Source of the DNA: Nitrospira sp.
GTDB lineage: Bacteria; Nitrospirota; Nitrospiria; Nitrospirales; Nitrospiraceae
Reading direction: 5' to 3'
Assembly: GCA_005239475.1 (NCBI GenBank)
Contig: SPAX01000021.1
Span: 8,019 to 60,131 of the forward strand
Length of the DNA stretch: 52,113 nt
The notes beneath the pieces are model-generated. The model was not told where the DNA came from and made no database searches. It saw nothing but the letters and a program-made list of their open reading frames with translations. Shown here piece after piece: positions 1 through 52,113 of the stretch. The stretch's first letter is position 1; the number at the start of each line of letters is the position of its first letter. Made by a program: the position numbers and the translations under genes.

Positions 1-2
1 TC

Positions 3-197
3 GCCGCCGCCAATTTAAAATACTTTCTCGGTAATCCTGCGGCAGCACACAATCTCTTTCAGAGGGGAATCATTCGATTGCAGAACGTTCCTCCTACATA
101 TATGGGCATCGACGTGAATCGCCTAACGGAAGCGTTACAAGCGCACCTGATCAATCCCTACCCGCATACTCCACTCATATGTTTAGACCAACGGTGA
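3..197 (+). CDS. 3' end of a truncated ORF of unknown function (…NLKYFLGNPAAAHNLFQRGIIRLQNVPPTYMGIDVNRLTEALQAHLINPYPHTPLICLDQR*)
   Basis: Frame 3 is open from the window edge to TGA at 195-197; no family recognised. Confidence 0.4.
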   Translation, partial: AAANLKYFLGNPAAAHNLFQRGIIRLQNVPPTYMGIDVNRLTEALQAHLINPYPHTPLICLDQR

Positions 198-398
198 GAG
201 AAACAGGAAGGCGAGCAATAGGAACCAAGGAGTCTGCGGAAAAACTATTGTGGCACGGTGGAAATTCGATGATCCGCACGTCTAGGACAATAGGAGAACC
301 GCGCGAGACTGGCGGGACGGACGAGACGGGGAGTCCACTCGGTCTACGTCGCGCCTTTCTCGCACGTCGCGCTCGTCACGCGCCACGGTGCGTGGCGC

Positions 399-422
399 TG
401 GAGGTCTTTTTCAGCAGACTGC
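399..422. repeat. Degenerate end of dispersed palindromic element (family 1)
   Basis: CTGGAGGTCTTTTTCAGCAGACTG resembles CTGGCGGTCTTTTTCAGCATCCTG at 7058-7081; abuts the panB stop. Confidence 0.5.
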
Positions 423-1213
423 TAATGGTAGCTTTCGGAATCGGTGGGAAACTTGCCTTCCTCGACTTCTTCTTTGTAGCGGCGAAGCGCTTGGAGCGCA
501 TCCGCCTTGAGATGGGCATACGGCTTCACAAACTTCGGCACAAAGTCGTCAAACAGTCCGAGGAGGTCATAGAGGACCAGGATTTGGCCGTCACAGTGGG
601 GACCGGCCCCGATTCCAACTGTCGGAATGGTCAATTGTTCCGTAATGGTCTTGGCCAATTCTGCAGGAATCGCTTCGAGCACGATCGCGAAGGCGCCGGC
701 TGCTTCAAGGGCTTTGGCATCGTTCAGCAACACCCGCGCATGATCTGATCCTTTTCCCTGTACCTTGTAGCCGCCAAATTGATGAACTGATTGGGGAGTC
801 ATGCCAAGATGCCCCATCACCGGAATGCCGATACCGGTCATCGCGGCTACCCGATCGACCACCACTGCGCCGCCCTCCAGCTTGATTGCCTGGGCCCCAG
901 CCTGCAGAAACCGTCCCGCATTGCGCAGCGCGTCTTCGTGGCTGGCTTGATAGGACATGAACGGCATATCGCTGATGACGAGCGCTCGTTGGGCAGCCCC
1001 TGCCACAAGCTTCGTGTGGTAGAGCATGTCGTCCATCGTCACAGAGAGCGTATTGGCCTTCCCCTGTACGACCACACCCAAGGAATCCCCGACCAGAATC
1101 GCCTCGATGCCGGCCTGTTCGATAATGCGTGTAAAGAGCGCGTCGTAGGCCGTGACGACGATGAGCTTTTTCTTGTCGTGCTTGTAGCGCTGAAACTCTG
1201 GGATCGTCATCAA
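422..1213 (-). CDS. panB: 3-methyl-2-oxobutanoate hydroxymethyltransferase
   Basis: MTIPEFQRYKHDKKKLIVVTAYDALFTRIIEQAGIEAILVGDSLGVVVQG and GGAVVVDRVAAMTGIGIPVMGHLGMTPQSVHQFGGYKVQGK motifs. Confidence 0.97.
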   Translation of the reverse strand: MMTIPEFQRYKHDKKKLIVVTAYDALFTRIIEQAGIEAILVGDSLGVVVQGKANTLSVTMDDMLYHTKLVAGAAQRALVISDMPFMSYQASHEDALRNAGRFLQAGAQAIKLEGGAVVVDRVAAMTGIGIPVMGHLGMTPQSVHQFGGYKVQGKGSDHARVLLNDAKALEAAGAFAIVLEAIPAELAKTITEQLTIPTVGIGAGPHCDGQILVLYDLLGLFDDFVPKFVKPYAHLKADALQALRRYKEEVEEGKFPTDSESYH

Positions 1214-2100
1214 CCCACTTCCGCTTTGGTGATAATGTCAGCCAGCCGGTGCGTGGCCCTGATGGCCATAATATGAACTCCGTCGCAGTAGGGCTGTACC
1301 GCCTTGATCGTCCGCACCGCAATGTCCACCCCTACATCCTCCGCATGCTCGGGGCCGGCAGCCCTGAGTTCGTCGATCATCTCCTGCGGGACTGACACGC
1401 CAGGAATATTCGCGTTCATGAACTCCGCCATCTTGGCGTTCCGGAGGACGAGAATGCCCGCCAGCACTTTGACATTAAAGGGGCGAACCGCCTTCATGAA
1501 GGACGCAAACTGCTCCGGATGGTAAATCGCCTGCGTCTGGAAAAACTGGGCACCCGCTTTCACCTTTACTTCAAACTTCGCAAGCATGGGTCCCAGCGGG
1601 TCGGCCTCGGGAGTCACCGCACCCGCAATGGTAAACTGCGTTGCACCGTCTAACTTGTTCCCCGCAAGATCCCGCCCGTTGTTGAGTCCCTGCACAAGCT
1701 GCATCACTTGGACGGAGTCCAGATCATAAACCGGCTTTGCTTCTTTGTGATCTCCGACGGTCGGATAGTCTCCGGTGAGGCACAGAATATTGTGGATGCC
1801 GAGCATGGAGGCGCCCATGAGGTCCGACTGGATCGCAATACGATTCCGATCACGACAGGTCATCTGCATGACCGGATCATGGCCGAGTTCGTAGAGGAGT
1901 CTGCAGACAGGGAGAGAACCGGCCCGCACAATGGCGGCCGTGTTGTCCGTCACGTTGACCCCGTGCACACGCCCCACCAACTGCTTGGCATTCTCTAACA
2001 CGCCTGAAATGTTGGTGCCTTTGGGGGGATTGTACTCAATCGTGACAGCAAACTGTCCCTGATCGAGCACATCCTTCAACCGCCGGGGCTCTCGACTCAT
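1210..2100 (-). CDS. metF: Methylenetetrahydrofolate reductase family protein
   Basis: FAVTIEYNPPKGTN…NILCLTGDYP…AQFFQTQAIY; MTHFR TIM-barrel motifs. Confidence 0.88.
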   Translation of the reverse strand: MSREPRRLKDVLDQGQFAVTIEYNPPKGTNISGVLENAKQLVGRVHGVNVTDNTAAIVRAGSLPVCRLLYELGHDPVMQMTCRDRNRIAIQSDLMGASMLGIHNILCLTGDYPTVGDHKEAKPVYDLDSVQVMQLVQGLNNGRDLAGNKLDGATQFTIAGAVTPEADPLGPMLAKFEVKVKAGAQFFQTQAIYHPEQFASFMKAVRPFNVKVLAGILVLRNAKMAEFMNANIPGVSVPQEMIDELRAAGPEHAEDVGVDIAVRTIKAVQPYCDGVHIMAIRATHRLADIITKAEVG

Positions 2101-2128
2101 TTTTTTCCTAACCCCCTCACTCTAACAA

Positions 2129-2220
2129 GGAGGTGGCTGGGTTGCTCCATCGTGCGCGCGTCCAACGAGGGGAGTCCGCGACCGCGCGTTGCGCGAGCAC
2201 AGGAGCACCCAGCCACCTCA
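2129..2220. repeat. Intergenic palindromic element, family 2 copy A
   Basis: Arms GAGGTGGCTGGGTTGCTCC (2130-2148) and GGAGCACCCAGCCACCTC (2202-2219); core CGCGCGTCCAACGAGG-N11-CCGCGCGTTGCGCGA shared with 18249-18344. Confidence 0.85.
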
Positions 2221-3078
2221 CATCATTCCTGCCATTCTCTTAGCAGACTCCACCGTGTTGTCCAGCAGCATCGCAATCGTCATCGGCCCCACACCACCCG
2301 GTACAGGACTAATCCAGCCTGCCTTTTGACTGACCGGTTCAAAATCAACATCGCCGACAACTTTCCCATCGGGGAGCCGGTTCATCCCCACATCGATGAC
2401 GACTGCCCCTTCGCGCACCATGTCGGCCGTGACAAATTTGGCTTTCCCAATCGCGACCAGCAAAATCTCGGCTTCGCGACAGACCGCCGGCAAATCCTTG
2501 GTCTTGGAGTGGCAAATCGTCACTGTGGCGTTGCGCTGGAGCAACATAAGCGCCAACGGCTTGCCGACGATGTTACTCCGTCCCAATACGACCGCGCGCT
2601 TCCCTTCAATGTTCACACCGGTGGATTCGATCATCTTGATGACGCCCTTCGGCGTACAGGCTTCAAACACCGGATGCCCCTCAACGAGTCGACCGAAATT
2701 GTACGGATGAAACCCGTCTGCGTCCTTGTCGGGCGACACCGCTTCGAGAACGACTTTGCTGTCGATATGCTTCGGGAGCGGCAACTGCACCAATATCCCG
2801 TGGATCTTGGGATCGGCGTTCTCCTTTTCGATCAAGGCCAACAACTCTGCTTGCGTCGTGCTTGCCGGCAATTTGTGATCATCGATATAGATGCCCGCCG
2901 CATCACAGGCTTTCTGCTTGCTCTTCACATAGAGATGCGAGGCGGGATCGTCGCCCACCAGGATGGTCGCCAGACCGGGCTTCATCCCGGTCTGAGCCAA
3001 GACCGCAGCTGATTCGGTTGCCAACCGCTCACGTACTTGCAATGCCAAGGCTTTGCCGTCGATCAAACGAGCTGCCAC
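2218..3078 (-). CDS. folD: Bifunctional methylenetetrahydrofolate dehydrogenase/cyclohydrolase
   Basis: VAARLIDGKALALQVRERL…YVKSKQKACDAAGI…GRSNIVGKPLALMLL…PVPGGVGPMTIAMLL; GTG start preceded by GGAGGAGGAAT (ORF track extends to 3144). Confidence 0.96.
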   Translation of the reverse strand: MAARLIDGKALALQVRERLATESAAVLAQTGMKPGLATILVGDDPASHLYVKSKQKACDAAGIYIDDHKLPASTTQAELLALIEKENADPKIHGILVQLPLPKHIDSKVVLEAVSPDKDADGFHPYNFGRLVEGHPVFEACTPKGVIKMIESTGVNIEGKRAVVLGRSNIVGKPLALMLLQRNATVTICHSKTKDLPAVCREAEILLVAIGKAKFVTADMVREGAVVIDVGMNRLPDGKVVGDVDFEPVSQKAGWISPVPGGVGPMTIAMLLDNTVESAKRMAGMM

Positions 3079-3163
3079 GGATTCCTCCTCCGTTGAGAGA
3101 TCATCAGGAAAAACAGGGCACCATAGCAGGGCATTTTTGAGCAAGTCAACGACCAGCCAAGCC

Positions 3164-3295
3164 GTGAGGCGTCAGGCGTGAGGCGTGAAACGTGACACGT
3201 AAGACGGGAGACAAAAGAAGAAACAATCCGTTCTCTCTCCATACCCCTCACGCCTTACCCCTCACGCCTAACGCTTTACGCCTTACGTCTGTTTC
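3164..3295. repeat. Inverted repeat with 7-bp periodic arms
   Basis: Left arm 3164-3212: GTGAGGC GTCAGGC GTGAGGC GTGAAAC GTGACAC GTAAGAC GGGAGAC; right arm 3247-3295: CTCACGC CTTACCC CTCACGC CTAACGC TTTACGC CTTACGT CTGTTTC. Confidence 0.9.
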
Positions 3296-3378
3296 TTGAC
3301 AGGCTATTCGCCTGACAGCTACGATGGATTCGTCAACCACGATCAAGAGCCCTTGACCTTGCGAGCAGAATCTCCCCC

Positions 3379-4395
3379 GTGATGTCCCTTCTAACACGCG
3401 TCATCAGCCATCCAGCCGCCTGGCTTATCTGGATCATCCCCGGTGTGATCGTCAGCCCGCTCGGCGCCCAGATCACCGTGACGGAACTCCAGTCTCCCTA
3501 TAGCTTTGTGAACGATCCCCTCGAGAAAGGCTATTTCATCTCGAGCGTCAACGGAGAGGCGGAGACCGCCGATAACAACGGGTTCATTACCAAGCTCGAT
3601 CCTTACGGCAAACTCCTCAATCTCAAATTCATCCAAGGCGGGAAGGACGATATCACCCTCCATGCCCCTAAAGGCATGGCCTTGGTGGAACACGTGCTCT
3701 ACGTAGCCGATCTCGATACCCTACGGGGCTTTGACACGATCACCGGTAAGCCCGTCATGGCGCTCACCATCCGATCGCCCGCTACCTCGCAGTCGGGGCT
3801 ACCACAGGCCTCGTTGACCGACGTAACCTTCGATGGCAAGGGCCACTTGTATTGCTCCGATCAGAAGACCAACACAATCTACCGCGTCGATCTGGCCACC
3901 CAGACGTTTTCAGTGCTGGTCACAGACCGAGCCCTGGCCGGCCCTTCAGGCCTTGTCGTCCATCCCAAATCAGGCCAGATCATTGCGGTGAGCTGGGACA
4001 AGGGCAAGATTTCCGAGGTCTCGCCGGAAGGCGTGGTAACGGAACTCTTCTCCAACGGATTCTTTTCCAACCGCTTTCAAAATCTTCGCGGGGTGGATTT
4101 CGACCGTTGGGGCAATATGTACGTGTCGGATTCCACGACGGGAAAAGTCTGGCGCATGAGCTGGGACAAGCGGTTTCAAGTCATCGCCGAATTCTTACCT
4201 TCGCCGGGAGATCTGAGTATCGACCGTGCGAACAACCTCATCCTTGTTCCGTATGAATTGGCCCATGCGGCCGAGATGAACGGGCTTGAAACCCCCAGTG
4301 ATGGGAAGCCCAAGAAAGAAAAACGGACGTTGGCGGACTATGGCTTCATCCCCCCACCACCGAAGCCGGCACCGGAAGGGCCCACAAACAAATGA
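3379..4395 (+). CDS. Exported NHL/SMP-30-like beta-propeller protein
   Basis: Signal-like N-terminus; repeats such as GHLYCSDQKTNTIYRVDLAT and GNMYVSDSTTGKVWRMSWD. Confidence 0.75.
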   Translation: MMSLLTRVISHPAAWLIWIIPGVIVSPLGAQITVTELQSPYSFVNDPLEKGYFISSVNGEAETADNNGFITKLDPYGKLLNLKFIQGGKDDITLHAPKGMALVEHVLYVADLDTLRGFDTITGKPVMALTIRSPATSQSGLPQASLTDVTFDGKGHLYCSDQKTNTIYRVDLATQTFSVLVTDRALAGPSGLVVHPKSGQIIAVSWDKGKISEVSPEGVVTELFSNGFFSNRFQNLRGVDFDRWGNMYVSDSTTGKVWRMSWDKRFQVIAEFLPSPGDLSIDRANNLILVPYELAHAAEMNGLETPSDGKPKKEKRTLADYGFIPPPPKPAPEGPTNK

Positions 4396-5090
4396 GCCAA
4401 TGCGCCTATTGTACACAACGCAAAGGCAAACGGCCCTGCCCCGCCTTGGCGGGGCCGATCTGCAGCCAGTGTTGCGGCGAACACCGGATCGTACGGATCT
4501 CATGCCCGGCTGACTGCGTGTACCTCGAATCCGGAAGCGACTATCAGCAGAAGCGACTGGCAGTTCAATTCATGCCGGTGCGCCGAGACTTCTATCGTGA
4601 ACTGGAGGAACTGGGCGGCGAGAAGGCCGTAGCCCTGTTTAATCTCGTCGAAGTGGTGATCTTTGGTTACTTCCAGGGTCGCCGCGACGGACAGGATGCG
4701 GAAATCGTGGCGGCACTACAGGCCTTGCGGCGAACGCTCAGCCCCCTCCATGTGCCTGCCGGACCGATGCCGGTCTTCGCGGAACATCTGAAGAAGGAAT
4801 ATGACACGTTCAAGAAGCAGAACCCTCAACAGATCGCCGATATGTCCTCCGCGCCAGAGATATTGGACCATACAATCACTTTCGTTTCCCGCTTTTCCGG
4901 TACTGACTTCCAATCACAACGGTTCCTCGGCGGACTCATCGGCTATGTGCGAGCCTACCATCCCGAGATTGCAGAGCACTTGACCAAGCAACGTGAACCT
5001 GGCCACATCATCTTGCCTGGACAACAGTTCATACCCCCCGCGGCCCCTGAGCCCCATACCCATGGCCCGGGGTGTCAACACCACCACTGA
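4392..5090 (+). CDS. Cys-rich, probably metal-binding protein with His-rich tail, function unknown
   Basis: CAYCTQRKGKRPCPALAGPICSQCCGEHRIVRISCPADC and C-terminal HTHGPGCQHHH; ATGA overlap with upstream gene. Confidence 0.8.
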   Translation: MSQCAYCTQRKGKRPCPALAGPICSQCCGEHRIVRISCPADCVYLESGSDYQQKRLAVQFMPVRRDFYRELEELGGEKAVALFNLVEVVIFGYFQGRRDGQDAEIVAALQALRRTLSPLHVPAGPMPVFAEHLKKEYDTFKKQNPQQIADMSSAPEILDHTITFVSRFSGTDFQSQRFLGGLIGYVRAYHPEIAEHLTKQREPGHIILPGQQFIPPAAPEPHTHGPGCQHHH

Positions 5091-5126
5091 CGGGTAGCCA
5101 CTCCCGAAGATGGGTGACCACACACC

Positions 5127-5450
5127 ATGAGTGCAGATAAAGAACGAAAGATTAGAAAAGCACGCCGGGTGGAGTTGCGCTGCACCCTGGGATTTTCTTC
5201 CGGAGAGGTCGAAGGCGACGCCACGATCACAAACATCTCGACGTCAGGTTGTCGAGCCGAATCTGACATCAATATGGCGGAAGGACTCGACGCTCAGGTC
5301 ATACTTCAGCTTCCCGACCAGTCACCACCAGTGAAAGTAGAACGAGCCTCAGTGCGCTGGGTTTCAGGCCGTGCATTTGGCCTGAGCTTCATTCTGTTCT
5401 TCCCGTCCGAGCGAGCCCGCCTCCGCACATTCATCGAAAAAATCAAATAG
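5127..5450 (+). CDS. PilZ domain protein
   Basis: RKARRVELRCTLGFSS…GDATITNISTSGCRAES…ASVRWVSGRAFGLSFI. Confidence 0.85.
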   Translation: MSADKERKIRKARRVELRCTLGFSSGEVEGDATITNISTSGCRAESDINMAEGLDAQVILQLPDQSPPVKVERASVRWVSGRAFGLSFILFFPSERARLRTFIEKIK

Positions 5451-5573
5451 CGTTCTCTCTTCTACTTTCCACACTCCCCAAGCAGCGCGGTTTCATGGAC
5501 TCAAACTGCGCACATTGAACGAGCACATTCTTGTTGTACGGGCTAGAGCACGGGAGTCCGTGAGACCGCGCTG

Positions 5574-6212
5574 CTATTCGACAATCGTCACCGTCATCTC
5601 AATCCGATCGTTCGGTAGGTCGTGGTCGTTTCTCGGCACGTTCACAATCTTATCGGCAACGCCAAGGCCTTTGATCACCTCACCAAACGCCGTGTATTTT
5701 CCATCGAGGAAGGGGGACTGCTCGACGACAACGAAAAACTGCGACCCCGCGGTGTCAGGCTCGTTCGCTCGCGCCATCGACACAATGCCCCGCTTGTGAG
5801 GAATATCGCTGAACTCCGCCTTGAGCAAGATGGGATTGCCCTTCTCATCTTTAGGCCCACCCTGCCCATAGGTGTCCTTGCGCAGTGAGTTCTTAGTATT
5901 GGGATCACCACCCTGGATCATAAAGCCTGGGATAACCCGGTGGAAGATCGTCCCATCGTAATAACCGGACTTGGCCAACTTGATAAAGTTTTCAACATGC
6001 TTCGGGGCCACATCCGGATACAACTTGATATGGATGTCTCCAAACTTAGTTTTGATAATAGCTTTTGGAGCAGGGGCCGAGGGAGGCGCAGCCGGTTTCA
6101 CGTCGGCCTTCCCTCCACAACCCGTGAGGAGACCGATCGCCAACAGCACTCCACACAGCACGAGACTTCTCATGGCAACAGAGTCACGCGTCATAGCCCA
6201 CCAACCTTGCAT
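5574..6212 (-). CDS. Peptidyl-prolyl cis-trans isomerase (cyclophilin), probable lipoprotein
   Basis: Lipobox-like LLTGCGG; FHRVIPGFMIQGGDPNT and GSQFFVVV; start may be internal (MRSLVLCG). Confidence 0.92.
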   Translation of the reverse strand: MQGWWAMTRDSVAMRSLVLCGVLLAIGLLTGCGGKADVKPAAPPSAPAPKAIIKTKFGDIHIKLYPDVAPKHVENFIKLAKSGYYDGTIFHRVIPGFMIQGGDPNTKNSLRKDTYGQGGPKDEKGNPILLKAEFSDIPHKRGIVSMARANEPDTAGSQFFVVVEQSPFLDGKYTAFGEVIKGLGVADKIVNVPRNDHDLPNDRIEMTVTIVE

Positions 6213-6215
6213 CGT

Positions 6216-6827
6216 TTACTCAACCACCACTACCGTCACCTCCGCCCGTTCATTCGGAAGGTCGCGGCTGTTTTTCGGCAAACTGACAATCTTGTCCGCC
6301 ACCTCCATCCCCTTCACCACCTCGCCAAAGACCGTATACTGCCCATCGAGAAAATTCGAATCCTTGACGACAATGAAGAACTGCGAACCGGCACTGTTGG
6401 GATCGCTCGTGCGCGCCATGGAGAGAATCCCTCGTCGGTGAGGAATGTCGTTGAACTCAGCCTTGAGCCGCTGACTCGGCCCACCCTGACCGTAGGTCTC
6501 CGGCTTATTCAGATCTTTAGTGTTGGGATCGCCCCCCTGGATCATGAAACCTGGAATCACCCGATGAAAGATTGTTCCGTTGTAGAAGCCGGATGTCGCC
6601 AACGCGATGAAATTCTCAACATGCTTGGGCGCCTTCTCAGGGAAGAAGACGATATCCATGTCGCCAAACTTTGTTTTGATAATGGCCTTGGGACCTTTCG
6701 TCCCTTCTGCTTTCCCCGCTGGAGCCTTGTCAGCTGCAAAGAGGGCACCCATACCCAGCAACAGACTCCCACCGAGCACGAGCGTCACCGCCACCATTTT
6801 CACCATGATTCGTCTCTGCATCATCAC
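6216..6827 (-). CDS. Peptidyl-prolyl cis-trans isomerase (cyclophilin), exported
   Basis: Signal peptide; FHRVIPGFMIQGGDPNT and GSQFFIVV; tandem paralogue of 5574-6212. Confidence 0.92.
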   Translation of the reverse strand: MMMQRRIMVKMVAVTLVLGGSLLLGMGALFAADKAPAGKAEGTKGPKAIIKTKFGDMDIVFFPEKAPKHVENFIALATSGFYNGTIFHRVIPGFMIQGGDPNTKDLNKPETYGQGGPSQRLKAEFNDIPHRRGILSMARTSDPNSAGSQFFIVVKDSNFLDGQYTVFGEVVKGMEVADKIVSLPKNSRDLPNERAEVTVVVVE

Positions 6828-6957
6828 CCTCCCTGAAATAATGACTGACCCCGTTGTAAAACAATTCTTCCCTGCCGCCTAGCAGGCTACGAAAAAAATT
6901 AGTTTGTACACCATACACGCTGGAATCTTACAGCATAGTCTCACTGTCAACATAGCC

Positions 6958-7083
6958 CTCAGGATGCTCAAAAAGGCCGTCCAGCAAGGCCGCAGCGAGC
7001 GAAGAGGCGAGGCGTACGCTTCGGTACGTTGAGCCTCTGAGCGATGCGAGAACGCCGCTGGCGGTCTTTTTCAGCATCCTGAG
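6958..7083. repeat. Dispersed palindromic element, family 1, near-complete copy
   Basis: Ends CTCAGGATGCTCAAAAAGGCCGTC (6958-6981) and GGCGGTCTTTTTCAGCATCCTGAG (7060-7083) are inverted, 21/24 identical; 3 nt separate it from the rnc stop. Confidence 0.9.
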
Positions 7084-7086
7084 AAA

Positions 7087-7794
7087 TCAGGTCCCTACCT
7101 GTCGAAGAGCCTGCTTCGCCGCCTGTTGCTCTGCTTCCTTTTTGCTTCGCCCGGACCCCATGCCCACGACCTCGCCTTGAATGGACAGTTCCACCTCGAA
7201 TAACTTCTGGTGGTCGGGCCCTGTTTCTCGAACGGTCGCATAGCGTGGCAATGCGTCATGCCGCTTTTGACACCACTCCTGAAACTGGGTCTTGTAGTCG
7301 CCCGCTCCAGGCTGCTCCTCTTGCGCGGCAATATGCGTGAGTTCCTCTGAGAAAATGTGGCAGGTCACCGTGCGGCTTGCCTCGAATCCTCCGTCAAGAT
7401 GAACCGCCGCAAGCACCGCCTCCAGCGCATCGGCCAACAACGAGTCTTTCTCACGTCCCTTCGAACGATCCTCCCCGCGCCCGAGCTTGAGATGTTCCCC
7501 CAGTCCGAGCCGGCGGGCTACCTGCGCCAACGATGCTTCACTCACCAACTGTGCTTTCAGCTTCGAGAGAGTCCCTTCTGAAGACTGCGGCAACGCAGAG
7601 GCCAGATATTCACTCATCACAAGCGACAACACGGCATCGCCGAGAAATTCGAGCCGCTCATTATGTTGAGGCGAAGCCGTTTTCTGTTCGTTGACGAGAG
7701 AGGAGTGCGTCAAGGCTTCCTCGAGCAAGGCAAGCGCCTTGAATCGATAGCCCAACGAGGATTGGAGCGAGTCGGCAGAAGAAGCTGAAGTCAT
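7087..7794 (-). CDS. rnc: Ribonuclease III
   Basis: LTHSSLVNEQ…NERLEFLGDAVLSLVMSEYL and C-terminal dsRBD; ORF opens at 7806. Confidence 0.95.
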   Translation of the reverse strand: MTSASSADSLQSSLGYRFKALALLEEALTHSSLVNEQKTASPQHNERLEFLGDAVLSLVMSEYLASALPQSSEGTLSKLKAQLVSEASLAQVARRLGLGEHLKLGRGEDRSKGREKDSLLADALEAVLAAVHLDGGFEASRTVTCHIFSEELTHIAAQEEQPGAGDYKTQFQEWCQKRHDALPRYATVRETGPDHQKLFEVELSIQGEVVGMGSGRSKKEAEQQAAKQALRQVGT

Positions 7795-7844
7795 AGTGAC
7801 GAGCACATCCCTCGCACAGGCCTCTTAGGCGCCGGGATTTCTAA

Positions 7845-8017
7845 CAGGATGCTCAAACCGCCCGCCAGCCTGTCTTGTTCATTTGGTCTGTTCGGTCTAT
7901 CTGGTCTGTCTTGTTTAATTGGTTTGTTTGGTTTGTCTTGTTTATATGGTTGAACCAGACTATCCGGATAAACCAGATGAACTAGATAAACAAAACAAAC
8001 CAGATAGACCGGGCTTG
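7845..8017. repeat. Family-1 end followed by inverted repeat with 9-bp periodic arms
   Basis: CAGGATGCTCAAACCGCCCGCCAGC at 7845; seventeen consecutive 9-mers at 7865-8017, switching from YTKGTYTRT type to CCAGATAAA type. Confidence 0.9.
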
Positions 8018-8055
8018 TCACAGGCGTGCGACCAGTGAAGTTCTGGCCTACCCAT

Positions 8056-9312
8056 CTAGTTGTTCCGCAGCCGGCTGAAGAGCAGGCAGGCATTGACCCC
8101 GCCGAATCCAAAAGAATTCGATAGCGCCACCGTCACCGTAACCGGTCTGGCCCTGTGCGGAATATAGTCCAGATCGCAGGCAGGATCCGGATGATCCAGG
8201 TTGATCGTCGGAGGAAGTATCCCGTGGTGAAGCGCCAGAACACAAAACACCGCTTCAATCCCACCGGCTGCCCCGAGTAAGTGGCCGGTCATCGACTTGG
8301 TCGAACTCACCGGGATGCGGTAGGCCCGCTCGCCGAACACCTGCTTGATGGCCTTGGTCTCAATCGCATCCGCCATCGTCGACGTACCATGCGCGTTAAT
8401 ATACCCGACCTCGTCCTTGCTGATACCGGCATCCTTGAGCGCCAGCTCCATGCACCGAACTGCGCCTTCTCCCTCTTCAGACGGGGCAGTAATATGGTAG
8501 GCGTCGCTGTTCATGCCGTAGCCGATCAATTCGGCATAGATCCGAACGCCACGCCGTCGCGCATGCTCCAGTTCCTCCAAGACCACGACTCCGGCGCCTT
8601 CGCCGAGCACGAACCCATCGCGATCCTTGTCGAACGGCCGACTCGCTTTCGTCGGATCATCGTTGCGAAACGACAAGGCTTTCGACGCTGCAAACCCTGC
8701 AACCCCCAACGGCGTAATGGCGGCTTCCGCCCCACCCGCGATCATGACATCGGCATCGCCGGCCTGAATCAGCCGATACGCGTCACCGATACAGTGATTG
8801 CCCGTCGCACAAGCCGTCACCGCACAGGAGTTTGGTCCCTTGGCGCCCAATCTGATTGCCACCTGCCCGGAAGCCAGGTTGATAATGGTCATCGGAATGA
8901 AAAACGGTGAGACGCGCCCGGGGCCTTTTTCCTGCAGAATCTTGTGGTAGTGTTCGATCGACCCAAGCCCCCCGATGCCCGATCCGATATATACACCGAC
9001 TTTCGTGGCCTCTTCCGGCGCCACGGTGAACCCCGCATCATCCACCGCCAGCTGGGCAGCGCCCACGGCATAATGGATGAACGTATCCATCTTTTTAATT
9101 TCTTTTTTCTCGATGAACTGGGCTGGATCGAAGTCTTTCACTTCACCGGCGATTTGGGCATCGTACGCCGCAGGATCGAATTTCGTGATTCGACCGATGC
9201 CGGATTCACCGGCACAAATGGCCTTCCAGGTCTTTTCGACACCCGTCCCCAGAGGCGTAATCAGCCCCAGACCGGTCACCACAATCCGCCTGGTCGAACG
9301 AGGACTCATCAC
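8056..9312 (-). CDS. fabF: Beta-ketoacyl-ACP synthase II
   Basis: [17 protein letters not shown]…[19 protein letters not shown]…[14 protein letters not shown]…[15 protein letters not shown]. Confidence 0.97.
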
Positions 9313-9324
9313 GTCCTACAACCG

Positions 9325-9582
9325 CTAGGCCTTTTCCTTAATGTAGTCCAGTGCTTTCCCAACCGTCAGAATCTTCTCTGCGTCTTCGTCGGGAATCTCA
9401 ATGCCGAATTCTTCTTCGAGGGCCATCACCAGCTCAACCGTATCGAGCGAGTCGGCGCCGAGGTCTTCCACGAAACTGGCTTCGGGCGTGACCTCATCCT
9501 CTTCGACTCCGAGCTGCTCACCGATAATTTTTTTTACCCGTTCATCCACAGTACCCATTGATTTCCCTGCCTCCTTCCCCAT
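9325..9582 (-). CDS. acpP: Acyl carrier protein
   Basis: [34 protein letters not shown]; possible starts 9582 or 9558, both with SD-like sequence. Confidence 0.96.
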
Positions 9583-9649
9583 CCTAGACCCTCCTTGTCG
9601 CTGCGAATCTGCCGCCGCAGCATCATACAATATTCTGTCCGCACAGTCG

Positions 9650-10393
9650 TCAGGGCATCAACATTCCACCGTTCACGTGCAACACGTGCCCGGTGATGTA
9701 GGCTGCATCGTCCGACACGAGAAAACGCACCGCCGCCGCAATATCGGCCGGTGTGCCCAACCGTCCCAATGGGATTTGCTTCTGGAGCGTCTCTTTGACC
9801 TCCGTCGACAATCCCTGCGTCATGGCAGTATCGATAAATCCCGGCGCGACCGCGTTCACCGTGATTGAACGGCTTGCATATTCCCGTGCAACCGTCTTCG
9901 TCAACCCGATCACCGCCGCCTTCGATGCCGCATAATTGGCCTGGCCCACATTACCCATCACTCCGACGATCGAAGCAATGTTGACGATACGACCATACCG
10001 CTGCTTGGTCATTGGGAGCAAGACCGCCTTTATACAATTGAACGTCCCGTTTAAATTTACCTGGAGCACTAGGTTCCAGTCTTCCTCCTTCATCCGCAAC
10101 AATAGACCGTCACGCGTAATCCCGGCATTGTTCACCAGAATATCGACCTTCCCCCATTCCTTGAGCACCTGGTCGACCATGGTTTTGGTGTCCGCGGCGT
10201 CCGCCACATTCACTTTTACATTCAAAGCCTTGCGCCCCAACTGCTCCACCGCCATAACCGTGTCCTTCGACCGGCCCTGATCAAGATCGGCGACCACAAT
10301 ATCAGCCCCGGCTTGAGCCAACGACTCTGCTATCGCCCGGCCGATCCCTTGCGCCGCCCCTGTGACAATCGCAACCTTACCATGGAGTAACAT
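9650..10393 (-). CDS. fabG: 3-oxoacyl-ACP reductase
   Basis: [16 protein letters not shown]…[14 protein letters not shown]…[13 protein letters not shown]…[12 protein letters not shown]. Confidence 0.96.
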
Positions 10394-10414
10394 CCGCTCG
10401 CTCCTCATATACTT

Positions 10415-11374
10415 TCACGCACCGAACGCAGCGCGGGTCGCCTCAAGCGACTTAGGATCATTGACATTCAGGGTCACCGCTTCCGGCAGAATCCGTTTGA
10501 TCAAGCCGCTCAACACCGTTCCAGGCCCAACTTCGACGAAGGTCATCACACCCATCGCGGCCATGGCCTTCACCGAGTCTTCCCAGAGCACCGACGAAGG
10601 AAGTTGACGTACCAACGACGCCTGGATATCACCGGCCTTGGTGATCGCCCTAGCTTCTGCATTATTCACCAAGGGCATCTTGAGATCGGACCACGTGATG
10701 GCCGCCAACTCTCCAGCAAGTCGATCGGCCGCTTTCTGCATCAGGGGTGTATGCACCGGCACACTCACGGGGAGAGGGATCGCCTTCTTACACCCTTTGG
10801 CCTTTGCCAGTTCGATGGCCCGTTCCACAGCAGCCTTTTCCCCGGCGATGACAATCTGGCCAGGCGAATTGAAGTTCGCCGCAGCCACAACTCCCACAGA
10901 TGAGGCCTCTCGACACACCTCTTTTACCACGTCAGCGGCGAGACCGAGAAGCGCAGCAACAAGCCCAGTCCCCGGTGGCACCGCTTCGGCCATATAGCGA
11001 CCTCGCTTCTGCACGATCGCCACCGCCTCACGATAGGTCACCCCCCCCGCTGCGACAAGAGCCGAGTATTCACCCAGGCTATGACCGGCTACCGCGACTG
11101 GCGTGATCCCCAATGGCTCGAGCGCATGGAGCGCGGCGATACTACTCACCAACAATGCTGGCTGAGTATATTCCGTGAGATTCAATCGGTCCGCTGGTCC
11201 CTCAAAACACAGCGCGGCAATGTCATATCCCAGCACCGACGATGCCTCTTCGTAGAGACTTCTGATGCTCGGATGGGTCTCTACCAACGCTCTCCCCATC
11301 CCGACTGACTGAGACCCCTGGCCTGGGAAGACCAACCCAATACTGGATGACCTGGTTGATTGGAGAGTCGCCAT
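10415..11374 (-). CDS. fabD: Malonyl-CoA:ACP transacylase
   Basis: GLVFPGQGSQSVGMG…VAGHSLGEYSALVAAG. Confidence 0.96.
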   Translation of the reverse strand: MATLQSTRSSSIGLVFPGQGSQSVGMGRALVETHPSIRSLYEEASSVLGYDIAALCFEGPADRLNLTEYTQPALLVSSIAALHALEPLGITPVAVAGHSLGEYSALVAAGGVTYREAVAIVQKRGRYMAEAVPPGTGLVAALLGLAADVVKEVCREASSVGVVAAANFNSPGQIVIAGEKAAVERAIELAKAKGCKKAIPLPVSVPVHTPLMQKAADRLAGELAAITWSDLKMPLVNNAEARAITKAGDIQASLVRQLPSSVLWEDSVKAMAAMGVMTFVEVGPGTVLSGLIKRILPEAVTLNVNDPKSLEATRAAFGA

Positions 11375-11561
11375 ACTACCGGAGTGATTACACGAGGCTA
11401 CTGGTTACGCTCATTATCGCGGCACTCGAAGCTGGAATGGGCACACCGTGCCGTCTCCGTGGGTTTAGATATCGTCGAATTTCCTTTGAATGTCAACGGG
11501 AAAAGTTGTTCGGCGGAAAGGCAAGTAACGCGGGGATAGAGGCCTGCTTCAATCCGCCACA

Positions 11562-12536
11562 TCACCATCGAATAAGAGCGGACGCCCACGTCAATCCGGC
11601 GCCGAAGGCCCCTAACATCACCAGGCTCCCTTCTTTGATTCGCCCCTGGCGCAGGGCTTCATCCAAGGCAATGGGGATCGAGGCCGCTGACGTATTCCCA
11701 TACCGATCGAGATTCAGCATCACTTTCTCTGGCGGGAGTCCGAGACGCTCGGCGACCGCCTTGAGAATACGAACATTCGCTTGGTGCGGCACATAGAGGT
11801 CGAGATCCTCAACACGGAGATGATTCGCCGCCAAGGTTTCTCGCGCGACTTCTTCCAAGGTCCGAACCGCCACCTTAAAGGTCTCGTTCCCCTTCATCTT
11901 GATGTACTGCATCCGTTCCGCCACGACCTTTTCAGAGGGCGGCAAACGTGATCCTCCCCCCGGCACCGCAATCAAATCGCAGAGGGCGCCATCGGATCGA
12001 AGATGCGTAGACAGGATGCCCCGGTCGTTCTCACTGGCGCTGATGACTGCCGCTCCAGCCCCATCGCCGAACAAAATACAGGTGTTGCGATCGGTCCAGT
12101 CGGTAATCGCTGACATCACTTCCGACCCGACGATTAACACATGGCGCATGCCGGTTTTCACATAGGCATCCGCCACCGATAACGCATAGACGAACCCGCA
12201 ACAGGCGGCCGACAGATCACAGGCCGCCGCACGCGTCGCCCCCAGCTGATGTTGAATCAGACAAGCGGTGGCAGGAAGCGGATAATCACCGGTGCAGGTG
12301 GCCAACAGGATCAGATCGAGATCTTCCGCACTCACCCCCGCGGCCGTTAAGGCCCGCTCCGCCGCTTTCACCGCCAGATCAGAACAGGCTTCACCGGGAC
12401 CGGCCACATGTCGCTCGCGGATACCGGTCCGTTCGACAATCCATTCATCCGAGGTGGCCACCATCCGTTCGAGGTCGGCATTGGTCAGCACCTTGGCCGG
12501 CACGTACGATCCGGTCCCTGCAATCCGGGCCCTCAT
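11562..12536 (-). CDS. fabH: Beta-ketoacyl-ACP synthase III
   Basis: IAGTGSYVPAKVLTN…ACDLSAACCGFVYAL…VPHQANVRI…YGNTSAASIPIALDEA. Confidence 0.97.
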   Translation of the reverse strand: MRARIAGTGSYVPAKVLTNADLERMVATSDEWIVERTGIRERHVAGPGEACSDLAVKAAERALTAAGVSAEDLDLILLATCTGDYPLPATACLIQHQLGATRAAACDLSAACCGFVYALSVADAYVKTGMRHVLIVGSEVMSAITDWTDRNTCILFGDGAGAAVISASENDRGILSTHLRSDGALCDLIAVPGGGSRLPPSEKVVAERMQYIKMKGNETFKVAVRTLEEVARETLAANHLRVEDLDLYVPHQANVRILKAVAERLGLPPEKVMLNLDRYGNTSAASIPIALDEALRQGRIKEGSLVMLGAFGAGLTWASALIRW

Positions 12537-13558
12537 GCCGACGCATCCTTGGTTGGCTTGGCTTGCGAGAGGCTCTCTTGAATATCACGCTGAATCAGTT
12601 CATCGACGCGACTCTCTGCCAATCCCTTCGCCCGGCGGATGGCATTCTTGATCGCCTTGGCGGATGAACGGCCATGGCAGATCATGGTAATGCCATTGAC
12701 GCCCAGGAGCGGCGCCCCGCCAAATTCCGCGTAATCGATTCTTTTCTTCAAGTTAAGCAGCGGCTTGGCAATGAGCGGATAGGCCAAGCGGCCGAAGAAG
12801 GATCCGGAAATTTCCTTGAGCAACAATTTCTTGATCGTATCGGCCACTCCCTCGGAAATCTTCAGCGCGACGTTCCCAATGAAGCCATCACACACCACCA
12901 CATCAGCGCTCCCACTATACACCTCACGGCCTTCGATATTGCCGATGAAGTTGAGTGAACTGGCTTTGAGGAGCTTGAACGCCTCCTTCGTGACCTCATT
13001 CCCTTTGCTGTCTTCTTCCCCGATACTCAACAGCCCGATACGTGGGTTGGGCTTCCCAAAAAGATATTTGCCATACTCATTCCCCATAATGGCGAATTGG
13101 GCCAGATGCTGAGCCGTACAATCCACATTAGCCCCCACATCCAACATGATTGCCGTACCGGTCAGAGTGGGCAGGCTTGTCGCGATCGCCGGCCGCTCGA
13201 CGCCCTTCGTCAGCCCCAGCACAAAGAATGACGCCACCATGCTGGCGCCGGTGTTCCCGGGACTGACCACAGCGCTCGCCTCGCCACTCTTGACCAACTC
13301 AGTGGCAATCCAGATAGAGGAATCCCGCTTCTTACGGGCCACGGTAGCCGGCGACTCGTGCATCTCGACGACCTGCGAGGCATGCCTAATAGACAGGCGG
13401 GAGTCCGAGCAACCAAGACGGCGACATTCGGCGGTGAGAATGGCCTCGTCACCGACCAGCAGCACTTCGACATCACATTCCCGGGCGGCCTGGAGAGCCC
13501 CTTCAATGGCCGGGGCCGGTCCATGGTCGCAGCCCATGGCATCAAGCGCAATCTTCAT
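12533..13558 (-). CDS. plsX: Phosphate acyltransferase
   Basis: MKIALDAMGCDHGPAPAIEGA…VSPGNTGASMVASFFVLG; overlaps fabH start. Confidence 0.96.
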   Translation of the reverse strand: MKIALDAMGCDHGPAPAIEGALQAARECDVEVLLVGDEAILTAECRRLGCSDSRLSIRHASQVVEMHESPATVARKKRDSSIWIATELVKSGEASAVVSPGNTGASMVASFFVLGLTKGVERPAIATSLPTLTGTAIMLDVGANVDCTAQHLAQFAIMGNEYGKYLFGKPNPRIGLLSIGEEDSKGNEVTKEAFKLLKASSLNFIGNIEGREVYSGSADVVVCDGFIGNVALKISEGVADTIKKLLLKEISGSFFGRLAYPLIAKPLLNLKKRIDYAEFGGAPLLGVNGITMICHGRSSAKAIKNAIRRAKGLAESRVDELIQRDIQESLSQAKPTKDASA

Positions 13559-13751
13559 AGCGGCTAAGTACTCATCGGATGATGACGTGTCACGTGGTCA
13601 TGAAAAAAGAGCAGCCGTACCACGCAACATGCGGCAGGAGTTTAGAGCAGTGAAATGATCGACGCAACAGGCAAACAAGCACAATCCCGTGATGATCCGC
13701 TGAGCCATCGAACCCTGCAGATACGGCCCAACGGCCCCGCCGTGAACCAGT

Positions 13752-13937
13752 CTAGGACTCTTCGACCTGGATGACCGCCTTGCCTTTATACGTTCCGCAA
13801 TTCAAGCAGGTGTAATGCGGCAGCTTGATCTCGTGGCACTGCGGACAGACGGACATGCCCGGCGGTGTGATGCGCAGTTTTTGTGTGCGCCGCTTGTCGC
13901 GTCGTTCCCGTGAATGTTTATGTTTCGGATTTGGCAT
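13752..13937 (-). CDS. rpmF: 50S ribosomal protein L32
   Basis: MPNPKHKHSRERRDKRRTQK…CPQCHEIKLPHYTCLNCGTYKG. Confidence 0.96.
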   Translation of the reverse strand: MPNPKHKHSRERRDKRRTQKLRITPPGMSVCPQCHEIKLPHYTCLNCGTYKGKAVIQVEES

Positions 13938-13974
13938 GGCAACTCCTTCTCACTCTCGATAGCAGGCGGTCGCG

Positions 13975-14595
13975 CTATGATGCTGACGGTCCGCCGGTCT
14001 TGCGTTTCATTCCCTGGACCACCCGAAATGTCGGAATCGGTGGTTCCGCGGCACACTGGCAGGGCCCCTCATTCAAATTTTTCCCACATCGCGCGCAGAG
14101 CCCCAAACAGTCGTCGCTGCAGAGAGGCTGCATCGGTGCGGACAGGATCACGTGTTCACGCAACATGGGAGCTAGTTCCAACTGGTTGCCCTGATATTGA
14201 TACTGATCGTCAGGCTCCTCATCTTGTTCGGCCTCCACGACCTTCGCACGCGCCTTTCGGGGATCGACTCGCTTCGGATGACGCGGCGCTGACTTGGGCT
14301 CGGGGATAAAGGCCGCCCGCACAGAAAAAGCCAGCGGGTCCTCATACTCCTTCAAGCACCGCACACATTCTCGGACGATCGTGCCTTCCAGCACACCGGT
14401 CACGGCGACCAGCCCTTCGACGTTGGTCAGGTCCAGACTCACAGCCAGCGGACCCAGGACCACGGCCTCATCCTCGGTGAGGCCGAGTTCTTCAGCCGTG
14501 ACCTCGCCGACCAGCGAGAGTCCATCTATAGTGATGTCCGCCAGCAGCGGCTTAAGCAGATCCATCGCGGCACCTACCTGCATTCCCATCCCCAA
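13975..14595 (-). CDS. DUF177/YceD family protein
   Basis: RECVRCLKEYEDPLAFSVRAAF…PLCSDDCLGLCARCGKNLNEGPC; adjacent to rpmF. Confidence 0.9.
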   Translation of the reverse strand: MGMGMQVGAAMDLLKPLLADITIDGLSLVGEVTAEELGLTEDEAVVLGPLAVSLDLTNVEGLVAVTGVLEGTIVRECVRCLKEYEDPLAFSVRAAFIPEPKSAPRHPKRVDPRKARAKVVEAEQDEEPDDQYQYQGNQLELAPMLREHVILSAPMQPLCSDDCLGLCARCGKNLNEGPCQCAAEPPIPTFRVVQGMKRKTGGPSAS

Positions 14596-14604
14596 CGTGA
14601 CCAG

Positions 14605-14865
14605 TTATCGCTCTTCTGCAAAGCTGATGAGGGCGATGTGCCGAGCCCGCTTAACGGCGGCCGTCAATTCGCGCTGGTGCCTCATACAATTGCCGGAGAT
14701 ACGCCGCGGGACGATCCGACCCCGCTCAGTTAAAAAGTTTCTCAGCAGCCCAACATCTTTAAAATCGATCGACCCTTTATCAATACAAAACCTGCAAGGC
14801 CGTCTACGTTGGAAAAACCGCCCGCCACCACCGCCGTCTCGGTCTCCGCCCTGTTCACGCTCCAT
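14605..14865 (-). CDS. rpsR: 30S ribosomal protein S18
   Basis: [59 protein letters not shown]. Confidence 0.96.
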
Positions 14866-14886
14866 AACCGTCTCCCTCTCTGTTGG

Positions 14887-14989
14887 CAGGATGCTGAAAA
14901 GTCCGCCACCGTTAATGGAAGGTTAAGGCCCAGGTTGAGGCCGAGAACAAAAAGTCGGGACTTTGCTCAACCTTAACCTTGACCTCAGC
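14887..14989. repeat. Family-1 end plus inverted repeat with 6-bp periodic arms
   Basis: CAGGATGCTGAAAAGTCCGCC (14887-14907); left arm GTTAAG GCCCAG GTTGAG GCCGAG (14922-14945); right arm CTCAAC CTTAAC CTTGAC CTCAGC (14966-14989). Confidence 0.8.
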
Positions 14990-14993
14990 CTAT

Positions 14994-15404
14994 TTAGACA
15001 TGCTCTTCGGGTTCATACCCAGCATCATCATGTGCCGGCGCCTCAGTACCGCCGCCACCACCGCCATCCTGGCGTTTCGGCATGAATGTCACCGTTTGGG
15101 CTACTACCTCATGTTTGCTGCGCTTCTGGCCGTCTTCTGTTTCCCACCGGCGCTGCTGCAGCCGCCCATCGACGATGATTCCGTTCCCCTTGCTCAGGTA
15201 CTGTCCGCAATGTTCCGCCTGCTTGCCGAAGACGACAATGTCGACAAAACAGACTTCTTCTTTCAATTCATCGCCCTGCTTATATCGCCGGCTGACCGCG
15301 AGGCCCAAACTGGCCACCGGCGTCCCGTTCGGCGTGTACCGCAACTCAGGATTCCGCGTGAGGTTCCCGAGGAGGATGACTTTATTAAACCCTGCCACCG
15401 GCAA
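14994..15404 (-). CDS. ssb: Single-stranded DNA-binding protein
   Basis: FNKVILLGNLTRNPELRYTPNGTPVASLGLAVSRRYK…CFVDIVVFGKQAE…GRLQQRRWE. Confidence 0.95.
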   Translation of the reverse strand: MPVAGFNKVILLGNLTRNPELRYTPNGTPVASLGLAVSRRYKQGDELKEEVCFVDIVVFGKQAEHCGQYLSKGNGIIVDGRLQQRRWETEDGQKRSKHEVVAQTVTFMPKRQDGGGGGGTEAPAHDDAGYEPEEHV

Positions 15405-15732
15405 ACTCCTCCGATGCCGCCTCGTGTGGCCGTGGTGGCACCAGTTCTTTTTTGAGGTGGACAGTCAAAAACTTGATGATGGGGTCTTCCAGCCGATAGG
15501 ATCGCTCTAATTCACCAACCGTGATGTTGGGCGCCCTAAAGTAGAAGTAGACGTATGTGCCTTTGCGCTCCCGCTTCACCTCGTAGGCGAGTTTCTTCTT
15601 ACCCCAGTTTTCTGATTTGATGAACTGCGCGCCGGTCTTCTCTGCCACCGCCTTCATCTTCTCGATCAAGGCAGCGGTCTCCTGGTCGGAGACAGACGCA
15701 CGAATAATGAACAGAGACTCGTAGAGCTCCAT
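15385..15732 (-). CDS. rpsF: 30S ribosomal protein S6
   Basis: MELYESLFIIRASVSDQE…NWGKKKLAYEVKRERKGTYVYFYF. Confidence 0.94.
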   Translation of the reverse strand: MELYESLFIIRASVSDQETAALIEKMKAVAEKTGAQFIKSENWGKKKLAYEVKRERKGTYVYFYFRAPNITVGELERSYRLEDPIIKFLTVHLKKELVPPRPHEAASEEFAGGRV

Positions 15733-15875
15733 GCAGCAATCCTCCTGGACAAAGGCCCCGGAACAAGTCCGGAGCAAGGTGTAGGCACGCTGGATTCAGC
15801 CAGCGCGAAGGGGTGAAGTTAGCACAGGCCTTGAGAAAGTGTCAATAAACAGCCGCCGATGGGCGCTCGCCTCAC

Positions 15876-16232
15876 CTAGTTCTTTCGCTTGAACATTCGT
15901 GACGGTGCATTTGCTGGAGGCGAAGGACGGGGGCCTGATCCGCTGGGACTAGAAAACGATCTGCCGGAGGAATAGCCAGAATAGGGATAGGGGTAACCTG
16001 ATCGATATCCAGGCCCATACCCATAGAATCCCGGATAGTAGCCAAAGGGGCGCCACCAGAACCCGGGACTAGAGTAGAAGGGGCTGGCCGGGTCATATAC
16101 GTCCGCATACCCGTTCTCCGGAGCCTGACTGAGCATGGCCATCCGTTGCGTCTGATGCAGCGACTCTGCGCAAGCCGTGAGGCTTAACAGCAACACTCCA
16201 CCGATGATAGTCCTCATCCATCGAGTCAACAT
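15876..16232 (-). CDS. Hypothetical lipoprotein with G/Y/P-rich region
   Basis: Lipobox-like LLSLTAC; FGYYPGFYGYGPGYRSGYPYPYSGYSSG. Confidence 0.65.
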   Translation of the reverse strand: MLTRWMRTIIGGVLLLSLTACAESLHQTQRMAMLSQAPENGYADVYDPASPFYSSPGFWWRPFGYYPGFYGYGPGYRSGYPYPYSGYSSGRSFSSPSGSGPRPSPPANAPSRMFKRKN

Positions 16233-16243
16233 GGCACCCTCCC

Positions 16244-16897
16244 TCAGAAATGGTAGGAGACGCCGACAAATAATTGGTGCGCCCTGTACGTACTGTCAAA
16301 CCCACCGAACGAACCGAAGGCATCATCAAAGCCAAACTTCGCATCCGTATATTTGTATTCCGTGAACAGCGCCACTTTAGGTGTCACGAATGCGCGAATC
16401 CCTGTGAGAAAATTGAAACCGATCGAGACCTGAGTGTCCGGTTGCGTCTCTACCGAACGACTCAGGCGCGCAATCAAAATGGCAGGCCCAACGCCGAGAT
16501 AGGGCTGAAAGGTCACGCCGGGGTACCGCAACAGAATATTCGCGCCGACATTCGTCACCGCCAGATGAATGCCGGGGCTATTGTCGAGGTTCTTCATGTG
16601 CGGCGTACTGTGGAAAACATCCAACTCGAACCCTAACGAACCGTGAAAGGGATACACCCCGACCTTTCCGCCATAGGCAAGACTGTTCTTCATGTCGAAG
16701 TCTTGCAGTTCTATACCACTGAATGGACCTGTGGTTGTGACATTGCGCAAGGAGTCAGCAAAGCTGTACCCGGCTTGACCCGCCACGTACCATTCCGCCT
16801 GTGCCGGAATCGCAATCAAGGCCACGGCTGTAAGAAGGAAGAGACTGAGGAAGAACTGCCGTCGAACGCGCCACGAGTGCATCATGGTGTGCTCCAT
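16244..16897 (-). CDS. Outer-membrane beta-barrel protein
   Basis: Signal peptide ending AQAEWYVAGQAGYSFADS; alternating aromatic strands, terminal VGVSYHF. Confidence 0.8.
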   Translation of the reverse strand: MEHTMMHSWRVRRQFFLSLFLLTAVALIAIPAQAEWYVAGQAGYSFADSLRNVTTTGPFSGIELQDFDMKNSLAYGGKVGVYPFHGSLGFELDVFHSTPHMKNLDNSPGIHLAVTNVGANILLRYPGVTFQPYLGVGPAILIARLSRSVETQPDTQVSIGFNFLTGIRAFVTPKVALFTEYKYTDAKFGFDDAFGSFGGFDSTYRAHQLFVGVSYHF

Positions 16898-16999
16898 GAG
16901 CGGAACTTGTTTTCATTCTACTAAGAATACTTTTGGAAATGTGAAGGAGAAAAAGAAAATAATCGCTTGGATGAAGAGGGGATAGTGCAGTTGAAGGAG

Positions 17000-17100
17000 C
17001 ATCACGTCTGTGCGCGCCGCCGAGCCGGTGAGGCGGCCGGGTCCCCGTTGAGGATTTTGATGAGCTGAGAACGAAGTGAGCCGCCTATTTCAGCAGCCGA
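17000..17100. repeat. Dispersed element related to family 1
   Basis: GTGCGCGCCGCCGAGCCGGTGAGGCGGCCGGGTCCCCGTTGA is the near-identical reverse complement of part of 30702-30742; TATTTCAGCAGCCGA end abuts the ychF stop. Confidence 0.8.
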
Positions 17101-18192
17101 TTACACGTTGAAGCGGAAGTAGACGATATCCGCTTCCTTGATCACGTAATCCTTGCCTTCGAGCCGAAACAGTCCCTTCTCCTTCACCTTCGCCTCCGAC
17201 CCGCAGGACATCAGATCGTCATAGTGATAGACCTCGGCGCGGATGAAACCACGCTCCATGTCGGAGTGGATCTTGCCCGCCGCTTGCGGCGCCTTCATGC
17301 CTTTGGGAATCGGCCAGGCCCGGGATTCGATTTCGCCGGCGGTGAAGAAGGTAATGATGTTCAGCAGCGTGTAGGCTTCACGGGTCAGCCGTACAAGACC
17401 CGATTCTGTCAGACCCATCTCTTTCAGGAAGTCGTTTCGTTCGGATTCTGGCAAGGTGGAGAGTTCGGCTTCGAGTTGCCCGCAAATCGTGACGACCCGC
17501 GCGCCACGCGTGTCGGCGAACTCACGAACCATCTTCACCATTGCCTCGTCGGCGCTGACCTGCTCCGACACATTCGCCACGAAGAGCACCGGCTTCGCTG
17601 CCAGCAATTGACATTCATCGAGCACCACACGCTCTTCGGGGGTATAGGTCAGATTGCCCAGCCATTCCCCCTTGTCGAGCAATCCGATCAGTTTGTCTAT
17701 GAACGCCAGCTCAAACGCGGCCTTCTTATCGCCTGCTCGAACTTTCTTTTCTGTCTTTTGCTTCCGCCGATCGAGCGTGTCGAGGTCGGCCAACAGCAAT
17801 TCGGTTTCGATGACGCCGATGTCACGGAGTGGGTTCACCCCTCCGCTGACGTGCACGACATCCGTTCCTTGGAAGCAGCGGACGACATGGAGGAGCGCAT
17901 CGACTTCGCGAATGTGCCCAAGGAACTGATTGCCGAGGCCTTCTCCCTTGCTCGCCCCTTCGACCAAGCCGGCAATGTCGCGGACCTCCAGCGTGCTAAA
18001 GGTCGTCTTCTTCGACTTAAAGAGATCGGTGAGGACTCCGAGTCGCGGGTCCGGCACCAGGGCGATGCCTGTATTGGGATCGACGGTCGCGAAAGGATAG
18101 TTGGCCGCCAACGCGCCGCTACCCGTGAGCGCGTTGAAGACGGTGGTCTTCCCCACGTTCGGGAGTCCGATCATGCCGCAACAGAGTCCCAT
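17101..18192 (-). CDS. ychF: Redox-regulated ATPase / Obg-like GTPase YchF
   Basis: MGLCCGMIGLPNVGKTTVFNALTGSGALAANYPFATVDPNTG…C-terminal TGS domain KDYVIKEADIVYFRFNV. Confidence 0.97.
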   Translation of the reverse strand: MGLCCGMIGLPNVGKTTVFNALTGSGALAANYPFATVDPNTGIALVPDPRLGVLTDLFKSKKTTFSTLEVRDIAGLVEGASKGEGLGNQFLGHIREVDALLHVVRCFQGTDVVHVSGGVNPLRDIGVIETELLLADLDTLDRRKQKTEKKVRAGDKKAAFELAFIDKLIGLLDKGEWLGNLTYTPEERVVLDECQLLAAKPVLFVANVSEQVSADEAMVKMVREFADTRGARVVTICGQLEAELSTLPESERNDFLKEMGLTESGLVRLTREAYTLLNIITFFTAGEIESRAWPIPKGMKAPQAAGKIHSDMERGFIRAEVYHYDDLMSCGSEAKVKEKGLFRLEGKDYVIKEADIVYFRFNV

Positions 18193-18223
18193 GGAGTCCG
18201 ATCATGCCGCAACAGAGTCCCAT
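18162..18223. repeat. Exact 31-bp tandem duplication spanning the ychF start codon
   Basis: GGAGTCCGATCATGCCGCAACAGAGTCCCAT at 18162-18192 and again at 18193-18223. Confidence 0.97.
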
Positions 18224-18248
18224 TCTCTCTTCCCCCTCAACCCATCAA

Positions 18249-18344
18249 GGAGGGGAAGCCAGGTTGACCGAGGATACGCGCGTCCAACGAGGGCCTTCCG
18301 AGGCCGCGCGTTGCGCGATCAGCAGGTCAGCCTGGCTCCTCCTC
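18249..18344. repeat. Intergenic palindromic element, family 2 copy B
   Basis: Arms GGAGGGGAAGCCAGGTTGACC (18249-18269) and GGTCAGCCTGGCTCCTCCTC (18325-18344); core CGCGCGTCCAACGAGG-N11-CCGCGCGTTGCGCGA as in copy A. Confidence 0.85.
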
Positions 18345-18917
18345 TCCTCTTACTTCCTCACGCACATTAAACTGATTCATCGCCACGGCTATCCCCCGGT
18401 GAATCAGACATTCCAACGCATCGACGGCGCCATCGAGACAGGGAGTCAATACCTCGATCTCTGCTCTCGTGAACGCCTGCAACACATAGTCCGCCGAATC
18501 CTGACGTGGTGCCGGTCGGCCGATTCCGATCTTAACTCGCACAAACTGGGGAGTCCCGATCGTGTCAATGACCGACTTGATCCCGTTATGTCCCCCATGT
18601 CCGCCGGCTTGTTTGATCCGAAGACGCCCCAGATCAAGATCAAGATCGTCGTGAACGAGAATCAGATCGCTGGCGGTCAGCGAAAACTCACGCAGGAGGC
18701 CTTTGAGTGGAGGACCCGTGATGTTCATCCAGTCAAGGGTGCCGGCGAGTTCGAGGAGTTCTGACCCAAGTCGTCCCGATCCGCGATGAGCCATGCCGCG
18801 CTTGGCGAGACGGATGGACCACCGAGCCGCGGCCCGCTCGATGACCCACATACCGACGTTGTGGCGGGTTTGGGCATAGGCAGCGCCCGGGTTGCCCAGC
18901 CCAACAATGAGGCGCAA
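18327..18917 (-). CDS. pth: Peptidyl-tRNA hydrolase
   Basis: MRLIVGLGNPGAAYAQTRHNVGMWVIE…LVHDDLDLDLGRLRIKQAGGHGGHNGIKS. Confidence 0.97.
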   Translation of the reverse strand: MRLIVGLGNPGAAYAQTRHNVGMWVIERAAARWSIRLAKRGMAHRGSGRLGSELLELAGTLDWMNITGPPLKGLLREFSLTASDLILVHDDLDLDLGRLRIKQAGGHGGHNGIKSVIDTIGTPQFVRVKIGIGRPAPRQDSADYVLQAFTRAEIEVLTPCLDGAVDALECLIHRGIAVAMNQFNVREEVRGEEEPG

Positions 18918-18919
18918 CG

Positions 18920-19699
18920 TTACTTCTTCTTTTCGGTTTCTTTCTTCTCAGCTTTTGGCGCTGCAGCGACTTTCTTCTCGCCGCCCTTCGCATCAGCCGC
19001 CGGCGCACCGGCTTTCGCCGCTTCGCCACCCTCAGCGGCTTCACCCGCCACTTTGCCTTTTGCGACCACCTCAGGTTCTTTCGCGCCCTCCGGTGCAGCT
19101 GCGCCGGTCGCGAGGAGCGATTCGAGCTTGGCTTCCGTCATCGGCGCTGCCACACTCACGACCATCTGTTCAGGATCGTCGAGATAACGAACCCCTTCGC
19201 GAGCAGCCACGTCTTTCAGATGAAGACCTTGCGCAATGGCGAGCCCCGAGGCATCGACTTCGATGAAGTCTGGCAAAACACCTGGAAGACACTCAATATG
19301 CAACTCGCGCATATTGTGGTGGAGAATGCCACCTTCTTTGACGCCGGCTGGTATCCCGCCGGTCAAATGCAGGGGAACCTTCACGCGAATCGGCTTGTTC
19401 ATCGAGATTTCAAACAGATCCGCATGCAATACATTCCCTTCGACCGGATCGACCTGGAAGTCGCGCAACAGTGCGGTCCGGTTCGGTTTCGACTTCGCAC
19501 CAGTGAGTGTGAGCGACACGAGCGCAGCCCCCCCCGCCTGTGCCTTCAAAATCTTGACCAGGCTATCGGGTTCAATCGTCAAGAGCAGGCATTCGCCCTG
19601 CCCATACAACACACCCGGGACCTTGCCTTCCCGCCGAAGTTGGCGCGCCGCACCCTTTCCCGTTTTCTCTCTCACTGTGACTGCTAGATCAAACTTCAT
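18920..19699 (-). CDS. rplY: 50S ribosomal protein L25 (TL5/Ctc type)
   Basis: REKTGKGAARQLRREGKVPGVLYG…VDPVEGNVLHADLFEI; Ala/Lys-rich C-terminal tail. Confidence 0.95.
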   Translation of the reverse strand: MKFDLAVTVREKTGKGAARQLRREGKVPGVLYGQGECLLLTIEPDSLVKILKAQAGGAALVSLTLTGAKSKPNRTALLRDFQVDPVEGNVLHADLFEISMNKPIRVKVPLHLTGGIPAGVKEGGILHHNMRELHIECLPGVLPDFIEVDASGLAIAQGLHLKDVAAREGVRYLDDPEQMVVSVAAPMTEAKLESLLATGAAAPEGAKEPEVVAKGKVAGEAAEGGEAAKAGAPAADAKGGEKKVAAAPKAEKKETEKKK

Positions 19700-19750
19700 A
19701 TAAAGGCCTCCGTCCTCTTCTCGCGTGTCTCTAGATGCCTCGATCTCGAG

Positions 19751-20692
19751 TTAGGCAAACAATGAACTCACCGACTCATCTTCATGGATACGCCGAATCG
19801 CCTCACCTAACAGTGGCGCGACCGATAATTGATGTAGCTTGGGGCAGGTCTGTTCTTTGCCCCGCAACGGAATCGAATTGGTCACGATCACCTGCTTCAG
19901 GCAAGATTGCTGGATCCGCTCCAACGCCGGCCCGGTGAGCACCGCGTGGGTACACGCGGTCCACACTTCCCGGGCCCCGCGATCCATACAGGCCTGCGCC
20001 CCCTTCACAATGGTGCCGGCCGTGTCGATCATGTCATCCAGTAAGAGCGCGCTCTTACCCGTGACATCACCGATGATATTCATGATCTGCGTCTGGTTGG
20101 GCCCTTCACGCCGCTTGTCGATAATCGCCAAGTTGGCTTGGAGCCGCTTCGCAAACGCGCGGGCCCGCTCTACGCCACCAGCGTCTGGGGAGACGACCAC
20201 CAGATCACTCACCTTTTGCTTGGTAATGTAATCCAACAGTACCGGTAGCGCATAGAGATGGTCCACCGGTATATTGAAGAATCCCTGGATCTGCCCCGCG
20301 TGGAGATCCATCGTGAGAACGCGGTCAGTGCCGGCGGTGGTGATAAGGTCGGCCACGAGTTTCGCTGAAATCGGCACACGCGGCTGATCCTTACGATCCT
20401 GACGGGCATAGCCGAAATACGGGATGACCGCGGTGATGCGATTCGCGGAGGACCGCTTCAGCGCATCAATAATAATCAGTAACTCCATAAGGGAGTCGTT
20501 GACAGGCTGGCAACTCGACTGCACGACGAACACGTCGGCGCCACGAACGTTTTCCTCAATCCTGACACGAATTTCGCCGTCACTAAATGACGACACCGTG
20601 GCCTCGCCGAGCTTGGTCCCGAGATAGGCACAAATCTCATGGGCCAGGTCCAGATTCGCGTTGCCAGAGAATATCTTTAGCTCTCTGCTCAT
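19751..20692 (-). CDS. prs: Ribose-phosphate pyrophosphokinase
   Basis: [21 protein letters not shown]…[27 protein letters not shown]…[12 protein letters not shown]. Confidence 0.98.
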
Positions 20693-20879
20693 CGATTCCT
20701 CAGATGGTCCTTGGGTACGACTGCGGAACGTTCTGATTTCGTATATGGTCGTCTCGACGGCGGGCGTCGGTGGGCGTCATCACGACCCGCCTACCTCGTT
20801 CGCTACGCGCTGTTGAGGAAGCCAACTAAGGGGCCAAACTGTAACGGAATACACGGGGAGTTGTCAACCGAGCCACGGC

Positions 20880-21821
20880 TTATCGTGCTACTTCGTATCG
20901 CCAGCGGAGCGGGCCTGAACAGATAGGAACGACAAATACGTTCATCAAATTTTCACTCACGAACTGGGCTTGGGCCAGGCGCGCGCGCGCCTCGTCCGCG
21001 AACACTCCAAACACCGTCGCCCCGCTTCCGGACAGCAGCGCGATCTCGGCTCCTTGAGCCTGCAACTTCCCTTTAATTTCCCGAAGTGTCCCATGTGCGG
21101 CGAAGACTGGTGCCTCGAAATCGTTCTCTGCCGCGGCAATCACTTGAGCCCAGCTCACCCGCGATTGCCGGTCGAGTTCTCGCTGGACCTGCGACAGCGG
21201 CGTCACAGCGGTCCTCCTGGCAGCCAATTCTTGATACGCCCACTTGGTATTGACCTCAAATCCAGGGTTGACGAGCACGACCCATCGCGCCCTTTCAATG
21301 ACGACCGGCCGAACTATTTCTCCTCGTCCCGCCACGAAAGCTGAGGGAGCAAAGAAAAAAAATGGCACATCGCTTCCTAATAATTGCCCGACATCGGCCA
21401 TCTGCGCCGGAGACCACTCCAACCGTAATAAATGGTTCAACCCTATGATGGTAGCTGCGGCATCGCTGCTCCCGCCACCGAGGCCCGCTCCCATCGGAAT
21501 GCGTTTACGTAACTCAATGTCGAGCCCTATGGCATGCTGGGCTCGCTCCAACACCGCGGCGGCTGCGCGATAGACGAGGTTGCTCTGATCTGCGGCCAGC
21601 TGCGTCGCATCACACCTCAGCTGAATGCCCTGTCGGCCCTGACGCAGCCTGATCTGCACCTCGTCTTCTAGGGCAACCGTCTGCATCATCGACCAGAGAT
21701 TGTGAAACCCGTCGGAGCGGCGATCGAGGATACGCAGGATCACGTTGATTTTGGCAGGAGCAAATACGGTGATCTCGGAAGGACTCGGCTGCGGATTAAT
21801 CACGGGCTCCCTTGATGGCAT
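20880..21821 (-). CDS. ispE: 4-diphosphocytidyl-2-C-methyl-D-erythritol kinase
   Basis: APAKINVILRILDRRSDGFHNL…KRIPMGAGLGGGSSDAAATI…LLSGSGATVFGVF. Confidence 0.95.
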   Translation of the reverse strand: MPSREPVINPQPSPSEITVFAPAKINVILRILDRRSDGFHNLWSMMQTVALEDEVQIRLRQGRQGIQLRCDATQLAADQSNLVYRAAAAVLERAQHAIGLDIELRKRIPMGAGLGGGSSDAAATIIGLNHLLRLEWSPAQMADVGQLLGSDVPFFFFAPSAFVAGRGEIVRPVVIERARWVVLVNPGFEVNTKWAYQELAARRTAVTPLSQVQRELDRQSRVSWAQVIAAAENDFEAPVFAAHGTLREIKGKLQAQGAEIALLSGSGATVFGVFADEARARLAQAQFVSENLMNVFVVPICSGPLRWRYEVAR

Positions 21822-23178
21822 ACTTCTCTAGTCGATAGCGAAAGGATCGCGTGTTGAGCCTGAGAAGCCGTGCGGCTTTTTTCTTCACCCACATGGCCCG
21901 TTCGAGTGCCTTCAAAAGCAGGTCTTTTTCAATGCCGTTGATAAGCCCTTCCAAATCCAACCCGTCTTCAGGTAAATCGGCGGGCACCCCCTGCTGCTGA
22001 GGGGCCACGACGCGATGAAGCCAGCCACGAATATCCGCATCCGAGACCGGCGCGCCGACGGAAAAGGTGACAACGCGCTCAATCAAGTTTTCAAGCTCGC
22101 GCACGTTGCCGCGCCACTCATGGCCCAACAGCACATGCATCGCCTCCGATGTCAATATGGGAGCCGGCTTGCCGCTTTCCTGTGAAAACTTCTCGAGGAA
22201 ATGTTTCGCGAGAAGCGGGATATCTCCCGTTCGAAGCCGCAACGGTGGGAGCCGAATCGGGATCACGTCTAAGCGGTAGTACAAATCTTCGCGAAATGAG
22301 CCGTCGGCCACAGCTTTTTCAAGGTCCTTATTGGTCGCGGCCACAACGCGCACATCGACCTTTACATCCTGATTGCCGCCCACACGCCTGAACTCTCGTT
22401 CCTGAATGACGCGCAGCAGTTTGACCTGAATTGTTGGGGTCGTATCGCCAATTTCATCCAAAAAGATCGTGCCGCCGTTGGCAACCTCGAACAACCCCGC
22501 CTTATTGGCCATTGCGCCGGTAAAGGACCCCTTCATGTGCCCGAAGAGTTCGCTTTCGAGCAACGTCTCCGGCACTGCACTGCAATTCACCGCCACAAAG
22601 GGCATCGGACTCCGGGCACTGTTATAGTGAATCGCGCGCGCCACCAACTCTTTTCCCGTTCCGCTTTCCCCACAAATCAGCACATTGCTCTTGGCGTCCG
22701 CGACTTTGCGCACCACGTCGAACACCTTCTGCATGCTCTCACTCTGGCCGACGATCTGCGCAAACGACGACTGGCTCGCCATTTCGCGCTTCAATAGAAT
22801 ATTTTCCGTCGAAAGACGCCGTTTCTCCAGGGCGTTGCGGATGATCAACTGCACTTCATCGACCTGGAACGGCTTGGTCAGGTAGTCGTACGCGCCCTGT
22901 TTCATCGCATCGACCGCCGAGTCTGCGGTCGCAAATGCCGTAATGACGAGGACCACGGTTTCAGGAGAAGAAGACTTCACCGCCTTCAGGACCGCCATGC
23001 CATCGGCTTTCGGCATGCGGAGGTCGGTGATGACGAGATCGAAGATTTCCTTACTTATATGACCGATGGCCTCTTCGCCATCCGACGCTTCGGTCACAGC
23101 ATAGCCCGAGCGTTTGAGCATGATGCTCAGAACTTCGCGCAGCCCCCTTTCATCATCGACAACTAGGATCTTTTCCAC
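21796..23178 (-). CDS. Sigma-54-dependent response regulator, NtrC/PilR type
   Basis: Receiver (ILVVDDERGLREVLSIML), AAA+ (GESGTGKELVARAIHYNSARS, GAFTGA-like SFTGA), Fis-like C-terminus. Confidence 0.95.
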   Translation of the reverse strand: MEKILVVDDERGLREVLSIMLKRSGYAVTEASDGEEAIGHISKEIFDLVITDLRMPKADGMAVLKAVKSSSPETVVLVITAFATADSAVDAMKQGAYDYLTKPFQVDEVQLIIRNALEKRRLSTENILLKREMASQSSFAQIVGQSESMQKVFDVVRKVADAKSNVLICGESGTGKELVARAIHYNSARSPMPFVAVNCSAVPETLLESELFGHMKGSFTGAMANKAGLFEVANGGTIFLDEIGDTTPTIQVKLLRVIQEREFRRVGGNQDVKVDVRVVAATNKDLEKAVADGSFREDLYYRLDVIPIRLPPLRLRTGDIPLLAKHFLEKFSQESGKPAPILTSEAMHVLLGHEWRGNVRELENLIERVVTFSVGAPVSDADIRGWLHRVVAPQQQGVPADLPEDGLDLEGLINGIEKDLLLKALERAMWVKKKAARLLRLNTRSFRYRLEKYAIKGARD

Positions 23179-24860
23179 GGCGTTCGCCCCTCATGCCACA
23201 ACCGCACCCCGGCATCTCCGGAACGCGGCATACATACGACAAACCGTGAGCCTTGCCGCTCCTGACTTTCGACCTTGATCCAACCCCCGTGCAGATCGAC
23301 GATGCGATGCACGGCTGCGAGACCCAGCCCCGAGCCTTCCTTCTTCGTCGTGAAAAACGGAAGAAAGATTTTATCGAGGTTCTGTTTCGGAATCCCTTCC
23401 CCGGTGTCTTGAAACGCAATTTCGATGACGTCGCCTTTTCGGCTGCCGACATCGACGTGGCGGCAGCTCGTCGAAATCGTCAACTGCCCTCCTTCCGGCA
23501 TCGCTTCAAACGCGTTCGTCGCCATGTTCCAGAAGACTTGCCGGAACTGATCTTGATCGACCAGGGCCGCGAGCGTTCCGGTCGCCAGGGACGTAACAAT
23601 TCTGATACTAGAACGTGTTCGCGCTTCATGTTGAACGAGATCGAGCGTCTCAGCAAGTACTTTGTTGAGGTCGTGCTCTGCGAGATTGAGCGCCGGCGGA
23701 CGTGCGTACTGAAGGAATTCAGTAATGATATTGTCGAGCCTGGTGGCCTCCCGAATCGCAATGTCCATTAACCGGCGATTGGTTTCGTCTTCCATGGCAT
23801 CTTTTCGAAGCATTTGCATCGCGCCAGCCAACGCGCCAAGCGGATTCCGAATCTCATGAGCCATCCCGGCAGACATCTCACCCAAACTCGCCAGCCAATC
23901 CTTGCGCCGCATCTCCTCTTCGAGATCCCGAATCTGTGTCAAATCTTTGAACACGCCAACCAAACCTGTCTGCCTCCCCTGCTCGTGCAATGGAGAGAGG
24001 GTCATGCCGAGAATCAGACGATTCCCGTCAGCACGCTTGCATTCCACTTCGAATCGCTGCATCGTCGACACGACGCCTTTGAGTTGCTCGTCTGATTCCT
24101 GGTTAGGGTGCCAGTTGAAGACTTCGCGCCAGGGATGCCCGGCCACATGAGCGATCGAATACCCGGTCGCTTCCTGTGCCGCCGGGTTGAACGAGGTGAT
24201 GCACCCCATGGCATCTGCCGTAAACACGCCGCTGCTGATGCTGTGTACGATATTCTCGTGAAAGGCTTGGAGGCGAGTCAGTCCCTGCTCCTTCTCGCGC
24301 AATGATTGATCCGCATGCTGAAGCTGTTCAGTCAAGGCTCCGCCCAGTATCCCAACGACAAGAAGGGCGAGGGCATAGACGCCGAATCTTTGAAATGTTT
24401 CAGGTGCAGTCAGCCGACTCGGCGGCATCCACCCCCACCCCTCAATCAGCCCATACAACTGAATGTTCGTTAAGACCCCAAACAAAATAATGCAAAAACA
24501 GGCGGTCAAAAGCCCCACTCGACGACGGGGAACGAGACTGGCGACCGCCACCGTCATGACATACAGCACCGCGAAGGGACTCTCGATCCCTCCTGTCCTA
24601 GTAACCAGCACTGTTTCAAGAAAGAAGTCGATTCCCACCTGAGCCCAAAAAAATATCGTGAGAGCTGACGGTGAGGTAAGCGCACGGAGGAGAATGGCGG
24701 AAGGGATCGTCAGGAGGCAGGTGACAATAATTAGGGTGTAGAACGTTTCCACCTGTCCGCCCTTCGCAACTTGGAAGGCGAGAGACAGACCGAGCATGAG
24801 GGCCACGAGGGCCATCCGAAGCCCCATGATCCAATATAATTTCGTGCGTAAATCATTCAT
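23163..24860 (-). CDS. Membrane PAS sensor histidine kinase, PilS-like
   Basis: Multiple N-terminal TM segments, PAS, MAHEIRNPLGALAGAMQML H-box, GSGLGLAAVHRIV G-box. Confidence 0.92.
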   Translation of the reverse strand: MNDLRTKLYWIMGLRMALVALMLGLSLAFQVAKGGQVETFYTLIIVTCLLTIPSAILLRALTSPSALTIFFWAQVGIDFFLETVLVTRTGGIESPFAVLYVMTVAVASLVPRRRVGLLTACFCIILFGVLTNIQLYGLIEGWGWMPPSRLTAPETFQRFGVYALALLVVGILGGALTEQLQHADQSLREKEQGLTRLQAFHENIVHSISSGVFTADAMGCITSFNPAAQEATGYSIAHVAGHPWREVFNWHPNQESDEQLKGVVSTMQRFEVECKRADGNRLILGMTLSPLHEQGRQTGLVGVFKDLTQIRDLEEEMRRKDWLASLGEMSAGMAHEIRNPLGALAGAMQMLRKDAMEDETNRRLMDIAIREATRLDNIITEFLQYARPPALNLAEHDLNKVLAETLDLVQHEARTRSSIRIVTSLATGTLAALVDQDQFRQVFWNMATNAFEAMPEGGQLTISTSCRHVDVGSRKGDVIEIAFQDTGEGIPKQNLDKIFLPFFTTKKEGSGLGLAAVHRIVDLHGGWIKVESQERQGSRFVVCMPRSGDAGVRLWHEGRTPWKRS

Positions 24861-25062
24861 GATTGGAAGCCCACTGGACGAGAAGGAGATCGGCGGGGCA
24901 TGAAGAAAGAGGTGCCTCGTTCATTCTCCTCGGATAAGGGGCCAGGAACTGTGTCATCGCATATGCGATGAGGCGCCGAGTGGTTTGATCAGAAAGGCTG
25001 AGAGCCTTCATGATGGGAGCTAGGCACCAACTCCGTGAGAGGAACGGAATGAACGCCAACCT

Positions 25063-26280
25063 CTATCCGATCGCAGACGCCATTTTGAAGATCGGGAGGT
25101 ACATCGCAATCACGATAAACCCAATCACAATCCCCAGGAACACCATCATCATTGGCTCAAGCAGTGCCGTCAACGAGGCAACTGCCTGATCAACTTCATC
25201 TTCGTAAAAGTCTGCAATTTTTCCCAACATAGCGTCCAGCGCGCCAGTTGACTCACCGACGGCGATCATATGCGTCACCATCTTCGGGAAGACCCCGCTT
25301 GCTGCCAAGGGATCGGCGATGGTCTTTCCGCCACTGATACTGACGCGCGCGTTGATCAACGTTTCTTCAACAACCTTATTGCCCGAGGTCTTTGCACAGA
25401 TGGTCAAGCCGTCGAGTAATGGAACCCCGCTGGAGAGCAAAGTCCCAAGCGTACGGGTGAACTTGGCAACCGAGGATTTTCTGATTAAGTCTCCAACCAC
25501 CGGTAACTTGAGAAGCAACTTATCAATGACCTTCCGCCCTTGAACGGTCCCATAGTATTTTTTAATACCAACGATGGTCCCCACCATACTCCCAAATATG
25601 AGATACCAGTATGCGATAAAAAAGTTACTGGCATCGATGACAACTTGCGTAGGGCCGGGCAACCCCACTTTCCCGCCTGACAGTTCAAGAAACATCTTTG
25701 CAAAGATTGGTATGACAAAAAGCATGAGCACGGCGATAACAATAACGGCAACTCCCCCGATCGCGGCAGGATAGATCATGGCAGACTTGATCTGCCCTTT
25801 GAGTTTCGCCGCCTTCTCGATGTATATGGCGAGACGCGTCAAGATCGTATCGAGCAGCCCACCCACCTCACCCGCATGCACCAAATTGACGTAGAGATCG
25901 TCGAAGACTTTCGGGTGGCGCCGCAAAGCATCCGAAAAAGTCGAACCGGCTTCCACCTGGGTCTTCACCTCCCCGACTGTCTCTCGCAGCACTTTATTCT
26001 CGGACTGGGTCGAGAGAATTTCGAGACACTGCACCAAGGGCAGACCCGCATTGATCATCGTGCCAAATTGTCGCGTAAATACAACCAAGTCTTTATCGGT
26101 TAGACCAGACCCCAAACTCAGATTGAATCCGCCCTTGCCCTTCTTCTTTTCTTCAAGGCTCGTGACGACGACGCTTTGCTTGCGGAGTTGGTCCACCGCC
26201 TCATCTCGGGTTTTTGCGCTCAACTCGCCCTTCTTGACGGCACCAGATCTGGTTCGCCCAACATACGCAAAGGTAGCCAT
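25063..26280 (-). CDS. pilC: Type IV pilus assembly / type II secretion inner-membrane protein PilC/GspF
   Basis: FAYVGRTRSGAVKKGELSAKTRDEAV…FTRQFGTMINAGLPLVQCLEIL…SSGVPLLDGL…LLEPMMMVFLGIVIGFIVIAMYLPIF. Confidence 0.93.
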   Translation of the reverse strand: MATFAYVGRTRSGAVKKGELSAKTRDEAVDQLRKQSVVVTSLEEKKKGKGGFNLSLGSGLTDKDLVVFTRQFGTMINAGLPLVQCLEILSTQSENKVLRETVGEVKTQVEAGSTFSDALRRHPKVFDDLYVNLVHAGEVGGLLDTILTRLAIYIEKAAKLKGQIKSAMIYPAAIGGVAVIVIAVLMLFVIPIFAKMFLELSGGKVGLPGPTQVVIDASNFFIAYWYLIFGSMVGTIVGIKKYYGTVQGRKVIDKLLLKLPVVGDLIRKSSVAKFTRTLGTLLSSGVPLLDGLTICAKTSGNKVVEETLINARVSISGGKTIADPLAASGVFPKMVTHMIAVGESTGALDAMLGKIADFYEDEVDQAVASLTALLEPMMMVFLGIVIGFIVIAMYLPIFKMASAIG

Positions 26281-26438
26281 ACGCAACACTCACCCTTCGA
26301 TGTGGCCATCGCCCTGGCCGGTTATAAACTGCGAGGAATACCTACCAGGCGAGTCTACTGGCCACCCCAAGACCTGTCAAACAAATGCACAATCTCCGCG
26401 CAGGCGGTGCGGCACGCAGGCTCAAGCGATACAAAGCC

Positions 26439-26975
26439 TTAGCTGCTGATCGCACTCGTGTGCCGATAGCCTCGGTAGAGATAATGCAACCCGGACAACA
26501 GCGTGAAGGAGATCATGATGAGCAAGAGAGGCAACATGACGGAAAGATCGATGTGACGGGAACTCAGGAATATCACTAGTACGACATAAGACAGCTGGAG
26601 AAACGTGGTGCCTTTGCCCAGGAAGGTGGGGGTAATATCCACGCGAGAATCTGTGAAGTGTGCCACCGCCGTTCCCAGCAACAGTATCAAGTCTCGGCTG
26701 ACCACGAGGATGGTGACCCACGACGGAATCAAATGAATCATCGAGAGCGTGATAAACCCGGAGGTGAGGAGCAGCTTATCAGCCAACGGGTCCAGCACGG
26801 CTCCGAGCCGAGTATACTGATTCTTCACACGCGCGATCGCCCCATCAAGCGCATCAGTGACTCCGGCCACGATAAGCACGATGAGCGCTAGATTAAATCT
26901 GCCGTAGATAAGTAACCCGATGTAGCAGGGAATCAGGAGAATACGGAGGATGGTCAAGCTGTTGGGGATATTCAT
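26439..26975 (-). CDS. pgsA: CDP-diacylglycerol--glycerol-3-phosphate 3-phosphatidyltransferase
   Basis: MNIPNSLTILRILLIPCYIGLL…DALDGAIARVKNQYTRLGAVLDPLADKLLL. Confidence 0.93.
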   Translation of the reverse strand: MNIPNSLTILRILLIPCYIGLLIYGRFNLALIVLIVAGVTDALDGAIARVKNQYTRLGAVLDPLADKLLLTSGFITLSMIHLIPSWVTILVVSRDLILLLGTAVAHFTDSRVDITPTFLGKGTTFLQLSYVVLVIFLSSRHIDLSVMLPLLLIMISFTLLSGLHYLYRGYRHTSAISS

Positions 26976-27117
26976 ATCTTCCGGAACACTGCGGCTTACC
27001 ACAGCGGCGGGAAATGATAAGAGGGCGTTACGCGGTTGTCAACGGCTTGCAGTCGGCACGGCCCCGCCCTATAATTCAAGCTTTGGGCCATTCGATTTGA
27101 GTGGCATGGAGGTCGTC

Positions 27118-27435
27118 ATGAGTTCGCTTCCGCTGCTCTTCAAAAAAGAAGGACTGATTGAAAAGCACCAGGTTGAAGGAGTCGACCCGAGTGATCGGTA
27201 TTTCAATCGCACAGTCCTCGTCAATCGAACCGCCTCAGGCTACGCCGCCAAGGTCATGTATGAGGCCCTGATTGTCGAAGGGCACTCGCATCCGACCATA
27301 GGCGATGCGGTACAAGAACTCATCGAATCGATGCAGGGATTCGGCTTCAGCAGATTGAGGACCCGCGCCAATTTCAAAGGCGCGAAGTATCTCGCCGAAA
27401 AAGAAACCTGGATCGATTACCAGGACCCAGCGTAG
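27118..27435 (+). CDS. Small conserved-looking hypothetical protein
   Basis: MSSLPLLFKKEGLIEKHQVEGVDPSDRYFNRTVLVNR…; GGAGGT 6 nt upstream of ATG. Confidence 0.65.
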   Translation: MSSLPLLFKKEGLIEKHQVEGVDPSDRYFNRTVLVNRTASGYAAKVMYEALIVEGHSHPTIGDAVQELIESMQGFGFSRLRTRANFKGAKYLAEKETWIDYQDPA

Positions 27436-27444
27436 CCCCGAATT

Positions 27445-28641
27445 TCACGCAGACACAAACTCTTGATATACCAGGTCGTGAATATACGGGCGGAAGACCT
27501 TAATCTTCTCGTTCCTCCGGCTCGGATGTACCCGGTTGGATAATAGCACCACCTCCAATTCGGACAGCGGATCAATCCACAGCGACGTCCCAGTGTAGCC
27601 GAGATGCCCGAACGACCGCTCGGAGAAACGGGACCCCGATGAGGACGGCGCCGACGGAGTGTCCCATCCCAGCGCCCAACTTGATCGAGTAGCAGATTCT
27701 TGGCGGGTCGTAAACTGCCTGACAAGTTCCCCGTCCAGAATCGACTCTCTTGCATGATAGCCGCGGAGCCAGGCTCCGGAGACAGCCAGCACCGATTCGG
27801 CAGTCCCGAATAACCCTGCATGGCCCGCGACGCCACCCATCGCTGCAGCATTCTCGTCGTGCACCTCCCCACATAAAAATCGATTGCGCCACTCGTCCAG
27901 TTCGGTCGGGGCTATGTATGATGCATCAACGGTTGGGCGTACAACACCAAGTTGCGCTCGCCCTGCCGTAGGGCAAAACATCAGTGGGTCGGCCAGTAGC
28001 GGTCGGATGATGGCTTCTTCGCACCAGAGATCCAGCGCCATTCCACTGAGACGCTCCACCAGAAATCCTAGCAACATGAATCCAAGGTCGCTGTAGACGC
28101 TGCGCTCCCCCCGTGCATAGATCAACGGTTCGTCGCGAATCATCTTCAAGGCATGTTGCTTGACGGGCTGATTCCCGCCAGAGAGCCCTGGGAGAATGCC
28201 TTGTGCGGCAAGCCGCTCGTAGAACGGTCGCCATCCGGGCAGGCCTGAGCGATGGGTCAAGAGATCTCGCACCGTGGCCTGCCCAATCGGCGTCCCTTCA
28301 AGTTCGGCTAATACCTGTTGCACGGGATCCTCAAGAGCAACCTTTGCGCGCTGAATCAGGAGCAATACGGATGTGACCGTTGCCAGCGGTTTCGTGAGAG
28401 AGGCGAGGTCGTAGATGGTCGAGGGTTGTACGGGAAGACCTGGGGGCTCTGACGACAGTCGTCCAGCCACAGCTACACATTGCAGCTCGCCGCGCAGGCG
28501 CACCGCCAACTGGGCACCGGGAAACACACCGTCGTCAACCGCCGATTGCAGTGCTGCCTGAATGACGTAATGGGTAGCCATAGGCGAGACACCTGTCATT
28601 GGTGGGGGAATACGCTGCCGTGGGTGAGCTGCCTGAAGCAA
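27445..28641 (-). CDS. Serine hydrolase, class C beta-lactamase family
   Basis: FPGAQLAVRLRGE…YDLASLTKPLATVTSVLLL (SxxK)…YSDLGFMLLGFLVERLSG; start may be 28581. Confidence 0.9.
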   Translation of the reverse strand: MLQAAHPRQRIPPPMTGVSPMATHYVIQAALQSAVDDGVFPGAQLAVRLRGELQCVAVAGRLSSEPPGLPVQPSTIYDLASLTKPLATVTSVLLLIQRAKVALEDPVQQVLAELEGTPIGQATVRDLLTHRSGLPGWRPFYERLAAQGILPGLSGGNQPVKQHALKMIRDEPLIYARGERSVYSDLGFMLLGFLVERLSGMALDLWCEEAIIRPLLADPLMFCPTAGRAQLGVVRPTVDASYIAPTELDEWRNRFLCGEVHDENAAAMGGVAGHAGLFGTAESVLAVSGAWLRGYHARESILDGELVRQFTTRQESATRSSWALGWDTPSAPSSSGSRFSERSFGHLGYTGTSLWIDPLSELEVVLLSNRVHPSRRNEKIKVFRPYIHDLVYQEFVSA

Positions 28642-28686
28642 TTTCAGGAACGCATGAGTGGACGAGAAACAGCCACTTCAGACGAG

Positions 28687-29199
28687 TTATAACGCCGGGC
28701 TCGATTCTCCTTCGAGCTTCTCCTCCGATGCGGTCGCGGCATCATGGAATGCTTCCTGTTCTTCCACTTCCAACATACGCTCGAACATCCGCAACGACGC
28801 GCGCAACCGTTCAACCATGAGCAGTCGCTGTTTCTGAAGCGACGAGAGGTCGCGCTGCGTATCGGTCAGCTCGACTCTGGCCTGACGGATCAACTCGCCG
28901 GCCTTCAGTTCAGCCTCCTTGATGACGAGATCTGCCTCCCGTTGAGCATTCCGCTTCACATCCTCTGCCAGCGATTGCGCAGACAGGAGGGTGCTCGACA
29001 ATGTCGCTTCCGTCCGCTTCAGTTCAGCGAGCTGCTGCTCCAGAAATGTGATCTTTTCTCGCTGAACCGAATTGTCTCGACTCAACAATTCGACCGTCTG
29101 TGCCAATTCTTCAAGGAAGCGATTGACCTCTTCCTTGTCGTACCCGCGAAAGCCGACCTTGAACACCATTTGTTGGATATCGAGCGGAGTAATTCTCAT
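28687..29199 (-). CDS. divIVA: DivIVA domain protein
   Basis: MRITPLDIQQMVFKVGFRGYDKEEVNRFLEELAQTVE. Confidence 0.93.
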   Translation of the reverse strand: MRITPLDIQQMVFKVGFRGYDKEEVNRFLEELAQTVELLSRDNSVQREKITFLEQQLAELKRTEATLSSTLLSAQSLAEDVKRNAQREADLVIKEAELKAGELIRQARVELTDTQRDLSSLQKQRLLMVERLRASLRMFERMLEVEEQEAFHDAATASEEKLEGESSPAL

Positions 29200-29218
29200 G
29201 GCATCCCCCATGGTCATA

Positions 29219-29515
29219 TCAGTTCATCCTCATGGCTAATTCCTTGAGTGATTGCACAACCGCGATCTGCAAAAAAGTAATGATCAGAATCACGATGATT
29301 GGCGACAGATCGATCCCCATTCGCAATCCGACCCATCGACGAATCGGCGATAAAACAGGTTCGGTCGCACGACCGAGAAATTGCACGATTGGATTCCACG
29401 GATCTGGATTGACCCACGAGATCAGGGCACGCGCAATGATCACCCACATATAGAGCCACAGCACATAGTCAAGGATGGTCGCCGCCGCCGAAAGAGCATT
29501 GCCTGCGACAAACAT
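29219..29515 (-). CDS. yggT: YggT family membrane protein
   Basis: YVLWLYMWVIIARALISWVNPDPWNPIVQFLGRATEPVLSPIRRW. Confidence 0.93.
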   Translation of the reverse strand: MFVAGNALSAAATILDYVLWLYMWVIIARALISWVNPDPWNPIVQFLGRATEPVLSPIRRWVGLRMGIDLSPIIVILIITFLQIAVVQSLKELAMRMN

Positions 29516-30321
29516 CAGCCTCCCAACTCCTTCGATCGTATCGTAGCCGCTTCGACAGCCGCCATCAACGTAGCACGGAATCCCCCCTGTTCGAGCTGAT
29601 GAAGCCCGGCGATGGTCGTGCCACCGGGAGACGCCACTCGATCTTTCAATTGAGCGGGGTGCACCCCTGATTCGAGCACCAACCGAGCCGCGCCGAACAC
29701 CGTCTGAGCGGCAAGGAGTTCGGCGGTCTGCCTCGGCAAGCCCATCATCACCCCTCCATCCGCCAACGCTTCAATGGCCTGAAATACATAGGCCGGCCCA
29801 CTACCACTCAGTCCGGTCACCGCATCCATCAATCGTTCCTCAACCAGCACCACTCGGCCGACCACTTCGAATACCGCTCGAGCTAGACGACTGTCATCTT
29901 CAGAGACCGCGCTGCCCAGGGCAAGGGCGGTCATACCCTCTCGGACCAATGCCGGAGTATTCGGCATCGCACGTACGACCCGCGTCGCTCCGGAAATCTG
30001 TTCTGCGATAGTCCGAATCGTAACCCCTGCCACAATAGATATCACAAGGGCATGGGCCAGGGTCGGGCCAAGCTCACTGAGCACAGCAGGAAGCGTCTGA
30101 GGCTTCACCGCCAAAATAACCACATCCGCCCACGAGACCGCCTCACGGTTCGCGGAACCAACCCGAATACCAAATTGACTCTTCAAGCGATCGCGGCGCT
30201 CAACGACGGGATCCGTTGCCCATATCGACTCCGCAGGACACACCTGTCCAGAGAGGAGACCTCCGATCATGGCCTCAGCCATCTGGCCCCCACCGATGAA
30301 CGTGATCTTGCTCGTGATCAC
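29515..30321 (-). CDS. proC: Pyrroline-5-carboxylate reductase
   Basis: ITFIGGGQMAEAMIGGLLSGQ…VRAMPNTPALVREGMTAL…TGLSGSGPAYVFQAIEALADGGV; GTG start. Confidence 0.95.
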   Translation of the reverse strand: MITSKITFIGGGQMAEAMIGGLLSGQVCPAESIWATDPVVERRDRLKSQFGIRVGSANREAVSWADVVILAVKPQTLPAVLSELGPTLAHALVISIVAGVTIRTIAEQISGATRVVRAMPNTPALVREGMTALALGSAVSEDDSRLARAVFEVVGRVVLVEERLMDAVTGLSGSGPAYVFQAIEALADGGVMMGLPRQTAELLAAQTVFGAARLVLESGVHPAQLKDRVASPGGTTIAGLHQLEQGGFRATLMAAVEAATIRSKELGG

Positions 30322-30325
30322 TGGG

Positions 30326-30652
30326 CTAGGCACACCGCGCTCCAAAAATAGCCGTGCCGACTCGCACCATCGTAGCCCCCTCTTCGACTGCAACGTGAGA
30401 ACCGTTTGGCATATCCATCGAGAGTGCCTCCAAAGAGACGGCACTGATCGGTTGGCGTGCGTGGCGCAGCGCCAACTCACGCAGACGACGGGAGTAGAGA
30501 CGAGCCTGTTCCGGATAGCTGGTAGGAGATGGAATGGCCATGAGCCCTTTCACTGCTGCATGGGGCAAGGCCCTTAACCCCGGCATCGCTCCATCAAGCT
30601 CATACGGAAGTAACATGGCCTTCGTCGCCTCCCCTTCAAGATTCACTTCTAA
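30326..30652 (-). pseudogene. yggS: C-terminal half of YggS/YlmE-type PLP homeostasis protein; N-terminal half missing
   Basis: ILLEVNLEGEATKAMLLP…GLMAIPSPT…LSMDMPNGSHVAVEEGATMVRVGTAIFG; only about 106 aa, and the frame upstream runs into a family-1 repeat and then a stop. Confidence 0.85.
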
Positions 30653-30750
30653 CAGGATGCTGAATAAGTCCGCCAGCAGAGTTCTCGCAACGTTCAGACC
30701 GTCAACGGGGACCCAGCCGCCTCATCACTCGGCGGCGCGCACGGACTCAG
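30653..30750. repeat. Dispersed element, family 1 (one-ended copy)
   Basis: CAGGATGCTGAATAAGTCCGCCAGCAGAGTTCTCGCAACGTTCAGACCGTCAAC matches the reverse complement of 7030-7081; inner part matches 17010-17049. Confidence 0.88.
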
Positions 30751-30838
30751 CCATAGCTGAAGCGCCGTCTCTCGAAAGTTCGAAGGTATTGTACCCAAAC
30801 CGCCGGGCAAATGTCAGCGCGCACACCCAGACCAGCTC

Positions 30839-31579
30839 CTATCGGTTAGAGAGCAGGGCAATTCCGCTTACCATCGTCCCATTCACCCGACCTTCCCGTC
30901 TATAGGAATAAAAGAGCTGATCCTGGCAGATCGTGCAGAGATTCACCGACGAAACAGAGGGTGCGGACACACCCTCTCCTTCCACTTGCCGACGGATCAG
31001 GGCCTTGAGATCCAGTCGAGCCTTGTGCCCTCGATACTCCCGCACAACCAACTCCCAATCAGGCAATCCCATTCGGAGCTGGTCGAGCACTGGATCGTCC
31101 ACTTCATAGCAGCAGGGACCGGCCGAGGGTCCAATACTGACTCGCAGATCCGACCGCATCGATCCGAATCTGGTCGCCATCAGCGTAATCGTCTTCGGAA
31201 CAATCCCTGCGGCTGCGCCCCGCCAACCGGCATGAATCGCCGCCACAACACGCCGATGTGGGTCATGCACGAGCACAGGGACACAATCCGCCGTGCGCAC
31301 GGCCACCGTCACGCCGGGTTGATCGGTCACCAGCGCGTCCCACCCACCAGGGAACTGATCCGACTCAGTGAGTGGACGATCCACCACCAAGGCATCGGTC
31401 CCATGCACTTGCTTGACGGACAGCAGCCAACCACGCCCCTGCGCCCCAGACTGACGAGCGGGCACTCCTACATCGAGTGCCAGCGAGTCCGCATGACTGC
31501 GCGTGCCGAAAAAATGTCGGACGCCGTCGCGCGCGGACGCGAAGGCAGGAACCGTGATGACCGCTGCGCTCATGGCCAT
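30839..31579 (-). CDS. pgeF: Polyphenol oxidase/laccase-domain family protein (YfiH/YlmD)
   Basis: LSVKQVHGTDALVVD…VAVRTADCVPVLVHDPHRRVVAAIHAGWRGAAAGIV. Confidence 0.94.
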   Translation of the reverse strand: MAMSAAVITVPAFASARDGVRHFFGTRSHADSLALDVGVPARQSGAQGRGWLLSVKQVHGTDALVVDRPLTESDQFPGGWDALVTDQPGVTVAVRTADCVPVLVHDPHRRVVAAIHAGWRGAAAGIVPKTITLMATRFGSMRSDLRVSIGPSAGPCCYEVDDPVLDQLRMGLPDWELVVREYRGHKARLDLKALIRRQVEGEGVSAPSVSSVNLCTICQDQLFYSYRREGRVNGTMVSGIALLSNR

Positions 31580-31617
31580 ACTCCGCTCAGACTACTCAAC
31601 CCTACAGACCTGTCGGC

Positions 31618-32817
31618 TCAGTCGACCTGCTTGCGCAGGAACGTGGGCACATCCCACTCATCATCAGTGACCGCCGTAGTTCGCTCCATCGATTCTCTTC
31701 CATCTCCCATCCGCCGCAAGAAGGTCGGACGGTCGAGATCTTTGAAGGGCCGCTCCGCATACGATCGTTCTCCCGTCGTCTGGCCTGTGCCGGTCATCGT
31801 CTGTTGCCCGGTGCGGGAAGTCCGAGCCGCAGCCACGGGAATGGGAGCAGACTGCTCCTCCCGTTCAAATCCGGTGGCAATCACCGTCACGACCAGGTCG
31901 TCGCCCATATCGGGGTTGATCACCTGTCCGACAATGATATTGGCTTCAGGATCGGCTGTCTGTTGGACAATCGTGGCCGCTTCCTCAATTTCGTGCAGCG
32001 ACATGTTGGGTCCGCCGGTGATATTCAGCAACACACCACGCGCGCCCTCCACGCTGCCTTCCTCCAATAATGGACTGCAAATCGCCTTTTGCGCCGCTTC
32101 GATCGCCCGATTCGTTCCGCGCGCCACCCCCATGCCCATCACGGCGCGACCCGTATGCGACATCACAGTGCGGACATCGGCGAAGTCCACGTTTACATGG
32201 CCGGTGGTCGTGATCACATCCGCAATCCCTTGAATAGCCTGTCGGAGGACATCATCGGCCACCTTGAAGGCTTCGAGTAGCGGCGTTGCTTTGTCGACGA
32301 TGCCGAGCAATCGCTGATTCGGGATCACGAGCAAGGTATCCACATGGCGACGGAGATCGCGAATCCCTTCATCCGCATAAACCATCCGGCGATGACCTTC
32401 GTATGAAAAAGGCTTTGTCACGACCCCGACCGTCAAGATCCCGAGTTCGCGCGCAATGCTCGCCACGATCGGTGCGGCACCCGTCCCGGTTCCACCGCCC
32501 ATACCCGCAGTCACGAACACCATGTCGGCTCCCTCAAGACACTCCCGAATCTGATCTTTGCTTTCTAACGCCGAGTCTTTTCCAACTTCCGGCTTCGCCC
32601 CGGCGCCGAGTCCCCTGGTCCGCTCAGGACCCAGTTGAACCTTATACGACGCCTGCGATCGATCCAACGCCTGGAGATCGGTATTCGCCGCGATGAAATC
32701 GACCCGCGCCAATCCGGACGTGATCATGGTGTTAAGGGCGTTGCACCCGGCGCCACCGACACCGATCACTTTGATCCGAACGGGGGACACGACATCCTCT
32801 TCAAATGAAAACATCAA
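31618..32817 (-). CDS. ftsZ: Cell division protein FtsZ
   Basis: [18 protein letters not shown]…[23 protein letters not shown]-terminal [11 protein letters not shown]. Confidence 0.99.
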
Positions 32818-32868
32818 GACACCTCCCTTGATAGAATCCGCGTAACGGCCATCCGCCTCGCGGAATGG

Positions 32869-34113
32869 TTAAAAGAACTCGAACATCCAGGACTTCATAC
32901 GATCGAATACCTTATGCATCGGCCTCCCGCTGCGCAGGCCAGCCGTGGCCATCTCCTCAACATGGTGCCGGGCATGGAGCAACAGGCCGACGCCCGTGGC
33001 ATGCATGGGATTACTGACGATGTCGCGCAGCCCTCCGATCCCACTGGGTGCGCCGCGGCGAGCCGGAAGATTCAGAACCTGCTCTGCCGCATCGGGCATC
33101 CCTTCCAACAACGACGTTCCACCTGTAATCACCGCCCCTGCCCCCAGCATGCCCTCGTAGCCGGCACGCGCGATTTCCCGGCGAACCAGCTCGAATATTT
33201 CTTCGACACGCGGCTCAAGAATCTCGGCAATGTCACGGCGCGAAAACGTTCGTGCAGGACGGTCCCCGACCGACGGGACTTCCACCGTTTCATGGCCCTG
33301 CACCAGTCCTGTTCGGGCGATCCCGCGCAGCAGCTTGATCTTCTCGGCTTCGGTCTGAGAGGTCAGCAGCCCGATCGCGAGATCCTTCGTCAGATTCTGC
33401 CCGCCGATCGGCAAGACCGCGGAGTGCCGAATACTCCCATCGAGGAAAATCGCAAGGTCGGTCGTTCCACCACCGAGATCGACCATGACGACCCCCAGGT
33501 CGCGCTCTTCCTGGCTGAGGACGGCCTCACTGGAAGCCAAAGGCTGCAGCACGATATCCACGACATCGAGCCCCGCGCGATTCACGCACTTGATGATGTT
33601 CTGCGCTGAAGTCACGGCGCCGGTAATCACATGCACGTTGACTTCGAGACGGTTTCCGGACAGACCCAACGGCTCCCGAACCCCCTCTTGTCCGTCCACC
33701 ATGAATTCACGAGGCAGCACATGAAGAATCCGTCGTTCATGGGGGATGACCGCCAGAGTCCGCGCGCTCTCGATCGCACGCTGAATATCTTCCCGCGTGA
33801 CTTCTGCCTTTTTGAGCGCCACGACCCCCTTGCAGTTCTCCGCGGAGATGTGGCTGCCAGCGATGCCGGTATAGACGGAATTGATCTGGACCGCCGCCAT
33901 CAGTTCGGCTTCCTCAACCGCCTTCTTGATCGATTCCACGGTACTCTCGATATCGACCACAACGCCTTTACGAAGCCCTCGCGACGGGCTGGATCCGACA
34001 CCGATGATGTTGAGCGTCCCCTCATCGGTGACTTCCGAAACTATGGCGCAGATCTTCGTGGTCCCGATGTCCAACCCCACAAGAATCTGATCACGCTTTG
34101 ACACAGCCCTCAC
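32869..34113 (-). CDS. ftsA: Cell division protein FtsA
   Basis: ILVGLDIGTTKICAIVSEV…GVVMVDLGGGTTDLAIFLDG…C-terminal amphipathic MKSWMFEFF. Confidence 0.98.
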   Translation of the reverse strand: MRAVSKRDQILVGLDIGTTKICAIVSEVTDEGTLNIIGVGSSPSRGLRKGVVVDIESTVESIKKAVEEAELMAAVQINSVYTGIAGSHISAENCKGVVALKKAEVTREDIQRAIESARTLAVIPHERRILHVLPREFMVDGQEGVREPLGLSGNRLEVNVHVITGAVTSAQNIIKCVNRAGLDVVDIVLQPLASSEAVLSQEERDLGVVMVDLGGGTTDLAIFLDGSIRHSAVLPIGGQNLTKDLAIGLLTSQTEAEKIKLLRGIARTGLVQGHETVEVPSVGDRPARTFSRRDIAEILEPRVEEIFELVRREIARAGYEGMLGAGAVITGGTSLLEGMPDAAEQVLNLPARRGAPSGIGGLRDIVSNPMHATGVGLLLHARHHVEEMATAGLRSGRPMHKVFDRMKSWMFEFF

Positions 34114-34979
34114 ACCCTTTCTCGCACAATGACACGGTTGTCATAACGCAGATCGATCTCGCTCACCTCGCGCTTCCGACCATCGAATGAGGCAGTTTTG
34201 AATGACGGTTTCACTTTCCGGAACCGCTCCCACTGATCAACCAGGGAATCGGCACCAAACTGGAATCGCACCCCATTGGCTGACGCCACCACATTTGAAG
34301 AATTCGTGAGATCGACTTCAACACGCCCGTCGAGGGTATTGGCGATGAGCTTGGCCAGTACGACCCCGGACTGAACCGCGTTGCGGACGCGTGCCTCGCC
34401 GCGTTGAAGAGACTGAGGCTCCAACCCGGTCAACAACGGCAGCGTCTGGTCATCCTGCTTGCCCAACTTGGCAAGAAGGTATCCGCTCTCATCGCTCAAC
34501 CAATGATCCCCGCCCGTCCGAATAATGGCAGCCGGCGTGCGTTCCAATACGGTGACATGCAGCAGATGTGGGGGCCTGCGTTCGACCGTCGCCTCCTTAA
34601 CCCAGGCATGCGTCTTCACTCGCTCGGCAAGAAACGCTGTACTGACTTGATGGAGGCCCGTGCCCGGCTTCAAGACGAGCCGCTCCAACACTTCCGGTTT
34701 CGTCACGTGGTGAATCCCCTCAACCTCTACCTCGCGGATTTCCAGCCAGCCCTGAAGAATCGGCCCCATCTCTCGCGTTACCATAGTCAGCCCCCAAGCC
34801 AACGCCGCAAGACCGACGATCCATTTCCCCACCCGCAGCGTACGCCGGCCCCTCGAAAGAAGTTTCTCTCGACGCACCTGTTGCCGCTGATCCGAGAGCT
34901 GACTGGCGCGCGCGCCCCTCCATTGGTTCAGCCGAGGGCCTATGGCATGCACCGTTCGCTTCCGCATGGACAGCTTCAT
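34110..34979 (-). CDS. ftsQ: Cell division protein FtsQ/DivIB
   Basis: POTRA-like REVEVEGIHHVTKPEVLERLVLKPGTGL; position between ddl and ftsA. Confidence 0.92.
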   Translation of the reverse strand: MKLSMRKRTVHAIGPRLNQWRGARASQLSDQRQQVRREKLLSRGRRTLRVGKWIVGLAALAWGLTMVTREMGPILQGWLEIREVEVEGIHHVTKPEVLERLVLKPGTGLHQVSTAFLAERVKTHAWVKEATVERRPPHLLHVTVLERTPAAIIRTGGDHWLSDESGYLLAKLGKQDDQTLPLLTGLEPQSLQRGEARVRNAVQSGVVLAKLIANTLDGRVEVDLTNSSNVVASANGVRFQFGADSLVDQWERFRKVKPSFKTASFDGRKREVSEIDLRYDNRVIVRERV

Positions 34980-35986
34980 GGATTACGTCCTTTCCCTTCC
35001 TGATGCCCGAAGCGGGCGACGCGAACGAGTGCGGACTCGAGAATCCGTTCAGTCAGCTCGTCATAGTCAATCGTGGCTCGCATCGCCGCCATCGGCAGCA
35101 AACTGGTTTCGGTCATGCCCGGTGCCGTATTGATCTCCAACACAAACGGACGGCCTCGCGGGGTAATGCGGAAATCGACCCGGGCCGCTCCTTCACAGCC
35201 CAACACCTCGTAGGTGCGCAGCGCCAACGCGCGAATCTGCCTGGTCACCGCCGCCGTCAATGGCGCAGGGCAGAGGTACTGCGTTTTCCCCTTTTCATAC
35301 TTCGCTGCAAAATCATAGAACCCTCCCGGCGCCACAATTTCCACGGCAGGAAGCACCAATGGAGAAACCTCGTGCCGCCCGATGATCGAGACCGTGACCT
35401 CGTGCCCCGGAATGTAGGCCTCGACCATCGCATCCGTATCGTAGCAATGGGCCAAGGCCAGCGCGTCATGCCATTGCGAGGGCTTCCGCACGATGGTGAC
35501 GCCAATCGTGGACCCTTGCGACGCAGGTTTCACTACGACCGGCCAACGCAACTTCGCTGCCCGCAACAGGGTGGCGCTTGAGACCTTCTTCCCGCGCTTT
35601 ACAACGGTGCCGGCTGGCACGGGAATACCCGCTGAGGCCAAGAGTGTTTTCGTCGTCACTTTATGCATGCCGATCGCGCTGGCCTGGATGCCGGATCCGG
35701 TGTAGGGAATTCCCAGGGTTTCCAAGAATCCTTGAATCGCGCCGTCTTCCCCGCCTGGTCCGTGCAACGCGAGAAACGCCAGGTCGATCTTCTGATCGTA
35801 CAGATCCTGAGAGAGCGTCGCGCCGACATCGATGGCCACCGCATTGTAGCCACGGCGAACCAGCGACCGATGGACCGCGGCGCCTGTCCGGAGCGAGACG
35901 TCACGCTCGGCTGATTGCCCACCCATCAATACCCCGATACGGGCACGGGTCAAAAGGGGTCGCTCTGTTAAGCGAGGCTCGCTCAT
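34976..35986 (-). CDS. ddl: D-alanine--D-alanine ligase
   Basis: IGVLMGGQSAERDVSLRTGAAV…LALHGPGGEDGAIQGFLE…FVLEINTAPGMTETSLLPMAA. Confidence 0.97.
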   Translation of the reverse strand: MSEPRLTERPLLTRARIGVLMGGQSAERDVSLRTGAAVHRSLVRRGYNAVAIDVGATLSQDLYDQKIDLAFLALHGPGGEDGAIQGFLETLGIPYTGSGIQASAIGMHKVTTKTLLASAGIPVPAGTVVKRGKKVSSATLLRAAKLRWPVVVKPASQGSTIGVTIVRKPSQWHDALALAHCYDTDAMVEAYIPGHEVTVSIIGRHEVSPLVLPAVEIVAPGGFYDFAAKYEKGKTQYLCPAPLTAAVTRQIRALALRTYEVLGCEGAARVDFRITPRGRPFVLEINTAPGMTETSLLPMAAMRATIDYDELTERILESALVRVARFGHQEGKGRNP

Positions 35987-35990
35987 ACCG

Positions 35991-36941
35991 CTACGTCTCT
36001 CCTACAATTTTGAGTTCGAGATCTAACCGCACACCAGTCCGACGGCGAATGGTGCTGCGAACCTCCCCAATCAGCGCAATCACGTCCGCCGCGCGCGCCT
36101 GCCCCCGGTTGACCATGAAGTTGGCATGCTTCAATGAGACTTCCGCATCGCCGACGCGTGCCCCCTTGAGGCCGACCGCCTCGATCAACCGGCCGGCAGA
36201 ATCGTTCGGAGGATTCTTGAATACACAACCCGCGCTCGGCATCGCGAGCGGCTGCGTGTCCCGTCGATAGCGGAGATAGTCCTTGACCACTCGCTCAATC
36301 TCCGATCGGACCCCTTGCGTTAATTGAAGCCACACCCCCACGACGATGCCGCGAGGCAGCAAGGCCCGTCGATACTCGAACCTCACCTGGGCAGCCTCCA
36401 CTTCTATGATCCGGCCTGTCATGGTCACCATACGAACGGCCTTGATCGAATCCTTCATTTCCCCGAGCTTCGTGCCGGCGTTCATCACCACACAGCCGGC
36501 CACCGTACCGGGAATTCCCGCCGCCCATTCCAATCCCGCAAGGGAGTGGCGGATGGCGTATCCGATCAATGTCGGCATCCCGACTCCCCCTTCGGCATAG
36601 AGGACAGACCCCGGTTCTTCTTTGATCCCCCGCAACCGCACCAGGCTGACCACGATGCCACGGATGCCCCCGTCCCGGATGAGCAGATTCGTCCCACCCA
36701 GGACAAACAACGGGATCTTACGGGCGCGCGCCTGCTTGACCACCAGACAGACATCCTCAATGTCAGCCGGTTCCACCACGACATCCGCCGGCCCTCCAAT
36801 CTTGAACGAGGTGTACTCTCGCAACGGAGCCTGGAAGGATACGGATCCCCGGAGACCTGCCACCGCACCCCGCACATCTGCCCGCGTAAATCGCGCATGC
36901 ACTCTCGCAGCTGTCGTGACAGGCCGACCTCCTCGCTTCAT
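35991..36941 (-). CDS. murB: UDP-N-acetylenolpyruvoylglucosamine reductase
   Basis: YTSFKIGGPADVVVEP…VLGGTNLLIRDGGIRG…GIPGTVAGCVVMNAG…PSAGCVFKNP. Confidence 0.97.
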   Translation of the reverse strand: MKRGGRPVTTAARVHARFTRADVRGAVAGLRGSVSFQAPLREYTSFKIGGPADVVVEPADIEDVCLVVKQARARKIPLFVLGGTNLLIRDGGIRGIVVSLVRLRGIKEEPGSVLYAEGGVGMPTLIGYAIRHSLAGLEWAAGIPGTVAGCVVMNAGTKLGEMKDSIKAVRMVTMTGRIIEVEAAQVRFEYRRALLPRGIVVGVWLQLTQGVRSEIERVVKDYLRYRRDTQPLAMPSAGCVFKNPPNDSAGRLIEAVGLKGARVGDAEVSLKHANFMVNRGQARAADVIALIGEVRSTIRRRTGVRLDLELKIVGET

Positions 36942-36945
36942 AGCA

Positions 36946-38337
36946 TCATGCGGTGGGGGCCAATCGGGCCAACAGTCCAAGCCCGGTCTTCCAGATATCC
37001 CCCGCCCCCATTGTGATGACGAGATCCCCCGGTTTCAGATAGGGCAGCACCTGATCCACCAACATGTCTTTTTGTTCCACAAAGGTCACGGACGGATGGC
37101 CGGCCGCACGAACAATATCGGCCAACTTGGCTCCGGACACCCCGGGAATCGGTTGCTCCCCTGCCGCATAAATTTCCGTCAAGAACAGTACATCCGATTG
37201 CTCGAACGCGTTCGCAAAATCCTCCAACAAGTCTCGCGTCCTGGTATAGCGATGCGGCTGAAACAGTACCACCAAGCGCCGGTCCCCCCACCCTTGCTTC
37301 GCCGCGGCCAGGGTGGCCTTGATCTCAGTCGGATGATGCCCGTAATCGTCCACGACCATGATCCCATTGGCTTCCCCTCGCAGATGAAAGCGACGCTCTA
37401 CCCCGGCATAGGCCGCCAGCGCTTTCCTGATGAGATCCACCGGCACATCCAATTCGATGCCGATCGCAATCGCCACGAGCGCGTTGGAGACATTGTGGCG
37501 GCCGGGCACCGCCAGGCGGAACGGGCCCAGATTGCGCCCACGGAACTGCGCCCGAAACTCAGCGCCCCATTGGTTCAAGTTGATTTCTGTCGCAAAGAAG
37601 TCCGGCGTGACACCCTCACGCTCACTGAGCCCGTAGGTCTGATAGCGCTTCACGATATTTGGGAAGAGCGCTCTGAGCCGATCATCGTCCGCACACAACA
37701 CGGCCAACCCATAGAACGGCACCTTATTAATAAACTCGAGAAAGCACTCGTTGATCCGCTCCATGCTGCCGTAGTGTTCGAGATGTTCCCGGTCAAGATT
37801 CGTGACCGCGGCGATAGTCGGAGACAGACGGAGAAACGACCCATCGCTCTCATCTGCTTCCGCCACAAGGAGATCGCCTCGGCCAAGGCGGGCATGACTC
37901 CCCAGCGCATTCACTTTGCCCCCGATCACCATGGTGGGATCCAACCCGCCCTGTGCCAGCACATTGGCCACCATCGACGTCGTCGTGGTCTTCCCGTGGG
38001 CGCCGGCAATGGCGACCCCGAACTTCAGTCGCATCAGCTCCGCTAGCATCTCGGCCCGAGGAATCACGGGAATCTTCTTTGTCTTCGCCGCCACGACCTC
38101 GGGGTTCTGTGCCGACACGGCGGAGGAGATGACCACCACTTGAGCCTCCCCTACATTCGATTCCTGATGGCCGACAAAGATGCGTCCGCCGAGTTCTTCC
38201 AATCTCCGCGTCGTATCGGAGGCCTGCAAATCCGAGCCCGTCACTTTATATCCCAGCGTCAACAACACCTCGGCGATGCCGCTCATCCCCGATCCCCCGA
38301 TTCCGACTAGATGGATCTGCTGCGTCTTACGAAACAT
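36946..38337 (-). CDS. murC: UDP-N-acetylmuramate--L-alanine ligase
   Basis: MFRKTQQIHLVGIGGSGMSGIAEVLL…AGAHGKTTTTSMVANVL…VVDDYGHHPTEIKATL. Confidence 0.97.
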   Translation of the reverse strand: MFRKTQQIHLVGIGGSGMSGIAEVLLTLGYKVTGSDLQASDTTRRLEELGGRIFVGHQESNVGEAQVVVISSAVSAQNPEVVAAKTKKIPVIPRAEMLAELMRLKFGVAIAGAHGKTTTTSMVANVLAQGGLDPTMVIGGKVNALGSHARLGRGDLLVAEADESDGSFLRLSPTIAAVTNLDREHLEHYGSMERINECFLEFINKVPFYGLAVLCADDDRLRALFPNIVKRYQTYGLSEREGVTPDFFATEINLNQWGAEFRAQFRGRNLGPFRLAVPGRHNVSNALVAIAIGIELDVPVDLIRKALAAYAGVERRFHLRGEANGIMVVDDYGHHPTEIKATLAAAKQGWGDRRLVVLFQPHRYTRTRDLLEDFANAFEQSDVLFLTEIYAAGEQPIPGVSGAKLADIVRAAGHPSVTFVEQKDMLVDQVLPYLKPGDLVITMGAGDIWKTGLGLLARLAPTA

Positions 38338-38404
38338 CGGCGCGCGCCTTACTCCACCGGCCGGTGGATACAAATGTGACCCCTGTCCGCGTTGCCCAAT
38401 ACCA

Positions 38405-39523
38405 TTAGACTCCTTCCGCTCCACCAGACTGGTTGACATCATGATAGCCCTCCATGAGTGCGTAGCATTCGCGGACGATGACCTCGGCCGCATCGGTTCG
38501 CCTCATCGCTAGACTTGCTGCCCCCATCGCCCACAATCGCTCCGGATCCCTGAGAATGGTCACCACGGTGCGAACCAACATGGGTCCTGTGAGCGCAGAT
38601 TGCGGGAGTACCACGGCGGCCCCGGCTGCTTCCATTACCTTGGCATTCTTCGTTTGGTGGTCGTAAATGGCCGACGGCAACGGAATAAGAACGGCCGGCT
38701 TTCCGCACGCCGTAAGTTCCGCCACCGTCATGGCGCCGGCTCTCGCCACGACCAGATCCGCCTCCCGTAATGCCACGGGCATATCGTAGAGAAACGGCGT
38801 TACCCGCGCGGCAATGCCGGCGCGACGATAGGCCTCGGCCACCCGCGCATGATCGAACTCGCCAGTCTGATGGGTCACTGTGAGATGTGACAGTTGCGTC
38901 ATCAGTTCGGACAATCCTTCCATCACCGCTGCATTGATCGCCTTCGCCCCCTGGCTTCCGCCAAAAATCAATAGATGAAACGGTCCCGACTTTTCCCGGC
39001 TCTGTTGATTACCCTCCAGGAACGCCTTTCGAATCGGAGTCCCTACCACCCGCACCTTGGAACGATTGAACGAGTGAGCCGCCGACTCAAATGCAAGAAA
39101 GACGCGTTGCGCGAATGGTCCCACCGCCTTGTTCGCCATGCCAGGATCTGCATTCGGTTCAAGAATCACGCGCGTCACCCCGGTCAATGCTGCCGCAAGA
39201 AGCATCATAGGACTCGTATAACCGCCAACCCCGATCACCAGATCCGCCCGTCTGGTTCGTAGAATCCGCAGGCACTGCCACAAACTGACCGGCAGCGCGC
39301 ACAAGCCTGTCACCAACCCGAACAGCCCCTTCCCCATCACCGGCCTGGCACTGATCAAGGCCAGCTCGAATCCCTCGTGGGCGAGCACGTTCGATTCAAG
39401 TCCACGCGCTGTCCCCACGAAGAGCACCTTGGTCGTGGGATCGTGCCGGAGAAACTCTCGCGCCAACGCCACAGCCGGATAGAGATGGCCACCGGTTCCT
39501 CCTGCTGCAATGACGATCGTCAT
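38405..39523 (-). CDS. murG: UDP-N-acetylglucosamine--undecaprenyl-pyrophosphoryl-MurNAc-pentapeptide transferase
   Basis: MTIVIAAGGTGGHLYPAVALAREF…GVGGYTSPMMLLAA…FGGSQGAKAIN; ATGA overlap with ftsW. Confidence 0.97.
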   Translation of the reverse strand: MTIVIAAGGTGGHLYPAVALAREFLRHDPTTKVLFVGTARGLESNVLAHEGFELALISARPVMGKGLFGLVTGLCALPVSLWQCLRILRTRRADLVIGVGGYTSPMMLLAAALTGVTRVILEPNADPGMANKAVGPFAQRVFLAFESAAHSFNRSKVRVVGTPIRKAFLEGNQQSREKSGPFHLLIFGGSQGAKAINAAVMEGLSELMTQLSHLTVTHQTGEFDHARVAEAYRRAGIAARVTPFLYDMPVALREADLVVARAGAMTVAELTACGKPAVLIPLPSAIYDHQTKNAKVMEAAGAAVVLPQSALTGPMLVRTVVTILRDPERLWAMGAASLAMRRTDAAEVIVRECYALMEGYHDVNQSGGAEGV

Positions 39524-40716
39524 TCGTAATCCGACCCACCACGTCCACCACGGGACCCGCCGGCATGCCGGTCGCGAGAAATACTGAGCAAGATCCCCAC
39601 GCCGATCAGACTGACCACCAACGACGACCCTCCGTAGCTGACGAACGGTAAGGTAAGCCCTTTCGTCGGCAAGAGCCCCGTCACCACCGCCGCATTCACC
39701 AACGCCTGGCCGCCGATCAACAAGGTAATACCCATGCCCAGATAGCGGCCGAACGGCATCCGCGCACGCGCGGCGATCTGAAACCCCCGCCACACAAAAA
39801 ATGCAAACAGCAGGGTCACGGTGGCGGTCCCGATGAGCCCCAGTTCTTCGCCGACCAGCGCCAGGACAAAGTCTGTATGCGCCTCCGGAAGGAAGTAGAG
39901 CTTCTGTTTGCCCTCGCCCAATCCCACCCCGAACGGACCGCCGCTGCCAAAAGCCAAAAATGATTGCGTGATTTGGAACCCGGCATCCGACGCATCCTTC
40001 CATGGAGCAAGAAATGTCATGAGCCGTTGACGTCGATAGCTGGAACCGAGAACCAGCACCAGCACGACCGGAATCGCGCAGAGGCCTAAGGCCAATAAAT
40101 GGGAGATACGCGCCCCAGCGAGAAAACACATCCCGACCGTCACCAGTCCGAGCACCACGACCGTCCCAAGATCCGGCTCGAGCAGCACCAGGCCACCCAG
40201 TAGTCCGACCACGATCAAGGCCGGCAGAAGACCATCGCGAAACAACGTGATCTTGTCCCCCTTTTTGGTCAAATACGCCGCCATATAGATGACCGCCGCG
40301 AGTTTGACCATTTCCGCCGGCTGCACCGAGATGGGCCCCAACCGCAACCATCGCCGCGCCCCCTTGGCCGCCGTACCGAGCGACGGTACCAGTACCATGA
40401 CAAGCAGCAGCAACATGCAGACCAACATCGGAATAGAGAGCTTCTTCCAGAGCGTGTAATCGATTCGCGACGTGAGATGCATCAACAGAAAACCAAACGC
40501 GAGCCAGGCGACCTGCCGTTTCAGAAAAAACCCGGGATCCTGAAACCGGTTGCCCGCCACGATGGCGCTCGCGCTGAACACCATCACGAGTCCCACCAAC
40601 GCCAGAGTCATGGTGACCGCCAGGAGCGTGTGGTCCGCCGCCACCCGCTGCTTCCCCGATCGTTGGCTGGTCTGGGACCATGGCAGGGCCAACGTCCCCG
40701 CTGATCGATGCGCCAT
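39520..40716 (-). CDS. ftsW: Lipid II polymerase/flippase-family FtsW
   Basis: VFSASAIVAGNRFQDPGFFLKRQ…LVLLEPDLGTVVVLGLVTVGMCFLAGA…LPFVSYGGSSLVVSLIGVGILLSISR. Confidence 0.97.
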   Translation of the reverse strand: MAHRSAGTLALPWSQTSQRSGKQRVAADHTLLAVTMTLALVGLVMVFSASAIVAGNRFQDPGFFLKRQVAWLAFGFLLMHLTSRIDYTLWKKLSIPMLVCMLLLLVMVLVPSLGTAAKGARRWLRLGPISVQPAEMVKLAAVIYMAAYLTKKGDKITLFRDGLLPALIVVGLLGGLVLLEPDLGTVVVLGLVTVGMCFLAGARISHLLALGLCAIPVVLVLVLGSSYRRQRLMTFLAPWKDASDAGFQITQSFLAFGSGGPFGVGLGEGKQKLYFLPEAHTDFVLALVGEELGLIGTATVTLLFAFFVWRGFQIAARARMPFGRYLGMGITLLIGGQALVNAAVVTGLLPTKGLTLPFVSYGGSSLVVSLIGVGILLSISRDRHAGGSRGGRGGSDYE

Positions 40717-40748
40717 TGCTCAGAACCGCCCCTCCCTCGCCTTGCACG

Positions 40749-42158
40749 TCACGCCGGTAAGGCATGAACCAATGCCTTGAATTGACGACCACGGTCTTGA
40801 TAGTCCGCAAACATGTCGAAGCTGGCGCAGGCCGGGGACAACAGTACGACGTCACCCGGTGATGCCCCCTGCGCCGCAAAATTCACGGCCTCCCGCAAGG
40901 TGGCCGCCTCGGTCATCGTGGCGACACCCTCCCACGCCCGTCGCAAAAGCGGGGCCGCTTCTCCGATCAGAATCACGCACGTCACCCGCCGGCCGACCGC
41001 CTGGGCGAGTCGCGAAAAGTCGCCACCCTTGTCCCGTCCGCCAGCAATAAGCCAAATCGGTTGATCGATGCTCTCCAGCGCTTTGAGTGTGGCATCGACA
41101 TTCGTGCCCTTCGAATCATTCACAAATCGGACACCTCGACGCTCTCGGACAACTTCAAGGGCATGTTCGAGCCCGGGGAACGTCGCGAGGACGCGACGAA
41201 TCGCGTCGAGAGAACAGCCGCACAGCATGGCATAGGTCGCGGCTGCCATAACGTTCTCCACATTGTGGCTCCCGATGATACGGATCTCGCTTCGACGGCA
41301 AACCTCCTGCCGTACACCGGTGACCGTCGTCACGATCCGATCGCCTTCGAGGTAGGTTCCTCCAACCAGGTCGGCACCGATCGCCGACCTGCTCGTAAAC
41401 CCCAGTCGTTTCGCACGGACACGATGTCGCAACGCGGCCACACGGTCATCGTCAAGGTTGAACAGGGCAAAATCAGACTCAGTTTGGTTCTCGAAGATCC
41501 GCTGTTTAGCCGCGACGTATTCGTCCAGCGACTCATAACGGTCCTGGTGATCGACCGTCACGTTGAGCAGGGCAGCGATCCAGGGATGGAATCGATCGAT
41601 CGTTTCCAGTTGGAAGCTGGAAACCTCCACGACAAGATAGTCGTATGGACTCGGTTTCCCTGCCTGGCTGGCGTGAAGGTCTTCCACCGCCGCCTCACTC
41701 AAGGCGGTGCCCAAATTGCCGCCGACAAACGCCCGCTTGCCGCTCTCGGCAAAAAACTTGCCGACCAGAGTCACAGTGGTGCTCTTGCCATTGGTCCCTG
41801 TGATCGCGAGGAGCGGGCTCCGGAGGAACTGCGAGGCCAACTCCAATTCGCCGATCACCTTCACGCCGCGCCGCCGCACCGCTTCAAGCGTGGCCAGTCG
41901 ATAGGGCACTCCAGGGCTGATCACCACCAGGTCAGCCTCGTCGAGCGACGATTCGTACCGCGCCCCGACGGTTACGCCGACGTGATCGCGGTCGATGCCG
42001 CCGAGGACTGCGGTCAGTTCTTCCGATTCCTTCCGGTCGGCTACCGTGACACGTGCTCCCGCCGCCTGAAGCAGCCGGCAAGCGGCCGCACCGCTTCTGG
42101 CAAGTCCCATTACCGTGACACGTGCTCCCGCGAGTTCCACAGCCGCTTCTCCCACCAT
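40749..42158 (-). CDS. murD: UDP-N-acetylmuramoylalanine--D-glutamate ligase
   Basis: [24 protein letters not shown]…[18 protein letters not shown]…[16 protein letters not shown]…[22 protein letters not shown]. Confidence 0.97.
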
Positions 42159-42162
42159 GCCG

Positions 42163-43239
42163 TCACCGGAGCTTTAAGGTACTCAGACTCAGCAAGGCCA
42201 ACAGGATGGCGATGATCCACAAACGCACTACGACCTTGGGCTCCTCCCATCCTTTCATCTCAAAGTGATGATGGATAGGTGCCATGAGAAAAATGCGCTT
42301 TCCACGCGACTTGAACGAAATGACCTGAAAAATGACCGAGACCGCTTCAATCACAAACACTCCGCCAACCATGAGAAGCAGCAGCTCGTGCTTGCTGATC
42401 ACCGCGACCGTACCCAGCGCCGCTCCCAGGGGAAGCGAGCCCACATCCCCCATGAACACAGAAGCCGGATAGGTGTTGAACCACAGAAACCCCAGGCTCG
42501 CCCCCAGGATGGCGGCGGTGAATACCGCGAGTTCACCCGCGCCTTCGATGTGCTGGATGAGAAGATAGTCCGACATGAGTCGATGGCCTGCGACATAGGC
42601 CACGATCGTATAGGCCAATGCCGCGATCATGACCGGTCCGATCGCTAACCCATCGAGACCATCGGTCAGATTGACGGCATTGGAACTCCCGACAATAACC
42701 AGTACGGTAAAGACGACATACCACCAGCCGAGATCTGGAACGAAATTCTTGAAAAACGGGATGCTGAGCTTGGTCGTATAGTCGGGCAGGAAATAGAGAA
42801 CCAGCGCAATTGCCAAGGCCAGCGCCACTTGCGCCGTGAATTTCTGCCCCACCGACAACCCCTTCGATTGGGCCTTGATGAACTTGAGATAGTCGTCGGC
42901 AAATCCAATCGCCCCAAACCCCAGCATGGCGACGAGGACAAGCCAGACGTAGGGCTTCGCGATGTCGGCCCAGAGGAGCGTCGAGAGGACCACGGCGAAG
43001 AGGATGAGAATCCCGCCCATGGTGGGCGTGCCGCTCTTCGCCAGGTGGTGTTTAGGCCCGTCGCCACGAATCTGCTGACCCAGTTTCATGTCTTGCAACT
43101 TCCTGATCACCCACGGCGCCAACACAAAGGCGATCAAGAACGCCGTCACGGCCCCATAGATGATCCGGAAGCTCAAATACCGAAAGACGTTCAGAAACGA
43201 ATATTCCGTATGAAACGGATACAGCCAGTTGTAGAGCAT
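42163..43239 (-). CDS. mraY: Phospho-N-acetylmuramoyl-pentapeptide-transferase
   Basis: [16 protein letters not shown]…[16 protein letters not shown]…[15 protein letters not shown]…[15 protein letters not shown]. Confidence 0.98.
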
Positions 43240-43306
43240 GCCGTCTTTACCTTAATAATGAGCCTGCCCGTCCGACCGACTCTTGTGTCGGATTGACGCC
43301 GACTCC

Positions 43307-44761
43307 TTACGATGCCTGCTTGATGACAGCCCTCATCCCCGTCAGAACCTGCACAACCTGTTCCATTTTCATGCCGCGAGAGGCTTTCACCAACACCACG
43401 TCACCCTGCCGCACGACCCTCTTGAGGTAATCAGCCGCGGCAGCCGCATCGACCACTTCGTCGATCTGCGGACCTGCCATCCCGCCCCTCCGAGCTCCTT
43501 CCGCAATGTCCCGACCCAATGTCCCGCAGACGATCAGCCGCGACAGCCCCTGTGTGGCAAGAAACTGTCCAACGTCCCGGTGCATCTGAGCAGTCTCAGG
43601 GCCGAGCTCTAACATGTCTCCCAATACGGCAATCCGCTCGCGTGCAGGACTCCACTGTGCCAGCAATTGGAGCGCCGCTTTCATCGAAGCGGGGTTGGCG
43701 TTGTAGCAATCGTTAATGATGTGGACGCCATGATGGGTCACTACCTGCGATCGCATCGCGGCAGGACGGAATCGGCCCAGCCCTTGGGCAATCATCGAAC
43801 CGGACAGGTTCAGCGCAGCACCCACAGCCGCGGCGGCGAGCGCATTGGTGACGTTGTGGGTACCATGCACCTTGATTCGAACAAGCGTGGGGCGGCTCTT
43901 TCCAGGGAGATGCAAACGAAAGGTCGTTCCTTGGCGAACATCGGACGTGACCCCGCTCGCGCGGACATCGGCCATCTCCGAAAATCCGAACGACATGACA
44001 CGGCATTGCGCACGCGCGGCGAGATAGTCAAAGTAGGGATCGTCGGCGTTCAAAATTGCCACGCCATCGGCCGAAAGCATGTCCAACAATTCGGCCTTGG
44101 CCTGCGCCGACCCCTCCATACTTCCGAAGAACTCGAGATGATCGGGGCCGATATTGGTGATCAACCCGATCGTGGGCCTAACAATCTCGCAGAGCCTGGT
44201 CGTCTGCCCTTGCTGATCCACCCCCATCTCAATGACGGCCGCTTGATGGCGGGCCGTGAGCCGAAGCAGGGTATAGGGTACGCCGATCCGATTGTTGAAA
44301 TTCCCCTCCGTCTTCAACACCGGCCACCGCTGGGCCAACACCGATGCCACCATATCTTTCGTCGTCGTCTTGCCGTTGCTCCCGGTCACCGCGACGACGG
44401 GAATATGGAACCGGCTACGATGGTGGGTCGCCAATTGCTGGTAGGCAAACAGGGGATCGCGCACCCCGAAGAGAAAGGGCGCAGATCGGCCGTCGATCCG
44501 GCATACCGCGGCAGCGCTTGAGGGAAGACGGTATTCATCGTGAACGATGGCTCCGGCCGCACCTTGCGCGAGGACGGCTGGCACAAACTCATGGCCATCG
44601 AATCGATCGCCTCTGAGCGCCACAAACAGATCACCACGGCGAACAGATCGAGAATCCGTGCTGATCTGTCTGATCCGGCGCTTCCCCGAAATCGAATCTT
44701 GCCCCGCGAGAACCTTCACGCTGATGACTTCTCGTAATTCCTCGACCGTAAAGAGTCCCAT
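43307..44761 (-). CDS. murF: UDP-N-acetylmuramoyl-tripeptide--D-alanyl-D-alanine ligase
   Basis: VVAVTGSNGKTTTKDMVASVL…GTHNVTNALAAAAVG…IINDCYNANPASMKAALQLL; ORF opens at 44812. Confidence 0.97.
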   Translation of the reverse strand: MGLFTVEELREVISVKVLAGQDSISGKRRIRQISTDSRSVRRGDLFVALRGDRFDGHEFVPAVLAQGAAGAIVHDEYRLPSSAAAVCRIDGRSAPFLFGVRDPLFAYQQLATHHRSRFHIPVVAVTGSNGKTTTKDMVASVLAQRWPVLKTEGNFNNRIGVPYTLLRLTARHQAAVIEMGVDQQGQTTRLCEIVRPTIGLITNIGPDHLEFFGSMEGSAQAKAELLDMLSADGVAILNADDPYFDYLAARAQCRVMSFGFSEMADVRASGVTSDVRQGTTFRLHLPGKSRPTLVRIKVHGTHNVTNALAAAAVGAALNLSGSMIAQGLGRFRPAAMRSQVVTHHGVHIINDCYNANPASMKAALQLLAQWSPARERIAVLGDMLELGPETAQMHRDVGQFLATQGLSRLIVCGTLGRDIAEGARRGGMAGPQIDEVVDAAAAADYLKRVVRQGDVVLVKASRGMKMEQVVQVLTGMRAVIKQAS

Positions 44762-44802
44762 CGAATCCTCGTCCTGCGCGATCTCGGCCGTGGCATGGAC
44801 TT

Positions 44803-46320
44803 TCACGCGCAATCCTGCAATTGCTGAATCGCCTCGCGAGCCACCTCACGATCGTCAAAATGAAACTTCTTGTTGCCGATGATTTGATAGTCTTCATGTC
44901 CCTTGCCGGCAATGAGCACCATGTCGCCGCGGCGGGCCTCGCGGATGGCGGCGCCGATCGCCTCACGGCGGTCCGGCACCAAGTGATACTGCACATGACT
45001 GCGGCGCTCTAGCGCATCGCGTACGCCGACCTCTACTTCACGGAGGATTGCCAGCGGGTCTTCGGTTCGAGGGTTATCGGACGTCAAGACCACCACGTCA
45101 CTGTATTCCACGGCGGCGCGACCCATCTTCGGCCGCTTCCCTCGGTCCCGATCACCGCCGCAACCGAATACCGTAATGATCCGATCGGTCTTTAATGCCT
45201 GGGCGGCCGTGAGCAGCCGGACAAGTGCATCTTCGGTATGAGCATAATCGACGACAACGGTAAAATCTTGTCCGGAAGAGACCCGCTCGAAGCGACCTGG
45301 GACATTGCTGATATGGGCGGTCGCTTCGCAGATCTGATCGGACGTCGCCCCGTCGTGCAGCGCCACCCCGATCGCCCCCAGCAAGTTGTAGACGTTGTGC
45401 TCCCCGACCAAGCGGCTCTCGACAGTAAACGTGCCTGCGGGAGTCGCCGCAGTAAAGATCGTCCCGGTAAGCGAGAGGCGCACTCGTTCCGCTTTGAGAT
45501 CGGCCTGGTTGTGAATGGCATAACCCCAGACAGGCGCAGGACAGGCTGCCCGGATCGCGTCCCCGCGAGGATCGTCCACATTGACGATGGCGCGCTTCCC
45601 GGCCTTCTGCCCCTCGGCCAATCCAGTAAACAGTCGCAACTTCGCCTCAAAGTATTCATCCATCGTGTGATGAAAATCGAGATGATCCTGCGTGAGGTTC
45701 GTGAAGACCGTCACGTCATACTCGCAGCCCGAGGTCCGGTCTAACGCGAGGGCATGGGACGATACTTCCATCACTGCAGCAGTAAGTCCGCACTCGACCA
45801 TCTTCGCCAAGAGTTCTTGAAGCTCCAGTGCACCGGGCGTCGTGTGAGAGGCCGGAAGTGTCTCCTGCCCGATCTGGTACCCCACCGTGCCGATCAAGCC
45901 CACCCGTCGGCCGATCCCTTCCAGTAACGCTTTGCAGAGATACGTGGTCGTCGTCTTTCCATTCGTACCCGTCACGCCAATCATCTTGAGACGGGCGGAT
46001 GGGTCCCCATAAAACCGGCTGCCGAGAAGACCTAGCGCCTTGCGCGAATCAGCCACCAATACGAACGGTAAGGGCCCTGACACCACCGACGCCTGCGCGA
46101 CCACCGCAACCGCTCCAGCCTTGATGGCCTGTTCGACAAATCCGTGTCCATCAACGCGTTCACCCTTGACGGCTACAAAAAGGCTCCCGCCCGTCACGGC
46201 CCGCGAATCATCCGTGATCGCATGCACCGGACGACTCACATCGCCTCGCTGCTCCAGAATCTCGACCCGCCCACGGAGCGCCGCGAGCAACTGCGTGACG
46301 GTGATGGGATCGCGCGCCAT
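44803..46320 (-). CDS. murE: UDP-N-acetylmuramoyl-L-alanyl-D-glutamate--2,6-diaminopimelate ligase
   Basis: IGVTGTNGKTTTTYLCKALLE…MEVSSHALALDRTSG…TSDNPRTEDPLAILREVEVG (DNPR motif). Confidence 0.97.
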   Translation of the reverse strand: MARDPITVTQLLAALRGRVEILEQRGDVSRPVHAITDDSRAVTGGSLFVAVKGERVDGHGFVEQAIKAGAVAVVAQASVVSGPLPFVLVADSRKALGLLGSRFYGDPSARLKMIGVTGTNGKTTTTYLCKALLEGIGRRVGLIGTVGYQIGQETLPASHTTPGALELQELLAKMVECGLTAAVMEVSSHALALDRTSGCEYDVTVFTNLTQDHLDFHHTMDEYFEAKLRLFTGLAEGQKAGKRAIVNVDDPRGDAIRAACPAPVWGYAIHNQADLKAERVRLSLTGTIFTAATPAGTFTVESRLVGEHNVYNLLGAIGVALHDGATSDQICEATAHISNVPGRFERVSSGQDFTVVVDYAHTEDALVRLLTAAQALKTDRIITVFGCGGDRDRGKRPKMGRAAVEYSDVVVLTSDNPRTEDPLAILREVEVGVRDALERRSHVQYHLVPDRREAIGAAIREARRGDMVLIAGKGHEDYQIIGNKKFHFDDREVAREAIQQLQDCA

Positions 46321-46326
46321 GGCCTC

Positions 46327-48045
46327 TTAGTAGTCCTTCATCGCCAGTGCGACTTTCACAGTGTCCTCCCTGGACACACCAAGATAGTTGAGCACCTGCT
46401 CCCCGACACGCCCAAAGACGGGTGCCGCCACAGCCCCGCCCCAGGCTTCGCCTTGCGGTTCATCGAGAACCACGATCATCGCCAGCCGAGGAGATTCTGC
46501 CGGCACATACCCGACAAATGACCCGACAAACTGCGTCGAGGAATAGGCGCCGGTTCGCGGATCGATTTTTTGCGCGGTCCCGGTTTTGCCCGCCACACGA
46601 AATCCAGGAATAGCCGCCTTCGCCCCTGTCCCTCTTGTCACGACACCTTCCAGCACCGTCATCATCGTCCGAGCCGTGTCCGGTGACACGACTCGCCGCT
46701 TTACTTGTGGTAGTACTTCCTTGAGTAAGCGACCTTTCTGATCGCGAACTTCGGACACCACATAGGGCTTCATCATCACGCCCCCATTGGCGAGAGTTGC
46801 CACCGCCGACACCATCTGGAGGGGCGTCACCCCGACCTCCTGTCCCATCGAAATTGACGCCAGCGATCGACCGCCCCAGTCTTTGGGATCCTTCAAGAGC
46901 CCGCTCACTTCACCCGGCAGGTCAATCTCCGTACGTTGGCCGAATCCAAATGCTTGAAGGTAGCGATAGAGCCGCTGCTCTCCGAGAGCCATTCCGGTTT
47001 TGGCTGCGCCGATGTTGCTGGATTTCTGAATCACCTCGGAGAACGTCATCCACCCCAGCTTGTCATGGTCATGAATCGTCGTGTTCGCGACCACCATGCG
47101 GCCGTTTTCACCGAAGATCATGGAACCGGGCGTCATCACTTTTTCTTCAAGCGCTGCTGCCGCTACCACCACTTTCATGGTCGACCCGGGCTCGTACGTA
47201 TCTGTCAGAGCACGATTACGCCACCGATCGGGCGTCAACGCGGCGACGACATTCGGATCAAATCGTGGACTGACGGCCATCGCGAGAATCGCACCAGATT
47301 GTGGCTCCATGACGATGATCGTCCCAGACTTGGCATGGGTATGAGTGACGGCCTCGTCGAGTTCTTTTTCTGCAATGTACTGGATGACCTCGTCGACGGT
47401 CAGCGTGAGGGCATGCCCCGGCGTAGGCACTTGCTCTGCCAAACCCTTGGGAAAAACCGTGCTGCCTAACGCATCGCGCTGCAACACGGTGACGCGTTTT
47501 TCTCCATGCAGATGCGAATCGTATCGCCGCTCGAGCCCCTCAAGCCCTTGCCCGTCCATCCCGGAAAATCCAAGGACATGGGCCAGCAACGGGCCCTTGG
47601 GATAAAACCTCCGTCCCTCCATCACCACACCGATGCCATCCAACGACAACTGCTCCAGCCGACGGCCTTGCTCGGGCTCAACCTTTCGTGCCAGCCACAC
47701 GAAGCTCTTATCTTGCCGGAGCTTTCTCTCAAGCTCACCGCTTCGAATATGGAGCACCTGAGAAAGATGGCGGGCGACGGTCGACGGGCTCTCCAGCAAC
47801 GTCGGTACGCCGAACACAGATGGAACCTCCACATTCATCGCGAGCACTTTGCCGTGCCGATCCGACACCATGCCCCTGGCCCCCTCGAAGGACACGGTCT
47901 TTTGATGTTGCCGATCTGCCTTGGCCGTGAGTTCTGCTGCTTGAAGCACTTGGAGCGTGACCAGCCGAAATAGAATGATGCTGAACCCGCAGAGCAGCAG
48001 GAGCAACATCACATAGCGACGCCCGCGAGAAGGGACAGCAGTCAC
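46327..48045 (-). CDS. ftsI: Peptidoglycan D,D-transpeptidase FtsI (PBP3)
   Basis: YEPGSTMKVVVAAAAL…KSSNIGAAKTGMALG…VAGKTGTAQKIDP; GTGA overlap with ftsL stop (ORF track over-extends to 48423). Confidence 0.96.
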   Translation of the reverse strand: MTAVPSRGRRYVMLLLLLCGFSIILFRLVTLQVLQAAELTAKADRQHQKTVSFEGARGMVSDRHGKVLAMNVEVPSVFGVPTLLESPSTVARHLSQVLHIRSGELERKLRQDKSFVWLARKVEPEQGRRLEQLSLDGIGVVMEGRRFYPKGPLLAHVLGFSGMDGQGLEGLERRYDSHLHGEKRVTVLQRDALGSTVFPKGLAEQVPTPGHALTLTVDEVIQYIAEKELDEAVTHTHAKSGTIIVMEPQSGAILAMAVSPRFDPNVVAALTPDRWRNRALTDTYEPGSTMKVVVAAAALEEKVMTPGSMIFGENGRMVVANTTIHDHDKLGWMTFSEVIQKSSNIGAAKTGMALGEQRLYRYLQAFGFGQRTEIDLPGEVSGLLKDPKDWGGRSLASISMGQEVGVTPLQMVSAVATLANGGVMMKPYVVSEVRDQKGRLLKEVLPQVKRRVVSPDTARTMMTVLEGVVTRGTGAKAAIPGFRVAGKTGTAQKIDPRTGAYSSTQFVGSFVGYVPAESPRLAMIVVLDEPQGEAWGGAVAAPVFGRVGEQVLNYLGVSREDTVKVALAMKDY

Positions 48046-48377
48046 TCGTTCCCCCTCCCGGTTGAGACATGTCTCGCCAGACGGATTTGCTCCACGGGTG
48101 GGAGGGACAGGCTCGGAGCCTCTCCCTGCTGATGCACCACCAGCACTTGCCCCTGCTGCGGCGGAACCAGCCCCAACTTTTCCGTCGCCACCTTCGCGAT
48201 CCGCTCCGGAGCCGTCAGCGCAGAAAACTTCACTTGCAATTGATCCCGCTCTCGCTCCAGCAAGACTTTCTGGACCTTCAATCGTTCGATCTGATAGCCC
48301 ACTCGAACGACATCGACACGTTCCCACACAAACACAAAGACCAGCAGCACACCGGCCACAATCGTCAGTGCCTTCAT
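48042..48377 (-). CDS. ftsL: Cell division protein FtsL
   Basis: Short N-terminal TM protein with coiled coil between rsmH and ftsI; VATEKLGLVPPQQGQVLVV. Confidence 0.88.
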   Translation of the reverse strand: MKALTIVAGVLLVFVFVWERVDVVRVGYQIERLKVQKVLLERERDQLQVKFSALTAPERIAKVATEKLGLVPPQQGQVLVVHQQGEAPSLSLPPVEQIRLARHVSTGRGNE

Positions 48378-49291
48378 GAATGACCCTCCTTGGATACCCG
48401 TTGGGCAGCCCGTAACTTGGCACTGCGGGATCGGGGATTCCCGTCCGATTCTTCCCTGGTGGGAACCTGCGGCTTCTTGGTGAGCACCAGCAATGCAGGA
48501 TTGTCCTTTCCGGAGAGCGCCCGAAACGTATGCTTCACAATTCGATCTTCGAGTGAATGAAATGAAATCGCACAGAGGCGGCCGCCGGGAGACAAGACAT
48601 CTACCGCATCGCGCAACGCCGGTTCGAGACAGTCCAGCTCCTGATTCACTGCAATGCGAACAGCTTGGAACGTGCGAGTGGCACAGTGGAGACGACCATG
48701 CCGATAATTCGTCGGAACCGCTCCTTCAATCACGGAGACCAATTCTTTCGTCGTTGCCAAGGGATGGCGTTCACGCGCACGAACAATGGCACGCGCTATT
48801 CGTCGAGAAAACCGTTCTTCGCCGAATTGAAAAATCGCGTCGGCCAGCTGCGCTTCCGGCCATCGATTGATCAAGTCAGCTGCGGTCCCGCTCATCGATT
48901 GATCCATGCGCATGTCCAACGGACCGTCTCCTTGAAAGCTAAAGCCACGAGCAGGTTCTTCCAACTGCGGGGACGAGACTCCAAGGTCAAACAGGATTCC
49001 ATCGACCTGGCCAATGCCACTGACAGCAAGATGCTGTTTCAGATCCATAAAGTGACCATGGATAAGGATTACGCGGTCGCCGAATCGTGCGAGCCTTTCT
49101 CGGCTAGCTGCAATGGCCGCCGCATCGCGATCAAGCCCGATAAGCCTGCTGGCAGGACCGCTCGCCTCAAGAAGTTTTTCAGCATGCCCACCATACCCCA
49201 CCGTACAGTCAAGATAGGTTCGGCCATCATCTTGAACAAGCCAAAACAGTGCTTCTTCTGACATGACCGGGAAATGCCTGGAGACCCCCAT
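48374..49291 (-). CDS. rsmH: 16S rRNA (cytosine(1402)-N(4))-methyltransferase
   Basis: HFPVMSEEALFWL…YLDCTVGYGGHAEKLLE…ILFDLGVSSPQLEEPARGFSFQGDGPLDMRMD…SFHSLEDRIVKH. Confidence 0.98.
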   Translation of the reverse strand: MGVSRHFPVMSEEALFWLVQDDGRTYLDCTVGYGGHAEKLLEASGPASRLIGLDRDAAAIAASRERLARFGDRVILIHGHFMDLKQHLAVSGIGQVDGILFDLGVSSPQLEEPARGFSFQGDGPLDMRMDQSMSGTAADLINRWPEAQLADAIFQFGEERFSRRIARAIVRARERHPLATTKELVSVIEGAVPTNYRHGRLHCATRTFQAVRIAVNQELDCLEPALRDAVDVLSPGGRLCAISFHSLEDRIVKHTFRALSGKDNPALLVLTKKPQVPTREESDGNPRSRSAKLRAAQRVSKEGHS

Positions 49292-49302
49292 AATCTATTA
49301 GT

Positions 49303-49327
49303 TGCCAAATTCACCCACTTCTTCCCA
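49303..49327 (-). promoter_or_regulatory. Candidate MraZ operator
   Basis: Minus strand reads TGGGA-AGAAG-TGGGT-GAATT-TGGCA: three TGGNN units separated by 5 nt, directly upstream of rsmH. Confidence 0.75.
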
Positions 49328-49338
49328 CTAACGCGCGC

Positions 49339-49366
49339 AGTATACACTCACTCAAAGACTTGTCAA
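49339..49366 (-). promoter_or_regulatory. Candidate sigma-70 promoter for the rsmH-led cluster
   Basis: Minus strand TTGACA (49361-49366) – 16 nt – TATACT (49339-49344). Confidence 0.75.
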
Positions 49367-49386
49367 TAGAAAATTCATGGACTTAT

Positions 49387-49464
49387 GAAGCCTGGGGGTT
49401 TCTGTTTGGGGCCTTGTCCCGTCGACAAAGTGCCTCCGATTTGGGAGGCTGTCCCCCGGCTTTC
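49387..49464 (+). other. Candidate structured RNA / three-way-junction-like palindrome
   Basis: P1 GAAGCCtGGGGG (49387-49398) / CCCCCGGCtTTC (49453-49464); P2 CTTGTC/GACAAaG (49413-49418/49424-49430); P3 GCCTCC-GATTTG-GGAGGC (49432-49449). Confidence 0.45.
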
Positions 49465-49568
49465 AAATAAGTCCAAGCAAGGGTATAGAAAGGACCTACC
49501 ATCCCCAACATATGGAACGGAAGGGGGTATGAAATGACTCCCTTCGTGGGATTTTGAGCTTCTATGAC

Positions 49569-49724
49569 ATGCTAAGAATTGCTGGCGAGACCTTTTTTGA
49601 ATTATCGCAATCTCTCAGGCATTACCGCGTTAGCTGTGGGCTATTTGACACCAACTTACTCAAATTGATTGATGAAAAAGATAGGGAAAGCCAATTGAAC
49701 AATCTGTTAAACGCACGGAGTTAG
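49569..49724 (+). CDS. Possible 51-aa small ORF
   Basis: MLRIAGETFFELSQSLRHYRVSCGLFDTNLLKLIDEKDRESQLNNLLNARS*; no clear SD; below the size cutoff of the ORF track. Confidence 0.25.
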   Translation: MLRIAGETFFELSQSLRHYRVSCGLFDTNLLKLIDEKDRESQLNNLLNARS

Positions 49725-49766
49725 CGATTTCATTGACAAGAGCTCGAGTCGAGTTGAAAATGATTT

Positions 49767-50819
49767 ATGCGTTCGCTCACAACAACCAAGACCCTCTGCG
49801 TGACCGTCTTGGGGGGAGTTACCCTCGCATTCAGCGGTATCACCACCGTCACGGTATCAGCGGCATCACCGCTCTATTGGTGCCCTGATCAACAATCCGA
49901 TCGGCAATATTCAGCGAAGCAAGGGCCGGGGTGCGTGCCGCTTGTTGAAAATGAAGAAACCGTGACAGCAGAGCAAGAAGGGGGAACACCCACGGGCGAC
50001 AAGCCGCCACGCGACTTCAAAGTCGAGAATCTGCAGGGCGACGTATCGACGTTTCTGAACAAGTATCGCGACTTCCTCGATTGCTGCAAGACCGATCTCT
50101 CGGAACTTCAGCAGGTCGAAGAAATGGGAGACGAGGTCGGAGATTTGCTCAAATCCACCCAGACCAATATATCGAATCATTCGATGGCATCGCGCGGCAT
50201 CATGCTCCGCGAAATGATCCCGACTGTCGCCAAGGTTCGCGCTGACCTGAAGAACCTGCGCGCGACGCTCGAACGTATCAGCACCTCGACCAACACCCGC
50301 GATTCAGGAGACTTTGAAGAATCAGGTCGGGAAGCGCACGCGATTCGCGAAATGGAAGAATCGATTGAGAGAGACATCCGAGCGCCGAAGCTGTCGACAG
50401 GGCCAAAGACGGGCGCCAGTATCGGCAACGCACCAGCGGCAGGGCCGAGTATCGGAAAAACCCCGAAGACCGGCAACACGATCGGCGCGGAAGGCGTCAC
50501 CGGCCAAGACATCGGGGCGTCATCGAAAAGCAGCCACGACATCGGCAGCTCAGGCCCAGTTGGGTTTGGGATCGGCGCAACCGGCCGCGCAGGGCCTTCA
50601 CTCGGAGAATCAAACCTCAATAACGAGTCATCTTCAGCCGTCGGCTCGTCGCTCCAACGTTCGACAGTAGGGTCCAGCCTCTCGGATTCGACGGTCGGAT
50701 CGAGCTTCGGCGGCTCTAGCGTGGGCTCAAGCCTCGGGGAGTCGAGTGTTGGCTCGTCGTTCGGGTCATCTTCAGTCGGTTCGACCATCCAAGAACGGGG
50801 CACTGGCCCACCGCAGTAA
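49767..50819 (+). CDS. Secreted protein with two consecutive C-terminal repeat arrays, function unknown
   Basis: N-terminal signal sequence; YWCPDQQSDRQYSAKQGPGCVPLVE; seven decapeptides ending [IL]G (50397-50606), then six nonapeptides [ST][STA]VGS[ST][LFI]xx (50634-50795). Confidence 0.85.
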   Translation: MRSLTTTKTLCVTVLGGVTLAFSGITTVTVSAASPLYWCPDQQSDRQYSAKQGPGCVPLVENEETVTAEQEGGTPTGDKPPRDFKVENLQGDVSTFLNKYRDFLDCCKTDLSELQQVEEMGDEVGDLLKSTQTNISNHSMASRGIMLREMIPTVAKVRADLKNLRATLERISTSTNTRDSGDFEESGREAHAIREMEESIERDIRAPKLSTGPKTGASIGNAPAAGPSIGKTPKTGNTIGAEGVTGQDIGASSKSSHDIGSSGPVGFGIGATGRAGPSLGESNLNNESSSAVGSSLQRSTVGSSLSDSTVGSSFGGSSVGSSLGESSVGSSFGSSSVGSTIQERGTGPPQ

Positions 50820-50824
50820 TCCTC

Positions 50825-51844
50825 TCACTGGCTAGGCAGGATGGTGGGGACCGACTCCCACTCCTCTCCCCTGTTCCGACTCTTATACAAGCCGCTCCCA
50901 TTCGTCCCAAGATAAAACAGCTTCGGATCGGTGGCGCTCTGCGCGAGGGACCGCACGTTGAGAGTCGCCAACCCTTTATTCTGCGTGGTCCATGTGTTCC
51001 CTCCGTCTTCACTCCGGTGGATGCCTTCCCGGCCACCCAGGTAAATCACGCCCTTTCTCGTCCGATCCAAGACCATCGAAAACACCATTTGGTCCTGCAA
51101 GGACTGGCCGATGCGCACCCACGACGTCGCCGCATCCATCGACTTATAGAGCCCTTCGAGCGTCGAGGCATACACCGTGTCCGCCTCATAGGGATCGACC
51201 AGAATCGCCGTGACATTCAGCGCGCGTGACGATTTGATGATGGCGGGGGACACGAGTCCGTTATTCACTTTTTCCCAATGCCCCGCTTGATCGACTGATT
51301 TATAGACACCGCCACTCGTGCCCGCATAAAGGATCGATGGCCTCGTGGGGTCCAGCCCGAGCGTCACCACCATCAGCACTTCTTTCATGCCGTCCATGCG
51401 CTTCGTCCAACTGTCGCCGGCATTCTTGGTTTCAAACACGCCCATCGTCGTTGCGACGAACAGATGCTGGTTGTCCGCCGGATCGAAGACAATCTGATTG
51501 ACCACGGAAGAGATCGTCACATCGTCCAACCCAGCTCGTTGCGAGACCCATCGCTGCCCTCCATCATAACTCTTGTACACCGCATCGCCCTTCGTGCCGG
51601 CATACACCGTGGCCGGGTAAGCCGGATCAAGCGCCATCGAAATCACGCGCGAGTGGCTCATGCCTTGCGAAAGATTCGTCCAGGTCTGGCCCCCGTCGCG
51701 CGTCTTATAGATGTAGTCGTTCGTCGCGACGTAGATGATGTCAGGATTCTTCGGATGGAGCTGGATGACGACGATGGCATCACTGCGATTGCAGCCGGAG
51801 AGAGCCGCAACAAAAAGAAGCAGAAAGGCAAGAGCGTGTGTCAT
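50825..51844 (-). CDS. BNR/YCF48-like beta-propeller lipoprotein
   Basis: Lipobox-like VAALSGC; repeated YKTRDGGQTWTNLSQGM, YKSYDGGQRWVSQRAGL, HRSEDGGNTWTTQNKGL. Confidence 0.88.
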   Translation of the reverse strand: MTHALAFLLLFVAALSGCNRSDAIVVIQLHPKNPDIIYVATNDYIYKTRDGGQTWTNLSQGMSHSRVISMALDPAYPATVYAGTKGDAVYKSYDGGQRWVSQRAGLDDVTISSVVNQIVFDPADNQHLFVATTMGVFETKNAGDSWTKRMDGMKEVLMVVTLGLDPTRPSILYAGTSGGVYKSVDQAGHWEKVNNGLVSPAIIKSSRALNVTAILVDPYEADTVYASTLEGLYKSMDAATSWVRIGQSLQDQMVFSMVLDRTRKGVIYLGGREGIHRSEDGGNTWTTQNKGLATLNVRSLAQSATDPKLFYLGTNGSGLYKSRNRGEEWESVPTILPSQ

Positions 51845-51868
51845 GCGTTGAACGTTGCAGAATCAATC

Positions 51869-51994
51869 CAGGATGCTCAAACAGGTCATCCAACAAGGCC
51901 GCAGGGAGAATCGAACGGCGAGACGTGCGGCCGTATGCACGTTGAGGTGTTCGATCGACTGAGAACGCAGTTGGGGACCTGTTTCAGCATCCTG
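51869..51994. repeat. Dispersed palindromic element, family 1, near-complete copy
   Basis: Ends CAGGATGCTCAAACAGGTC and GACCTGTTTCAGCATCCTG (inverted; expressed as GGGGACCTGTTTCAGCATCCTG on plus strand); interior CAACAAGGCCGCAGGGAG matches CAGCAAGGCCGCAGCGAG near 6990. Confidence 0.9.
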
Positions 51995-51996
51995 TT

Positions 51997-52113
51997 CTAG
52001 CGGTAGTTGGTGAACTGGAGATCAATTCCAAAGTCTTTGCTCTTGAGAAACGCCATCGCCGCTTGGAGATCATCCTTGCTCTTGCTCAGCACGCGCACTT
52101 GCTCGCCCTGAAT
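51997..52113 (-). CDS. yajQ: C-terminus of YajQ family nucleotide-binding protein (truncated by window edge)
   Basis: [38 protein letters not shown] read on minus strand. Confidence 0.85.

Follow-up and report, generated by a model that had tools for sequence, protein, structure and literature searches.

An inverted array of 9-bp repeats between fabF and rnc of a Nitrospira genome is best explained as the interior of a MITE-like insertion

We analyzed a 52,113-nucleotide stretch of Nitrospira sp. DNA (hereafter the window), in which the spacer between fabF and rnc holds an inverted array of 9-bp units. This array is best explained as the interior of a MITE-like insertion that carries an inverted minisatellite as cargo, because end-to-end copies of the element have both ends in common, TA adjoins most of these ends, and relatives with a readable fabF–rnc spacer lack the element. 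As an overall account it is probable that a TA-inserting element of this kind entered the last codons of fabF, and that the ends of such elements erode, leaving a core that endures and changes in place. A first, sequence-only reading of the locus had correctly recognized a periodic inverted array, but it had not foreseen that the array forms the insides of an insertion bounded by terminal inverted repeats (TIRs). The features of the locus are collected in Table 1.

Table 1. Features at the fabF–rnc junction, in window coordinates
Feature	Position	Strand	Basis
Element with TIRs, array inside	7844–8075 (232 bp)	.	TIR pair, full-length relatives in own genome, absence from relatives with readable spacer
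Left end: TIR ACAGGATGCTCAAA and subterminal CCGCCAGC (consensus GCAGGATGCTGAAAAAGTCCGCCAGC)	7844–7869	+	recurs at ends of other arrays
Left arm, GT-rich, degenerate YTKGTYTRT 9-mers	7870–7951	+	profile HMM, TRF, shuffles
Apex GGTTGAACCAGACTATCC (family consensus GGTTGAACSARACTAACC), centre 7952	7948–7965	.	recurs in oriented arrays
Right arm, AC-rich, reverse-complement 9-mers	7953–8010	-	profile HMM
Right end: subterminal CAAGCCC...GCCAGAACTTCACTGG...AACTAG and TIR GCCGGCTGCGGAACAA (as read on - strand)	8011–8075	-	recurs in full-length copies
fabF (3-oxoacyl-ACP synthase); its final codons and stop lie within element	8056–9312	-	ORF list, translation
Relic of original fabF tail, TAGAAATCCCGGCGCCTAA on - strand, severed by insertion	7825–7843	-	alignment with insertion-free relatives
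rnc (ribonuclease III), ATG start at 7794; lies downstream of element	7087–7794	-	ORF list

The parse of positions 7865–8017 (153 bp) into seventeen 9-bp units is exact, as initially described. A shuffled-sequence null, proposed at the time as a control, did not match the periodicity. Lag-9 identity is 0.62 in the left and 0.61 in the right half, compared with 0.35 and 0.29 in dinucleotide shuffles, respectively, and none of 5000 shuffles reached the observed values. Likewise, 1000 shuffles did not reach the observed identity at any period between 5 and 19. TRF run on the window detected 9- and 18-bp periods in the array. The units change strand sense mid-array, one half carrying them in the reverse-complement sense of the other. 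The palindrome is scored at 8.6, above the maximum of 2.2 among 60 shuffles of the two halves. Pairing is imperfect, with 45 of 65 positions matching around the best palindromic centre. According to a profile model, the array itself spans 7870–8010 (83 + 58 bp) and changes sense at the apex; the outermost units, ccagcctgt and ccgggcttg, are part of the flanking element ends, which recur at other loci. The centre is no simple strand switch: it is a recurrent apex that is found genome-wide in either orientation.

The ~16-bp TIRs of the 232-bp element have the form GCAGGMTGCKGAAAAA. Relatives with a readable spacer, compared at the fabF–rnc locus, lack the element; their spacer measures ~30 bp, and the fabF tail runs uninterrupted to a ...CLLFRKPEA*-like C-terminus (residues read off the alignment). 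By translation, the C-terminal residues of the window fabF are now encoded by element sequence, and the right end of the element provides the final codons together with the stop codon. We took the gene name fabF from the sequence-only reading and from the conserved order beside rnc; rnc itself was present in each of the 32 genomes searched within the genus. In one relative, G004, this spacer is occupied by another element whose TIRs are of the same kind.

Searching the own genome with the 232-bp unit yielded the end-to-end copies C281 (86% identity), C261 (80%) and C112 (72%) as well as many partial ones. The ends of these and of further near-complete copies coincide with the ends of the window element. 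By manual count, 8 of 13 copies with a readable left end and about 10 of 12 with a readable right end have TA next to that end. A target-site duplication would place TA on both flanks; the window copy has TA on its left flank (7842–7843) and TG, i.e., CA on the - strand, in place of the expected TA on the fabF side (8076–8077). The window contains more TIR-pair elements with GCAGG-type ends at 229–422, 6882–7082 and 51868–51995, none of which encloses a 9-mer array. Ends are common to TIR families that differ in their interiors, which suggests that a single enzyme may mobilize them.

The element would thus be described as a short non-autonomous DNA transposon that inserts at TA and is presumably transposed in trans, and of which one copy probably entered the last fabF codons in the lineage of this species and so came to supply the stop codon. 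An IS630/DDE_3 parent is unsupported, since the DDE_3 genes of the own draft genome are without these TIRs (a matching pair flanks 0 of 7). We hence use the term MITE-like rather than MITE with a known parent. That the arrays are REP/REPIN elements moved by a RAYT (Y1) transposase is very improbable. Such elements are likewise extragenic, palindromic and present in hundreds of copies, but Y1 genes do not track array abundance across 32 genomes, and no Y1 transposase was detected in the array-rich G004, G013, G016 and G037 (the last three of which are incomplete). Moreover, the arms consist of 40–80 bp of tandem units rather than a short conserved stem, and TIR ends with TA flanks are seen instead.

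The inverted 9-mer array is dispersed in its own genome, which answers the question raised by the sequence-only reading of whether similar arrays exist elsewhere. Two consecutive units gave 736 matches with at most one mismatch. From these we estimate 150 or more intergenic arrays, a rough figure, as all two-unit matches fell in arrays in the sampled contigs but the sample had been chosen for matches. An unbiased 400-kb stretch of the sister genome G005 contains 63 arrays, 61 of them intergenic, which extrapolates to ~570 per genome; the control scan of 200 kb of Markov sequence returned 0. The unit consensus YTGGTYTRT is common to all loci and species although single loci turn over. In every two-armed array the GT-rich arm lies 5' of the apex (36/36 in the own genome), and no array in G005 was AC-rich first and then GT-rich alone. 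A TIR occurs within 90 bp of 17 of the 36 own-genome arrays; most arrays have no recognizable TIR nearby, above all those of G005 (55/63).

Within the genus, abundance is patchy, i.e., some species are rich in arrays and G001, G012 and G043 have nearly none. Outside it, the other genera of the family have arrays sporadically, and the remainder of the phylum has almost none. We consider it hardly credible that the array is chance low-complexity sequence or a locally grown microsatellite. Its units are degenerate and slippage does grow tandem repeats, but shuffles never reached the periodicity, unit and apex recur at well over a hundred loci, and full-length copies of the whole element exist. 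Arrays are unusually dense at about 200000–240000 of G005:C16 (L101–L102), where many are of the C-rich CTGGTCTAT type; elsewhere the TTTGGTTTG type prevails. At L116 4345 and L102 near 9970, arrays extend into the next gene, and their last unit (ACCAGATG) seems to give its ATG start.

To follow arrays between species, we compared G005 with four other genomes. Orthologous spacers contain an array in 20 of 28 cases where the G005 spacer has one, compared with 5 of 45 where it has none (Fisher P = 3e-7, from comparisons that are not fully independent). At the sequence level, likeness between orthologous arrays hardly exceeds that between random arrays (0.431 vs 0.379, sd 0.13), and orthologous arrays vary in length, in unit type and, in 16 of 50 comparisons, in apex orientation. 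Copy-number slippage, proposed in the sequence-only reading, is plausible insofar as orthologous lengths differ. However, these length differences show no clustering at multiples of 9, and simple unit slippage therefore fails to account for them; this rules against length change solely in 9-bp steps. Nor could a clean in-place inversion be demonstrated at L116:701, as same-strand and inverted alignments scored equally (31.5 vs 31.0). TIR-bearing, i.e., young, arrays tended to be more alike than those without TIRs, but not significantly so (P 0.11 and 0.27).

Of the few array-less TIR elements open to comparison most were not retained (retained in 2 of 13 comparisons, which overlap). Because array positions are retained while their sequence diverges, and because array-less TIR elements are mostly lost, these data hint that something keeps or regenerates arrays in place. 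This difference in retention counts against the MITE-like reading, as do the want of a TIR-matched transposase among the seven DDE_3 genes, the excess of TIR-less arrays, the absence of significantly greater likeness among TIR-bearing arrays and the mutated TA on the fabF side. With a MITE-like origin, the outer ends would usually have eroded genome-wide and the core persisted, possibly by template switching or slippage within the self-similar inverted repeats, and it would have been remodelled in place by gain and loss of units and turnover of the apex.

Alternatively, the array could be a cis-acting RNA element, i.e., a REP-like 3' hairpin, an RNase III processing site or a terminator, with folding selected downstream of stop codons. 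We regard this as unlikely, even though the array folds strongly as RNA (z -7.8 on the + and -6.7 on the - strand), positions are retained between species and arrays start near stop codons. In 37 of 64 tandem cases the array begins at most 15 bp from the upstream stop codon, compared with 21.8 expected under uniform placement, and between convergent gene pairs the median gaps to the arrays are 5.5 and 8 bp. TIR-bearing copies sit at TAG or TAA, i.e., at the TA target, and the closeness to stop codons is in part due to TA/CTAG insertion happening there.

The arms show no covariation. In apex-oriented arrays, 56% of positions formed Watson-Crick pairs within the same array and 56% did so with arms swapped between arrays, so that selection for a hairpin at the locus was not borne out. 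Unoriented matching in G000 had given a worse match for own arms (z -3.6). Since one arm differs from the other in sequence and the element is found either way round, this value is misleading, and it is superseded by the apex-oriented comparison. Sliding the arms by 9 pairs them equally well or better (0.59–0.62 vs 0.56–0.60), in line with the many pairing registers predicted at the outset. Apex orientation showed no preference relative to flanking-gene transcription (21:22), and RNA from the transcribed strand was no more stable than that from the other strand.

Divergent spacers hold arrays at a similar rate (24%) to tandem (21%) and convergent ones (28%) in the G005 stretch, for which genes were called by a custom script. 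We found no terminator-like sites, i.e., GC-rich hairpins followed by a T run, in 7000–9400, so that the locus is indeed unlike a classic REP or terminator. Both results disfavour a terminator function. The only Rfam match, mir-3910, scored 34.5 bits, far under the gathering cut-off of 95, and we read it as a palindrome artefact. Since the arms do not covary, orientation is random and a terminator is missing, selection of an RNA hairpin as a general rule is not supported. The long hairpin in fabF–rnc RNA may rather be a by-product of the insertion, and possibly an RNase III substrate, than a selected trait.

A TRF scan revealed that an inverted arrangement is almost universal among adjacent arrays of similar units, both for the 9-mers and for several 7-mers (AGTTCTG, CGTGAGG, GAATGGT, GGCTGAA and others). 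The window itself holds a second inverted short-tandem array at 3163–3288, with unrelated 7-bp units (CGTGAGG ... CCTCACG) and a spacer of ~40 bp. Arm order is GT-first at 49 of 49 9-mer loci and biased 33:5 for the 7-mers, and in 86 of 92 cases G exceeds C in the left arm; these counts include loci shared by L111 and the window or by orthologous contigs, and thus not all are independent.

Each 9-mer might be the site of a sequence-specific DNA- or RNA-binding protein, with the array as a platform for nucleoid organisation, for insulation or, whichever way transcription runs, for loading of Rho on the C-rich distal arm. The single consensus across loci and species despite turnover of individual loci, the positional retention and the finding that the C-rich, G-poor arm is distal whichever way the array is transcribed would all agree with such a platform. 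Yet because unrelated 7-mer families share the layout, one binding specificity is insufficient to account for it, and some genomes of the same genus have few or no arrays; we judge the proposal rather improbable.

Tentatively, and with less confidence than for the MITE-like origin at fabF–rnc, extragenic inverted short-tandem arrays might be viewed as a class in Nitrospira-like bacteria whose units include at least one 9-mer alongside several unrelated 7-mers, with a G-rich arm 5', an apex and a C-rich arm 3' on both strands. Layout and position would be long preserved while sequence turns over, i.e., selection or continual regeneration would act on architecture rather than sequence; one conceivable route is template switching of the snap-back type, which G/T-rich nascent strands alone could initiate.

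The design is a real, dispersed and unusual repeat with precedents in MITEs that carry minisatellites and in REP-like extragenic repeats. STRR of cyanobacteria are short heptamer direct-repeat arrays. TAACTGA heptamer repeats are intergenic in Beggiatoaceae, Cyanobacteria and Bacteroidetes, where 169 direct-repeat sets and one indirect repeat are reported (PMC4679880). Both heptamer systems resemble the present arrays in their short units, many intergenic arrays and patchy taxonomic spread, but they are direct repeats, whereas paired arrays here are nearly always inverted. Another near precedent is the BrickBuilt MITE of Porphyromonas gingivalis, a minisatellite within a MITE, with a 23-bp head-to-tail unit and 19 copies (PMC4596501). 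It shares with our element a leader and tail with inverted-repeat ends, intergenic location, multiple copies and a narrow host range; in contrast, the units here are 9 bp long and form two opposed arms round an apex, copies are estimated at 150 or more, and ends are often lost.

REP, BIME and REPIN elements are also extragenic, palindromic, of high copy number and close to gene 3' ends, but the arrays lack a short conserved REP stem and a RAYT correlation, and their arms are tandem arrays without covariation. With intrinsic terminators they share an inverted repeat in a spacer, but have no U-tract or terminator-like site and are equally common in divergent spacers. A REP survey counts palindromes of Nitrospira moscoviensis, in passages that do not describe inverted short-tandem arrays (PMC12306157); we found no description of them in the open-access literature either.

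With probably a hundred to several hundred arrays of the same design per genome, kept in position and rewritten in sequence, these bacteria offer a natural test of how palindromes and minisatellites originate and are maintained. Any model of how such repeats arise or function has to account for the consistent order of the arms among unrelated units. Arrays also alter gene ends directly, here by a new fabF C-terminus, and the fabF–rnc junction has gained a long potential double-stranded RNA immediately upstream of the RNase III gene.

Two further observations were made. A ~195-bp repeat at L116 10654–10850 is unrelated to the 9-mer arrays and occurs in all 10 genomes compared in many copies, most of which are about 88–95% identical. 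Finally, L255 (G000:C149:3127–3828) is an AmoA/PmoA-family gene of the own genome (PF02461, E 6e-92), which fits comammox Nitrospira, a group that the sequence seems to resemble.
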